Positions 1 to 49,913 of a stretch of 49,913 nt of DNA are shown in pieces (the stretch's first letter is position 1; every line of letters starts with the position of its first letter). A program made the translations under genes and the position numbers. Below the pieces are notes generated by a model that was not told the origin of the DNA, did no database searches, and saw only the letters and a list, made by a program, of their open reading frames with translations. Origin of the DNA: Chloroflexota bacterium (GTDB lineage: Bacteria; Chloroflexota; Anaerolineae; J102); assembly GCA_013151415.1 (NCBI GenBank), contig JAADII010000018.1, forward strand, positions 1 through 49,913, written 5' to 3'.

Positions 1-1
1 T

Positions 2-1561
2 TTCTTGTTCCTTATCCTTGATGCGCCGCTCGCCCGCCATCATCAGCCCAAGCTCTTCGATGGTCACTTCGTCGCTGTTCACCACGCCCATGATCTCGCC
101 GCCAAAGAGCACCATAATGCGATCCGAAAGCGCCTTCACTTCGTCCAGGTCTTCGGAAATCAGCAGCGTGGCCAGACCCTCGGCCCGTTGTTCCAGAAGC
201 CGTTCATGAATGTATTCGGTCGCGCCGATGTCCACCCCGCGCGTGGGTTGCGCGGCGATGAGGACCCTCGGGCGACGCGCCAGCTCGCGCGCCAGAATGA
301 GCTTTTGAATATTCCCGCCCGATAGGCTCTTGGTCGGGGTTTCGAGAGAGGGGGTGCGTATGTCGAATTGGGAAACCAACGCTTGCGCATGGGTTCGGAT
401 GGCCTTGAAATCGAGGAAAATGCCCCGACTAAAGGGAGGGCGAACATGATCTTGCAAAATGAGATTTTCCGCCACATTGAAATCCTTGATAACGCCATCG
501 TGCATGCGCTCTTCGGGAATATAGGAAAGCCCAATTTCATACATCTCCAACGGCGGCGTGCGGGTTACATCTCGGTCTTCCAAAAAGATGCGCCCTTCGC
601 TCACCTCTTGCAAACCGACAATGGCCTCGGCCAAAGCGCGTTGCCCGTTGCCCGACACCCCAGCCACGCCCAAAATCTCACCGCTTCGCACCTCGAAACT
701 CACGTTCTTGAGACGCGTATGACCGGCCTTGCCCACCGTGCTCACATTTTCCAGACGCAATCGCACCTCGCCCGGTTCGCGTGGGGCGCGCGTGCGTTCA
801 AAAGCCACTTCTCTACCCACCATCATGTTGGCCAACTCGCGTTTGGTCACTTCGTGGGTTGGACGCGTGCCAATCACGCGACCATCGCGCAAAACGGTGA
901 CGCGATCGGTTAGGGCGAAAATCTCATCCAATTTGTGCGAGATGAAAATAAGCGCATGGCCCTGTGCAGCCATTTTCTTGAATATCTGAAAAATATCCTC
1001 CACCTCTTGCGGCGTCAACACGGCGGTGGGTTCGTCCAGGATAAGCAGGGCCGCGCCCCGGTACAAAGCCTTGATAATCTCCACGCGTTGGCGCTCACCC
1101 ACCGACAGCTCGGAAATTAGAGCCTCTGGCTCCACCTGCAATCCATACTGAGCCGTCAGATCGCGAATGCGACTCGACACTACATCGAGATCAAGACGCG
1201 GCTCGCGGCTTGATCTCAACCCCAAAGCCACATTTTCGGCCACGGTCAGCGTATCCACCAACATGAAGTGTTGATGGATCATGCCAATGCCATGACGGAT
1301 GGCGTCGGTGGGCGAATGGATTTCAACCGGCCGACCGTCGATGTAGATTTCGCCTTCATCCGGCTGGTACAGCCCATAGAGAATTTTCATCAACGTGCTT
1401 TTGCCCGCGCCGTTTTCGCCCAACAAGGCATGAATCTCGCCTGAACAGACGTCAAAATCAACGCGATCATTGGCCAGCACGCCGGGAAAACGCTTGACAA
1501 TGCCGCGCATCTCCAGCGACTCGATGCGGGGAAGACCGGAGGGAAGCAGGTTGTCTGTCAT
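2..1561 (-). CDS. BMP-linked (nucleoside-type) ABC transporter ATP-binding protein, C-terminus cut by window
   Basis: Cytoplasmic ATPase of an importer; it carries two fused nucleotide-binding domains. Domain 1 has a full Walker A (GENGAGKST, residues about 48-56), an LSVGE signature and the Walker B stretch LLILDEPT. Domain 2 has a degenerate Walker A region (GVSGNGQRA, no GKS/T), an LSGGN signature and [10 protein letters not shown] in place of a classical Walker B, which is usual for the second half of the NupO/YufO/RbsA type. Start ATG at 1561 reads MTDNLL. The frame is open for 520 codons to the left window edge, so only the last few residues should be missing. It lies 153 bp downstream of the binding lipoprotein, across a strong intercistronic hairpin, and completes the operon with the two permeases. 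Substrate (purine nucleoside or related) is inferred from the family. Confidence 0.95.
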
Positions 1562-1660
1562 AGGGATGGCTAGGAGGCGGAGATTGGGGGTGGGATTGGC
1601 TCTTTTGAAGAGAAATCGCGAGATTCCGCGAGTTTTGGGGCGGGCTTCCATGCTACCACA

Positions 1661-1702
1661 GACGATGGACGATGGGGTTGGCCACCTCCATCGTCCATCG
1701 TC
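1661..1702. repeat. 15-bp perfect inverted repeat between binding protein and ATPase genes
   Basis: GACGATGGACGATGG (1661-1675) pairs perfectly with CCATCGTCCATCGTC (1688-1702), leaving a 12-nt loop. It lies in the gap between the lipoprotein stop (1715) and the ATPase start (1561), so the minus-strand mRNA would contain it. No T-tract follows on the minus strand, so an mRNA-stabilising or processing hairpin fits better than a terminator. The same GACGATGG/CCATCGTC word recurs near 18.05 kb and 20.08 kb. Confidence 0.8.
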
Positions 1703-1714
1703 CGCTCATTGCTT

Positions 1715-3778
1715 TTAGCGCGGCTCCGGTTCGATGACGATGGAGCCATCGATGATGCCTTGCACAGCGGCTTCCGCGGCCTGGATGACATCTTCGGGCA
1801 AGTTTTCGTGATAGATCATCTTCTGCCCGCCGTTGGCCAGGGTGAGCTGCAACACTTCGCCGCCCAATTTGCCAGCCTGATGATCGGTGATCATCTTCAG
1901 CAAGGCCGGCCGCCAGTCGTAGAGCGCGGTGGCCATGACCACATCCGGGGCCAGGGGGGTTTGGTCGGCCTGGATGCCCAGCCAGGGCACGCCTTTTTCT
2001 TTGGCCACGCCGATCGCGCCCGCCACCTGCTGGGCCGAGCCCGCCAACACGTCGGCGCCAGCCTGGATATGGGTGTTGGCGGCCTCCGCGGCCAGGGCCG
2101 TATCGCCAAAGGAGCCGGTGAAAGATACATTCACCTGGATGTCGGGGTCAACCGCGTGGACGCCAGCGACAAAACCATCCACATGCAGTTTGGCGTCGCC
2201 TGCATCCACCGGACCCACCAGGCCCACAATGCGGGACTGGGTGAGATGCGCCGCAATCACGCCCAACACATAACCGCCCTGGTCCGCGCGAGGCTCGTAG
2301 GCGAAGACGTTGGTCACGCCTTCCTCCGCGCCGGTGTTGGTGGTGGTGCCCCAGGCGAAACTTGTGTCGGGGAAATCGGGCGCGAGCTCGAATAGCGACG
2401 TGCCGTATTGGGCGCCATGCGCAATAACCAGATTGTATCCCTCGGCCGCGTAGTCGCGAATGGCTGCGGCCGCGTCGGTCACGTTCCACATGTTTTCGGT
2501 GTAGGCGATCTCGATCACATCTTCGCCATAGTGCTCTTGCAACGCTTTGAGCGAATCAAAGATGGACTGGCTCCAGGCGAGATCGCTGATGGTGCTGGGC
2601 AAGACGACCGCGATGCGGATGGGCGCGATTTCGGGGTATTCCATTCCGGTTTCGGTCTTCGGGGCCGGGGGCGTCACCTGCTCGCCCCCGATAATGGCCA
2701 TGACATCCAGTTCACCCGCGACGATTTGCTTCTCCACTTCCTTACCCGCGGCCACGGCCTCTTCGGAGAGACCGTCGCGATAATCCATATATAGGCCGCC
2801 GTTGGCCAGGGTGAGTGCATAAGCCGCGCCGCCGTTTTGGCCGGCCTCGCGCTTGGCCAGCATATCGGCAAGCACGCCTTCCCAATCATACAATTGTGAG
2901 GCGACGACGATCTCGGGTGCAAGCGGGCTTTGGTCGGATTGCGTCCCCAGCCACAAAACGCCCTTTTCCTTAGCGACGCCAATCGCACCCACCACCTGCT
3001 GAGCCGAGCCGGTGAGCACGTCGGCGCCAGCCTGGATATGGGTGTTGGCGGCCTCCGCGGCCAGGGCGGTGTCGCCAAAGGAGCCGGTGTAAGAAATGTT
3101 CACCTGAATATCGGGCTTGGCGTACCTGGCTCCCGCTTCGAAACCGTCGATATACAGCTTGGCGTCACCGGCCTCCACCGGCCCCACCACGCCAAGAACA
3201 TTGCTCTTGCTCATATGCGCGGCCAGCACGCCATTGACAAATCCGCCTTCCTCTGCGCGAGCTTCATACGCGAAGATGTTGGTCAGGCCCTGCTCTTCGC
3301 CGGTGTCGGTCGCCGTGCCCCAGGCAAAGCTCGTGTCGGGAAAATCGGGGGCAATTTCAAACAGCGAAGTGCCATACTGCGTGCCATGGGCAATGACCAA
3401 ATCATAACCTTCGGAAGCGTAGTCGCGAATAGCGGCGGCTGCATCGGTCACGTTCCACATGTTTTCGGTGTAGGCGATCTCCATCGCCTCGGGACCGCCG
3501 CGCTTGGCCTGCAAACGCACCAGCGCGTCGTAGATGGCCTGGCTCCAGGCCATATCGGTCACGGTGCTGGGCAACACAATGGCCACGCGAATTTTTTCGG
3601 TCGTTGGGGCTTTGGCCTCGGCCTTCGTGGGCTCGGCCGCGGGCGCCTGAGTCGCGGGTTGGGTGGGCTCGGCGGCCTTGGCTTCGGGCGCGCTGGTTGG
3701 CTCGGCGCCGCCGCCACACGCGGCCACCAATGCGACCAAAGCGATAAGCAACGCAAGCAATAGCAATCGTTTTTGCAT
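1715..3778 (-). CDS. BMP/PnrA-family substrate-binding lipoprotein with two tandem binding domains
   Basis: Surface or periplasmic substrate-binding component of the ABC importer. Start ATG at 3778 is chosen because GAGGAG sits about 8 nt upstream and it gives a clean lipoprotein signal (MQKR, Leu/Ala core, lipobox VAAC with Cys21). Residues 22-62 are an Ala/Pro/Thr/Glu linker. Two complete BMP domains follow (about 63-375 and 387-687), each opening with an IR-AIVLPST-type strand and sharing YTENMWNVTDAAAAIRDYA and SFAWGT blocks. Usual family members have one domain of about 330-360 residues, so 687 residues is a full internal duplication. The DNA halves share an identical 51-bp stretch (2048-2098 and 3017-3067), which suggests a fairly recent duplication or gene conversion. 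Ligand is inferred to be a nucleoside or similar. Confidence 0.95.
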   Translation of the reverse strand: MQKRLLLLALLIALVALVAACGGGAEPTSAPEAKAAEPTQPATQAPAAEPTKAEAKAPTTEKIRVAIVLPSTVTDMAWSQAIYDALVRLQAKRGGPEAMEIAYTENMWNVTDAAAAIRDYASEGYDLVIAHGTQYGTSLFEIAPDFPDTSFAWGTATDTGEEQGLTNIFAYEARAEEGGFVNGVLAAHMSKSNVLGVVGPVEAGDAKLYIDGFEAGARYAKPDIQVNISYTGSFGDTALAAEAANTHIQAGADVLTGSAQQVVGAIGVAKEKGVLWLGTQSDQSPLAPEIVVASQLYDWEGVLADMLAKREAGQNGGAAYALTLANGGLYMDYRDGLSEEAVAAGKEVEKQIVAGELDVMAIIGGEQVTPPAPKTETGMEYPEIAPIRIAVVLPSTISDLAWSQSIFDSLKALQEHYGEDVIEIAYTENMWNVTDAAAAIRDYAAEGYNLVIAHGAQYGTSLFELAPDFPDTSFAWGTTTNTGAEEGVTNVFAYEPRADQGGYVLGVIAAHLTQSRIVGLVGPVDAGDAKLHVDGFVAGVHAVDPDIQVNVSFTGSFGDTALAAEAANTHIQAGADVLAGSAQQVAGAIGVAKEKGVPWLGIQADQTPLAPDVVMATALYDWRPALLKMITDHQAGKLGGEVLQLTLANGGQKMIYHENLPEDVIQAAEAAVQGIIDGSIVIEPEPR

Positions 3779-3847
3779 GATTCTTCTCCTCATGGTGATG
3801 GGTGGAGCAAAAGTTGACAAGTGAATACGGAGATCAAGTGAGTTGTG

Positions 3848-3991
3848 GCTTGAAACTTGAGCGGCTTGCGATAGGAGGCGAAAGCATCGGCGTCTCGCTT
3901 GGCGCACCACCAGACGAAGATGGACGAAGCCAAACCTGGTCTACTTTGGTCTATCTATCGTGGTCGGCAAAAGATATGGCTCAAGTTTCAA
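3848..3991. repeat. Inverted repeat around a family-A intergenic repeat
   Basis: The 295-bp gap between permease and lipoprotein genes (3779-4073) has no gene. GCTTGAAACTTGAGC (3848-3862) is complementary to GCTCAAGTTTCAA (3979-3991). Between them, at about 3937-3970, are GGTCTA...TTGGTC words. The right arm and its flank (GGTCGGCAAAAGAT, GGCTCAAGTTTCAA) recur at 27391-27421. I see no convincing promoter in the gap. Confidence 0.6.
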
Positions 3992-4073
3992 AGGAGAAAG
4001 CGCTTAAGAGATAGCGTAGCCGCGGCGACGGTGAAGCCTCACCAACCCATTTTCCTATGCGCATCTTCGTCGT

Positions 4074-5024
4074 TTAATTTTCGCCGCGCGAAAAGGGTTT
4101 TGTCAGCGCGGCCGGTTGCGCCGCGCGACGGAAAGGCAAAGCCAGGGCGATAATGGTGAGCAAATATGGCAACATCACCGCGACGTCCGAAGGAATGTTC
4201 AAATCCAAAACCTGAACCCACAATTGAAGCGCGTTGACCGAGCTAAAAAGCAACGCGCCCACCAATACGCCCAGCGGGCTCCAGCTACCGAAATAGACCA
4301 ACGCCACCGCGATGAAACCCATGCCATTGGTCATGTTTTCTTGAAAAATATTGAGCAACGAGATGGAAAGGGACGCGCCCGCGACCCCGGCCAACATGGA
4401 GCCGAAAGTGACCGATGCGTAACGCACCGCGGCCACGCTCACGCCCAGCGAGTCGGCGGCTTCGGGATTTTGCCCCGCGGCGCGAATTTTTAGCCCCCAA
4501 GTCGTCTTGTTGAGCACCCAAAGCAGAATAGGAACCAGGGCGAACGCGCCGTAGGTGAGCAGGCTATGGCTAAAGAGCACCTTTCCCACAACGGGAACAT
4601 CGGCCAGACAAAAGCTATCGGTCAGGCAAAAACGAAGCTCGGAAAACCCTTGCACGCCCTCCACCGTGCCCAACATGGTCTTGAACAAAAGGCTGGAAAG
4701 CCCCAACCCAAACATATAGAGACCAATGCCGCTAATGCCTTGTTCGGCTTGAAACGTGATGCTCACCACAGACATCAACAAGCCCATGCCCATGCCCACC
4801 ACAATGGCCGCCAATAACCCCAACCACGGGTTTTCCGTTTTGAACACCACATAAAAACTGGAAAATGCGCCCATAAGCATGATGCCGTCCACGCCCAAAT
4901 TCAGCACGCCCGAACGTTGGGCGATGGTCTCGCCCAGGGCCGCGTAGAGATAGGGCGTGGCCAAGCGAATGCCGGAATGAATGATGCCCAAAAGAATGAC
5001 CGCTGCGGTCAGATTTTCACTCAT
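4074..5024 (-). CDS. ABC transporter permease (BPD_transp_2, NupQ/YufQ-like)
   Basis: Second membrane subunit of the BMP-type importer. Predicted 316 residues and strongly hydrophobic, with many membrane spans; motifs such as GETIAQRSGVLNLGVDGIMLMGA match the nucleoside/branched-chain permease family. The ATG at 5024 overlaps the TGA of the preceding permease (TGATG), the usual sign of translational coupling. A TTG one codon upstream (5027) is less likely. The family normally works as a heterodimer with the preceding permease and the double ATPase encoded at 2-1561. Confidence 0.93.
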   Translation of the reverse strand: MSENLTAAVILLGIIHSGIRLATPYLYAALGETIAQRSGVLNLGVDGIMLMGAFSSFYVVFKTENPWLGLLAAIVVGMGMGLLMSVVSITFQAEQGISGIGLYMFGLGLSSLLFKTMLGTVEGVQGFSELRFCLTDSFCLADVPVVGKVLFSHSLLTYGAFALVPILLWVLNKTTWGLKIRAAGQNPEAADSLGVSVAAVRYASVTFGSMLAGVAGASLSISLLNIFQENMTNGMGFIAVALVYFGSWSPLGVLVGALLFSSVNALQLWVQVLDLNIPSDVAVMLPYLLTIIALALPFRRAAQPAALTKPFSRGEN

Positions 5025-6253
5025 CAAGCAGCCTCCGAAGTGGTTGCGGGGGTGGCGGGCGCTTCTTGCTCATCCGACGGCGGCGCGGCCACCCGACGGT
5101 CTCGGCGTTTGCGCACAAAATAATCGGTGCTGATCACAAAAAGGACGACAAGGCCAAGGATGGCGCCAATCAGAGCCTGGGGCACTTGCATGGCCCGTTG
5201 CATTTTGTCGCCGCCCACCAACAAGCCGCCGAACAAGATCGACGAGGGAATGACGCCCAAAGGATGCAGATTGCCGAACAATGCGGCCACAATGCCCGTG
5301 AACCCATATCCGGCCGAGACCGAAGTCGGCTCGAACATGCGATGATGAAGGCCCAATATTTCCACCGCGCCGGCCAGCCCCGCAAACATGCCGCTCGATG
5401 TCATGGAAAGCACCAACATGCGCTCGACGCTGATGCCGGCGTAGCGGGAGGCGTGCCGGTTTAGCCCCACCGCGCGCACGCGATAGCCAATGGTGGTGCG
5501 CCAAAGAAAAATATAGACCAAAATCGCCATGATCACGGCAAAGAAAAAGCCAATGTGCAGACGCGTTGGCTCCACCAAAACGCCATACACCTGCGCCGCG
5601 AACCCTTCCAGCTCCAATTGTTTCGCGGTTTCGGTGAAGCCCAGCGCCTTGGCCACATCGGTGAAGCGCGGCAGATCCAACGATTTGACAAGACGAGCGG
5701 AGTGGGGAATGTTGGTTCCCGCGGCCAACTCGGCCGGATCGATCATCGGGCCTCGCAGCAAAAAATAACCAATCTGAATGGCGATGACATTCATCATGAT
5801 GGTGGTGAGGATCTCGTTCACATCGAGATAAGCTTTCAGCAGGCCCGGAATCGCGCCCCAAATCGCGCCCATCAACGCGCCGGCCATCAACCCCAGCACA
5901 ATCCCCACCACTCCGGGCGCTTTGTCGCCCATTTGAAGCCCAACAAATGTGGTGAACAAAGCGCCCACAATGAGCTGGCCCTCCGCCCCAATATTGATGG
6001 CGCCCCCGCGAAAAGCGATAACAATGCCCAAACCGACCAACATCAAAGGAATGGATTTGACCAATGTGTCGGCCAGCCCGTTCTTGTTGCCAAATGCGCC
6101 CAAAATCATGGCTCGATAGGCCTCGAGCGGACTAACCCCTTGCAAATATAGAATGACTGCGCCAACAAGAAACGCGGCCAACACCGCAACCAAAGGCAAT
6201 GCAATGTCGATCAGTTTGTCCAGAATTGAGCGATTGGCTCGTTGTTTGTCCAT
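5024..6253 (-). CDS. ABC transporter permease (BPD_transp_2, NupP/YufP-like)
   Basis: First membrane subunit of the importer, 409 residues with about ten hydrophobic segments. The FRGGAINIGAEGQLIVGAL block and GYRVRAVGLNRHASRYAGIS block are typical of BMP-associated permeases. Start ATG at 6253 is preceded closely by GGAGGAG. The C-terminus is a charged Ala/Pro/Glu tail. The gene follows the small lipoprotein by 45 bp and overlaps the next permease by its stop codon, so the order is lipoprotein, permease, permease, binding protein, ATPase. Confidence 0.93.
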   Translation of the reverse strand: MDKQRANRSILDKLIDIALPLVAVLAAFLVGAVILYLQGVSPLEAYRAMILGAFGNKNGLADTLVKSIPLMLVGLGIVIAFRGGAINIGAEGQLIVGALFTTFVGLQMGDKAPGVVGIVLGLMAGALMGAIWGAIPGLLKAYLDVNEILTTIMMNVIAIQIGYFLLRGPMIDPAELAAGTNIPHSARLVKSLDLPRFTDVAKALGFTETAKQLELEGFAAQVYGVLVEPTRLHIGFFFAVIMAILVYIFLWRTTIGYRVRAVGLNRHASRYAGISVERMLVLSMTSSGMFAGLAGAVEILGLHHRMFEPTSVSAGYGFTGIVAALFGNLHPLGVIPSSILFGGLLVGGDKMQRAMQVPQALIGAILGLVVLFVISTDYFVRKRRDRRVAAPPSDEQEAPATPATTSEAA

Positions 6254-6298
6254 GCTCCTCCTCGCTCCAAGAGAGAGCGCACTCGTGTTTTGGGCAAG

Positions 6299-6700
6299 TT
6301 AGTCTTTGTTCAAGCAGACCACTCCTCGTCCTCTGGCGTCGGTGTGGACCGCGTATTCCTGGCCCTTGACCTTCACCAATATCTTATAGCCGGGCGTGAT
6401 AACCTGAGCATACATGTAGCCGGGCTGCGGGCAACCCAACGATGAATCCGACCATTGGACTTCCTCGATCGCCATCACGGTGACCTCATCAGGGGAAACG
6501 CCCAGCTCCTCCGAGGCGATGGTCTGGGCCGCTTGCTCAATGGCCTCTATGTCTTTGGGGCCGGATTGTCCGGGAATGAGGTCTTGGGGCTTGAGAGGCG
6601 GCATGGTCGGGGTTGGGGTTGGGGTCGCGAGCGGCGCGCATGCGGTTATCAACAGCGCGACCGCCATCACGATGGGAACAAAGAGATGTTTTCGGTTCAT
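6299..6700 (-). CDS. Small secreted lipoprotein, function unknown
   Basis: 133 residues. The N-terminus is a lipoprotein signal (MNRKHLF, hydrophobic core, lipobox LITAC) followed by a Thr/Pro repeat linker, so the mature protein is anchored outside the membrane. The conserved-looking part (about 60-133) contains SDSSLGCPQPGYMYAQ and ends with a Cys in GVVC, so the two Cys may pair. No catalytic motif is recognised. It heads the importer operon and has its own promoter at 6844-6872. A link to transport is suggested only by position. Confidence 0.75.
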   Translation of the reverse strand: MNRKHLFVPIVMAVALLITACAPLATPTPTPTMPPLKPQDLIPGQSGPKDIEAIEQAAQTIASEELGVSPDEVTVMAIEEVQWSDSSLGCPQPGYMYAQVITPGYKILVKVKGQEYAVHTDARGRGVVCLNKD

Positions 6701-6806
6701 GATTTTGCGGTGGTGATGAGTTGACTCGACTTGATCAGGATTCAGAAAGGGGTCTTGCTCATAATCATAGACGTTGAGGACGCCCCCTAAGTTCCCCGAT
6801 CGCGTC

Positions 6807-6827
6807 GGGCCAATGAAGGCCCTTTTT
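6807..6827 (+). terminator. Small hairpin with T-tract reading on the plus strand
   Basis: GGGCC (6807-6811) pairs with GGCCC (6818-6822) across a 6-nt loop, followed by TTTTT (6823-6827). It looks like a weak rho-independent terminator for the plus strand, but the neighbouring genes are all on the minus strand. It may block antisense transcription or simply be a leader hairpin of the lipoprotein transcript. Confidence 0.3.
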
Positions 6828-6843
6828 CATGAAGGCCGCACAG

Positions 6844-6872
6844 ATTGTATCGCGTCCCCTCGAAAAGGACAA
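6844..6872 (-). promoter_or_regulatory. Sigma70-type promoter for the lipoprotein/importer operon
   Basis: On the minus strand TTGTCC (6872-6867), a 17-nt spacer and TACAAT (6849-6844) form a good promoter. Transcription would start near 6837, giving a leader of about 137 nt before the lipoprotein ATG at 6700. Confidence 0.65.
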
Positions 6873-6944
6873 GAGGGACGAATTCCAACAATCACCACCC
6901 GCGCCATCCTCGCTGTTTTTCCTTAACATTCAATCAGCCTTTGC

Positions 6945-7217
6945 TCAAAATAACAGGGAAAGCAAAAATCGTTCCAACAGGCTGAGCAAAATAAGCACAA
7001 TGATGGGCGAAAAATCCATTCCCCCCATGGGCGGAATGATTTGCCTGGCCGGGGCCAAAATGGGTTCGGTGATCTGATACAAAATCTCCATCAGGCGATA
7101 AACAACGGGATTCGAGGTATTGATTCGCACCCAACTCAGCAGAATGCGAATGATGATGGCCCACGTTAAAATGGTGAACAGCAGTTGAATGAATTGAGCG
7201 AGGAAAACGGTTGACAT
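6945..7217 (-). CDS. yggT: YggT-family small membrane protein
   Basis: 90 residues with two hydrophobic helices (about 3-28 and 70-88) separated by a loop containing PILAPARQIIPPMGGMDFSPIIV, the hallmark block of the YggT family. Members are linked to membrane or cell-division and osmotic functions in other bacteria, but their biochemistry is unclear. It starts 3 bp after the end of proC. The proC-yggT pairing is common in many bacteria and supports both calls. Confidence 0.9.
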   Translation of the reverse strand: MSTVFLAQFIQLLFTILTWAIIIRILLSWVRINTSNPVVYRLMEILYQITEPILAPARQIIPPMGGMDFSPIIVLILLSLLERFLLSLLF

Positions 7218-7220
7218 GGA

Positions 7221-8066
7221 TCAATCCTCATTGAGCAATTTGGCCTCGGACGCTTCGCCAAGCTCGACCGAACGACGATAAGCTGCGAACACGGCTTTGG
7301 AAAGGATAGTGCGAAACCCCCCTTTCTCCAGTTCATAAAGAGCGGCCGCAGACGTGCCTCCGGGCGAGGTGACCATATTTCGCAATGTGGCCGGATGACG
7401 ACCCAACTCTCGAACGACTTTGAGCGAACCTTCGATGGTTTGCAACACCATTTGTTCGGCCACATGACGCGAGAAGCCCATATGCACGCCCGCATCGATG
7501 AGCGCCTCGATAAAAAGGAATACATAGGCCGGGCCGGTGCCGCTGAGCGCAGTGGCCATATCCAGATAGCCCTCTTCCTCCACCCATATCTCTTCGCCCA
7601 ACGCTCGCAAGATCATTTGCGCCTGCTCGCGTTGTCGGCCGCTCACATGCGGAGACGATGTCCACACGGTCATGCCCGCGCCAAATTGGCCGGGCGTATT
7701 GGGCATGGCGCGCACCACAATCGCATGCTTGAGCCCATTGGCGATGGAACCGATGCGCACACCGGCCAAAATGGAAAGCACGAGGGCGTCAGGCCGCACA
7801 TCGAGATAGATCTCCTTCATAACCTTGGGCAACACCTGAGGCTTGATGCTCAGCACCAGAATGTCGGCCTCGCGAGCGACCTCGTGATTATTCGTGGTGA
7901 CGCGCACGCCATATTTCTCGTGCAGATAGCTCAGCCGCTCTTCACGCGGGTCAGACGAGAAGATAAATGAGGGCTCGACCAGGCTCTGGCCCAAGATGCC
8001 TTTGATCATGGCCTCGCCCATATTGCCAGAGCCGATAAATCCGATGGTGGTGTTTTCAAACATCAT
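7221..8066 (-). CDS. proC: Pyrroline-5-carboxylate reductase
   Basis: Cytoplasmic enzyme that makes proline from pyrroline-5-carboxylate with NAD(P)H. 281 residues, normal length. N-terminal dinucleotide fold with [14 protein letters not shown], and the C-terminal dimerisation/catalytic block [25 protein letters not shown] and [20 protein letters not shown], which are diagnostic for ProC. Two ATGs are adjacent (8066 and 8063) and neither has a strong ribosome site. It is followed by yggT; yggS is the next gene upstream. Confidence 0.96.
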
Positions 8067-8146
8067 GAATGTTCTGAACCGTGGTGAGATCGAAAAAAGC
8101 GTTGCCAGGTGAAGAAACGATGAAGAAAGGGGCGCGAATCGATATT

Positions 8147-8869
8147 CTATCTTTGGCGCGGCCCGAAAATGGCGGAGCCGACGCGAATGATGGTCGCGCC
8201 CTCTTCGATGGCCACCTCGAAATCATGGCTCATGCCCATGCTCAGGTGCGACCAATCCGCCTGAGGATACGCCAGAGCGAGTTCATCGCGCAAACTCCGC
8301 AACGCCGCGAAAAAGGGGCGAGCCGCCTCGGGGTTGGGATCCAGCGGCGGGATGGTCATCAGACCGTGAATGCGAAGACCGGGCAGCGCCAATATCTCGG
8401 GCAGGACCTGACGAAGCTGATCCGCGGCGAACCCGTGCTTGCTGGCCTCGCCGCTAATATTCACTTCGAGCAGCGCGTCCAACGCCCGGCCATTGGCCTG
8501 AGCCAGATTGCTCAACTTGCGGGCGATTTTAAGCCGATCGATGCTGTGGATGAGCGCGGGGTGACAGGCATAGGCGATCTTCGCCTTTCGGCTTTGAATA
8601 GGGCCGATGAGATGAAGTCGGGGCGAGGGCGAACCGGCCGGCGTTGTTTGTTCGACGAACTTGGCATAGGCTTCTTCGGGTCGATTTTCACCAAAATCGA
8701 GATGTCCGGCCGCCAGCGCCGCGTCGATATAAGCGCGTGGGTGAGTCTTGGTTACGGCAACCAGGGTGATATGAGCGGGATCGCGACCCGCGCGACGCGC
8801 GGCGGCTTGCATCCGTTCGCGCACGCGTTGCAAGTTTTCGGCGATAGGCGGCAGAGATGGCGTTGTCAT
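8147..8869 (-). CDS. yggS: YggS/PROSC-family pyridoxal-phosphate homeostasis protein
   Basis: 240 residues, single TIM-barrel domain without the alanine-racemase C-terminal domain. [11 protein letters not shown] near residue 35-45 holds the lysine that binds PLP, and [10 protein letters not shown] and [28 protein letters not shown] are the family blocks. The protein buffers PLP and affects amino-acid pools rather than having a known reaction. It lies upstream of proC-yggT on the same strand, with an 80-bp gap, in the common yggS-proC-yggT arrangement. Confidence 0.95.
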
Positions 8870-8899
8870 GGCGTTTTTTTCCGCAAGAGGGGATACGAT

Positions 8900-10126
8900 C
8901 TAGGTGCGATATTCCGCGTTGATGCGCACATATTCATAGCTCAAATCACACGTCCACACGGTGCTCTGGCCAGGGCCGGAGCCGAGTTCGAGGTCGATGA
9001 GCAATTCGGGCTGAGCAAAACGCTGGGCCGCGTCCGCTTCTCGATAAGAAGTGGGTTCGCCGTCCGAAACGAGGAGCAGAGGCGGAAGCATGGCGTCGGC
9101 CGAGGGGCCGCCGCTAATGCGCAGTTTGGCCGCTTTTGGTTCAAACTCCACACCGCTGTTGCCCGCGGCCACAAGAATGCGCCCCCAATTCGCATCGCCG
9201 CCAAAAACGGCTGTTTTCACCAGAGGCGAGATGGCAATCGCGTTCGCGACCCGATGCGCATCCTCATCGGCGCTCAGGCCCGAAACATGAATGGTGACAA
9301 ATTTGGTCGCGCCTTCGCCATCTCGCACAATGGCTTTGGCCAGGGATGAGGCCACCCGAAGCAGAAGCTCCACAAAGGCCTCGAAATCGGGTCCTGCGGG
9401 CGTCTCGATGAACGAATTCCCGGCAAGGCCGTTGGCCAACGCCGCGACCGTGTCGTTGGTGCTGGTGTCGCCATCCACGCTGATGCGGTTGAACGAGAGA
9501 TTCACCACCTGGTTCAAGGCTTCCTGCAAGGCGTCGGCGGCAATGGCCGCGTCTGTGACCATGAGTGCGAGCATGGTGGCCATGTTGGGATGAATCATGC
9601 CTGCGCCTTTGGCGAACCCGGCCACAGTCACTTCGGCATGGCCCACCCGACCTCGAACCGCGGCCATCTTGGGGCGGGTGTCGGTGGTCATGATGGCCCG
9701 CGCAGCCAGTTCGAATGTCCTGGCCTCGGCCGCGAGCGCCTGATAGAGGCGCGGCATGGCCTTTTCGATGCGCTCCACCGGCAAAGGAACGCCAATAACG
9801 CCTGTGGACATGACCAGCGTGGACCAAGGGGAGAGACCAAACGCGGCCTCAACGGCTTCGGCGCTGCGTCGGGTCGCGGCCATGCCCAATGCGCCCGTGA
9901 TCGCGTTGGCGTTGCCGCTGTTGATCAGCACAGCTTGCACCTGCTCGCGATTCAACGAGAGCAATCGGCGGTCATATTCCACCGGAGCGGCCGCATAGCG
10001 GTTTTGCGTGAAGGTTGCGGCCGCGGCGCAGGGCGTTTCACTGAGAACCAGAGCCAGGTCCAGCGCATCGTCTGGCTTGATGCCGCAATGCACGCCGGCG
10101 AAAGAAAAACCAAGCGGGAGCTCCAA
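8900..10126 (-). CDS. argJ: Bifunctional ornithine acetyltransferase/N-acetylglutamate synthase
   Basis: Arginine biosynthesis: transfers acetyl from N-acetylornithine to glutamate and may also use acetyl-CoA. 408 residues. The autocleavage site is visible in KGAGMIHPNMATML: the Ala-Thr bond is cut so that Thr becomes the nucleophile of the beta chain. GNANAITG and the FGGDANWGRILVAAGNSG block are also typical. The start is a TTG at 10126, decided by GGAGG lying 6 nt upstream; no suitable ATG exists nearby. It stands alone with respect to other arg genes in this window and is divergent from the respiratory operon. Confidence 0.95.
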   Translation of the reverse strand: MELPLGFSFAGVHCGIKPDDALDLALVLSETPCAAAATFTQNRYAAAPVEYDRRLLSLNREQVQAVLINSGNANAITGALGMAATRRSAEAVEAAFGLSPWSTLVMSTGVIGVPLPVERIEKAMPRLYQALAAEARTFELAARAIMTTDTRPKMAAVRGRVGHAEVTVAGFAKGAGMIHPNMATMLALMVTDAAIAADALQEALNQVVNLSFNRISVDGDTSTNDTVAALANGLAGNSFIETPAGPDFEAFVELLLRVASSLAKAIVRDGEGATKFVTIHVSGLSADEDAHRVANAIAISPLVKTAVFGGDANWGRILVAAGNSGVEFEPKAAKLRISGGPSADAMLPPLLLVSDGEPTSYREADAAQRFAQPELLIDLELGSGPGQSTVWTCDLSYEYVRINAEYRT

Positions 10127-10665
10127 ATTACGCCTCCAAAAATAATGAAACGCGCATCATTCGATTTCCGGCCATTGGGGCGGAAGCTGAATGCCATGAA
10201 ACGCGATGAACATGACAGGCCAAGATTGTGATGGCCGCGGTCTGGCCATGATGTTGGACAAAGCGCGCATCGAGAGGGGTTTGTATTATGCTACCACTGC
10301 AACGGTTCTGAAGCAAACGAAAAACACGTTTTGTTTGTGAGAATATGATCTAAATCATGGTCAGATTTCCACCTGGCCATTAAGGTTGGGTTAACCTCGG
10401 ACGCATGTACTCGTCTATCAGATTTGCCGCGGGTGAAAATCAGTGCGCCTGATTTCATTCCATCGCCGCTCCCGATCATGTCAACACGTTCATCCCTTGG
10501 CTTGCGCTCGCCTCGCCAAGCTCAACATCGTCGTTTTCGCTGTTTCCCGCCAATCATCTTGTTGAAGAAAGGAGGTGACCACCACGATCCAGTAGCCAAG
10601 AATCACAACCCGCTCACGGTATTTGACTCACCTCATGTTTGCATGAGTCTCGAGGAGGAAGTTCT
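10127..10665. promoter_or_regulatory. 539-bp divergent regulatory gap between argJ and the cytochrome operon
   Basis: No credible gene. It contains ATGATCTAAATCAT (10345-10358), a palindrome with an FNR/CRP-like TGAT-N4-ATCA core; AGGTT/AACCT arms at 10383-10397; AAATCAG/CTGATTT arms at 10437-10455; a perfect Shine-Dalgarno AAAGGAGGTGA (10568-10578) with no suitable start codon after it; and CTCATG-TTTG-CATGAG (10632-10647), a hairpin just before the true GGAGG of the cytochrome gene. I could not assign -35/-10 boxes with confidence. Confidence 0.55.
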
Positions 10666-13380
10666 ATGAAAAAATATCTCACGATCGGCATGATGTGCAT
10701 TCTCGTGCTGGTCGCTATCGCATTTTTTGGCCTGCCCAACGCCTGGGCGGCAGGCCCTCCAACCCAATCCAACCCGGCCCCGGCCATGCAGGCGGGTGAA
10801 CAGGAAGGCTGTCTGGCCTGCCATGAGGGCATTGAAGACATTCGCGACCCCGAAAGCGGCATGATGAAGGAGATCATGCAAAAGGGCCAGTGCACCACCT
10901 GTCATGGCGGCAATCCTGATGTGACCGATGACAAAGAGGCCGCGCATACGGGCGCGCCGGCCAGCCTGCCCTTCGATGAATTCTATCCTGATCCGGGCAG
11001 CATATGGGTCGCCGATAAGACTTGCGGTCAATGTCACGCGGGCTACACCGAAGCGTTGGAACGCTCGTTGATGAACACCGAAGCCGGCAAGATTCAGGGC
11101 AACCTGTGGGCCTGGGGCGTGGCCGAAGACCAGAAGGTGATTTACGGCAATTACGACGTGGAAGGTGCGGACCTGATATTTGGAACCAAGGCATATAAAG
11201 ATTATATGCAACAACTCATTCAGGCGTACCCCGACCAGTTCCCTCAGTCTTTGAAGCAGTTGCCCAATCCTTCGGTCGAGGAGATCGTTCAAGACCCCAA
11301 GCTGGCCGCGTTCACCTATCAACGCCAACAATGCCAGCGCTGTCATGTGGGCGTCAAGGGTCGAGCCAAGCGAGCGGACTGGCGCGGCATGGGCTGCTCG
11401 GCTTGTCATATCCCCTATAGCAACGAAGGTTTGTACGAAGGCAACGACCCCACCATCCCCAAGGATGAGCCCGGCCATTTGCTGGTTCACGAGATCCAGG
11501 CCACGCGAGAATCGCGCGGAGGCATTCCCGTTGAAACCTGCGTGACATGCCATAATCGCGGCAAGCGCATTGGCGTCAGCTATCAGGGGTTGATGGAGTT
11601 CCCCTACGGCTCGCCCTGGTTTGCCGATGGAACCAAGCAGGATGGCGAAATGCGCCTGCATACGAAGCGCTATCTCTTCATTAAGGAGGACCTCCACCAC
11701 GAACAGCAGAGCCGACCCGAAAACCCTGAAGGCGGGCTCTTGTGCCAAGACTGCCACACCAGCATCGAAATGCACGGCGATGGCAGCATTCCGGGCACCA
11801 CGCTGGCGCAGGTGGAGATCGAATGCGCCGATTGCCATGGCACGCCCACCGCTTATCCCTGGGAGCTGCCCTTGGGCTATGGCGAGGAGTTCTCTCGCGT
11901 AGAGATGCCCACCGAGCCGCGCGGGGTGGCCAGCTTGATGGACCTGCCGCAAAACCTGACCGATGGCGTGGTTCATGATCCTCAGGCCGGCTATCTGCTC
12001 ACCGCTCGCGGCAACCCCTTTGGCGACGTGGTGCGCACCGCCGACGACAAAGTGATCGTTCACTCGGCCACGGGCAAAGACTTCTATGTGCCTTTGCTCA
12101 AGACCATTGCTCAGGAAGGCTCTTGGAAGAGCCAGGACGCCGTGGTGGCCATGGAGAAGGTGAACGCTCACATGGAGAAGATGGAGTGCTACGCCTGTCA
12201 CGCCGACTGGGCGCCTCAGTGCTATGGCTGCCACGTCAACGTGCAATACACCGTCGATGCCGAGGGCAATGCGCTCACAGACACCGACTGGGTGGCCAGT
12301 GGCAACACCAAGAAAACCGACGGCACGCACGATGTGGTGAAATCACCAGGAAAAGTCAAGGAAACGCGCTCCTACCTGCGTTGGGAAGCCCCGGTGTTGG
12401 GCGTCAACGGCGAGGGTCGCGTAACGCCACTGATGCCTGGCTGTCAGGTTATCTTCACCGTCATTGGACCGGATGGCCAAACCCTCACTCACAACGAGAT
12501 CGGCCGCACGCCGCCCAACACCGAAGGCGGCGGCCCTGAGGGTCAGCGCGGCATGGACATGGCGCCTGTGCAGCCGCATACGGCCGGTCGTAAGGCGCGC
12601 ACCTGCGAAAGCTGCCATTCGGACCCGAAAGCCCTGGGCTACGGCATCGAAGGCGGACGATTCTTGCTGGGTTACGATCAGGACCGCATTATCGATCTGC
12701 GAGGACCCGACGGCGAGGTCATCCCCGCCAACGCCAGGGTTCAAATTGCAGCCATTCCCGATCTCCCCATGGACCTGAGCCAGATCATCGATCCAGAAAC
12801 CGGCGAGCAATTGATGACGGTCGGTTCGCACTGGCCAGATTCGGGCCCCTTGAGCGAAGACCAACGCACGCGCATGGAGCGCACCGGCGTGTGCATGGGC
12901 TGCCATCAAAACATGGCCGATCCAACATTCTGGAACGAGCAGGTCATCGCCAAGTTCGGTAAGGCGTTGAGCAACGAAGAGCACATCAAGGCCATGAATC
13001 AGGTGATTCAGGCATCTGTGGGCGGCGAGGTGGCCATGGCCCCGCAGCCTGCGCCCGAGACGCAGCCAACCACAGAAGCGCCCGCCGAAGCGCCCGCAGC
13101 CGAACAGCCCGCAAACGTGGACATGTCGGCCGTCGAAGGCAAGATCAACGCGGTGGAGGCCAAGGCCGACGAAGCCTTGAACACGGCCCAAGAGGCCAAG
13201 TCTCTCGCGACCGAGGCCGGAGCCAAAGCCGAAGCAGCAGAGAAAGCGGCCACCGAAGCCGTGAACGCCCTGCCCGCGACCACGAACATGACGCTGTACG
13301 TGATCCTGGCGCTGGTGCTGGGTCTGCTCATCGGCGGCGGCGTCGCCTATTTTGCCGGTCGCAAAGGTGAAGCAAGCTAA
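10666..13380 (+). CDS. Twelve-haem membrane-anchored cytochrome c
   Basis: 904 residues exported by an N-terminal signal (MKKYL, hydrophobic core, cleavage near NAWA-AG). Twelve CXXCH motifs are present: eight between residues about 49 and 410 (CLACH, CTTCH, CGQCH, CQRCH, CSACH, CVTCH, CQDCH, CADCH), a close pair near 507-523 (CYACH, CYGCH), then CESCH (about 646) and CMGCH (about 742). After a Pro/Ala/Glu linker comes an Ala/Lys/Glu heptad-like coiled coil (about 818-865) and one C-terminal membrane helix (about 874-896), so the haem part sits outside. ATG 10666 is preceded by GAGGAGG. It leads the bc operon, so it is probably its electron acceptor or donor; partner and substrate are unknown. 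I do not recognise a named family. Confidence 0.9.
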   Translation: MKKYLTIGMMCILVLVAIAFFGLPNAWAAGPPTQSNPAPAMQAGEQEGCLACHEGIEDIRDPESGMMKEIMQKGQCTTCHGGNPDVTDDKEAAHTGAPASLPFDEFYPDPGSIWVADKTCGQCHAGYTEALERSLMNTEAGKIQGNLWAWGVAEDQKVIYGNYDVEGADLIFGTKAYKDYMQQLIQAYPDQFPQSLKQLPNPSVEEIVQDPKLAAFTYQRQQCQRCHVGVKGRAKRADWRGMGCSACHIPYSNEGLYEGNDPTIPKDEPGHLLVHEIQATRESRGGIPVETCVTCHNRGKRIGVSYQGLMEFPYGSPWFADGTKQDGEMRLHTKRYLFIKEDLHHEQQSRPENPEGGLLCQDCHTSIEMHGDGSIPGTTLAQVEIECADCHGTPTAYPWELPLGYGEEFSRVEMPTEPRGVASLMDLPQNLTDGVVHDPQAGYLLTARGNPFGDVVRTADDKVIVHSATGKDFYVPLLKTIAQEGSWKSQDAVVAMEKVNAHMEKMECYACHADWAPQCYGCHVNVQYTVDAEGNALTDTDWVASGNTKKTDGTHDVVKSPGKVKETRSYLRWEAPVLGVNGEGRVTPLMPGCQVIFTVIGPDGQTLTHNEIGRTPPNTEGGGPEGQRGMDMAPVQPHTAGRKARTCESCHSDPKALGYGIEGGRFLLGYDQDRIIDLRGPDGEVIPANARVQIAAIPDLPMDLSQIIDPETGEQLMTVGSHWPDSGPLSEDQRTRMERTGVCMGCHQNMADPTFWNEQVIAKFGKALSNEEHIKAMNQVIQASVGGEVAMAPQPAPETQPTTEAPAEAPAAEQPANVDMSAVEGKINAVEAKADEALNTAQEAKSLATEAGAKAEAAEKAATEAVNALPATTNMTLYVILALVLGLLIGGGVAYFAGRKGEAS

Positions 13381-13474
13381 CCCTCCTCTCATTCCATCCT
13401 TTGTGAGCGCTTCGGCGTCGTCGAATGGGACGTCGAAGCGCTCACAACCTTAACCCACACACAAAAGAGCGCCC

Positions 13475-14329
13475 ATGAGCGTTTACGCGCATATGAATCA
13501 AACCATGAGACGCATGAAAGGCCGGCCCCTATTTTTGGGCGCGGTCGTAGGCGTCGTCGTCTTTATACTAGTCATCCTGATCGGCGTGGGGATCACCCAA
13601 TATCAACAACGGCAATGGGCCGAACAACAGCGGCAAGCCGAGCAGGCGCGCATTGAGCAAGAAGCCCTGGTGCTGGAAGCCGCAGCCCTCGACCAACTGG
13701 ACGCGGGGCATTATGAGAAGGCCATCGAAATGTTAGACCAGGTGATCGCCTTGTTGCCGCGCCGCAGCGAACCTTATTATTATCGAGCGGTCGCGCGCGC
13801 GGCTATAGGCGAATATGAGGCTGCGGTGGCCGATTTCGACGTGGCCGTGAACGCAAATCCTCACTGGGCGTTGCCCCTGGCCGGACGGGCCGCCAGCCAC
13901 GCGGCTTTGGGCGATCTCGACGCGGCCATTGAGGATTACACCAAGGCTATCCGCCTGGAACCGGGCGAAGGAGACCTTTACTCGAATCGAGGCCAGCTTT
14001 ATCATCAGCAAGGTAAATTGGATCTGGCCCTGGAAGACTTGAACCTGGCCGTGCAATTGGCGCCCGAATCGGTGGCCGCGCGTTTCAATCGAGGCGTGCT
14101 CTTCTTTGCCTTGGCCAAAGAAGAGGAGGCATTGGAGGATTTCAGCTACGCCATCATGTTGGACCCATCGCAGGCTCCTTCGTATTTCAATCGCGGTCTG
14201 ATCCTGGCTTCGCTGGGACGGAAAGAAGAAGCGAGAGAAGACCTTTTGCAATTCATCTCGCTCAGCGACAATCCCGATTGGACCAAACTGGCTCTTGACA
14301 CACTGGCGACCCTGGATAAAGAGCAATGA
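13475..14329 (+). CDS. Membrane-anchored TPR protein
   Basis: 284 residues. One membrane helix (about 21-43) follows a short basic cytoplasmic tail, then a short Gln/Glu/Ala-rich helical segment and about five tetratricopeptide repeats such as AIEMLDQVIALLPRRSEPYYYRAVARAAIGEYEAAVADFDVAV. TPRs bind other proteins, so a role in assembly or in docking the multihaem cytochrome is plausible but inferred. It starts 94 bp after the cytochrome gene and its TGA overlaps the ATG of the FAD/Fe-S oxidoreductase, implying coupled translation. The ribosome site is weak; ATGs a few codons in are alternatives. Confidence 0.85.
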   Translation: MSVYAHMNQTMRRMKGRPLFLGAVVGVVVFILVILIGVGITQYQQRQWAEQQRQAEQARIEQEALVLEAAALDQLDAGHYEKAIEMLDQVIALLPRRSEPYYYRAVARAAIGEYEAAVADFDVAVNANPHWALPLAGRAASHAALGDLDAAIEDYTKAIRLEPGEGDLYSNRGQLYHQQGKLDLALEDLNLAVQLAPESVAARFNRGVLFFALAKEEEALEDFSYAIMLDPSQAPSYFNRGLILASLGRKEEAREDLLQFISLSDNPDWTKLALDTLATLDKEQ

Positions 14330-16302
14330 GCGAAAAATACCACGTTTACGTGCCCGATTTGGAGTATTATAAAAATCAGATCAAATGCCAGGTGGGCTGT
14401 CCTGTGCGCACAGATGCGCGGGGTTATGTCACGGCTATCGCCCGCGGCGCCCTGGAGGAAGCTTACCGCATCGCTCGCACGCCCAATCCACTGGCGTCGA
14501 TATGCGGCCGAGTGTGCAACGCGCCCTGCGAAACAGCCTGTCGGCGGGGCGATATCGACGAGCCTGTGGCTATTCGACCTCTCAAACGCGTCGTCACCGA
14601 ACGATTCGGCGTGGAGTCGGGCCTGCCATTGGCCAGCTTGGAAGCCGAGATGGAGGTCGGCGCGGAGATATTGGGCAATCTCACGGTGCGAAGCCGGCGA
14701 ACCCTGGTGGAGCTGGCCCAAACTCCGGGCCGAAAACGAGGCAAGGTGGCGGTCATCGGTTCGGGCCCCGCGGGCCTGGGCTGCGCTCACGACCTGGCCG
14801 TGCTTGGTCATGAAGTGACCATTTTCGACGCCGCGCCCTATCCGGGCGGCATGTTGCGCACAGGCATCCCCCTTTATCGTCTCGACCGCACCCTGCTCGA
14901 TCGAGAAATTCAAAGCGTCATCGATTTGGGCGTGGAGCTGCGCATGAACACCGCCATCGGACGCGATGTCACCTTTCAGCAGCTACGCGAAGAATACGAC
15001 GCGGTGTTCATCGCCACCGGGCTGGGCGAAGGACGCTCATTGCGCATTCCAGGAGCGGACCTGGACGGCGTTCTCAAGGCCGTGGACTTTTTGCTGAACG
15101 TCAACATGGGCTATAAGGTGGATTTGGGGCAAAAAGTGATTGTCATCGGCGGCGGCAATGTGGCGGCCGACGCGGCTCGCATGGCGCTGCGCCAGCAATT
15201 GGCCGGAGATCGCCCCTTGACCGAAGCCGAAGTGTTGGAACTGGAGCGCGAGGCCGCTTCGGTGGAAACGCCCGCGGAAGATGAATCGTTGCACGCGGCC
15301 GTAGACGCAGCCCGAACCGCCCGCCGGCTGGGCGTGGCCGAAGTGCACATGATCGCCCTGGAATCATGGGAGGAGCTGCCAGCAAGCGAGATCGAGATCG
15401 AAGAATCATTGGAGGAAGGGGTTCAGATCCATCCCGGCTACGGTCCGCACCGCATTTTGGGCAAAAATGGCAAGGTGGTGGGATTGGAAACGCTGGATGT
15501 GCTCTCGGTGTTCGATGAAGATGGCCGTTTCAATCCCAAATTCAAGCCCAATAGCGAGAAGGTGTGGGATTGCGACACCGTGATCCTGGCCATTGGGCAA
15601 GCGGCGGATCTGCGCTTTCTGGAGGGCGAAGAGGACATTGAAATCAGTCCTCGAGGATTGATCGTGGCGGATCCGCAGACGGGGGCCACCACAGCCAAAG
15701 GCGTGTATGCCGGCGGTGATGTGGTCTATGGCCCGCGCATTCTCATCGAGGCTGTGCGCGATGGCCAGCGTTCGGCCCGCGCCATCGACGGGCAAATTCA
15801 GCAAAAGCGCGTCGAACGACGCACCCGCGTGGTTTGGACCGAACGGAAAAACCACACCATGCCCGAAGGCTACACCAAACGACCGCGCTCACGCGTGCCC
15901 ACTTTGCCCGTGGATCGACGCATCGGCATCGCGGAAGTGGAAGTGGGCTACGATTTGGACGAAGCCGTGGCTCAGGCCGAACGCTGCCTGAATTGCGGCG
16001 TCAACACCGTGTTCGATGGAACGAAGTGCATCCTCTGCAACGCCTGCGTCGATGTGTGCCCTTGGGACTGTTTGAAAATCGTCTCGTTGACCGATATCGA
16101 AGGAGACGAAACCTTGAACGCTGTGGTGAAACGCACCTATGGCTACGATCTGACCGAGCTAGCCGAACAGGGCGTCCCGGCCGCAGCCATGCTCAAAGAC
16201 GATGATCTATGCACCCGCTGCGGACTTTGCGCAAAACGATGCCCCACCGGCGCCATCACCATGGAAACGTTTTCGTTCACCGAGCAATTGGTTTACGTGT
16301 GA
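14326..16302 (+). CDS. GltD-like FAD/NAD(P) oxidoreductase with N- and C-terminal Fe-S domains
   Basis: 658 residues, cytoplasmic by lack of a signal. Residues 21-72 carry the GltD-type Fe-S domain (CQVGC, then ICGRVCNAPCETAC). A first dinucleotide fold VIGSGPAGLG (about 144-152) binds FAD and a second IGGGNVAADAAR (about 270) binds NAD(P). The tail has ERCLNC followed by two ferredoxin-type cluster motifs (CILCNACVDVCP and CTRCGLCAKRCP). The family includes glutamate synthase small subunits, but no gltB is near and the C-terminal ferredoxin module is extra. Position inside a bc operon suggests it passes electrons between NAD(P)H or ferredoxin and the quinone/cytochrome complex. A comparable flavin/Fe-S subunit has been described for bc complexes of anammox bacteria. 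Direction of flow is unknown. Confidence 0.92.
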   Translation: MSEKYHVYVPDLEYYKNQIKCQVGCPVRTDARGYVTAIARGALEEAYRIARTPNPLASICGRVCNAPCETACRRGDIDEPVAIRPLKRVVTERFGVESGLPLASLEAEMEVGAEILGNLTVRSRRTLVELAQTPGRKRGKVAVIGSGPAGLGCAHDLAVLGHEVTIFDAAPYPGGMLRTGIPLYRLDRTLLDREIQSVIDLGVELRMNTAIGRDVTFQQLREEYDAVFIATGLGEGRSLRIPGADLDGVLKAVDFLLNVNMGYKVDLGQKVIVIGGGNVAADAARMALRQQLAGDRPLTEAEVLELEREAASVETPAEDESLHAAVDAARTARRLGVAEVHMIALESWEELPASEIEIEESLEEGVQIHPGYGPHRILGKNGKVVGLETLDVLSVFDEDGRFNPKFKPNSEKVWDCDTVILAIGQAADLRFLEGEEDIEISPRGLIVADPQTGATTAKGVYAGGDVVYGPRILIEAVRDGQRSARAIDGQIQQKRVERRTRVVWTERKNHTMPEGYTKRPRSRVPTLPVDRRIGIAEVEVGYDLDEAVAQAERCLNCGVNTVFDGTKCILCNACVDVCPWDCLKIVSLTDIEGDETLNAVVKRTYGYDLTELAEQGVPAAAMLKDDDLCTRCGLCAKRCPTGAITMETFSFTEQLVYV

Positions 16303-16449
16303 TTTGATAATGACAAGGCGCGGAGCTTATGCGACAAAGCGCGATGGTTCCGCCATCTTAATCAATAAGCCACCGACGCCCTACGCCGTTTCTTTTGGAA
16401 AGCATTCTCCGTTTAGCGCTATGAATTCATGAAAGGAGACAAACCCACC

Positions 16450-17211
16450 ATGACCACTTGGAGCCAACGCATCACGCGATCTCGCGTATGGCGATCCTTT
16501 TTCCGGCACGGCTGGCCGGACAACCCGCTCGATCGCTCGCTGGTGATGACAACCAATATCTTCTTCCATTTGCACCCGGTCAAAGTCAGCCGCGCCAGTC
16601 TCAAGGCCACCTATTCTTTTGGGTTGGGCATTTTGGCCACGATCTTGTTCGGCATTTTGGCCATCACCGGGACGCTCATCATGTTCTATTATGTCCCTTC
16701 CACCGAGCGGGCCTATGAAGACATCATTTTCTTGCAGACCAAAGTGCCTTATGGCCAGCTTATGCGCAACATGCATCGCTGGGCTGCGCACGGCATGGTG
16801 TTGGTGGTGGTGTTGCACATGGTGCGGGTGTTTTATACAGGCGCCTACAAACCGCCTCGTGAATTCAACTGGATCGTCGGCGTCATCCTGCTTCTATTGA
16901 CGCTCGGCGCCAGCTTCACCGGTTATCTATTGCCCTGGGATCAGCTCTCTTATTGGGCCATCACCGTCGGCACCAACATCGCCGGTTATGCGCCGTTCAT
17001 TGGACCGGACCTGCGAATGATGCTTCTTGGCGGCGTCGAGGTGGGGCAAAACGCGCTCACCCGCTTCTACGCCCTCCATATCATGGTGATTCCGGGCGCG
17101 TTGCTCCTGCTGATCTCGTTGCATATCTGGCGCGTGCGTAAAGACGGCGGTCTGGCCGCCCAACGAAAAGCCGAAGACAGCTTGAATATCGTTGGAGAGG
17201 AAACCTTATGA
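16450..17211 (+). CDS. Cytochrome b N-terminal subunit (b6 type)
   Basis: Haem b-binding membrane core of a quinol-oxidising bc complex, 253 residues and four main membrane helices. Haem ligands are visible as His pairs: MHRWAAHGMVLVVVLH in helix B (14 apart) and LHIMVIPGALLLLISLH in helix D (15 apart); the latter spacing is the b6f-like one. TGYLLPWDQLSYWAITVGTNI is the family Qo block. Start ATG 16450 is chosen because AAAGGAG lies 11-12 nt upstream; an ATG at 16429 would start inside that site. It overlaps the next gene by 4 bp (ATGA). Downstream of the FAD/Fe-S protein by 147 bp with no other gene between. Confidence 0.95.
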   Translation: MTTWSQRITRSRVWRSFFRHGWPDNPLDRSLVMTTNIFFHLHPVKVSRASLKATYSFGLGILATILFGILAITGTLIMFYYVPSTERAYEDIIFLQTKVPYGQLMRNMHRWAAHGMVLVVVLHMVRVFYTGAYKPPREFNWIVGVILLLLTLGASFTGYLLPWDQLSYWAITVGTNIAGYAPFIGPDLRMMLLGGVEVGQNALTRFYALHIMVIPGALLLLISLHIWRVRKDGGLAAQRKAEDSLNIVGEETL

Positions 17212-17975
17212 GCCAAGAGACGACCCCCAAACAAGACGAGCGCTTCGCTCGCGGCCCACAGAAAACCTATAGCCTCATGGAATTGGTGCGGGGCACATCC
17301 CCCATGGTGGATAAAGGCCCCGATGACACGGTTTTCTCCTTTCCTGTTGTGGCGCTCATCGAACTTTTGTTGCTTTTGGGAACCACGGTGTTCCTGCTTT
17401 TCTTCTCGCTGTTGCGCGACGCCCCTTTGGAGGAGCTGGCCAATCCCGACATCGTGACCAACCCGGCCAAAGCTCCATGGTATTTCATGGCGTTGCAAGA
17501 ACTGCTGTTGCACATGCACCCGGTGCTGGCCGGCATCATTGTGCCGGGCGTGGTGGTGGTGTTTCTTATCATTCTCCCCTATATCGATTATGACAACTCG
17601 GATGCGGGACGCTGGTTCGCGACCAAACGGGGGCCCAAGTGGGTGTTTTTCACCGCACTTTACACCACGCTCGCCCAAGCGTTTTTGATTGTGTTCGATG
17701 AAAAAATGGGCCTGCGAGGCTTGGGCGCGGCTTCACCCCTGATCTTGCAGGTCATTGGCCCCATCCTTTTTGGCGTGGTGCTGTTTGGCATTCCCATGTT
17801 CATTGTGTGGTTTAAGAAGCCCACCCGCCGCGAATGGATGTTGGTGATCTTCACCATCATCATCGTCTCCGCGGTCGTGCTCACCATCAGCGGCTTCCTT
17901 TTCCGCGGCCCGGGAATGCATCTCTACGCCCCTTGGAACATGCCCGACGGATACAACCCGTGGTCGAGTTTGTAG
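17208..17975 (+). CDS. Cytochrome b C-terminal subunit (subunit IV type)
   Basis: 255 residues with about five or six membrane helices. It supplies the second half of the cytochrome b fold. The quinol-site block reads NPAKAPWYFMALQELLL, so the classical PEWY Glu is replaced (APWY). Similar substitutions are known in menaquinol-type complexes from memory, but I cannot check here. It is longer than b6f subunit IV (about 160 residues) because of three additional C-terminal helices, resembling the QcrC/bc1-type C-half. Start overlaps the b6 subunit stop (ATGA), so the pair is co-translated. Confidence 0.92.
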   Translation: MSQETTPKQDERFARGPQKTYSLMELVRGTSPMVDKGPDDTVFSFPVVALIELLLLLGTTVFLLFFSLLRDAPLEELANPDIVTNPAKAPWYFMALQELLLHMHPVLAGIIVPGVVVVFLIILPYIDYDNSDAGRWFATKRGPKWVFFTALYTTLAQAFLIVFDEKMGLRGLGAASPLILQVIGPILFGVVLFGIPMFIVWFKKPTRREWMLVIFTIIIVSAVVLTISGFLFRGPGMHLYAPWNMPDGYNPWSSL

Positions 17976-18020
17976 TGGTTGCATGCTCCAGGTTCATGGC
18001 CTTACTGTTCGAAGTTCAAA

Positions 18021-18076
18021 GAACGATGGATGAAGAAATCGCTTTGTCGTCTCATCGTCTTTTCGTCCCATCGTCC
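18021..18076. repeat. Family-B palindromic word inside the bc operon
   Basis: The 124-bp gap between subunit IV and the Rieske gene contains ACGATGGA (18023-18030) and CCCATCGTCC (18067-18076) with several CATCGTC-like words between them. The ends can pair as an imperfect hairpin. It is the same word family as at 1661-1702 and 20061-20096. Confidence 0.55.
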
Positions 18077-18099
18077 AATGTTTTGAAACGAGGCGTATT

Positions 18100-18591
18100 A
18101 TGACAAAGTCGCAAGACAAGCCAGGACAAGTCACCCGTCGTGAATTTTTCGGCGCCATTTTTGGTCTCTCGCTGGTGGCGATGATGGCCCAATTTGGCTC
18201 TGTGTTGGCTCGCTTTCTAGAGCCGGTGATCGAGGAGGGAGCGTTTGGCACGGTGGTGCGCGCCGGCCGCGTGGAGGAGTTCGAGGTCGGCTCTGTCAAT
18301 TATTTCCGTCAAGCGCGCTTTTACCTTGTGCGACTAGAGGACGGATTCCTGGCCGAATATCGCAAGTGCACCCATTTAGGCTGTGTGGTTCCCTGGATCG
18401 AAGAGGAGGGCATCTTCAATTGCCCTTGCCATAGCTCCCTTTTCACAAAAGAAGGGGAGGTGATAAGCGGTCCTGCGCCACGCCCTCTGGATTTATTCCC
18501 CATTGAGATCCGGGATGGCGTCATCTACGTAGACACCGGAACCATCATTGAGCGAGAGGCTTTTCACCCCGACCAACTGACGCCGGCATAA
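18100..18591 (+). CDS. Rieske [2Fe-2S] protein of the bc complex
   Basis: 163 residues. The N-terminus has a twin-Arg-like TRREFFGAIFG followed by one membrane helix; the rest is the periplasmic Rieske domain. Cluster ligands are in CTHLGC and CPCHSS boxes (about residues 88-93 and 107-112), both complete with Cys and His. The protein carries electrons from quinol at the Qo site to a cytochrome c. No cytochrome f or c1 gene is present, so the four-domain cytochrome c downstream or the 12-haem protein is the likely acceptor. ATG 18100 follows a family-B repeat; the stop is 12 bp before the cytochrome c gene. Confidence 0.95.
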   Translation: MTKSQDKPGQVTRREFFGAIFGLSLVAMMAQFGSVLARFLEPVIEEGAFGTVVRAGRVEEFEVGSVNYFRQARFYLVRLEDGFLAEYRKCTHLGCVVPWIEEEGIFNCPCHSSLFTKEGEVISGPAPRPLDLFPIEIRDGVIYVDTGTIIEREAFHPDQLTPA

Positions 18592-18603
18592 GGGAGTTGC
18601 ACG

Positions 18604-19842
18604 ATGAAATCACGAGAAGATTATCGTTTTCAAATGTGGTTGACGGCCGTATTCGCCGTAACCACCATGTTGCTCGTCGGGCTTTACACCCTACGCGAGC
18701 CCGCCCGCATGTTGGCGACCGAACGCGCGTTGGAGCAAGAGGCCATTGAACGCGCGGAGGTTGTCTGGGAGCAAGACTGCGCCACGTGCCACGGCAAACA
18801 TGGCGAAGGCGTGCGCAACAGCGGACCGGCCCTCAACACGCAAGAATTTTTGAAAGAGGCGACCGACGAGATCATATTCAACACCATCAACGACGGCCGG
18901 CCCGGCACATCGATGCCGGCGTGGGGTCAACCGCGCGGAGGCCCATACAACGCTCAGGTGATCGATGATCTTGTCAAGCTGATCCGCTCATGGGAGCCCA
19001 CCGCGCCCTCGGTGGCCGAGATGAAGCCCGAGGGCGACCCCACCCAAGGCGCGGTGCTTTTCGCGACGACTTGTTTCGCGTGTCATGGCGTGGCTGGCGA
19101 GGGCACAAGCGTGGGCCTGCGCCTGAATGATCCGGCGCGACTGGCGCGCTTCAGTGATGACTATTATCGAGACGTGATCCAGTTTGGGCGGCCCGACCGA
19201 GGCATGCCCACCTGGGGATCAGTGCTCTCGCCGCAACAGATCGAAGACCTGGTGGCCTACATTCGTAGTTGGGAAACCGAACCGCCCGTGGCCATGGCCC
19301 AATTGGGTGGAGACGCGATGAACGGCAGAGACATCTTCCAGGCCACTTGTGCGACGTGTCATGGTCGCAACGGACAGGGCACGGACATCGCGCCGCCTTT
19401 GGCCGAAGCGCCCATCCTCGCAGACGCCGATGCATTGTATGAAACCATTAGCCACGGCCGAATCGAAGCGGGCATGCCCAATTGGGGTCAGGTTCTCTCG
19501 CCGGCCGAGATCAACGACGTCATCGCCTATTTGGGCACGCTCAAAGCCGGTGAAGCGCCGGCGGAGGAAACACAACCCGACGCGGGCGAACAAGACCAGG
19601 CGCTAGGCCGGGCGCAATTCCTTTATGTGCAACATTGCGCCACGTGTCACGGTCTCCAGGGCGAAGGCACCGAAGACCGACCGCCATTGGCCAACAGCGA
19701 ATATATTCAGACCAATACAGACGAAGCGATTATCAGCGTCATCGCCAATGGAAGACCCAATACGCCCATGGAAGGCTTCAGCAATGTATTGAGCCAGGAA
19801 GAGATATTAGGCATCCTGGAGTTGTTGCGAAGCTGGCAATAA
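18604..19842 (+). CDS. Membrane-anchored tetra-domain cytochrome c
   Basis: 412 residues. One N-terminal uncleaved membrane helix (about 10-30) is followed by four class-I-like cytochrome c domains of about 85 residues, each with CATCHG or CFACHG at its start (about residues 59, 159, 252 and 346) and a later GMP or TPM Met region as likely sixth ligand. A Glu/Pro/Asp linker separates domains 3 and 4. Start ATG 18604 has GGGAG upstream. Probably the periplasmic electron carrier that replaces cytochrome c1/f in this complex; last gene of the operon, followed by a hairpin. Confidence 0.93.
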   Translation: MKSREDYRFQMWLTAVFAVTTMLLVGLYTLREPARMLATERALEQEAIERAEVVWEQDCATCHGKHGEGVRNSGPALNTQEFLKEATDEIIFNTINDGRPGTSMPAWGQPRGGPYNAQVIDDLVKLIRSWEPTAPSVAEMKPEGDPTQGAVLFATTCFACHGVAGEGTSVGLRLNDPARLARFSDDYYRDVIQFGRPDRGMPTWGSVLSPQQIEDLVAYIRSWETEPPVAMAQLGGDAMNGRDIFQATCATCHGRNGQGTDIAPPLAEAPILADADALYETISHGRIEAGMPNWGQVLSPAEINDVIAYLGTLKAGEAPAEETQPDAGEQDQALGRAQFLYVQHCATCHGLQGEGTEDRPPLANSEYIQTNTDEAIISVIANGRPNTPMEGFSNVLSQEEILGILELLRSWQ

Positions 19843-19893
19843 GACCATTCGACAAAGAATAACACCTGCAAGCTCTTGTGCAGAGGAGGAGTG

Positions 19894-19928
19894 GAGGGCG
19901 GCCCGGCTCAGCAAGTCGGACCGCCCTC
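19894..19928 (+). terminator. Candidate terminator hairpin after the bc operon
   Basis: GAGGGCGGCCC (19894-19904) can pair with GGACCGCCCTC (19918-19928) with one mismatch and a 13-nt loop. The following bases are only moderately T-rich (TCGCGCGTCTATTCTTCTC), so termination efficiency is uncertain. Confidence 0.5.
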
Positions 19929-19988
19929 TCGCGCGTCTATTCTTCTCGACCCCCTTATCTTGAAAAACCCACCCTGGTTGAGATAGAG

Positions 19989-20017
19989 TTGACGCCATTG
20001 GTCGGCCGACATATAAT
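19989..20017 (+). promoter_or_regulatory. Sigma70-type promoter for the universal stress gene
   Basis: TTGACG (19989-19994), a 17-bp spacer and TATAAT (20012-20017) match the consensus closely. The predicted start near 20024 gives a leader of about 180 nt with a family-B hairpin before the ATG at 20202. Confidence 0.8.
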
Positions 20018-20060
20018 GAAACAGGCTTCACGGGCGGCGGCCCGCTGACACCCATGAAAG

Positions 20061-20096
20061 GGACGATGGGACCGGCCGAACCTAACCCCATCGTCC
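20061..20096. repeat. Family-B inverted repeat in the uspA-like leader
   Basis: GGACGATGGG (20061-20070) and CCCATCGTCC (20087-20096) form a perfect 10-bp stem with a 16-nt loop, followed by further TATCGTC/TTATGGTC words to about 20120. It lies between promoter and coding region, so it would be in the mRNA leader. Confidence 0.7.
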
Positions 20097-20201
20097 TATC
20101 GTCTTATGGTCTTATCGTCTATTTTCAAAGCAGGCTCGACACATCATGATGACCGCCATCCATAGCATTGAACGACCTCTTTCACCGAATAGGAGCACGC
20201 C

Positions 20202-20624
20202 ATGATCCAACACATCCTTTTCGCCACCGACGGTTCGGCGCCGGCCGAGCGCGCGGCCGATTTCGCCGCCTCCCTGGCTCGACGTTATAACGCGAAGTTA
20301 ACGGTTTTGCATGCATTTCATCCCGTGCCCACCATTTTGGGCGAACCAGAATACAGCCGCAAACTTTATAAGACATTGAACGAAGCGGAAGATTTGGTGG
20401 AGGATGTAGCCGCGCGTTTGCGCGAGCAGGGTGTGGAGCATGTGGAGACGACCACAGTGGAAGGCCGCGCGGTGCCTGCCATCCTCGATGTGGCCAACAC
20501 GCGTAAGCCGGATTTGATCGTGCTCGGCGCACGCGGTCGCAGCCCCTGGCAAGGCATGATTTTGGGTAGCGTGAGCATGGCCGTAACCCAACGGGCCGAA
20601 TGCCCGGTGCTTGTCGTGAAATAA
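20202..20624 (+). CDS. Universal stress protein (UspA family)
   Basis: 140 residues, one Usp domain. It opens with HILFATDGSAPAERAADFA and ends with the ATP-binding signature G-2X-G-9X-G-S (GARGRSPWQGMILGS, about residues 108-122) and CPVLVV. The signature suggests the ATP-binding subclass. Usp proteins act in the cytoplasm in stress survival, but the exact partner is unknown. It has a consensus promoter and precedes tyrA by 19 bp, so the two may be co-transcribed. Confidence 0.93.
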   Translation: MIQHILFATDGSAPAERAADFAASLARRYNAKLTVLHAFHPVPTILGEPEYSRKLYKTLNEAEDLVEDVAARLREQGVEHVETTTVEGRAVPAILDVANTRKPDLIVLGARGRSPWQGMILGSVSMAVTQRAECPVLVVK

Positions 20625-20643
20625 GCGCGTAAACAAGACGATT

Positions 20644-21612
20644 ATGCCTTCACAAAAGCAATCACAAATCACGATCATCGGTCTGGGATTGGTGGGCGCA
20701 TCCCTGGGCCTGGCCATCAAGAAGAACAACCCCGATTTTCTGATTGTAGGTCACGACAAACAGCGAGAAGCCTCCAAACGCGCGCGCGAAGCGGGCGCGG
20801 TGGACAAAGATCACTGGAACCTCATCGCCGCTTGCGAAAACGCCGACATGGTGGTGCTGGCCATCCCGGCCGGCGAGATCCCCCCCACCCTCGAAGCTCT
20901 GAAGCAAGACCTGAAGCCCGGTTGCCTGACGCTGGACACCGCGTCCATCAAGCGGCCTGTGCTGGAAGCCGCTCGCATCTTGCCCGAGACAGTGCATTTC
21001 GTGGGCACAAACCCCATCCTCTTGGCTGGTGGAGCCGATGCAAGCGACGCTTCGGCCGATCTGTTCAAAGGCTGCCCCTGGGCTATCTGCGCCACATCCA
21101 CAACCAGCGCAGACGCGATCCAGGTCACCGCCGATATGGTGAAAATGGTGGGCGCGCAGCCATTCTTTCTGGACGCCGATGAACACGACGGCCTGATGGC
21201 GGCCGTGGATGGCATGCCTCTCGTTGTGGCCGCGGCCATGATGAATCTCACCGCACAAAGCCCGGCCTGGCGCGAGCTATGGCGCGTAGCGGGCAGCCGC
21301 TATGAAATCGCCACCCATCTGCCCGATCTCAGCGCAGGCGAGCTGGCCGCGGTCTCTCTGAGCAACGCCGACAACATTGTGCATTGGATCGACGCCTTGA
21401 CGACGGAACTACGCGGCTGGCGCGACGCGCTCACCGAAAAAGATGAAGACGCGCTCGTCGAGCGCTTCGATACGGCTCTCACCGGTTTGGGTCAATGGTT
21501 CAAGATGCGCCAAAGTGGCGATTGGGACGCTTTAGAACGCCCCTCGCTCATGGAAGAGACGGGCATATTAAGACGCATCTTCTTGGGCGCGTCCTTTCGA
21601 AGCCGAACATAG
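20644..21612 (+). CDS. tyrA: Prephenate dehydrogenase
   Basis: 322 residues. N-terminal NAD(P) fold ITIIGLGLVGASLGLAIKK, then the substrate domain with DTASIKRPVLEAA, the VGTNPIL block (equivalent of the usual GxHPM region, but here with Asn where His is common) and DADEHDGLMAAVDGMPLVVAAAM. Converts prephenate to 4-hydroxyphenylpyruvate in tyrosine synthesis. The His-to-Asn change in the HPM-like block makes a related NAD-dependent dehydrogenase possible. Co-directional with the universal stress gene; convergent with the glycosyltransferase. Confidence 0.82.
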   Translation: MPSQKQSQITIIGLGLVGASLGLAIKKNNPDFLIVGHDKQREASKRAREAGAVDKDHWNLIAACENADMVVLAIPAGEIPPTLEALKQDLKPGCLTLDTASIKRPVLEAARILPETVHFVGTNPILLAGGADASDASADLFKGCPWAICATSTTSADAIQVTADMVKMVGAQPFFLDADEHDGLMAAVDGMPLVVAAAMMNLTAQSPAWRELWRVAGSRYEIATHLPDLSAGELAAVSLSNADNIVHWIDALTTELRGWRDALTEKDEDALVERFDTALTGLGQWFKMRQSGDWDALERPSLMEETGILRRIFLGASFRSRT

Positions 21613-21675
21613 CGCGAAGAGACCCGCTCTCGGGCTTTGGGCCCACAACCTGCAACCGAGTCGCTGCGCGCCCCA

Positions 21676-23136
21676 TTAAGGCACAACGACGAAAAGGGCG
21701 TAAAGCGAAAGCAAAGGCATAAGCGCCAATGTGGCCAGCGCGGCCGGACGGGGTGAGAAAGGCCAAAATCGGCTATATGCTGCAAAAAAGAGCGCGCTGG
21801 CCACAGCCACAAACAAGGCCAAGCCATTGATATCGGCCGCAATTCGAACCGCGGCCAGCAGATAGGCCGCCGCGATCAGCGCCGCTCCAGCCGCCCAACG
21901 CGCCCCTTCGCGCGACCACATGCCTTCCAACCCCAAAGCAAAGCCCAAGGCAATGGCTGCAAGCGCGGGGAAGAAATATCGTCCCTGATGCTGCACAAAG
22001 GAAAGGTTATACCAGCCATACGCCGCGAGCACCAGCAAAAATTGAGCGAAGAGCAAACGCAGCCCGCGACGCTGATAGGCCGAAAGGCGCTCGGGCCCGC
22101 GGCTCCAGCGCCAGATGCGCCAGGCCAACCCCACGACCACGAACAACGATAAAAAGGCCAAAAGCAAATAGACGCGACCATCCATGAACGCGCCCAACCA
22201 GCCGAACACGCCCCAAAAAGATTGAAAGCTGAAATCCACAAGGCGATCGAGGTACGCGTTCCATCCTGTCTGCGCGATCCAATCGAGCGTGCGCGGTTGA
22301 CCGGTGACCACCGCGTCGTGTCGTTTCAAGCCCAGAGGATCGGTGAAACCATAAACCTGCATATTACGCAGCCACCAGGGCAGGGGTAAGAGAAAAGCCG
22401 GCAACATCCAGGCTGCGCCCGCGCGCAACCAGGCGAAGCGCCATGTTTTTTTGCCCTGTTCGCGCCAGCCTTGCCATAGCCAAACGCCCAAGACCAGAGG
22501 GGCGAGCATGTAGGTCTGAAATTTGGTGAGCAAGGCGAGCCCTAACAACGCCCCAGTGAGGGGCCAACCGCGGGTCGCGTTGCTGTCGGATTTCAAATGC
22601 CCCAACAGACGAAAGATCACCGCGGCAATGAGCAACTCGCTAAGACCATCGTTGTTGGCCGAAGCCATCATGGCAATGTGCATGGGAAGAAAAGCCGCAA
22701 ACGCGGCCGCCCATGCCGCGCGCCAGATATGCTGTGGAAACAAACGCCGCGCGATGGCCCAAATCAAAAGCACCACGCCCGCACCCAGCGCGACCCCCAA
22801 CAATCGCAACCAAAACAACCGAATTCTCACATCCGTTCCTTGCGTAGCCATGAGAATAGGCGACGCAAGCGCATAATACAAAGGCGGTTGGTGGCCCTCG
22901 TAGCGAATGTTGTCAATGGACATATGGGCCGGAAAGCCAGCGGCCTTGATTGTCTCTAGATATGCTTGATCGTAATCGCCCGGCCTGAGCAACGGCAAGC
23001 GCGCCTTCTCGGCCAGCTCGCGAGCATAGTTGAAATGCGCCGGCTCATCCGGCGTTTGCCATGCCGGCGTAAGCGCAGCGTAAAGCCCGCCCAGAAGCAA
23101 ATAGATGAAAAGGATGAAGAGCAGCGCGCGATGCAT
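21676..23136 (-). CDS. Polytopic membrane glycosyltransferase (PMT/ArnT-like)
   Basis: 486 residues with about eleven hydrophobic helices. The first extracytoplasmic loop carries TPDEPAHFNYARELAEK, the acidic Asp-Glu motif typical of GT-C type enzymes that use polyprenyl-phosphate sugars. Substrate and acceptor cannot be inferred. The C-terminus is a run of helices with short loops. It sits 47 bp downstream of murA on the same strand, which fits a cell-envelope role. DUF2142-type proteins are an alternative family label. Confidence 0.8.
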   Translation of the reverse strand: MHRALLFILFIYLLLGGLYAALTPAWQTPDEPAHFNYARELAEKARLPLLRPGDYDQAYLETIKAAGFPAHMSIDNIRYEGHQPPLYYALASPILMATQGTDVRIRLFWLRLLGVALGAGVVLLIWAIARRLFPQHIWRAAWAAAFAAFLPMHIAMMASANNDGLSELLIAAVIFRLLGHLKSDSNATRGWPLTGALLGLALLTKFQTYMLAPLVLGVWLWQGWREQGKKTWRFAWLRAGAAWMLPAFLLPLPWWLRNMQVYGFTDPLGLKRHDAVVTGQPRTLDWIAQTGWNAYLDRLVDFSFQSFWGVFGWLGAFMDGRVYLLLAFLSLFVVVGLAWRIWRWSRGPERLSAYQRRGLRLLFAQFLLVLAAYGWYNLSFVQHQGRYFFPALAAIALGFALGLEGMWSREGARWAAGAALIAAAYLLAAVRIAADINGLALFVAVASALFFAAYSRFWPFSPRPAALATLALMPLLSLYALFVVVP

Positions 23137-23183
23137 GACGATTGGCCTATTGCAAAGAGAAAATCGGGCAATTCAAGCGCGGA

Positions 23184-24491
23184 TCAGACATGCACCGGTC
23201 GATCCGTGCGCACGATGGACGCGCCCAAGGCCTGAAGTTTTTCCTCCAAGCGCTCGTAGCCGCGGTCGATCTGCCCCACATTGGCGATGACGCTCTCGCC
23301 CTGGGCGGCCAGTGCAGCCATAACCAACGCCATTCCCGCGCGGATGTCGGGGCTGCTTAGGGTTTGGCCATAAAGTTGAGAAGGGCCCACCACCACCGCG
23401 CGATGGGGATCGCACAAAATGATGCGCGCGCCCATGCTGATAAGCTTGTCCACGAAAAAGAGCCGACTCTCGAACATCTTTTCATGGATGAGCACGGTGC
23501 CGCGCGCCTGAGTGGCCACCACCAGGGCGATGGAAAGCAAATCGGCGGGGAAATGAGGCCAGGGGCCATCATCGATTTTGGGCACTGCGCCGCCTACATC
23601 CATGGCGATCTCCAGATCTTGCTTTGCGCCCACCACGAGATCATCCCCATCCAGCCAGCAGTTCACGCCTAAGCGTTCGCGAAACACATACAACACCATG
23701 CGCAAATCGTCGGCCTGCACCTGCTTGATGCGAATTTCGCCCGGCGTGACCGCGCCCAGGCCCAGAAAGGAGCCGATTTCCAGGATATCCGGGCCGATAT
23801 CGAACACGCCGCCCTTCAACCGCTCTCTTCCTTCGACGACAAGCGTATTGCTACCCACGCCATCGATGCGCGCGCCCATGCCTTGCAACATATGGCACAG
23901 GTTTTGCACATGGGGCTCTGATGCTGCATTGCGGATGACCGTGCGCGAGGGGGTGAGGGCCGCGGCCATGAGCGCATTCTCAGTGGCCGTCACACTGGCC
24001 TCATCCAACAACATATCCGCGCCCTGCAACCCATCCGCACGGATGGCGATGGTGTGCGTCTGCGGGTCCACCTCGACCGACGCGCCCAGGGCCTCCAACG
24101 CCAATAGGTGGGTGTCGATGCGGCGTCTGCCAATGACATCACCGCCGGGCGGGGGCAATTCCACCTGACCCAGACGCCCCACCATAGGTCCGGCCAAAAG
24201 GATGGAAGCCCGAATCTGTCGGCAAAGCTCGGGCGACAGCTTACGCGTTTCGATATGTCGCGCCTGCAAAGTAATGGCGTCCCCGCCGTTGGCCAGCACC
24301 TCGGCGCCAAGATATTGCAATAACGCCAACATCGCGTCCACATCGCCGATGCGCGGGACATTGCGCAGTGTGACAGGCTCATCGGTGAGCAATGTGGCCG
24401 CCAACATGGGCAAGGCCGCATTTTTATTGCCCGAGACGCGCACCTCGCCTTCCAATGGCCGACCACCCTGAATAATGAAATATTCGTTCAT
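23184..24491 (-). CDS. murA: UDP-N-acetylglucosamine 1-carboxyvinyltransferase, Cys-to-Asp variant
   Basis: First committed step of peptidoglycan synthesis: adds enolpyruvate from PEP to UDP-GlcNAc. 435 residues, normal length. The substrate Lys is in [12 protein letters not shown] (Lys23). The mobile loop reads [14 protein letters not shown], with Asp118 where most MurA have the Cys alkylated by fosfomycin (Cys115 of E. coli). The same Asp occurs in naturally fosfomycin-resistant MurA of mycobacteria and chlamydiae. Later blocks [16 protein letters not shown] and [17 protein letters not shown] are typical. Start ATG 24491 (MNEYFI). Neighbours are a SAM hydroxide adenosyltransferase and a membrane glycosyltransferase. 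Confidence 0.96.
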
Positions 24492-24551
24492 AGCGAATGT
24501 ATGGGCGATAAGATTTGGCGTTTCGCCTTCTGTTCGATGTGACCGCGCCCC

Positions 24552-25373
24552 TCACGTTTGTTCGCGACGGGCGCAAATGGGCTCGCCCACGCCAGCAGCC
24601 AAACGCCGAGCCGCGCTGCCCTCGCGCACCGCGATTTCGAGTAAACCGCCGCTGCTGCTCAAGGCCAGCAATTCGCCGGGGGTCGCGTCGCTGTAAGTGG
24701 CGTGAAAACCGCGAACGAGCTGGCCAGCCACTTCGAACACCCAAGCTTCATTATCCGTCAGCCATTCTGCCGGGATATTGCTGATAAGATTGCCAAATCG
24801 ATCCACGAAAATGATCTGGCCCTCGAGTCGGCCATCGGCCAAGCGTCGCGGTTCAGGGAGGTGAATGCGGACGGGATCGGTCACCACAGGGCCCAAGCTA
24901 TGACAGGGCGCGCCTGAAGCGATATAAGCCGCAAATGGCGCGAAAATATCGCGTCCGTGAAACGTATGGCTCACCTTGGGCAACCGATAGAACGGATTTT
25001 GCAAGAGGCGAATCTCTTTCACATGCTCGCGCGCATATACGGCGCTAAACACGCCATTGTCTGGGCCTACGTAACATGCGCGCTCGGTGTACACTGCAAT
25101 AGGACGACGTTCGCCGCCCACGCCCGGATCGACCACCACAAGATGGACGGTGCTGCGCGGGAAATAATCGGCGATCGCGCTGAGAACGTATGCGGCCTGC
25201 TGAATGTTCTGCGGCTCGATCTCATGCGTCACATCGATGATCTTGGCCCAGGGCAAAATGTCGAGAATCACGCCTTTGAGCGCGGCCACATAGGGCGAGC
25301 CTGCGCCAAAATCGGTGGTGATGGCAATGGGCGAGGGGGCGTTTTCAGGAAGCTGAATGGGTGGATGAGTCAT
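24552..25373 (-). CDS. S-adenosyl-L-methionine hydroxide adenosyltransferase (DUF62)
   Basis: 273 residues. The N-terminal ITTDFGAGSPYVAALKGVI and DPGVGGERRPIAVYT blocks, PDNGVFSAV and the later SHTFHGRDIFAPFAAYIASG block are diagnostic of the SAM hydrolase/fluorinase superfamily. The Asp-Arg-His set thought to activate water is present (DPGVGGERR and the His of HTFHGRD). Members split SAM to adenosine and methionine; the larger loop of true fluorinases is not obvious. Cytoplasmic. 60 bp upstream of murA on the same strand. Confidence 0.93.
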   Translation of the reverse strand: MTHPPIQLPENAPSPIAITTDFGAGSPYVAALKGVILDILPWAKIIDVTHEIEPQNIQQAAYVLSAIADYFPRSTVHLVVVDPGVGGERRPIAVYTERACYVGPDNGVFSAVYAREHVKEIRLLQNPFYRLPKVSHTFHGRDIFAPFAAYIASGAPCHSLGPVVTDPVRIHLPEPRRLADGRLEGQIIFVDRFGNLISNIPAEWLTDNEAWVFEVAGQLVRGFHATYSDATPGELLALSSSGGLLEIAVREGSAARRLAAGVGEPICARREQT

Positions 25374-25597
25374 GATGCTTTTTGAGATGGGAGAAAAGAT
25401 ATTTCGCTCTTCGCGCTACACGTTTCGTATTTGCCAGTCGCCCGGTCGGATTGTCGCGAGGTTGCATCGCTCTCCACTCTCGACCTTTGTTCGCGGCGTT
25501 TGCTGCGCGCTCTCATTGTAATCGCGGCCAATGCTTGTGGCAAAAATGCCAAATGCATCGCGACGCGCGCCTCGTCTTCGCCATCCTTTGGATCGCG

Positions 25598-25606
25598 TGT
25601 TATACT
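25598..25606 (+). promoter_or_regulatory. Extended -10 promoter before the SCP2 gene
   Basis: TG-T-TATACT (25598-25606) is an extended -10 element with no clear -35. Transcription would begin near 25613, 54 nt before the ATG at 25667. The rest of the 293-bp gap 25374-25666 shows only a TTAACCTCAA direct repeat at about 25633-25654 that runs into the ribosome site. Confidence 0.45.
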
Positions 25607-25666
25607 TCACACGACGCGACGCGTCATTTTTCTTAACCTCAACCTTAACCTCAAGGAGGCGTTCTC

Positions 25667-26083
25667 ATGGCTTACCTGTTTCCCTCTCCCGAATGGGTCG
25701 AAGCATTCAAAGACGCGCTCAATGCCAGCGAACCATACAAGAAATCCGCGGCCAAATGGGAGGGCGATTTTTACTTCATCGTCTCCCCGGGCAAAGGCCT
25801 GGAACAGCCGGTCAAGTTTTATCTCGATCTATGGCATGGCGAGTGTCGCGAGGCGTATGTGGTCGAGGGCGATGACGACAAAAACCCCGAATTTGTCATC
25901 GAAGGAACCATTGACGTTTATCGTCAGATATTCGACCATAAGCTTGACCCCATTCGCGCATTGGTGAGTCGCAAACTCAAGCTCAAGGGCAACCTGGGCA
26001 AGATCATGCGTTCGGTCAAAGCGACGCTGGATCTGGTGAACGCGGCCGCGAGTGTGGATACGGTCTGGCCCGATGAGGTGTAA
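25667..26083 (+). CDS. SCP2 sterol-carrier-like protein
   Basis: 138 residues, single domain. The pattern of an amphipathic N-terminal helix, KFYLDLWHGECREAYVVEG strands, an EFVIEGTIDVYRQIF block and the C-terminal KLKLKGNLGKIMRSVKATLDLV helix matches the SCP2 fold, which binds lipids in a hydrophobic tunnel. Start ATG is preceded by AAGGAGG. The stop is 3 bp before the alcohol dehydrogenase gene, so the two are translated from one mRNA. A lipid or hydrophobic aldehyde/alcohol carrier role is plausible only by context. Confidence 0.85.
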   Translation: MAYLFPSPEWVEAFKDALNASEPYKKSAAKWEGDFYFIVSPGKGLEQPVKFYLDLWHGECREAYVVEGDDDKNPEFVIEGTIDVYRQIFDHKLDPIRALVSRKLKLKGNLGKIMRSVKATLDLVNAAASVDTVWPDEV

Positions 26084-26086
26084 ACC

Positions 26087-27259
26087 ATGTGGTTCTTCGA
26101 CTGTCCGGAGATCATCTACGGTGATGATGCGTTGAGCCATCTGGAAGAAATTCGGGGCGAGCGCGCGTTCATCGTCACCGATCCTGTGCTACATGAGCTG
26201 GGCTTCACACAGCGCATCGTCGAGCGTTTGCAATCCACGGGCATGGCCATCGAATGGTTCTCTGAGGTCGAGCCTGAGCCCTCTTTCCAAACTGTGCAAA
26301 AAGGCGCAGCGCAAATGCGAGCTTTCGAGCCGGACTGGATCATCGGCCTGGGCGGCGGCTCCTCCATCGACGCGGCCAAGGCCATGTGGGTGCTTTACGA
26401 GCGGCCCGACCTGCAACCAGATGAAATCAGCCCCATGATGGAGCTGAACATCGGCAAGAAAGCCAGGCTCATCGCCATTCCCACCACGGCTGGCACCGGG
26501 TCCGAGGCCACATGGGCCACAGTGTTGACCGATCAAAGCGATGGTCGCAAGCTGGCCTTAGGTTCGCGCGAGACCATGCCCACCAAGGCCATTGTTGATC
26601 CCGCGCTCACCTACGAACTGCCCCCGCGCATCACAGCGGACACCGGCCTGGACGCGCTGACGCATGCGGTGGAGGGTTATCTCTCCAGCTTTCACAACGA
26701 CTTCACCGATGGCATTTGCATCAAAGCCATTCAACTGATATTCGAATATCTGCCGCGCGCTTACGCAGAGCCTCAGGACGTGGAAGCTCGCGAGCATATG
26801 GCCAACGCGGCCACATTGGGCGGATTGGGGTTCATCAACTCATGGGCCTCATTGGCCCATGCCATGGGCCATGCGTTCGGCGGCTTTTTCAAGATTCCGC
26901 ATGGGCGCAGCGTCAGCCTCTTTTTGCCTTACACATTGGAATATATCGCCCGCGAACCCGAACTGACCCGCTTTCGCGACATCGCTCACGCCCTTCGACT
27001 GCCCGAAGGCGAGGCCGAAGAGCCCGAAGCCGCGGCCGCGGTCATCAAGGCCATACGCGAGCTGCATGGCCGCGTCGATCAGCCGCTCAGCGTCGAAGCC
27101 CTGGGCGTTTCGCGGCCGGATTACGAAGCCCGCATCGAGGAACTGTGTGAGTTCGCGGAGGGAGACGGGACGTTCATCAGCGCAGTTCGCATCCCCGAAC
27201 GAGATGACCTGGCGCGGCTGTTTCTCTACGCGTTCGATGGCCGGAAAATCGATTTCTAA
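26087..27259 (+). CDS. Iron-containing alcohol dehydrogenase
   Basis: 390 residues, group III alcohol dehydrogenase. NAD(P) site GLGGGSSIDAAKA (about 89-101), PTTAGTGSEATWATV, then metal ligands DTGLDALTHAVEGY (Asp and His) and HAMGHAFGGFFKIPHG (two His). Interconverts an alcohol and aldehyde or ketone; substrate unknown. It is coupled to the SCP2 gene upstream and followed, after a repeat-containing gap, by an aldehyde:ferredoxin oxidoreductase, so the two may oxidise an alcohol to acid through the aldehyde, or work in reverse with ferredoxin. Confidence 0.95.
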   Translation: MWFFDCPEIIYGDDALSHLEEIRGERAFIVTDPVLHELGFTQRIVERLQSTGMAIEWFSEVEPEPSFQTVQKGAAQMRAFEPDWIIGLGGGSSIDAAKAMWVLYERPDLQPDEISPMMELNIGKKARLIAIPTTAGTGSEATWATVLTDQSDGRKLALGSRETMPTKAIVDPALTYELPPRITADTGLDALTHAVEGYLSSFHNDFTDGICIKAIQLIFEYLPRAYAEPQDVEAREHMANAATLGGLGFINSWASLAHAMGHAFGGFFKIPHGRSVSLFLPYTLEYIAREPELTRFRDIAHALRLPEGEAEEPEAAAAVIKAIRELHGRVDQPLSVEALGVSRPDYEARIEELCEFAEGDGTFISAVRIPERDDLARLFLYAFDGRKIDF

Positions 27260-27310
27260 AAAGTCCGACGGCAGGCTTGCCCGCTCCGATACGGATGAAA
27301 ATCGCTTGCG

Positions 27311-27421
27311 CCGACCAACGTAGACCAAAGTAGACCAAGATAGAAAATGGGCCTTTTGGTCTATGTTGGTCCTATGGTCTATTTTGGTCAACGTCGGCCA
27401 AAGATGCGGCTCAAGTTTCAA
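27311..27421. repeat. Family-A intergenic repeat with imperfect long hairpin
   Basis: The 188-bp gap 27260-27447 contains GTAGACCAAAGTAGACCA words (from about 27319) followed by the inverse GGTCTATGTTGGTCC and GGTCTATTTTGGTC (27358-27389). The outer edges CCGAC (27311) and GTCGG (27393) also pair. The tail GGCTCAAGTTTCAAA is shared with 3978-3992. This looks like a dispersed non-coding repeat. Confidence 0.65.
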
Positions 27422-27447
27422 ATGAGTAATCACTTAACAGGAAGACG

Positions 27448-29316
27448 ATGGGACGATTCTTCACCCCTGCTCCGCCCGCCATCTTGCCCGGCTACATGGG
27501 CAAAATCTTGCGCGTGGACCTGACCACAGGCCGTCTGTGGGATGAACCGCTCAACGAAGCCTATGCTCGCGATTTCATCGGCGGTAGCGGCCTGGCCGCG
27601 CGCTATCTGGCCGACCTGGCCGGATCGGACACCGACCCACTTGGCCCCGAGAATCCGCTTATCTTCATGACCGGCCCTTTGGTGGGAACCACGACGCCGG
27701 CCGCAGGACGGTTTTCAGTGGTCGCGCGTTCGCCCGCGACCGGGCTCACGGGCGAGGCCAATTCGGGCGGCTATTGGGGTCCCGAGCTACGTCGCGCGGG
27801 ATATGACGGCATCATCATCACCGGCCAGGCCAAGCGCCCCGCGTGGTTGGAAATCCGAGAGGGCATGGCCCCCCGTCTGCACCAGGCCGACCATCTTTGG
27901 GGCCTGGACATGTATGAGACGCAGGCCGCGATTCGCGAGGAGATGGGCGACAACCGCGCTCGCGTGGCCTGCATTGGCCCTGCAGGGGAAAATCTTGTGC
28001 TCTATGCCGGGGTGATGAACGACCACGGTCGAGCCGCGGCGCGCACGGGCATGGGCGCGGTTATGGGAAGCAAGCGGCTCAAGGCCATCGCGGTGCGCGG
28101 CCGCGCCAAAGTTCCTCTGCACAATCCAGAAGCCAACAAAACCGCCAATCGTCATGTCACCCAACATGTCATCGACGACATCACCGCGCAGATGATGCGA
28201 TTGGGCGGGACCATGCTCTCCATGGATTTTGGCCCCATCACCGGCGATGTGCCCGCGCGCTATTACACCACCAACGAGTTGGACGGCATCGAAGACCGCA
28301 TCAACGCCGGACAACTGAGCGACAATTATCTCAAGCGTCACGTGCCTTGTTTCCGCTGCCCCATCGCCTGCGGTCGCGAGGTCGAGTTGCCCGGCGTGGA
28401 GGGCGTGGTGGACGGCCCGGAATATGAGACCGCGGTCTCCTTTGGCCCCATCATTGGTTCGGACGATCTGGAGGCCGCGGCGCTGGCCGGGCACTTGTGC
28501 AACCGCTATGGCCTGGACGCCATCTCTTGCGGCTCGACCATTGCTTTCGCCTATTATCTCTTCGAAAACGGGATCATCGACGAGCGCGTGACCGATGGCC
28601 TGACGTTGCGTTGGGGCGACCCCCAGCCCGCCCTTGTCTTGATCGAAAAAATCGCCCATCGCCAAGGGTTCGGTGATCTGCTGGCCGAGGGCGCGGCGCG
28701 CGTGGGCGAGGCGTTGGGCGTTCCCGACCTGGCCGTGCATGTGAATAAGCTGGAAGTCCCCTATCACGACGTGCACGCGCATTCGGGCCAGGGCGTGGTT
28801 TACGCGACCTCGACGCGCGGGGCCTGTCATATGGCCGGAGACATCTACCATTGGGAGCAAGGTCGCGAGATGCCCGAGTTGGGCATTGTGTACGGCGATC
28901 CGCACGAAGAATCGTTGGAAAAGATGCAGATGGTGGCGCGGGTCATGGATTTCCGCGCCTTCACAAACAGCGCCATCCTCTGCCATTTCGAAGACATCCC
29001 CATCCCCACCTTTTTGGAGCTGTGGGAGACCATCACCGGCGAGACCTGGGATGCGGACGACCTAGCGCGGGCCGGCGAACGCATCTTCAACCTGAAACGC
29101 GCGCTCAACCATCGCTTTGGCCTTACGCGGGCCAACGACACCCTGCCCAAACCCCTTCGTCGCGCGTTCGACAGCGGTCCCACGGCCGGCTACGCGCCCG
29201 ACATTGAAACCATGGTGCAATACTACTACCAGGCCCGCGGCTGGGACGCAACCACCGGCAAACCCACGCCTGAGACGCTGGAAAGGCTGGGGTTGGAGGA
29301 TTTTGTGAGCGAATGA
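27448..29316 (+). CDS. Aldehyde:ferredoxin oxidoreductase family (tungstopterin) protein
   Basis: 622 residues. The N-terminal domain GYMGKILRVDLTTGRLWDEPL, IGGSGLAARYL and GRFSVVARSPATGLTGEANSGGYWGPELRRAGYDGI is diagnostic for AOR. The 4Fe-4S cluster motif is CFRCPIAC near residues 295-302 with a later Cys in AILCHFED as candidate fourth ligand. The enzyme oxidises aldehydes to acids and reduces ferredoxin, or the reverse, using a bis-pterin W or Mo cofactor. Cytoplasmic. ATG 27448 follows AGGAAG. Co-directional with the iron alcohol dehydrogenase. Confidence 0.95.
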   Translation: MGRFFTPAPPAILPGYMGKILRVDLTTGRLWDEPLNEAYARDFIGGSGLAARYLADLAGSDTDPLGPENPLIFMTGPLVGTTTPAAGRFSVVARSPATGLTGEANSGGYWGPELRRAGYDGIIITGQAKRPAWLEIREGMAPRLHQADHLWGLDMYETQAAIREEMGDNRARVACIGPAGENLVLYAGVMNDHGRAAARTGMGAVMGSKRLKAIAVRGRAKVPLHNPEANKTANRHVTQHVIDDITAQMMRLGGTMLSMDFGPITGDVPARYYTTNELDGIEDRINAGQLSDNYLKRHVPCFRCPIACGREVELPGVEGVVDGPEYETAVSFGPIIGSDDLEAAALAGHLCNRYGLDAISCGSTIAFAYYLFENGIIDERVTDGLTLRWGDPQPALVLIEKIAHRQGFGDLLAEGAARVGEALGVPDLAVHVNKLEVPYHDVHAHSGQGVVYATSTRGACHMAGDIYHWEQGREMPELGIVYGDPHEESLEKMQMVARVMDFRAFTNSAILCHFEDIPIPTFLELWETITGETWDADDLARAGERIFNLKRALNHRFGLTRANDTLPKPLRRAFDSGPTAGYAPDIETMVQYYYQARGWDATTGKPTPETLERLGLEDFVSE

Positions 29317-29339
29317 TGGGATTGAGCATCTCTTAATAT

Positions 29340-29368
29340 TTGACCCTGGTCGCATCTCTCCGTATAAT
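29340..29368 (+). promoter_or_regulatory. Sigma70-type promoter for the SDR/acyltransferase genes
   Basis: TTGACC (29340-29345), 17-bp spacer, TATAAT (29363-29368). Predicted start near 29375, about 104 nt before the ATG at 29479. Confidence 0.8.
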
Positions 29369-29478
29369 CCTCCCTGGCCGCGTTCCATTTTTCCGCGCAT
29401 TTTGTTAGGTTCGCGGCGAGTCGTGGTGATAAATAAACCATCCAGAGCGTGGATTGGCGCTCTCAGGAGCCTTTGAAT

Positions 29479-30567
29479 ATGCGCACACTTGCTATAACAG
29501 GCTTGTTTAGCCCTCTGGGCCGACGTATGGCGCGACTTGCGTCCGAATTCGGCATGCGCGTCCTGGGCATCGATATCAAGCCCATGACCAAACCCTTTCC
29601 GGGCGTCGAATTCGTTGAAGCGGATATTCGCAACCCCTTGCTGGCGAAGCTGTTCGAAAGCGAAAACGTTGAGGTGGTCCTCCACTGTGCATTTCGCTGG
29701 CGACAGCGTCATACCGAAGAAGTGTTCGATAGCAATGTTTTGGGGACCATGCGTCTTCTGGGCGCGGCCGCGCTGGCGCGTGTGCGCAAAGTCATCATCC
29801 CCTCCAGCACCGTCGTCTACGGCGCGCATCCAAGCAATCCGGCGTTCATCGACGAGAGCAGCGAATTCGTAGGGCGGCCAGAATACGCCTATATTCGCGA
29901 ACTGCGCGACATCGAGACCTTTGTCAGCGGATTTCGTCATCAATACCCAGACATGATCGTAACGGTGTTGCGCTTCGCCAATATTTTGGGCGGCGGCATG
30001 TCCTCGCCCATGGCCTCTTATCTCAGCATGCCCGCGCCTCCGACGCTGTTGGGCTTTGATCCGCGGCTGCAATTCATTCATCATGATGATGTGCTGCGCG
30101 CGGTGGGGCATTGCATCATGGAGGATCATAACGGAACGTATAACGTGGCTGCACTCGACCCGCAACCGTTGCTCAAGGTTTTGGCCCTGGTTGGGGCGCC
30201 GCCTGTGTTCATATTCCATCCGCTGGCTTATTGGAGTCAGCGTTGGGGTCGAATGATCCGCCCCGAGGTGGATCGATGTGCGCCTTTGCCGTGGGATTAT
30301 CTGCGCTATTCATGGGTGGCCGCGACCGAACGCATGGAGCAAGAATTGGGTTTCACTCCGGCCAAAGATGCGGAAACGACTATCCGCGAATTTGGTCAAC
30401 AGCTTCGCGAGCAGCGCCGCAAAACCAGCTTAACCTATCGCGCGGCCGAGGATGGTCTGCGCACGGTCAAAACCGTGGGCAAACAAACCCAACGCGTGGC
30501 TCAGGAAGCGGCCAGGCGCACAACCGCGGCGGCCAGTGATTTGATCGCGGGCCCCGAAGCCACCTGA
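29479..30567 (+). CDS. NAD-dependent epimerase/dehydratase-like extended SDR
   Basis: 362 residues from ATG 29479, chosen because AGGAG lies about 9 nt upstream (an in-frame ATG at 29449 lacks one). Residues 1-30 form a Rossmann fold (AITGLFSPLGRRMARL, with the middle Gly of the usual TGGxGxxG absent). SSTVVYGAHPS and a YAYIR block near 136 correspond to the Ser-Tyr-x3-Lys active site, but Lys is Arg here. The last 60 residues are a charged helical tail rich in Arg/Gln/Ala. Substrate unknown; may have reduced or non-classical activity. Co-transcribed with the acyltransferase downstream. Confidence 0.82.
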   Translation: MRTLAITGLFSPLGRRMARLASEFGMRVLGIDIKPMTKPFPGVEFVEADIRNPLLAKLFESENVEVVLHCAFRWRQRHTEEVFDSNVLGTMRLLGAAALARVRKVIIPSSTVVYGAHPSNPAFIDESSEFVGRPEYAYIRELRDIETFVSGFRHQYPDMIVTVLRFANILGGGMSSPMASYLSMPAPPTLLGFDPRLQFIHHDDVLRAVGHCIMEDHNGTYNVAALDPQPLLKVLALVGAPPVFIFHPLAYWSQRWGRMIRPEVDRCAPLPWDYLRYSWVAATERMEQELGFTPAKDAETTIREFGQQLREQRRKTSLTYRAAEDGLRTVKTVGKQTQRVAQEAARRTTAAASDLIAGPEAT

Positions 30568-30623
30568 AAGTGACCTGCGCTCAACCGCGAACAACCAATC
30601 ATGAAACCGTGAAGCCAAAAATC

Positions 30624-31928
30624 ATGTCAGATAACGATCAAAAACACCGTTGCGAGGCCATCACCAAAGCAGGAACCCGGTGCAAACGCCCCGCTCAGGC
30701 CGGCGGGCGCTATTGCTACGCCCATCGCGCTTGGGAGGCCGAAGAGATGGATTCGCGCACCAATGAGACTGTGGTCGAAGTGAGCGAACAAGAGAGCGTC
30801 GCCGAGGCGGAGCCGGGAATCATGGCCAGCAGCAACGGCCAGGCCGCGACGAGCGAATTGCCGATAGGCGAGCAAGTGAGGGTCGAATTGGAACGCGCGG
30901 CCGAAGCGCAGCAAGCCGAGCCCGAAGAAAAGCGCGCTTTGCAGCCGGCCTCCTCAAGCCAGTTGATAGAGGCCGTAGAGCACCTGTTGGAAAACGCCAG
31001 CCCCGCAGTGCGCGAAAAAGTGCTGGCGCGGGTGCAAGAGCTGGTGGACAGCGGCTGGTTGGACCGCCAAACCTGGGAAGGCATCGCCATGGTGGCCCAG
31101 GTGGCCCTTGAAATGCAGATCGATTTTCTCAAACGCCGCTTTACGGGCGACTATTATGTGGACAAATGGGGCTATGACGCCGAAGTGGCCGAGTATATGG
31201 CCCTGGCGCTGGGTCTCATCTTCAAATATTACTGGCGTGTGGATATCGAAGGGGTTGAGAACATCCCCAATTTTGGCCGAGCGCTTTTGGTCTCCAATCA
31301 TTCCGGCGTTTTGCCCCTGGATGGGGCCATGATCGCATATGGCGTGCGCGAGTTTCATCCTGCGCACCGTCTGGTGCGGGCGCTGGTGGCCAACTGGTTC
31401 CCCACATTGCCCTTCTTTTCCATGATCCTGAACAAAACAGGTCAGGTTTTGGCTCATCCCGACAACGGTCGTCGGCTGCTGGCCGAAGATGAGCTGGTTT
31501 TGGTGTTTCCTGAAGGCTACAAAGGCGTGAGCAAGTTGTTTAAAGATCGATATCGCCTGGCGCGCTTTGGTCGCGGCGGCTTCGTCAAGCTGGCCCTGGA
31601 GGCGCGAGCGCCCATCATACCCATCTCGGTGGTGGGAGCGGAAGAGACCTATCCCATGTTAGCCGACGCCAAACCCATCGCCCGCATGTTGGGCTTTCCA
31701 TTCTTTCCCATCACGCCCACCTGGCCCTGGCTCGGCCCCCTCGGCTTGATCCCGCTTCCCACAAAATGGTTCATCGACATCGGCGAGCCCATCGAAACCT
31801 CGGCTTATGACGACGAGATGATCACCAACCCTGCGTTCGTATCCGAGCTTTCCGATCTGGTTCGCCAACGCATTCAGGAGCAGATCGACCGCCGTTTGGC
31901 CCAGCGCGAATCCGTATTTCTTGGCTGA
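30624..31928 (+). CDS. Lysophospholipid acyltransferase with N-terminal Cys/His motif
   Basis: 434 residues from ATG 30624. Residues 10-34 contain C-x9-C-x10-C-x2-H (CEAITKAGTRCKRPAQAGGR then YCYAH), a small putative metal-binding motif often seen on its own in short proteins. An acidic Gln/Glu linker follows, then a helical region and the acyltransferase domain with VSNHSGVLPLDGAMI near 222-236 (His of the NHx-D motif) and FPEGYKG near 295. It transfers acyl groups to lysophosphatidate or a related acceptor at the membrane. Follows the SDR by 56 bp. The fusion of this Cys/His module to an acyltransferase is unusual. Confidence 0.85.
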   Translation: MSDNDQKHRCEAITKAGTRCKRPAQAGGRYCYAHRAWEAEEMDSRTNETVVEVSEQESVAEAEPGIMASSNGQAATSELPIGEQVRVELERAAEAQQAEPEEKRALQPASSSQLIEAVEHLLENASPAVREKVLARVQELVDSGWLDRQTWEGIAMVAQVALEMQIDFLKRRFTGDYYVDKWGYDAEVAEYMALALGLIFKYYWRVDIEGVENIPNFGRALLVSNHSGVLPLDGAMIAYGVREFHPAHRLVRALVANWFPTLPFFSMILNKTGQVLAHPDNGRRLLAEDELVLVFPEGYKGVSKLFKDRYRLARFGRGGFVKLALEARAPIIPISVVGAEETYPMLADAKPIARMLGFPFFPITPTWPWLGPLGLIPLPTKWFIDIGEPIETSAYDDEMITNPAFVSELSDLVRQRIQEQIDRRLAQRESVFLG

Positions 31929-31934
31929 GCTTCA

Positions 31935-32036
31935 GTGTCGGGTTCCAGGTGTCATGTTCCAGGTGTCATGTATCAGGTTTCTGACCCTTGACACTCCAAT
32001 ACCCAATACCCAATATCTCAATATTCCCATATCCCA
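31935..32036. repeat. Direct repeats in gap before the second SCP2 gene
   Basis: CCAGGTGTCATGTTCCAGGT-type words occur at 31947-31977, followed by CCAATACCCAATACCCAATAT (31996-32016, family C in reverse orientation to 47.99-48.08 kb). The whole 120-bp gap is built from these short words. Confidence 0.65.
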
Positions 32037-32048
32037 CTCCCCACCCTC

Positions 32049-32453
32049 ATGCCCTTTTACCCCGATTCTGAGACCCTCTACGACGTAGTCAAAGAACTTT
32101 TCCATCGATTGGAAGAAACGCCCGGCGCGACGACCGAATTCGCCCGTAGTCGCATGGTCATCGACGTGCATCTCACGGAGCCGGAGGCCTACATCAACCT
32201 CAATGCGCGCACCAATCCGGTTAGCTTTCGCTTCGAGCCGGATGGAACCCCGCCCGATTTGACTCTGACCATGTCGGCCGACACCCTGCACAACGTGTGG
32301 ATGGGGAAAACGCGACTACGCGATGCGTTTTTCCGAGGTCGCATCCGAACCAAAGGCTCTATTTCGCGCGCCATGCAATTAGCCCCGCTTTTTCGGCAAG
32401 CCGAAGCCCTTTATCCACAAGTCTTAAAAGATAAGGGGTTGATTATCGATTGA
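32049..32453 (+). CDS. SCP2 sterol-binding domain protein
   Basis: 134 residues. VIDVHLTEPEAYINLNARTNPVSFRFEPDGTPPDLTLTMSADTLHNVWMGKTRLRDAFFRGRIRTKGSISRAMQL follows the SCP2 pattern, ending in the lipid-tunnel helix. No Shine-Dalgarno is visible before the ATG; the upstream gap is repeat sequence, so leaderless or coupled translation is possible. Its stop overlaps the end of the convergent patatin gene by 11 bp. Together with the other SCP2 gene at 25667 it makes two lipid carriers in one region. Confidence 0.82.
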   Translation: MPFYPDSETLYDVVKELFHRLEETPGATTEFARSRMVIDVHLTEPEAYINLNARTNPVSFRFEPDGTPPDLTLTMSADTLHNVWMGKTRLRDAFFRGRIRTKGSISRAMQLAPLFRQAEALYPQVLKDKGLIID

Positions 32454-33738
32454 TCTCGGCAACCACCCGTTCGAGCTGCGCCAACGTCAGCTTGAGTCCC
32501 GTGATGGGGTCGCTCACTCTGCCTTCGGCAAATGAGCGCTTCCGTCGTTCGCTCCTTTCCAACATTTTTCTTATCACCTCGATGTCATATCCGCTGGCGC
32601 GAATGGCCTCGAGCTCCTCGATGACGAATCGCCGCGTGATTTCAAACCCATGACGGGATAACGTGGCTTTGAGTTGGGGATATTGATCGGCCAAATCGAT
32701 GGTGACCGACTCGAACCCATGCCGGGCGATAGTCACCCGCGCGGAATAACGCATGATGTTGTAAAAGAACATTCTTGCGTCATCGCGCCGCGGTTGAATG
32801 AGGATGATATCGACATCTGGATGGCGACGACGCAGTTGCTTGATGTGATACTCCAGGCCGCTTTGCATAATGATGCGCAACACCTGAGCGCCCACAGCCT
32901 GGAACCCTTTCTCGCTGATGAAGCGAGCCTCCGGTCCTAACGCGGGCTGGTCTTTATCTGAATTGTCTAGCGGAACCAAAGGATTAATGCAAACAATCAA
33001 TTTGGCGCCCGCTTCGATGGCGAGGTCCAAACTGGCCGTTCCTCTCAATCCGCCGTCCACAAATTCGCGATCGCGAAAGCGCACTGGCCGATAAAGCAAC
33101 GGCACGGCGCTCGACGCGGCCACGGCTTTGCTCAAGGGCGCGTCGGCCAACTCATCGCGTCCAAACACCACCCTTTCGCCGGTGTCCAAATCGGTGGCAA
33201 TGATATAAAGCTCATTGCCCACGGTTTGAAAATCGTCATCCAACCCCAGGGCGCGTAATTCACGTTGCAAGTACTCCTCGAGAGTGCGATTATCATATAA
33301 GCCCGAAGGCATGATCTCCACCAGCGACCAAAGGAGATCAAACAAATTGATATCGCTTTGATGGCGCAGATAGTGTAGAATAGCCCGCTTTGCCGTGGCG
33401 GGCAGGCGCAAACTTCGACGCAAGAATTCGCGCGAATTGAGCGAAAAAATGTGCTCCGGCTGAATGCCGATCTGGCGAGGATGCGTGCCATCCACCATTT
33501 GCATCAATTCGCCGGGCGTCAGGCCCTTCGCCAGCAACGATCCCACCAAAGCGCCGGCGCTTGTGCCGACAATGACGTCGAAATCGTTCACGCTGCGATT
33601 GACCAACAATTCATCGATAGCCCGCAACGCGCCAATTTCATACACGGCTCCGGTCAACCCGCCACCCGCCAACACCAAAGCCGTTTTCGAAAACTCGCCT
33701 GTTCCACTCAATTGAATATACGTCGATCCGTGAGTCAT
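32443..33738 (-). CDS. Patatin-like phospholipase
   Basis: 431 residues from ATG 33738, 5 bp after the stop of the PhaR-type gene; an in-frame ATG at 33786 would overlap that gene. The patatin Gly-rich loop ALVLAGGGLTGAVYEIGAL forms the oxyanion hole, GTSAGALVG carries the nucleophilic Ser and VDGGLRG the catalytic Asp. Members hydrolyse acyl esters of lipids; some bacterial ones act on polyhydroxyalkanoate granule or membrane lipids. No signal peptide, so cytoplasmic or membrane-associated. Its gene order with a PHA-type regulator is suggestive of storage-granule function, not proof. Confidence 0.9.
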   Translation of the reverse strand: MTHGSTYIQLSGTGEFSKTALVLAGGGLTGAVYEIGALRAIDELLVNRSVNDFDVIVGTSAGALVGSLLAKGLTPGELMQMVDGTHPRQIGIQPEHIFSLNSREFLRRSLRLPATAKRAILHYLRHQSDINLFDLLWSLVEIMPSGLYDNRTLEEYLQRELRALGLDDDFQTVGNELYIIATDLDTGERVVFGRDELADAPLSKAVAASSAVPLLYRPVRFRDREFVDGGLRGTASLDLAIEAGAKLIVCINPLVPLDNSDKDQPALGPEARFISEKGFQAVGAQVLRIIMQSGLEYHIKQLRRRHPDVDIILIQPRRDDARMFFYNIMRYSARVTIARHGFESVTIDLADQYPQLKATLSRHGFEITRRFVIEELEAIRASGYDIEVIRKMLERSERRKRSFAEGRVSDPITGLKLTLAQLERVVAEINR

Positions 33739-33742
33739 GCGC

Positions 33743-34366
33743 TTACGCGGATGCCGAATCCTGATCAGAGGGCGACGAAATTTCATCCGAACGTTGTGGC
33801 GCGCTGGCGTCGGTCGCCTGTGTGTGCTGCAACAACAGCTCCACTTGCTCGGTCAATTGCTCAACTTGCTTTTGCAGCGCCTCCACATCCTTACCCGTGG
33901 GCAAATTGAGCCGTTCCAGAGCAGACTCAATCCGCAAATCGGGCATGATGTCGCGGGCAATGGCCGATGCATTCTCATGTAGCTCCTTGCGCAAGCGTTC
34001 GGCCTCCTCTTGCGCCAGCTCGCCTTTGGCCACCAAAGAATCGATGCGGCTGTCGATCTCCTCCTCCAACATGCGCAAGGCTTTGACCGAGGTTTGCAAG
34101 GAGCGACGCAGATAATCCATCGTGCCGCCACCGGTGCGCACCAACGAAGTCAGGATGGATTGCGGCAGGAAACCCGAACGCTTCTTCTCCCGCTCGAAAA
34201 TAATCTGCGCCAAAGTAATGCTGGTCAGGTCTGCGCCGCTTTCATGATCCACCACTTGCACATCCAGCCCCTCCTGGATCATGGTCGCGATCTCGTCCAG
34301 CGTCACATATCGTTTGCGCTCGGTGTCGTATAACTTCCGGTTTGGATAACGTTTGATTGTTCTCAT
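33743..34366 (-). CDS. PHA synthesis repressor-type regulator (PhaR DNA-binding domain)
   Basis: 207 residues from ATG 34366. The first 65 residues (RTIKRYPNRKLYDTERKRYVTLDEIATMIQEGLDVQVVDHESGADLTSITLAQIIFE) match the PhaR N-terminal DNA-binding domain closely. The rest is largely helical and coiled-coil-like with Glu/Leu heptads (MLEEEIDSRIDSLVAKGELAQEEAERLRKE and LQKQVEQLTEQVELLLQH). PhaR proteins repress phasin genes and themselves and bind PHA granules. No phaC or phasin gene is in the window. A consensus promoter and a palindrome lie upstream. Transcribed with the patatin gene. Confidence 0.9.
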   Translation of the reverse strand: MRTIKRYPNRKLYDTERKRYVTLDEIATMIQEGLDVQVVDHESGADLTSITLAQIIFEREKKRSGFLPQSILTSLVRTGGGTMDYLRRSLQTSVKALRMLEEEIDSRIDSLVAKGELAQEEAERLRKELHENASAIARDIMPDLRIESALERLNLPTGKDVEALQKQVEQLTEQVELLLQHTQATDASAPQRSDEISSPSDQDSASA

Positions 34367-34374
34367 GACAATTG

Positions 34375-34388
34375 CCTTGCCGGCAAGG
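34375..34388. promoter_or_regulatory. 14-bp palindrome at the ribosome site of the PhaR-type gene
   Basis: CCTTGCCGGCAAGG is a perfect palindrome lying 8 nt upstream of the ATG (34366) and downstream of the predicted start near 34418. Its AAGG is the only visible Shine-Dalgarno. It could be an operator for autorepression or an RNA hairpin hiding the ribosome site. Confidence 0.5.
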
Positions 34389-34424
34389 AGAAAGGATGAA
34401 ATGAACTGAACAACAGCATTTCTC

Positions 34425-34454
34425 ATTATAGAAACTTATGCCGCGCTGTGTCAA
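34425..34454 (-). promoter_or_regulatory. Consensus sigma70-type promoter for the PhaR-type/patatin operon
   Basis: On the minus strand TTGACA (34454-34449), an 18-nt spacer and TATAAT (34430-34425). Both hexamers match consensus fully. Confidence 0.85.
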
Positions 34455-34531
34455 ACCCCCATGACCAGCCAAGTCCGCGAGTTTGCATTTTCATCGAATT
34501 GGCCATAACCTATCTTCATCGCCTCACGTCT

Positions 34532-34544
34532 TTACTAGCAGTAA
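34532..34544. promoter_or_regulatory. Small palindrome in TetR upstream region
   Basis: TTACT-AGC-AGTAA lies about 77 bp upstream of the TetR start and could be an operator half-site pair. The rest of the 254-bp divergent gap is a C-rich stretch; I could not place -35/-10 boxes for the tetR gene. Confidence 0.3.
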
Positions 34545-34620
34545 TGATTCCCCCACTTCTTCCCCCACCCCAAGGCCAATTTCCACTCATGTTTTCTCAA
34601 CACACTCCACGAGGGCCTAC

Positions 34621-35259
34621 ATGCAATACGACATGCACCTATCCAGACGCGAGAGGAAGAAGCGAGACAAGCGGCAGCGCTTGCTCACCGAATCACTACG
34701 TCTTTTTCGGGAAAAGGGGTTCGAGCAGACAACTGTGGCCGAGATAACTCGCGCCGCGGGCGTCGCGAAGGGCACCTTCTTCAATTACTTCCCCACAAAA
34801 GAAGATGTTTTACTCGCACTGGGGGAACAGGCGCTGGGCAAATTACAGCCCGAAGAAATCGGCGTCTGGGCGACATTCACAACATCGCGCGAAAAGATCA
34901 AATATCTCTTTCACGCCCTGGCGCGGGGGTTGGATCGCGATCGTAGTCTGGTGAAAGAGATGGTCTTTCGCGGCATTCGGCTTCATGATCTGGTGGCGCA
35001 TAAACACTCGCGCTTCGACTTTCGAGCCACCATTGGCCTGTTGCTCTCTCATGGGCAGCGCCGAGGTGAGATTCGCGAAGACGTCGATGTGAACTTTGTG
35101 GCCGACATTCTCTACACTCTTTATTTCCAACAGGTGGCGGCTTGGGCCATCACCGACTTTAGCAGCTCGCTGAACGAACAATTGGATCAGGTCGTCGATC
35201 TCATCCTGGACGGCATCATTGTGCGGGAATCTGAACGGGAGCCTGAGTTGACGCACTGA
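34621..35259 (+). CDS. TetR-family transcriptional regulator
   Basis: 212 residues from ATG 34621 (GAGGG 6 nt upstream; longer in-frame starts lack a ribosome site). The DNA-binding helix-turn-helix is LLTESLRLFREKGFEQTTVAEITRAAGVAKGTFFNYFPTKEDVLLAL (about residues 21-67), the standard TetR N-terminus. The C-terminal helical part is the ligand/dimer domain with no recognisable specificity. It is divergent from the PhaR-type gene and 119 bp before the lone PEP-utiliser gene, which it may control. Confidence 0.92.
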   Translation: MQYDMHLSRRERKKRDKRQRLLTESLRLFREKGFEQTTVAEITRAAGVAKGTFFNYFPTKEDVLLALGEQALGKLQPEEIGVWATFTTSREKIKYLFHALARGLDRDRSLVKEMVFRGIRLHDLVAHKHSRFDFRATIGLLLSHGQRRGEIREDVDVNFVADILYTLYFQQVAAWAITDFSSSLNEQLDQVVDLILDGIIVRESEREPELTH

Positions 35260-35378
35260 ATGGCGTTGACGCACTCCCGGTTCAACTGAAATTTTGGCGC
35301 TTTTGGCTGGCCGCGGTTATCCTTGGTGTTTGTGGTTTTCAACCACATCCGATAACCCAATCACTCAGGAGATTTCCA

Positions 35379-36752
35379 TTGCACCTTCCGGCCTCCTTAA
35401 CGCCATTGAGTCAGAGCGTTCTTTTACCTTCATTGCAAGAGGCCCATCGGCGTCAGCAGCGCGCCCTGGGTCTCTCCTCTTTTACACCGCCCTCTCGCCA
35501 AAACGATTCGACATTATGGGATGACCGGGCGTTGGCGTCCCTCATCTCAACCACCTGGGAGCAAACGCCCCAACGCATCGCACATTTGCTGGGGCTCGAT
35601 GATGATATCGAAACCCACGGCCGCGGCAAGGCGACCAAAGCAAGCAAGGCGGCCCAACGGTTGCTTCAAGAGATCGAAGCAAGCCAGGGGCGGCTACGCG
35701 CGTGGGCCGAGAACGTCTTCGAGATGAGCTGGAGTCAGGCTCAGCTTCTTCAGGTGATGGAACAAATCGAACCCTATGTCGCGGACGCGCTCTACGACGA
35801 ACAGCGCCTGGCTGCGGCCGCGATCGGCGCATATGCCCATTTAGGTGAATCGTTAGAACAACGCCTGGACGAAGAAAGCTACCAGCGCGTGCTCCTCTTG
35901 GTGGGCGGGGTGGACGCGCCGGAAATGGACATGGTGGAAGCCTTGGCTTCGGGGGTTGAAACAGACGCGTTTCGACGCCGATTTGGTCATCGCGGAGACC
36001 ATGAATGGGAACTGGCCGAACCCCGCTGGAGCGAACGCCATCCTCCCCAGGCCATGAAGCCCAGGCCCAGCGCGGCGTGGGACCCCGCGACGGCCAAACG
36101 GCGAGCGCAAGACGCGCTGGAGGAAACCGCCGCTCAAGTGGGATGGCTGCAACGCAATGCATTTCGACGCCATGTTGAGCTGACGCGACGCCTGCTCAGC
36201 GCTCACGCGTACGCCGTCGACGCTTTGGCCTATGTATTGGCTGCGGTGCGTCGTTGGAGCCTGGCCGCGGCCGAAGAGGCCAGACGCGACGGCCAACGCT
36301 TGGACGAACCCAACCAGATATTCTGGCTGGAACTGGAGGAAGTGAAACAGGTGATGACCGGCGAATGGCACAGTCGAGATCAGGTGCAGCCTCTTGTGAA
36401 AGAACGCATGGCTGAGCCGCGCGGCAAGCCGCTCTCGCGACAAGAGCAAAGCGCTCGGTTAGGCGTGGCCGGGCATTTCGTAGAAGCTCCCGCACAGTTT
36501 CTGAACCATCCCGAAGCGATCGCGACCATGCGCGCAGACGCCATCGCCCTGGTGATTGAAACCACGCCCATTTGGCCGGGGCTGTTTCTGCAAGCCAGAG
36601 GCGTCGCGGCCGCATCGGGGCACCTATTGTGCCATACGGCCGCGAGCGCCCGAGCGGGAGGGGTCCCCGCGGTGGTTGGCGCGGCAATCCCGGCCGAAAA
36701 GGCGCTTTTCCGGCTCGATCCGGCCCGACACCAGGCCATGCCGGCGCAATGA
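35379..36752 (+). CDS. Stand-alone C-terminal half of a PEP-utilising enzyme
   Basis: 457 residues from a TTG start (35379) preceded 7 nt upstream by AGGAG. Residues about 260-320 resemble the helical linker of PEP synthase/rifampicin phosphotransferase-like enzymes (RLDEPNQIFWLELEEVKQVM). The C-terminal swivelling domain has FLQARGVAAASGHLLCHTAASARAGGVPAVVG, with His about 419 at the phosphohistidine position but Cys instead of the usual Ser before it. There is no ATP-grasp or PEP-binding TIM barrel, and the usual DGxxVxVD end strand is missing. No partner ATP-grasp gene is next to it. Function unknown; it could be a degenerate or regulatory member. Confidence 0.72.
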   Translation: MHLPASLTPLSQSVLLPSLQEAHRRQQRALGLSSFTPPSRQNDSTLWDDRALASLISTTWEQTPQRIAHLLGLDDDIETHGRGKATKASKAAQRLLQEIEASQGRLRAWAENVFEMSWSQAQLLQVMEQIEPYVADALYDEQRLAAAAIGAYAHLGESLEQRLDEESYQRVLLLVGGVDAPEMDMVEALASGVETDAFRRRFGHRGDHEWELAEPRWSERHPPQAMKPRPSAAWDPATAKRRAQDALEETAAQVGWLQRNAFRRHVELTRRLLSAHAYAVDALAYVLAAVRRWSLAAAEEARRDGQRLDEPNQIFWLELEEVKQVMTGEWHSRDQVQPLVKERMAEPRGKPLSRQEQSARLGVAGHFVEAPAQFLNHPEAIATMRADAIALVIETTPIWPGLFLQARGVAAASGHLLCHTAASARAGGVPAVVGAAIPAEKALFRLDPARHQAMPAQ

Positions 36753-36829
36753 CGACATATAACCCGATAGTATTAGTTGAAAAAAGGCGTTTTCCAAGGT
36801 TCTCAAGACAAATTAATCCGCATTGGCTA

Positions 36830-36858
36830 TTGAAACCCCGCGTGGGTCGTGCTAAGCT
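36830..36858 (+). promoter_or_regulatory. Promoter of the secreted repeat protein
   Basis: TTGAAA (36830-36835), 17-bp spacer, TAAGCT (36853-36858). Predicted start near 36865, 76 nt before the ATG. The gap 36753-36940 shows no gene. The same TAAGCT -10 is used before the protoglobin fusion. Confidence 0.65.
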
Positions 36859-36940
36859 AAGGGCGACATGAAACGATTTTTCGCGTCGCGCGTTTTCTAA
36901 AATGCATCCAAATCCTTTCATTTTTACAGGAGAGACAACC

Positions 36941-38455
36941 ATGAAGAGACGACGAATCACCTTTCTCCTTGGGCTGGCGTTGGTGTTAGCCTTGTTGGCG
37001 GCTCTGCCAGTGGCCGCGCAAAGCTTCCCCAATCCAGGCAGCGGCTCGACCACCACCGAGCTGGTCAACAAGACGAGCAACTCCGCCCAGGTGAACCTGT
37101 TCTATTATGATCAGAGCGGCAACATGATTTCCGGCCCCTCGCCCACCATCCCCGGCAACGGTTCGGTGGCCATTGATCCGGCCAGCAGCCAGCTTCCGCA
37201 AGGTTTCAATGGCGCGGGCGTCGCCTCCTCGAACCAGCCTCTGGCCGCGGTGGTCGAGACGAGCTGGACAGGTGGACCGGGCGACGGTTATCAGATGGGC
37301 ACCTACACCGGCGTGAGCGCCGGCTCGTCCAAGATCTGTTTCCCTTCGCTGTGGAAATATAGCGTGGGCGCCAACGGCATCATCAGCTCCTTCACGGTAC
37401 AAAACACGGGCACCTCGGCCGCCAGCGTCGAGATCGAATACATCGGCCGCGACGGCGTAAGCCAGGGCAAACGCACCGACACCATTCCCGTGGGCGCGCA
37501 ACACACCTATGATCTGGCCACCAGCAGCACAACCGTGCCCAACATTCCCAGCGATTGGGCTGGCTCGGCCACCGTCACGGTCACCAATGGCGGCACAGTG
37601 CACGGCGTGGCTGTCGTCAACTGGGGCAGCACCACCAACGCCGCGGTGGGCCGCTCGGCCACCTACAATGCGGCCGACTGCTCCGGAACCACGGCTCAGT
37701 CCGGTTCGGCCACCACGGTCCTCATCGCACCCACCGTCTTCCGCGTGAAACCTTCGGGCAACTGGACCATCTGGTCGGCCATCAATGTTCAGAACCTGAG
37801 CAACACCACCGCCAATGTCACCATTGAGCTGATCCCTCGCGATCCCAACGACCCCAGCGTCACCATCAGCAACAAGCAGATTCCGCCCAACTCCACCTTT
37901 GGCATCAACACTCGCAACGGCGGCAATGTCCCGGCCTCCACGTTTGATGTGCTGGATTCGCAAGAGCTTTGGGCCGGCTCGGCCAAGATCACGGTCGATC
38001 AAGCTGCTGTGGCCACGGTCATCACGCAGTGGAATCGCGGCGGTCTGATCGAGGGCGGCGTGTATGCGGCCATCCCCTCCAACGGCGGCGGCAACAAATT
38101 CTTCGCCCCCAACGTCAAGCGCATCGTTCCTGGCGGCACATGGCAGAAGTACACGGCCATCATCGTGCAAAACCTGGGTGCGTCGAACGCCGATGTGACG
38201 GTCACCTTCTATGATCGCAACGGCAATAAGAAACTCGAATTCGCCAACGACATCATCCCGGCCGGCGCCAGCTTTGGTTATAACACCCGCAACGGCGGCA
38301 ACAAGCCCGCAGGCGACTTCAACGTGCTGGGCGACGCCTTCGAAGGCCATGTAGTGGTGACCAGCAATAACGGTCAGCCCATTTCTGTGGTCATCAACAA
38401 CATCACCCGCAGTCCTGGCTCGGGCTCCGGCACCACGAACGGCGTTCCCGAATAA
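36941..38455 (+). CDS. Secreted protein of tandem beta-sandwich-like repeats
   Basis: 504 residues. Signal peptide (MKRRR, hydrophobic core, cleavage near VAA-Q, residue 26-27). The mature part is Thr/Asn/Gly-rich and built of about four homologous units, each with a core like VQNLG-ASNADVTVTFYDRNGN, an I-PAG-SFGYNTRNGGN turn and a hydrophobic closing strand. No anchor or sortase motif is seen. Few Cys. ATG 36941 has AGGAG 8 nt upstream. Probably a surface or extracellular matrix protein; family not recognised. It has its own promoter and a strong terminator, so it is likely monocistronic and well expressed. Confidence 0.85.
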   Translation: MKRRRITFLLGLALVLALLAALPVAAQSFPNPGSGSTTTELVNKTSNSAQVNLFYYDQSGNMISGPSPTIPGNGSVAIDPASSQLPQGFNGAGVASSNQPLAAVVETSWTGGPGDGYQMGTYTGVSAGSSKICFPSLWKYSVGANGIISSFTVQNTGTSAASVEIEYIGRDGVSQGKRTDTIPVGAQHTYDLATSSTTVPNIPSDWAGSATVTVTNGGTVHGVAVVNWGSTTNAAVGRSATYNAADCSGTTAQSGSATTVLIAPTVFRVKPSGNWTIWSAINVQNLSNTTANVTIELIPRDPNDPSVTISNKQIPPNSTFGINTRNGGNVPASTFDVLDSQELWAGSAKITVDQAAVATVITQWNRGGLIEGGVYAAIPSNGGGNKFFAPNVKRIVPGGTWQKYTAIIVQNLGASNADVTVTFYDRNGNKKLEFANDIIPAGASFGYNTRNGGNKPAGDFNVLGDAFEGHVVVTSNNGQPISVVINNITRSPGSGSGTTNGVPE

Positions 38456-38465
38456 TCCAACGCTT

Positions 38466-38495
38466 TTGCCCCTAGGGCGCAAAGCAAGGTATGAT
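38466..38495 (+). promoter_or_regulatory. Promoter for the M50 protease embedded in the upstream terminator
   Basis: TTGCCC (38466-38471), 18-bp spacer, TATGAT (38490-38495). Its start would be near 38502, inside the left arm of the terminator hairpin (38496-38506), so transcripts from it could not fold the full terminator. Confidence 0.5.
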
Positions 38496-38538
38496 GAGGT
38501 GGTCAAGGCTTCGACTTTGACCACCTCATTGTTTTTTT
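38496..38538 (+). terminator. Rho-independent terminator of the secreted protein gene
   Basis: GAGGTGGTCAA (38496-38506) pairs with TTGACCACCTC (38517-38527), 11 bp perfect, 10-nt loop, followed by CATTG and a run of seven T (38532-38538). Confidence 0.88.
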
Positions 38539-38551
38539 CAGGAGCCGCAGC

Positions 38552-39670
38552 ATGCCCATTGACAGCCTGGTGCAGGGTCGTCTGACCCAACAAGCCCAAA
38601 ACGCGGTGATAGGTTATTTTGATGTCGAATCGATTCGCTTCGATGTTTCGCTGGACCGCTACGAACATGCCATCCGTTTGAGCGGCCGCTTCTTGACCTC
38701 AACCGAAGAAGCATACGACGCCATCGCGCGACGAGCAAGCCGCGATGGGTTTATCACCTTCTTTCGCAGTGAGGGCAAAGAGCAGGTGATCTATCTGGTG
38801 CAAGGGGAAATGCCCGCTCATCGCCCGCGCTGGCGATTGGCCGTTGCGCTGTTTGTTTTCACCGCCATTTCGGTTTTTGTCACCGGCGGGTTGATGCAGA
38901 GCAATGCAGAGGGGTTTTCCATCGATTGGAAGGCGGGATTCAGTTACGCCGGCCCTTTGTTGCTGATCCTGCTCGCCCATGAGTTGGGGCATTTCTTTGT
39001 GGGGCGGCGCTATCGCATGGCTGTCAGCCCACCCTACTTTATTCCGTTGCCTCTAAGCATCCTTGGCACCCTCGGCGCGGTGATTGTGATGCGCGCGCCC
39101 CCAAAAAACCGCAAACATTTGCTGCAACTGGGCGCGGCCGGGCCGTTGGCCGGCCTTGTGTTCGCCATCCCGTTGCTCATCTACGGTTTACTCACGTCAG
39201 AGGTGGCGCCACTGCCCACAGACCAGACTTATCTCATGGAGGGCAACTCGATCTTCTATCTGGCCGTGAAATACCTGATATTCGGACAAATGCTGCCCTC
39301 GGCTGATGGCATGGACGTCTTTCTAAACAACATTGCGTTCGCGGCCTGGGCGGGCTTGCTGGTGACCGCGCTCAATCTCATCCCTGTTGGCCAACTCGAT
39401 GGCGGTCATGCGGCGTATACGCTCTTTGGCCAGCGCATCCGCCCCCTCACTTATGTGATCATCGCCGCGCTGGTGGTGTTGGCCTGGCGCACCCAGTTTT
39501 GGGGGTGGCTATTGTGGGCCGGGTTGCTCTTTTTCTTTGGCCAGGTTCACGCAACCCCCTTCGATGATCTCACGCCCCTCGATGGCAAACACAAACTGCT
39601 GGCTCTGTTCATGCTCGCTCTTTTCATACTGCTCTTTGCGCCCAACCCGCTACGCATTGTTCAACCCTAA
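38552..39670 (+). CDS. Site-2-protease-like M50 membrane metalloprotease
   Basis: 372 residues, about seven membrane segments. After an N-terminal cytoplasmic domain of about 95 residues, the first core helix pair contains LLAHELGHFFVGRRY (HExxH zinc motif near 146-150) and the third core helix has LIPVGQLDGGHAAYTLFG with the conserved Asp ligand. This is the Rip/S2P fold that cleaves membrane proteins within the bilayer. Substrate is unknown; no anti-sigma factor gene is adjacent. ATG 38552 has CAGGAG upstream, only 13 nt after the terminator T-tract. Confidence 0.92.
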   Translation: MPIDSLVQGRLTQQAQNAVIGYFDVESIRFDVSLDRYEHAIRLSGRFLTSTEEAYDAIARRASRDGFITFFRSEGKEQVIYLVQGEMPAHRPRWRLAVALFVFTAISVFVTGGLMQSNAEGFSIDWKAGFSYAGPLLLILLAHELGHFFVGRRYRMAVSPPYFIPLPLSILGTLGAVIVMRAPPKNRKHLLQLGAAGPLAGLVFAIPLLIYGLLTSEVAPLPTDQTYLMEGNSIFYLAVKYLIFGQMLPSADGMDVFLNNIAFAAWAGLLVTALNLIPVGQLDGGHAAYTLFGQRIRPLTYVIIAALVVLAWRTQFWGWLLWAGLLFFFGQVHATPFDDLTPLDGKHKLLALFMLALFILLFAPNPLRIVQP

Positions 39671-39707
39671 CCCCAAGACGAGCCGCGCGGTCTGAGACAA
39701 AAGTCAT

Positions 39708-39736
39708 TGTCAGAGGGCGTCCAATCCTGATAAGCT
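39708..39736 (+). promoter_or_regulatory. Promoter of the protoglobin fusion gene
   Basis: TTGTCA (39708-39713), 17-bp spacer, TAAGCT (39731-39736). Predicted start near 39743, 38 nt before the ATG at 39781. Confidence 0.65.
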
Positions 39737-39780
39737 AACCTCAGGCGAATGTATTGCATCCAAAAGCCAGGAGGCTTATT

Positions 39781-40692
39781 ATGATCCCACAGACAAAGAC
39801 GATGGAATATCAACTCGAACTCAGCGGTCTTCGACCCGACCCCATTCACACCTGGCGTCGCTTGCGCGAGTTTTTGCAATTGGATGAGCATGCGGTGGTG
39901 CAAATGCGCCATACGTCTGAGGTGCTCTTGGAAAATGCAGCGCCCTTTGTGGTGGCCGCTTACGATTACCTGGCTCAATTCGACGAAACCGCGGCCGTGT
40001 TGGGTTGGGAGCAAGAGATGGATGAAGAGCATCTGCGCGAACGGCGACAGTTCTTCTCCACCTGGATGGCGCGCACCATTGGCGTGGACTTCAGCGATGA
40101 GTTTGCAGAATATTTGTTTCATGCCGGGCGACTCCATGCAGGACATGGACCTCGCCAAATCCATACGCCCGATTTATGGGTCATGGGTGCAATGGGCCTG
40201 GTGCAAGCCTATTTCGCCGAACGCATCATCCAGGCCGGCTTCGATCCCGAATTGACCGCCGGCGCGATCGGCGCCTGGAACAAATATTTGATGCTGCAAA
40301 CGCGACAGATGAACGAAGGGTATAAAGTGGCGTTGGCTTTGGATGAAGGGCCGCAGACGGTCGAGGTTAAGTTATATGGACGCCTGCGCACACTTATAGG
40401 GCGCGAACAGCAAACCGTGCATGTGCACGCAGACTCGACCGTGGCCGATGCGCTGCGCAAATTTTTCGATTATTATCCCACGCTGCGCAAAGAGTTGTTC
40501 CAGGTGCGCTGGCGCACGCCTCAGAATGGACACGACGCAACCTGGGCCACCGACTTCGAAACGGTGTATGTGCCTCGTAGCGGCCCCTACTGGCGCATTT
40601 TGCTCAATGGCCGCGATCTGAGTTACGACGGCGGCTTCGACGCCATGCTCCAACCAGGCGACGTCATCGCGCTTTTCCCGCCAGGCCGCTGA
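39781..40692 (+). CDS. Protoglobin/globin-sensor domain fused to MoaD/ThiS-like beta-grasp domain
   Basis: 303 residues from ATG 39781 (CAGGAGG upstream). Residues about 10-185 look like a protoglobin or globin-coupled-sensor domain: helical, with RRQFFSTWMARTIG followed by EYLFHAGRLHAGHGPRQIHTPDLWVMGAMGL, where His119 is the likely haem-proximal ligand. Residues about 193-303 form a ubiquitin-like beta-grasp domain (VEVKLYGRLRTLIGREQQTVHVHADSTVADALRKFF ... WRILLNGRDL ... LQPGDVIALFPPGR) as in MoaD/ThiS. It ends PPGR rather than the Gly-Gly needed for thiocarboxylation, and has an insert at about 245-270. A gas- or redox-responsive protein that engages a MoeB/ThiF-type partner or acts as a scaffold is possible. 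I do not know a described family with this pairing. No signal peptide, so cytoplasmic. Confidence 0.82.
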   Translation: MIPQTKTMEYQLELSGLRPDPIHTWRRLREFLQLDEHAVVQMRHTSEVLLENAAPFVVAAYDYLAQFDETAAVLGWEQEMDEEHLRERRQFFSTWMARTIGVDFSDEFAEYLFHAGRLHAGHGPRQIHTPDLWVMGAMGLVQAYFAERIIQAGFDPELTAGAIGAWNKYLMLQTRQMNEGYKVALALDEGPQTVEVKLYGRLRTLIGREQQTVHVHADSTVADALRKFFDYYPTLRKELFQVRWRTPQNGHDATWATDFETVYVPRSGPYWRILLNGRDLSYDGGFDAMLQPGDVIALFPPGR

Positions 40693-40754
40693 AAGCGCGA
40701 GAAAAGGCCGAAAGCAAGACGCCGGGCCAATGCGCTTAGCGTTTCTCCGCCAAT

Positions 40755-41873
40755 TCAAATAGGCAACGCTTCACCCAAAAGGTGGGTGGGGGTGTGATGA
40801 ATGGGCCGATAGCCCTGTGCAGCCAGTTCGGGCGAAGGCGCGCAGGCTTCATCGGGCTTATCGGAAAGCGCGGTGATGACCGCGCCGCGCGACAGCAACC
40901 ATTGACACGCGTCCCACACCTCTCGCGTCAGACAAATCTCCTCCTGAGCGCGCCGCGCGGCGTCGGCCTCGTCGGGCAAATTGCCCATAAGCGCGACAGC
41001 CGCCAAATATTCGTTACGCCGAAAATCCTTGAATGGCGTGGGATCATGGGCCAGATGCGCCTGGTGCACAGCTTGATGAAATTCGGCCAAGGGGATGGGG
41101 AGCGCCTTGCGACGGGCGTGAATCTGCATCAAGAAGGGCTCGAACGCATTCAAACGACCGGCTTCGTGTTCGCGGCGCAGTTCTGACAGCGAGATCACGC
41201 CCGCGCCCACCATAACGCTGATATAGGCCAAATAATCCTGATTGTCTCCTGTGAGATCATGATATGTCGATGTGTTCAACTCGCGATAGACGCGCTCGAA
41301 CGCATCGAGGTCTGCATCTGGGCCCAGCGCAGCCAACACCGTCTTCTTCAAGGCTAGAAGACGGCTCTGATCAATAGGCCGATGATTGCGCCCGCGCGCG
41401 CCCAGGGCGGTCTTGTCAATGTCCACCACCACAACGGTGCGCTCGTCCAGAGCCAAACCTCGCGCGGGCAACTGCGCTAACCAATCGGCCAGGCTTTGCC
41501 AGCGATTGGCCACATAAATATCGCCCTGCCAGAAAGCATGGGGCGATTCATCGAGCGCGTCTTTGCCAATAAAGGCCGCCCCCTTCCAACCGCTGGTTTG
41601 GCTTAGCCGGATGAATGCGCCGCCATCGTTACCCAGGGTGTCGCCAATGAAAAGCAATTCCGAGGCGTCGGCAGCAGACGCATGCAGCGCGTGAAATCGG
41701 CGCAAAAACCAGGTCGCGACCAACGCATACGCAGGTTCGCGTTTGCGCACCAGTTGAGGGCCGGGCAAGCCCATTTCGCGCCAGGCTTCCTGCAAGCCTG
41801 GCACGCGGGGATCGTAGGGCTGCAAATTACGATAGATGACAAAATCGGCGGTGAGTTGGGAGAGTGTGTTCAT
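40755..41873 (-). CDS. HAD-superfamily-like protein with motifs in permuted order
   Basis: 372 residues. DIDKT at 151-155 is a clear HAD motif I (two Asp of the phosphotransfer site) and ITALSDKPDEA near 345 resembles motif II. Unusually, VRKREPAYALVATWFL (Lys44, motif III-like) and FIGDTLGNDGGAF (about 75-87, motif IV-like GDxxxND) come before motif I. The order III-IV-I-II suggests a circular permutation or a fusion of an N-terminal HAD remnant with another domain. Enzyme activity and substrate are unknown. It is 110 bp downstream of asd on the same strand. Confidence 0.7.
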   Translation of the reverse strand: MNTLSQLTADFVIYRNLQPYDPRVPGLQEAWREMGLPGPQLVRKREPAYALVATWFLRRFHALHASAADASELLFIGDTLGNDGGAFIRLSQTSGWKGAAFIGKDALDESPHAFWQGDIYVANRWQSLADWLAQLPARGLALDERTVVVVDIDKTALGARGRNHRPIDQSRLLALKKTVLAALGPDADLDAFERVYRELNTSTYHDLTGDNQDYLAYISVMVGAGVISLSELRREHEAGRLNAFEPFLMQIHARRKALPIPLAEFHQAVHQAHLAHDPTPFKDFRRNEYLAAVALMGNLPDEADAARRAQEEICLTREVWDACQWLLSRGAVITALSDKPDEACAPSPELAAQGYRPIHHTPTHLLGEALPI

Positions 41874-41891
41874 TGAGGATGAGGAGCGCTG

Positions 41892-41927
41892 GGGTCTATG
41901 TTCGTCCTGTGGTTGATGTTGGTCTGG
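41892..41927. repeat. Degenerate family-A repeat
   Basis: GGGGTCTATGTTCGTCCTGT and GTTGATGTTGGTCTGG in the asd-HAD gap align to the GGTCTATGTTGGTCC/GGTCTATTTTGGTC words at 27.36 kb with a few changes. Confidence 0.5.
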
Positions 41928-41983
41928 CCGCTCATCATGATCTGTCTCGACCGACCTCGAGCTTTGGACTTCGGACGCTATTT

Positions 41984-43036
41984 TCAGGATAGCCGTCCCT
42001 GATAGAGCATGAGTTCGGCGTTGAGGATCGAGCCGCCCGCGGCGCCGCGAATGGTGTTATGGCCTAAAAGCGCATAGCGCCAGTCGAGCACATTGCAAGG
42101 GCGCACCCGGCCCACAACCGTGGCCATGCCCCCGCCTGTCATCCGGTCCAGGCGGGGTTGGGGCCGGTCCATGGCCTCGCGCACGACAATGGCCGGATCA
42201 GGCGCGCTGGGCAAACCCAGCTCTTGTGGCAGACGGCGATATTCGCGAAAGACTTCGACGATCTGCTCGCGAGTGGCGGCGCGCGAAAAAGCGATGGACA
42301 CGGCCTCGAAGTGGCCGTCGAGCACGGGCACGCGATGACAATGCGCGCTGATGTGAAAATCCGCGAAACGCACGCGACCGTTTTCCAACGCGCCCAGGAT
42401 TTTCAGCGGCTCAGTGTGCATCTTTTTTTCCTCGCCGTAAGTGTGTGGCACGAGATTATCGATGAGGTCCATGGAGGGCACGCCGGGATAGCCCGCGCCC
42501 GATGCGGCCTGCATGCTAACGACCATCACTTGCTCGATGCCGAAAGCCAATTGCAAGGGATGCAAAGTGCAGATGAGGTGGGTGGCCGTGCAGTTGGCGT
42601 TGCACACCAGGAACCCCTCCCAGCCGCGATTGGCCTGCTGGATCTCGATCAGGTTCAGATGTTCGGGATTGACCTCGGCGATGACCAAAGGCACGTCATC
42701 GGCCATGCGATAGGCCGAGGCGTTGGAGAAGAGGAAGTGGCCTTTGGCCGCGAATGCAGGCTCCAACTCGCGCGCCTGCGCAGCCGGCAATGCGGAAAAG
42801 AGCACGCGCGCGTCGGCCTGGCCGGGTTGGGCCAGCCTGACGGGCAGCTCGGCAACCGAAGCCGGAAGGGGCGCGTCCAGCACCCATTTCACCACGTCGC
42901 CGTAGCGTTTGCCGGCCGAACGCTCGGACGCCAGCAGATCGGTGATCTGAAACCAGGGATGCTCGGCAAGCAGACTGATAAAGCGTTGACCCACGGCGCC
43001 GGTCGCGCCGAGGATGCCTACAGGTATTCGAGACAT
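41984..43036 (-). CDS. asd: Aspartate-semialdehyde dehydrogenase
   Basis: 350 residues. Converts aspartyl phosphate to aspartate semialdehyde in lysine, threonine and methionine synthesis. NADP site GILGATGAVGQRFISLL at the N-terminus; active-site Cys in VCNANCTATHLI (about residue 150) and the substrate/His block SGAGYPGV and HCHRVPVLDGHFEAV. Length and blocks fit the archaeal/fungal-type Asd. ATG 43036 reads MSRIPVG. Upstream on the same strand, after the inserted antitoxin, is hom and then lysC. Confidence 0.95.
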   Translation of the reverse strand: MSRIPVGILGATGAVGQRFISLLAEHPWFQITDLLASERSAGKRYGDVVKWVLDAPLPASVAELPVRLAQPGQADARVLFSALPAAQARELEPAFAAKGHFLFSNASAYRMADDVPLVIAEVNPEHLNLIEIQQANRGWEGFLVCNANCTATHLICTLHPLQLAFGIEQVMVVSMQAASGAGYPGVPSMDLIDNLVPHTYGEEKKMHTEPLKILGALENGRVRFADFHISAHCHRVPVLDGHFEAVSIAFSRAATREQIVEVFREYRRLPQELGLPSAPDPAIVVREAMDRPQPRLDRMTGGGMATVVGRVRPCNVLDWRYALLGHNTIRGAAGGSILNAELMLYQGRLS

Positions 43037-43147
43037 GGGTTTGACTCTGATATGAGAGATTGATAAAATGCGAAGGCCTAACAGAGGTTAGCCTTATTTC
43101 AAGCGTAGCCGCGAACGGCACAGAATAACCCAGGAAGGTGTAATGTT

Positions 43148-43399
43148 ATGACAGTTGCAACTATTGAAATTCCTCAAAAGACGCGTGACGCGCTACAAGC
43201 AATTGCTCAAGAAGAGGGGGTATCCATGCAACAGGTGGTCGAAGAGGCCCTGGAAGTTTATCGACGTCAGCGGATATTGGAGGCCACGAACAAGGCTTAT
43301 GCCGAGCTTAGGGCCGACAAAGAGGCGTGGACAGATCTGCAAGAGGAGCGCCGCATTTGGGATGTGACCTTGGCGGACGGATTGGAAGGTGTAAAATGA
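43148..43399 (+). CDS. Ribbon-helix-helix antitoxin-like protein
   Basis: 83 residues. TVATIEIPQKTRDALQAIAQEEGVSMQQVVEEALEVYRRQRILEATN has the beta-strand/helix/turn/helix pattern of MetJ/Arc antitoxins; the C-terminal part is the charged toxin-binding tail. Start ATG 43148 has AGGAAGG upstream. Its stop overlaps the ATG of a broken mazF (ATGA), the standard antitoxin-toxin arrangement. It is on the plus strand between minus-strand asd and hom, so the module was inserted there. Confidence 0.85.
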   Translation: MTVATIEIPQKTRDALQAIAQEEGVSMQQVVEEALEVYRRQRILEATNKAYAELRADKEAWTDLQEERRIWDVTLADGLEGVK

Positions 43400-43476
43400 G
43401 CTCAGCGCCAAATCGAGGGGAGATATGGCTCGCCGATCTGAATCCAACGAGAGGACATAAGCAGCTTGAATTTTGA
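43396..43476 (+). pseudogene. Truncated MazF/PemK toxin remnant
   Basis: Reads MSSAPNRGEIWLADLNPTRG followed by a few residues and a stop at 43474. RGEIWLADLNPTRG is the conserved start of MazF/PemK RNases, which are about 110 residues; everything after residue 20 is missing and the sequence runs within 34 bp of the hom stop. A deletion has apparently removed the toxin body and joined it to the neighbouring gene end, leaving the antitoxin alone. Confidence 0.85.
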
Positions 43477-43509
43477 TTAAACGCAGCCGTGGCGCAGAGC
43501 GACATCGGC

Positions 43510-44586
43510 CTAGAGGGACAGTCGCACAACGTCGGCCAGCACGCCGGCCGCGGTGCCATGCACGCCCGCGCCGCGACCCTGTAACACCAGGGGGTTGGGG
43601 TCGTAGATGGCGGTGTGAAAGGCGATGAGATTGTCGGTTCCTTGAAGTTGCCCCAGGGGGCTTTCCAGGGGAACGGATTGCAAACCCACGCGAGCCGCGC
43701 CATCTTCCAGCGCGGCCACATAGCGCAAGGTGTGTTGACGACTGAGAGCCGCAACCACGCGCTCGCGATACGCGTCATCCAGCCCGGACAATGCATCTAG
43801 AAATGCATCCACTGAACCCGAAGCGAGCTCCGCGGGATAGAGCGACTCGACCTCAATCTGCTCCAAGTCTAGTGACCATCCCAAGGTGCGCGCCAAAATC
43901 AGCGCCTTACGCGCCACGTCCATGCCGCCCAAATCGTCGCGTGGGTCCGGCTCGGTGTAGCCCTTCTCATAAGCTTCGCGCACCAAAGCCGAAAACGCCC
44001 CGCCAGCTTGCAAACCCGTGGTCAAAAATCCCAACGTGCCGCTAAAACAACCGGCGATGCGTTGAATCGCATCGTTGGCCGCGAGCAGAGTCTCGCTCAA
44101 GGTGGCGATGACAGGAACGCCCGCGCCCACGGTGGACTCGTAGCGCAAGCGCCCGCTCGCAGTCAGCTCGCGGAAATCGTCCATGGAACCGGTGAGAGGC
44201 TTTTTATTGGCCAACACGGCCGCGTGCCCACGCGCCAGCGCCAATTTCAATGCCGCGGTGGTTTCATCAGTAGCCGTCACGTCGATGACCACGGTCTCAT
44301 CAACGCCCGCCTGTTCGATGATCTCCGTCAGGTTTTCGCGAGCGCGACCACCGCGAGCGCTAATCAGGCTACGCCCCTCGCGTTTGTGGTCCAATAGGTG
44401 AAGAAGATGATCTTCCGACAATCCCTGAGGCTCCACCACCGCGCCGCGGCTATCGCACAAGGCCACATAGCGCAGACGCAAACCATACCGCCGCTTGAAC
44501 GGAGCCGCTGCGGTTAATATGCGCGAGGCAACCGCGCGGCCCACGCCGCCAAAACCGAATTGAATGAGAGAAACAGTCCTTAGCAT
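43510..44586 (-). CDS. hom: Homoserine dehydrogenase
   Basis: 358 residues from ATG 44586 (MLRTVSLIQFGFGGVG), since the upstream in-frame stretch has no homology pattern. NAD site FGFGGVGRAVAS, then LANKKPLTGSM (catalytic Lys region), ESTVGAGVPVIATL, GCFSGTLGFLT and DDLGGMDVARKALILARTLG, all diagnostic. It reduces aspartate semialdehyde to homoserine. No C-terminal ACT domain, so likely the short unregulated form. Follows lysC by 137 bp; together with asd it forms an aspartate-family operon. Confidence 0.95.
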   Translation of the reverse strand: MLRTVSLIQFGFGGVGRAVASRILTAAAPFKRRYGLRLRYVALCDSRGAVVEPQGLSEDHLLHLLDHKREGRSLISARGGRARENLTEIIEQAGVDETVVIDVTATDETTAALKLALARGHAAVLANKKPLTGSMDDFRELTASGRLRYESTVGAGVPVIATLSETLLAANDAIQRIAGCFSGTLGFLTTGLQAGGAFSALVREAYEKGYTEPDPRDDLGGMDVARKALILARTLGWSLDLEQIEVESLYPAELASGSVDAFLDALSGLDDAYRERVVAALSRQHTLRYVAALEDGAARVGLQSVPLESPLGQLQGTDNLIAFHTAIYDPNPLVLQGRGAGVHGTAAGVLADVVRLSL

Positions 44587-44723
44587 ACGAAGAAAACACC
44601 GATAAGCAATCAATGAGCGATACAGCAAATTGACCTGTAGACCGGCAAAAACAATCAATAATTCGCCAAAAGCGACATAAACACAATGCTTTTTGGTTAT
44701 ATCACGATTCTCATGATTATCGC

Positions 44724-46121
44724 TCAATCTTTGAAAAAGGCGCGATGGATGCGACGAACGGCTTCATCTGCGTCTTGCTCGTCCACCACCATGGAAATAT
44801 TGACTTCGCTGGATCCTTGAGCCAGGGCCACGACATTGATGCCGGCCTCGCCCAAGGCTGTAAACACTTTGCCAGCAATGCCTGGGGTGCCGCGCATGCC
44901 AGCGCCCACGACAGCGATAATGACAATGTTGTGATAGGCGCGCACCCGGTCGATAAAGTGGCGCTCCAATTCGGTGGCCAATTCCTTTTCTAGCGCGGCG
45001 ATGACGGCGGCCGTGTCGCCCTCGGGCACGGCAAAACAAATGCTTTGTTCAGAGGAGGACTGGCTGATCATAAGCACATTCGCCCCCGCGCCCGCGACCG
45101 CGTTGAATGTGCGCGCGGCAATGCCAGGCACGCCGATCATGCCGCGGCCTTCGACATTGACCAGCGTGAGATGGCGAATGGCCGTGATGGCCTTAACCGA
45201 CCCCGCGTTTTTGACCTCGGGAACCACCAAGGTGGAAGGGCCTTCGGGATTGAACGTATTGGCCACGCGAATAGGAATGGACGCCTCGATCGCGGGCAGG
45301 ATGGTCTTGGGATGCAGCACCTTGGCGCCAAAATAAGCAAGCTCTGCCGCCTCCACATAGCTGAGTTCGGGCAGGGTTTTGGCTTCGGGCACGATACGCG
45401 GGTCGGTGGTCAGGACGCCGTCTACATCCGTCCAAATTTGCACCTCGTCCGCGGCCAAACACGCGCCCAGGATCGCGGCCGAATAATCGGACCCGCCGCG
45501 ACCCAACGTTGTGGCGATGCCATCGGCCGTCGCGCCCACAAAACCAGTCACCACAGGCACCTTGCCTTGCTCCAACATGGGGCGCAAACGAGCATTGGCT
45601 CGCGCGCAAGTGGGCTCCATGAGGGGCGTGGCATTGCCAAATGCGTCATCCGTGACAATAATTTCGGCCGCATCCACCCAATCGGCCTGAAGACCATGAG
45701 CGCGCAACACGGCCGCGAGCAAAGGCGCGGACATGCGCTCTCCCAAACCTGAGACCACGTCCATGCCTCGCGCGGTCAACTCGCCTAAAATATAAATGGA
45801 TTGACAAAGACGCTCGAACGAGCGCAGCCGCTCATCCACCAGGCGCCCATAGGCCGCTCGTTCCACGCCGTCTTCAATCAGTTGTCCGGCCACCAATTGG
45901 TGTTTGAGCAAAAGATCGCTGCGGGCTTCTCGGTAAGGCTGTTCGTGACCTTCAGCCGCTGCGCGCGCGGCGTGAATCAGGGTGTCGGTCACGCCCTTCA
46001 TGGCCGACGTAACCACCACCACGTTGGGATCTTGTGCGCGAGCGCGAGCCACGATTTCGGCCACCTGGGCGATGGCCTTGGTGTCGCCCACCGAAGTGCC
46101 GCCAAATTTAAGAACAAGCAT
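44724..46121 (-). CDS. lysC: Aspartate kinase
   Basis: 465 residues from ATG 46121, chosen over an in-frame TTG at 46136 because GGAG is 9 nt upstream. N-terminal kinase domain with LKFGGTSVGD and the TTLGRGGSDYSA substrate/ATP block; two C-terminal ACT domains (LTLVNVEGRGMIGVPGIA and IIAVVGAGMRGTPGIAGKVF) that usually bind lysine, threonine or both as feedback inhibitors. Commits aspartate to the lysine/threonine/methionine pathway. It is preceded by a roughly 310-nt leader with a terminator (46270-46302), so expression may be attenuated. Confidence 0.95.
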   Translation of the reverse strand: MLVLKFGGTSVGDTKAIAQVAEIVARARAQDPNVVVVTSAMKGVTDTLIHAARAAAEGHEQPYREARSDLLLKHQLVAGQLIEDGVERAAYGRLVDERLRSFERLCQSIYILGELTARGMDVVSGLGERMSAPLLAAVLRAHGLQADWVDAAEIIVTDDAFGNATPLMEPTCARANARLRPMLEQGKVPVVTGFVGATADGIATTLGRGGSDYSAAILGACLAADEVQIWTDVDGVLTTDPRIVPEAKTLPELSYVEAAELAYFGAKVLHPKTILPAIEASIPIRVANTFNPEGPSTLVVPEVKNAGSVKAITAIRHLTLVNVEGRGMIGVPGIAARTFNAVAGAGANVLMISQSSSEQSICFAVPEGDTAAVIAALEKELATELERHFIDRVRAYHNIVIIAVVGAGMRGTPGIAGKVFTALGEAGINVVALAQGSSEVNISMVVDEQDADEAVRRIHRAFFKD

Positions 46122-46269
46122 GGGGATAATCTCCAAAAAATCGATTGATTTTGAGGTTATTTTGAAAATTATAAGATTTCAGGGATGTGGCGTCGGTCTT
46201 GCGTCGGTTAGGGGCCGCAACCGCGCGAGCAACAATGGCGATTTTACAAACCGCCGAGTGACGCAAGTT

Positions 46270-46302
46270 AAGAAAAACGCCCTCCCGATGGTTCGAGAGG
46301 GC
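46270..46302 (-). terminator. Rho-independent terminator inside the lysC leader (attenuator)
   Basis: On the minus strand GCCCTCTCGA (46302-46293), loop ACCA, TCGGGAGGGC (46288-46279) with a single T-G wobble, then G and TTTTTCTT (46277-46270). It lies between the predicted lysC promoter and the lysC start, 149 nt before the ATG. Confidence 0.85.
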
Positions 46303-46312
46303 AAGCGACATT

Positions 46313-46436
46313 GCCTGCAAAGCCTGGTTTGAAAAGGATTCGGCGTCCGAGATCGGAAGCGGAAGCCATCATGAGCGGCCAGCCCACCAAATGGGTTCTG
46401 GCGCGCGTGTCGTCGGATAGATAGCTTGATGCAGGC
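46313..46436 (-). ncRNA. Structured lysC leader, candidate riboswitch-like element
   Basis: GCCTGCA (46436-46430) pairs with TGCAGGC (46319-46313), closing a 124-nt segment that contains a hairpin GCCAG-AA-CCCA...TGGG-CTGGC (about 46402-46378) and a TTCCGATCTCGGA region (about 46357-46345). An alternative pair GGCAA (46315-46311) with TTGCC (46304-46300) would use the 3' strand of the closing stem and the first bases of the terminator arm. No lysine riboswitch or T-box signature is seen. The closing stem begins at the predicted transcription start, which is a caveat. Confidence 0.5.
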
Positions 46437-46440
46437 GCGA

Positions 46441-46469
46441 AGTTTAGCACGGAGCGGCCCGCGCGTCAA
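46441..46469 (-). promoter_or_regulatory. Sigma70-type promoter of lysC-hom
   Basis: On the minus strand TTGACG (46469-46464), 17-nt spacer, TAAACT (46446-46441); start near 46434. Confidence 0.7.
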
Positions 46470-46484
46470 CTGAACGCGCGGGCC
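46456..46484. promoter_or_regulatory. 11-bp perfect inverted repeat overlapping the lysC -35 box
   Basis: GGCCCGCGCGT (46456-46466) and ACGCGCGGGCC (46474-46484) around a 7-nt loop. It overlaps the -35 hexamer, so it could be a repressor operator; it could also be the 3' hairpin of the small gene upstream, although no T-tract follows on either strand. The rest of the gap 46122-46523 is the lysC leader. Confidence 0.6.
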
Positions 46485-46523
46485 GTATGCTATGGTGGCG
46501 ACAATGTTTCGTCGGCCCGAGGA

Positions 46524-46721
46524 TCACTGCGCTCGTTTAAGCACAGGCAAGCCGGTTCGGCTTTCAACCACCTCATATCCTTCGGGAACGGCGTCCAGCG
46601 AGCCTTCCTTCTCCGTCTTGGCGAAGTAGTAAAGGGTTTGTTGTTTACCGCTTTTGAGTGAGCGGGTGGTGGCATGCAACACATAGGTGTCGCCGCGAGA
46701 GTTGGTGTAAGTAAAAGCCAT
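46524..46721 (-). CDS. Small conserved-looking hypothetical protein
   Basis: 65 residues, hydrophilic, no signal or membrane helix. AFTYTNSRGDTYVLHATTRSL, LYYFAKTEKEGSLDAVPEGYEVVESRTGLPVLKR suggests a small beta-rich protein. The ATG at 46721 has AAGGAGAG at good spacing, which supports it as a real gene. Stands alone between inositol-phosphate synthase and lysC. Function unknown. Confidence 0.75.
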   Translation of the reverse strand: MAFTYTNSRGDTYVLHATTRSLKSGKQQTLYYFAKTEKEGSLDAVPEGYEVVESRTGLPVLKRAQ

Positions 46722-46832
46722 GTTGTCTCTCCTTATAGAACCTTGGCTGATTTTTTCAGACGATTAGTCTGAGAGCATACGATGCGATCATACCATCGAT
46801 GCCAATTTCCAACAACATGAGACAATATGAGT

Positions 46833-47969
46833 TTAACCAACGTAGAGCGGCGGCAAAGCGGGAGACGAGATGCGTTCAGGGAGGGTGTCGTTGTTTTCGC
46901 CATCGATGAATTCCTCAACCAGGCGTCGGGCGACGTCGTCGGTGAATTGAACCGGCGGCGATTTTTTGAAATAAGCGCTTGGCGCCACCAACGCCCCGCT
47001 CAACCCCCGATCCAGGCCGATCTTAGCGCAGCGCAGCGCGTCGATGATCACGCCGGCGCTGTTGGGGCTATCCCACACTTCCAACTTTAATTCCATGTTT
47101 AGAGGCGCGTCGCCAAACGTGGTGCCCTCCATGCGAATATAGCACCATTTTCGATCATCAAGCCAGGGCACATAGTCGCTTGGCCCCACATGCACATTGC
47201 GCTCGTCCAGCTCGCGATCGGTTATCTGGCTTGTCACGGCGGTGGTCTTGGATATTTTCTTGCTCTCCAGCCGCGAGCGTTGCAGCATGTTCATGAAATC
47301 GGTGTTGCCGCCAAAATTGAGCTGATAGGTGCGATCCAACCGCACCCCGCGGTCCTCGAACAGACGCGTGAGCACGCGATGGCTGATGGTCGCGCCCACC
47401 TGACTTTTGATATCGTCACCAATCACCGGAACGCCGGCCTGACGAAAACGCAATTGCCAGTAAGGATCGCTGGCAATGAAGACGGGAATGGCGTTCACCA
47501 GCGCGCAACCGGCATCCAACACCTGCTCCACATACCAACGCGTGGCCTCTTCGCCACCCACCGGCAAATAATTGATGACAACGTCGGTCTCTGTTTCGCG
47601 CAGGATATCGGCCACAGGAGCAGGCTCGCCGGGCGCTTCTTCGATGACCTGCCGCAAATAACGCCCCAGACCGTCCAGGGTGCGCCCGCGTTGCACTGTC
47701 ACCCCCAGCCGCGGCGGCGAAGCAAAACGATAAGTGTTGTTTTGTCCGGCGAAGATGGCCTCGGACAGGTCTTTGCCCACTTTGGCCGCGTCCACATCGA
47801 ATGCAGCCGTAAATTCAATATCACGAATGTGGTAATCGCCCAATTGCACATGCATAAGGCCGGGCACGCGGTCATTGGGATCGGCGTTTCGATAGTAATG
47901 AACGCCCTGAACGAGGGACGAGGCGCAGTTGCCCACGCCGATGATCGCGACGCGCACTTTGTTGGACAT
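46833..47969 (-). CDS. ino1: Inositol-3-phosphate synthase
   Basis: 378 residues from ATG 47969 (AAGGAG 7 nt upstream). The upstream in-frame stretch is only translated repeat ([10 protein letters not shown] pattern) and is rejected. N-terminal NAD fold [19 protein letters not shown], then the [16 protein letters not shown] region, [17 protein letters not shown] and [26 protein letters not shown], which hold the catalytic Lys and are diagnostic of the short actinobacterial/archaeal type. Converts glucose 6-phosphate to inositol 3-phosphate for inositol lipids or solutes. LacI regulator lies directly upstream. Confidence 0.95.
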
Positions 47970-47996
47970 GATTGGCTCCTTGTGAGGGGGTGAGGG

Positions 47997-48086
47997 TGGA
48001 TATTGGATATTGGATATTGGGTATTGGGGTATTGGGGTATTGGGGTATTGGGGTATTGGATACTGGGTATTGGGCGCTGGATATGG
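47997..48086. repeat. Family-C tandem repeat (TATTGGG/TATTGGA, 7-9 bp units)
   Basis: About eleven units of TATTGG(A/G)(G) run from 47999 to 48086 with the last ones diverged (ATACTGGG, GCGCTGG). It fills the gap between the LacI gene and the inositol-phosphate synthase gene. The complement of the same unit appears at 31996-32016. Confidence 0.85.
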
Positions 48087-48115
48087 CGAGCTTTGTGCGG
48101 TGTGGCCGACTTTCA

Positions 48116-49120
48116 TCAAGCCTTGCCCGCGCTTTCGCGCACAATGAGCTCGCCGCGAAGATGGATGCTGGCCACGGGCTCGCCGCGCAGAGCCGCGAGC
48201 AGGGTCTCGACAGCCAGACCGCCCATTTCTCTTTTCCGCTGATCAACGGTGGTGAGCGGAGGATGCGCAATGGCCGCGAAGGGGATGTTGTCGAAACCAA
48301 CCACCGAAAGGTCGCCGGGGATGGTAAGGCCGCGCGCTTGGGCCTCGGCCATCAGCCCTAAAGCGCTGAGGTCGTTATAGCAGAACACCGCGGTCGGGCG
48401 CGTTTTGGCCGGCCCCGCCAATAACCGCTCAACCGCAAGACGGCCGGCTTCGATAGAGCCATCGGCCGGCCACAAAAGATCCGGATCAAAGGAAACGCCC
48501 GCTTCGGCCAGCGCTCGCCGCCAACCTGCGGCCCGCGCCCGATGCGAACGCCCTTTTTCCGGCCCGCCCAAATAAGCAATGCGCCGTCGCCCTAGATCCA
48601 ACAAGTGACGCGTGGCCAACCAGCCGCCGTATTCATTATCGGTGGCGATGGAAAACACCCGCTCGCCTTCGTGCCAGCTATTGATGAAAACCACGGGCGC
48701 GTCGAGCCGGGGCAAAATGGAGCCGTAAGCGGCCCCGGCCCTCGAACTGAGCACGATCAAACCATCGGGTTGTTGGGCCAACAGGAGCCTTACGGCCTCG
48801 ATCTCTCTCGCCGGCTCGCCGCCGGTGGAGGCGATGAGCAAACGATAGCCGGCGGATATGCAGGCCGACTCCACGCCTTGCATCACGGCCGCGACGTAAG
48901 GATCGGAGGTGGGCGTGATGACGCCGAAGGTTTGACTGCGCCCCGTAACCAGGCTGCGCGCGGCGACGCTGGGCGCGTAGCCCAATTCGGCGGCAATGGC
49001 TTGCACGCGTTCACGCGTCTCGCGACTGACGCGAGTCGAACCGGCCAATGCGCGGCTGACGGTGGAGGGCGAAACGCCGGCCTTACGGGCGATGTCTTTA
49101 ATGGAAGGGCGATTATGCAT
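48116..49120 (-). CDS. LacI-family transcriptional regulator
   Basis: 334 residues from ATG 49120. The first 50 residues are the LacI helix-turn-helix and hinge ([46 protein letters not shown]); the rest is a periplasmic-binding-like ligand domain ([58 protein letters not shown]). Ligand unknown, likely a sugar or nucleoside. An 18-bp operator lies 71 bp upstream, so autoregulation is likely. Downstream on the same strand is inositol-phosphate synthase, across a repeat. Confidence 0.95.
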
Positions 49121-49190
49121 ACGTTTTAGCAGAAGAATTTTGCATAAATGACAGGATTTGGCTGTGTTTCTCTGATAAAACCTCAAACTA

Positions 49191-49208
49191 TGCGCAAACG
49201 TTTGCACA
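49191..49208. promoter_or_regulatory. LacI-type operator
   Basis: TGCGCAAACGTTTGCACA is a near-perfect 18-bp palindrome with the CG-centred AAACGTTT core typical of LacI-family sites. It is upstream of the LacI gene. The remaining gap 49209-49424 shows nothing else I can assign. Confidence 0.8.
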
Positions 49209-49424
49209 ACGTCGCTATTTATACACGAGCCGACCCGGCCCTGTCAAATTCCCGCGCAGCCATTGACCGCCCCACCCTCACATCTCACTCGCTCCAATCG
49301 CCCGCGCCAAACGCCCGGCAGGCTCTAATCGCCATCGACAACCCCGCCCAATGGTCGCGACGATAACATGCTTTGGGTTCCCGCTCCCCACTCTTTTGGC
49401 TACGATAAACGCCGCGCCGCGGCC

Positions 49425-49913
49425 TTATGCCCGACGATTGGGAATGACCAGATAATCAACCCAGTTGCGCAACTCCTGTTGACGAATGCCGTCGTCCAAA
49501 ATGTCATCGCCGATGCCCAATTCGCGACGCAATTCCTGATCGGAAGGATTCGCGGCCAGGGCTTTGAGTTTGGTCACATAGGCGCGCACGTCCTCTTCCC
49601 GCTCGAAGAATCCCTCATTCACCAGGGGTCTGGCCCGCGCGGCGATGAGTTGGGCCATGTCGATGAGCGTGTATTCGGGATGGTATTGGGTGGCCCAAAA
49701 GGTTCCCTTGCCATATTTCACGGCCAGGGCCTGCACCCGCGTGTGATCGCCCTCCACCAGCAACTGCGCTCCCGACGGGATGCGCGTCACCTCGTCCAGA
49801 TGCATGATGAACCCCTTGAATTGCTCCGGTTTGCCCTTGAGAAGCAACGAATGGCGTCCGGCCTCTGTCTGGCGCAACACGCCCGTGACGCCCCACTCGC
49901 GGCCGCGCGGATT
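49425..49913 (-). CDS. Class I glutamine amidotransferase-like protein, N-terminus cut by window
   Basis: 162 C-terminal residues are visible; the start lies beyond the right edge. GTFWATQYHPEYTLIDM carries the His and Glu of the class I triad (the Cys would be in the missing part), preceded by GFIMHLDEVTRIPSGAQLLVEG. After the triad comes a 70-residue extension (REEDVRAYVTKLKALAANPSDQELRRELGIGDDILDD) not normal in small GATase domains. It may be a GMP synthase-like free-standing amidotransferase or a peptidase-like relative; acceptor substrate unknown. Transcribed toward the LacI gene. Confidence 0.82.
   Translation of the reverse strand, partial: NPRGREWGVTGVLRQTEAGRHSLLLKGKPEQFKGFIMHLDEVTRIPSGAQLLVEGDHTRVQALAVKYGKGTFWATQYHPEYTLIDMAQLIAARARPLVNEGFFEREEDVRAYVTKLKALAANPSDQELRRELGIGDDILDDGIRQQELRNWVDYLVIPNRRA

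Follow-up and report, generated by a model that had tools for sequence, protein, structure and literature searches.

Globin-coupled sensors combine a globin sensor at the N-terminus with an output domain at the C-terminus, and the outputs known for them are kinases, diguanylate cyclases and chemoreceptors. Among related globins, the protoglobin of M. acetivorans (MaPgb) carries a proximal His(120)F8 and a distal Tyr(61)B10 (PMC3680402). The sulfur carrier MoaD, which has a beta-grasp fold, can be encoded adjacent to the tungsten enzyme aldehyde:ferredoxin oxidoreductase (AOR) or be fused to it (Iyer et al. 2006, PMC1779556), and archaeal AORs are described, in a paper treating aorABCDE of Aromatoleum, as being among the most O2-sensitive enzymes (PMC6365974). 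For nitrate respiration in T. thermophilus, the DUF2249 proteins DrpA and DrpB have been proposed to act as nitrate sensors (PMC6282519).

We have analysed a stretch of 49,913 nucleotides from a member of the Chloroflexota, termed the window below, which encodes a protein in which a protoglobin is joined to a MoaD-like beta-grasp domain (39781..40692, + strand). The open reading frame comprises 303 amino acids, from an ATG at 39781 to a stop codon at 40690-40692, as the first-pass annotation had placed it, and this ATG is preferred as the start over the listed TTG at 39754 because a Shine-Dalgarno-like AGGAGG, read directly, lies six bases ahead of it (39769..39774, +). No Rfam elements were found around the gene. 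The AlphaFold2 model, built from 63 aligned natural relatives, has a pLDDT of 91 and a pTM of 0.88, and is all-helical over residues 21-187 and beta-grasp over residues 192-303. The anatomy of the fusion, with its two domains and both folds, is secure; the first-pass annotation had stated that a predicted structure lacking either fold would speak against it, and both are present. Public records name the protein 'protoglobin domain-containing protein' or 'hypothetical protein' at most, and leave some Thermus copies unannotated, so that its second half has gone unnoticed in public annotation.

A homologue search that took in C-termini and gene neighbours, as had been recommended at the outset, yielded 65 further Chloroflexota loci encoding the fusion at 40-68% identity (66 with the window). 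It was found in 7 of the 400 genomes of a phylum-wide Chloroflexota sample, in 60/396 genomes of a class-wide sample, which also gave weak matches to the globin part only, and in 6/158 genomes of a second class; all six of the nearest named records are MAGs of Anaerolineae. Outside the Chloroflexota, among the collections searched, homologues occur on 15 Thermus plasmids (37% identity for Thermus thermophilus), and a search of phages gave no match to the fusion. The alignment referred to below has 63 rows and omits three disrupted or odd loci, one that loses its reading frame past residue 213 (L054), one with a stop close to its start (L093) and one with the C-terminus FPPWVTYF (L091).

The globin half (residues 21-187; 39841..40341, +) matches Pfam Protoglobin PF11563 over residues 26-181 with 67.7 bits (cut-off 25; E 1.5e-18). 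In structure comparisons, residues 21-182 resemble the sensor globin of AfGcHK (5ohf_F) with Z 20.8 over 152 residues at 1.6 A, and the globin half matches MaPgb with Z 17.8. The presumed proximal F8 haem ligand, His119 (40135..40137, +), aligns with residue 120, a His, in the Aeropyrum protoglobin (ApPgb; 195 residues), the equivalent of the proximal His(120)F8 of MaPgb (PMC3680402). Tyr61 (39961..39963, +), the presumed distal B10 residue, shares both its number and its motif with Tyr(61)B10 of MaPgb (PMC3680402) and is probably its counterpart. Both residues are invariant in 63/63 aligned fusion sequences, and the globin half would be expected to bind haem and O2 or NO. The globin-like fold and its proximal His had been proposed in the first-pass annotation, and both proposals are borne out.

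The C-terminal half (residues 192-303; 40354..40689, +) is a MoaD/ThiS/SAMP1-like beta-grasp domain, in agreement with the ubiquitin-like sulfur-carrier fold originally suggested for it. It matches Pfam ThiS PF02597 over residues 196-301 with 28.8 bits (cut-off 22.5; E 1.9e-6), and the NCBIfam models SAMP1 and moaD_arch below their own cut-offs. Residues 191-303 match the structure of SAMP1 (4hro_B) with Z 13.1 over 88 residues at 1.6 A, and the beta-grasp half matches the MoaD-related Thermus protein 1v8c_A with Z 12.9. The C-terminal Phe-Pro-Pro-Gly-Arg (40675..40689, +) replaces the carrier tail PPVxGG. Its last four residues, P300-P301-G302-R303, already noticed in the single sequence as standing in place of Gly-Gly, are identical in 63/63 aligned homologues and recur as PPGR in the Thermus proteins; constancy across two phyla implies that the tail is under selection and not decayed, and a degraded MoaD tail is ruled out by the same invariance.

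SAMP1 has 87 residues. In the structural alignment R303 lies opposite its residue 85 and its terminal Gly-Gly is left without a counterpart, such that the fusion ends about two residues before the sulfur-carrying glycines. Gly-Gly, required for adenylation and thiocarboxylate formation, is the defining feature of MoaD/ThiS sulfur carriers, and because PPGR occupies its place we do not file the fusion as one; MoaD-type sulfur carriage by the fused domain is very unlikely. The free-standing MoaDs which adjoin the same AORs in relatives mostly end in FPPVGGG, FPPVGGGR or FPAVGGG, and the window's genome encodes a separate MoaD with an FPPVGGGR end on contig C40. A loop of the beta-grasp domain carries the invariant residues W244, W255 and W271 (residues 244-271; 40510..40593, +), as seen in the alignment and the AlphaFold2 model; the model of the loop is partly of low confidence, with a pLDDT of 59 around residues 251-260, and the loop is a candidate partner-binding surface.

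When all open reading frames around the 66 fusion loci were clustered, an AOR was found within 1 kb of the fusion at 22 of them, where copy number and genome size would predict about 0.15. These fusion-adjacent AORs constitute one subfamily, with pairwise identities of at least 61% and a median of 69%. A MoaD is also present at 16 of the 22 loci and a DUF1952 protein at 10, while MoeA and tungstate-transporter genes (TupA match) occur at other fusion loci. The partner AOR subfamily is carried by 39 of 40 genomes with the fusion and by 5 of 40 without it, in two sets of genomes of the class that we picked and fixed before the co-occurrence result, and the corresponding Fisher p = 7e-16 is too small because the genomes are related and do not constitute independent samples. 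The exceptions are one fusion genome that lacks the subfamily and five genomes with the subfamily in which the fusion was undetected; within families f117 and f107 the same contrast holds, and families f104 and f120 each include one genome with the AOR subfamily and no detected fusion. AOR in general proved uninformative as a predictor of the fusion (65/65 fusion against 57/65 non-fusion genomes), and since any AOR is common in both sets the link is specific to the subfamily.

DUF1952 proteins located beside MoaD and AOR (about 81-85 aa) nearly always end in R-G-G-G or R-A-G-G, as at L076, L071, L075, L053, L073 and others, and in the window's own genome at L120:5561-5854 (-); they look like another carrier with a glycine tail in the AOR system, and at locus L082 MoaD and DUF1952 are joined in one protein.

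The first-pass annotation had also drawn attention to a tungstopterin-type enzyme in the window which might or might not be related to the fusion. A tie to one AOR subfamily exists elsewhere, as described above, but the window's own AOR (27448-29316) lies 10.5 kb from the fusion and, with about 33% identity to the fusion-adjacent AORs, belongs to another subtype and is ruled out as the partner; on this sequence comparison the two genes are probably unrelated. The partner-type AOR of the window's genome lies on another contig (C176, 6909-8735; 69% identity), and within the window neither a partner AOR nor a denitrification gene adjoins the fusion. The window's AOR is directly downstream of an iron-type alcohol dehydrogenase, named by eye (26087-27259), and the two may form an aldehyde/alcohol redox pair. 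Elsewhere in the window, the run at 10639-19842 (a multihaem cytochrome, a TPR protein, a glutamate-synthase-like Fe-S protein, cytochrome b pieces and a cytochrome c with multiple haem motifs) resembles, by eye, an electron-transfer complex, and the 457-aa product of 35379-36752, with partial PEP synthase matches mainly at its end segments, appears to be a stand-alone swivelling-domain protein.

The reading that we favour, as a tentative one which could readily prove wrong, is that the fusion is a globin-coupled O2/NO sensor whose sulfur-dead MoaD-like output docks on AOR or on the cofactor machinery. The N-terminal globin would bind haem via His119 and, with Tyr61 lining the distal pocket, would sense O2 or NO. 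The beta-grasp domain, kin of the MoaDs that serve tungsten AORs, has kept the fold and lost Gly-Gly, so that neither adenylation nor sulfur carriage is expected of it, and it would most likely dock at the place of MoaD, on a partner-subfamily AOR or on cofactor machinery such as a MoaE/MoeB-type enzyme or MoeA. Gas binding would then alter the docking, with the result that a tungsten enzyme sensitive to O2 and NO is restrained, protected or set free as the levels of oxygen and nitrogen oxides change. A contact between the beta-grasp domain and AOR is plausible because MoaD is known beside AOR or fused to it (PMC1779556), and this link, together with the O2 sensitivity of archaeal AORs (PMC6365974), makes docking a reasonable reading; we infer both the docking on AOR or cofactor machinery and its change by O2/NO. 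The more specific proposal, that O2 or NO makes the PPGR beta-grasp occupy or leave the MoaD site and so switches W-pterin insertion or AOR activity, is possible and rather doubtful. Many loci are of the denitrification kind and lack an AOR, and the Thermus copy lies in a nar cluster, so that the direct target may be something other than AOR.

At these other Chloroflexota loci the fusion is found among nosZ, nosY, nosL, cytochrome c, CRP/FNR-type regulator, small cupin and membrane protein genes, of which nosY, nosL and cytochrome c were named by eye and the CRP/FNR-type regulators by Pfam. In Thermus the gene order is dnrT-dnrS, narCGHJI-transporter, drpA, drpB, a COX1-like gene, the fusion and a membrane protein. 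The fusion is therefore a member of a nar cluster in Thermus and of nos clusters in Chloroflexota, and of neither in the window or its genome. On well-supported branches of the family tree, at least four changes are required for the AOR context and at least three for the nos/membrane context, which implies that one orthologous protein moves between settings and that two proteins have not been confused.

A recurrent membrane neighbour, c3, has 12 predicted TM helices (pLDDT 84) and no Pfam match, and a fold search relates it to subunit I of haem-copper oxidases and NO reductases (Z 28 for cbb3, Z 26 for NOR). NnrS was considered as its identity, but no NnrS profile matched. The c3 family (L047:10051-11139 and 11 relatives) has invariant His and recurs beside the fusion and the small cupin; in the window's own genome c3 (G000:C177:2237-3307, -) and the cupin lie together on contig C177, which is not the contig of the fusion. 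The membrane neighbours c3, c6 and c7 gave no naming match in Pfam or NCBIfam, and c7 resembles COX1 weakly. At eight loci of the window's clade a membrane protein of about 400 aa is encoded 3' of the fusion on the same strand (e.g. L063:8238-9461, -), for which neither a profile match nor a match in the window's genome was found. The DUF2249 domain of Thermus DrpB (L116:12704-13522) gives a weak TusA score (E 3.9e-5, under the cut-off), a likeness to another sulfur-carrier-like fold beside the fusion.

The strongest rival draws on this denitrification context and assigns the fusion a purely regulatory role in it. The globin would sense NO or O2 and the beta-grasp domain would be an adaptor controlling nar/nos expression or maturation, with CRP/FNR regulators, DUF2249 proteins and the haem-copper-fold membrane protein as partners, while coexistence with AOR would reflect a shared lifestyle. 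In its favour are the place of the Thermus fusion after drpA and drpB with dnrST and narCGHJI nearby, the Chloroflexota copies that lie in or beside nos operons, next to CRP/FNR-type regulators and c3 or c7, the DUF2249 homologues close to three of the Chloroflexota copies, and an enrichment of NosZ (26/60 fusion genomes against 56/336 others, p 1.7e-5). However, the AOR association is far stronger than that with NosZ, narG does not co-occur with the fusion (5/40 fusion against 2/40 non-fusion genomes), FNR/DNR boxes are absent upstream of the fusion in the 66 loci, and the window's genome has neither a nos_propeller match nor a full-length narG. On balance we consider this reading unlikely.

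Less probable again is a detoxifying haem protein that scavenges O2, NO or peroxynitrite near AOR or NosZ, with the beta-grasp domain as a mere anchor. In vitro, protoglobins do act as nitrite reductases and peroxynitrite isomerases (PMC4020757), and O2- or NO-sensitive metal enzymes are present in both contexts (PMC6365974), but the fusion lacks a reductase domain and has no consistent reductase neighbour, its structurally nearest globins are sensor globins, and the invariant tail and Trp loop exceed the needs of an anchor. A gas-controlled working carrier or modifier, in which Arg303 is trimmed and an E1-like enzyme activates the one Gly left at the end, as for ubiquitin-like proteins with one terminal Gly, could draw on the FPPVGGGR ends of some neighbouring MoaDs, since Arg trimming may exist in these cells, but it is highly improbable given a tail that falls short of the SAMP1 tail by about two residues and should not reach an E1 active site, and a GG-tailed MoaD already encoded alongside in most AOR loci.

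Returning to the docking sensor, signalling through a MoaD-like output would be a new route and would link gas sensing directly to molybdenum/tungsten cofactor biology, and the fusion together with its AOR-subfamily association suggests a new way in which a tungsten enzyme, or the supply of its cofactor, could be controlled by O2 or NO. To our knowledge, such a protein would have no precedent among globin-coupled sensors in signalling via a ubiquitin/MoaD-type fold, or among AOR regulators in responding to a gas, and we know of no account of how cells meeting O2 or NO manage their very oxygen-sensitive AORs. Because the nitrate-respiration region that holds the Thermus homologue is transferable and in experimental use, the question can be tested directly in a laboratory organism.

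In the literature searched, no paper describes a protoglobin-MoaD fusion, the matches for globin plus MoaD being unrelated, and the combination appears to be new, as had been supposed. The described AOR-MoaD neighbourhoods (PMC1779556; aorABCDE of Aromatoleum, PMC6365974) share AOR, MoaD, DUF1952 and MoeA with the surroundings of many fusion relatives; globin is mentioned nowhere in PMC1779556, and the operon passages of PMC6365974 describe none. In the drpAB/dnrST system of T. thermophilus (PMC6282519) the Thermus homologue occupies the same nar region, just behind drpAB; DrpA and DrpB are DUF2249 proteins, unlike the fusion, which is absent from that paper, as are the words globin and MoaD. 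With MoaD, SAMP1 and 1v8c (MoaD plus DUF1952), residues 191-303 share the beta-grasp fold at 30-34% identity in structural alignment, and differ by the GR end without Gly-Gly, the loop with invariant Trp and the fused globin. With AfGcHK, HemAT, DosC and MaPgb the fusion shares the globin fold (Z 16-21), the proximal F8 His and the distal B10 Tyr, whereas Thr or Ala mostly takes the place of the MaPgb B9 Trp in the fusion family. By family, the sensor half is that of a globin-coupled sensor, and the fusion has the same order of N-terminal sensor and C-terminal output; its output, however, is a MoaD-like beta-grasp instead of a kinase, cyclase or chemoreceptor, and fits no known class.
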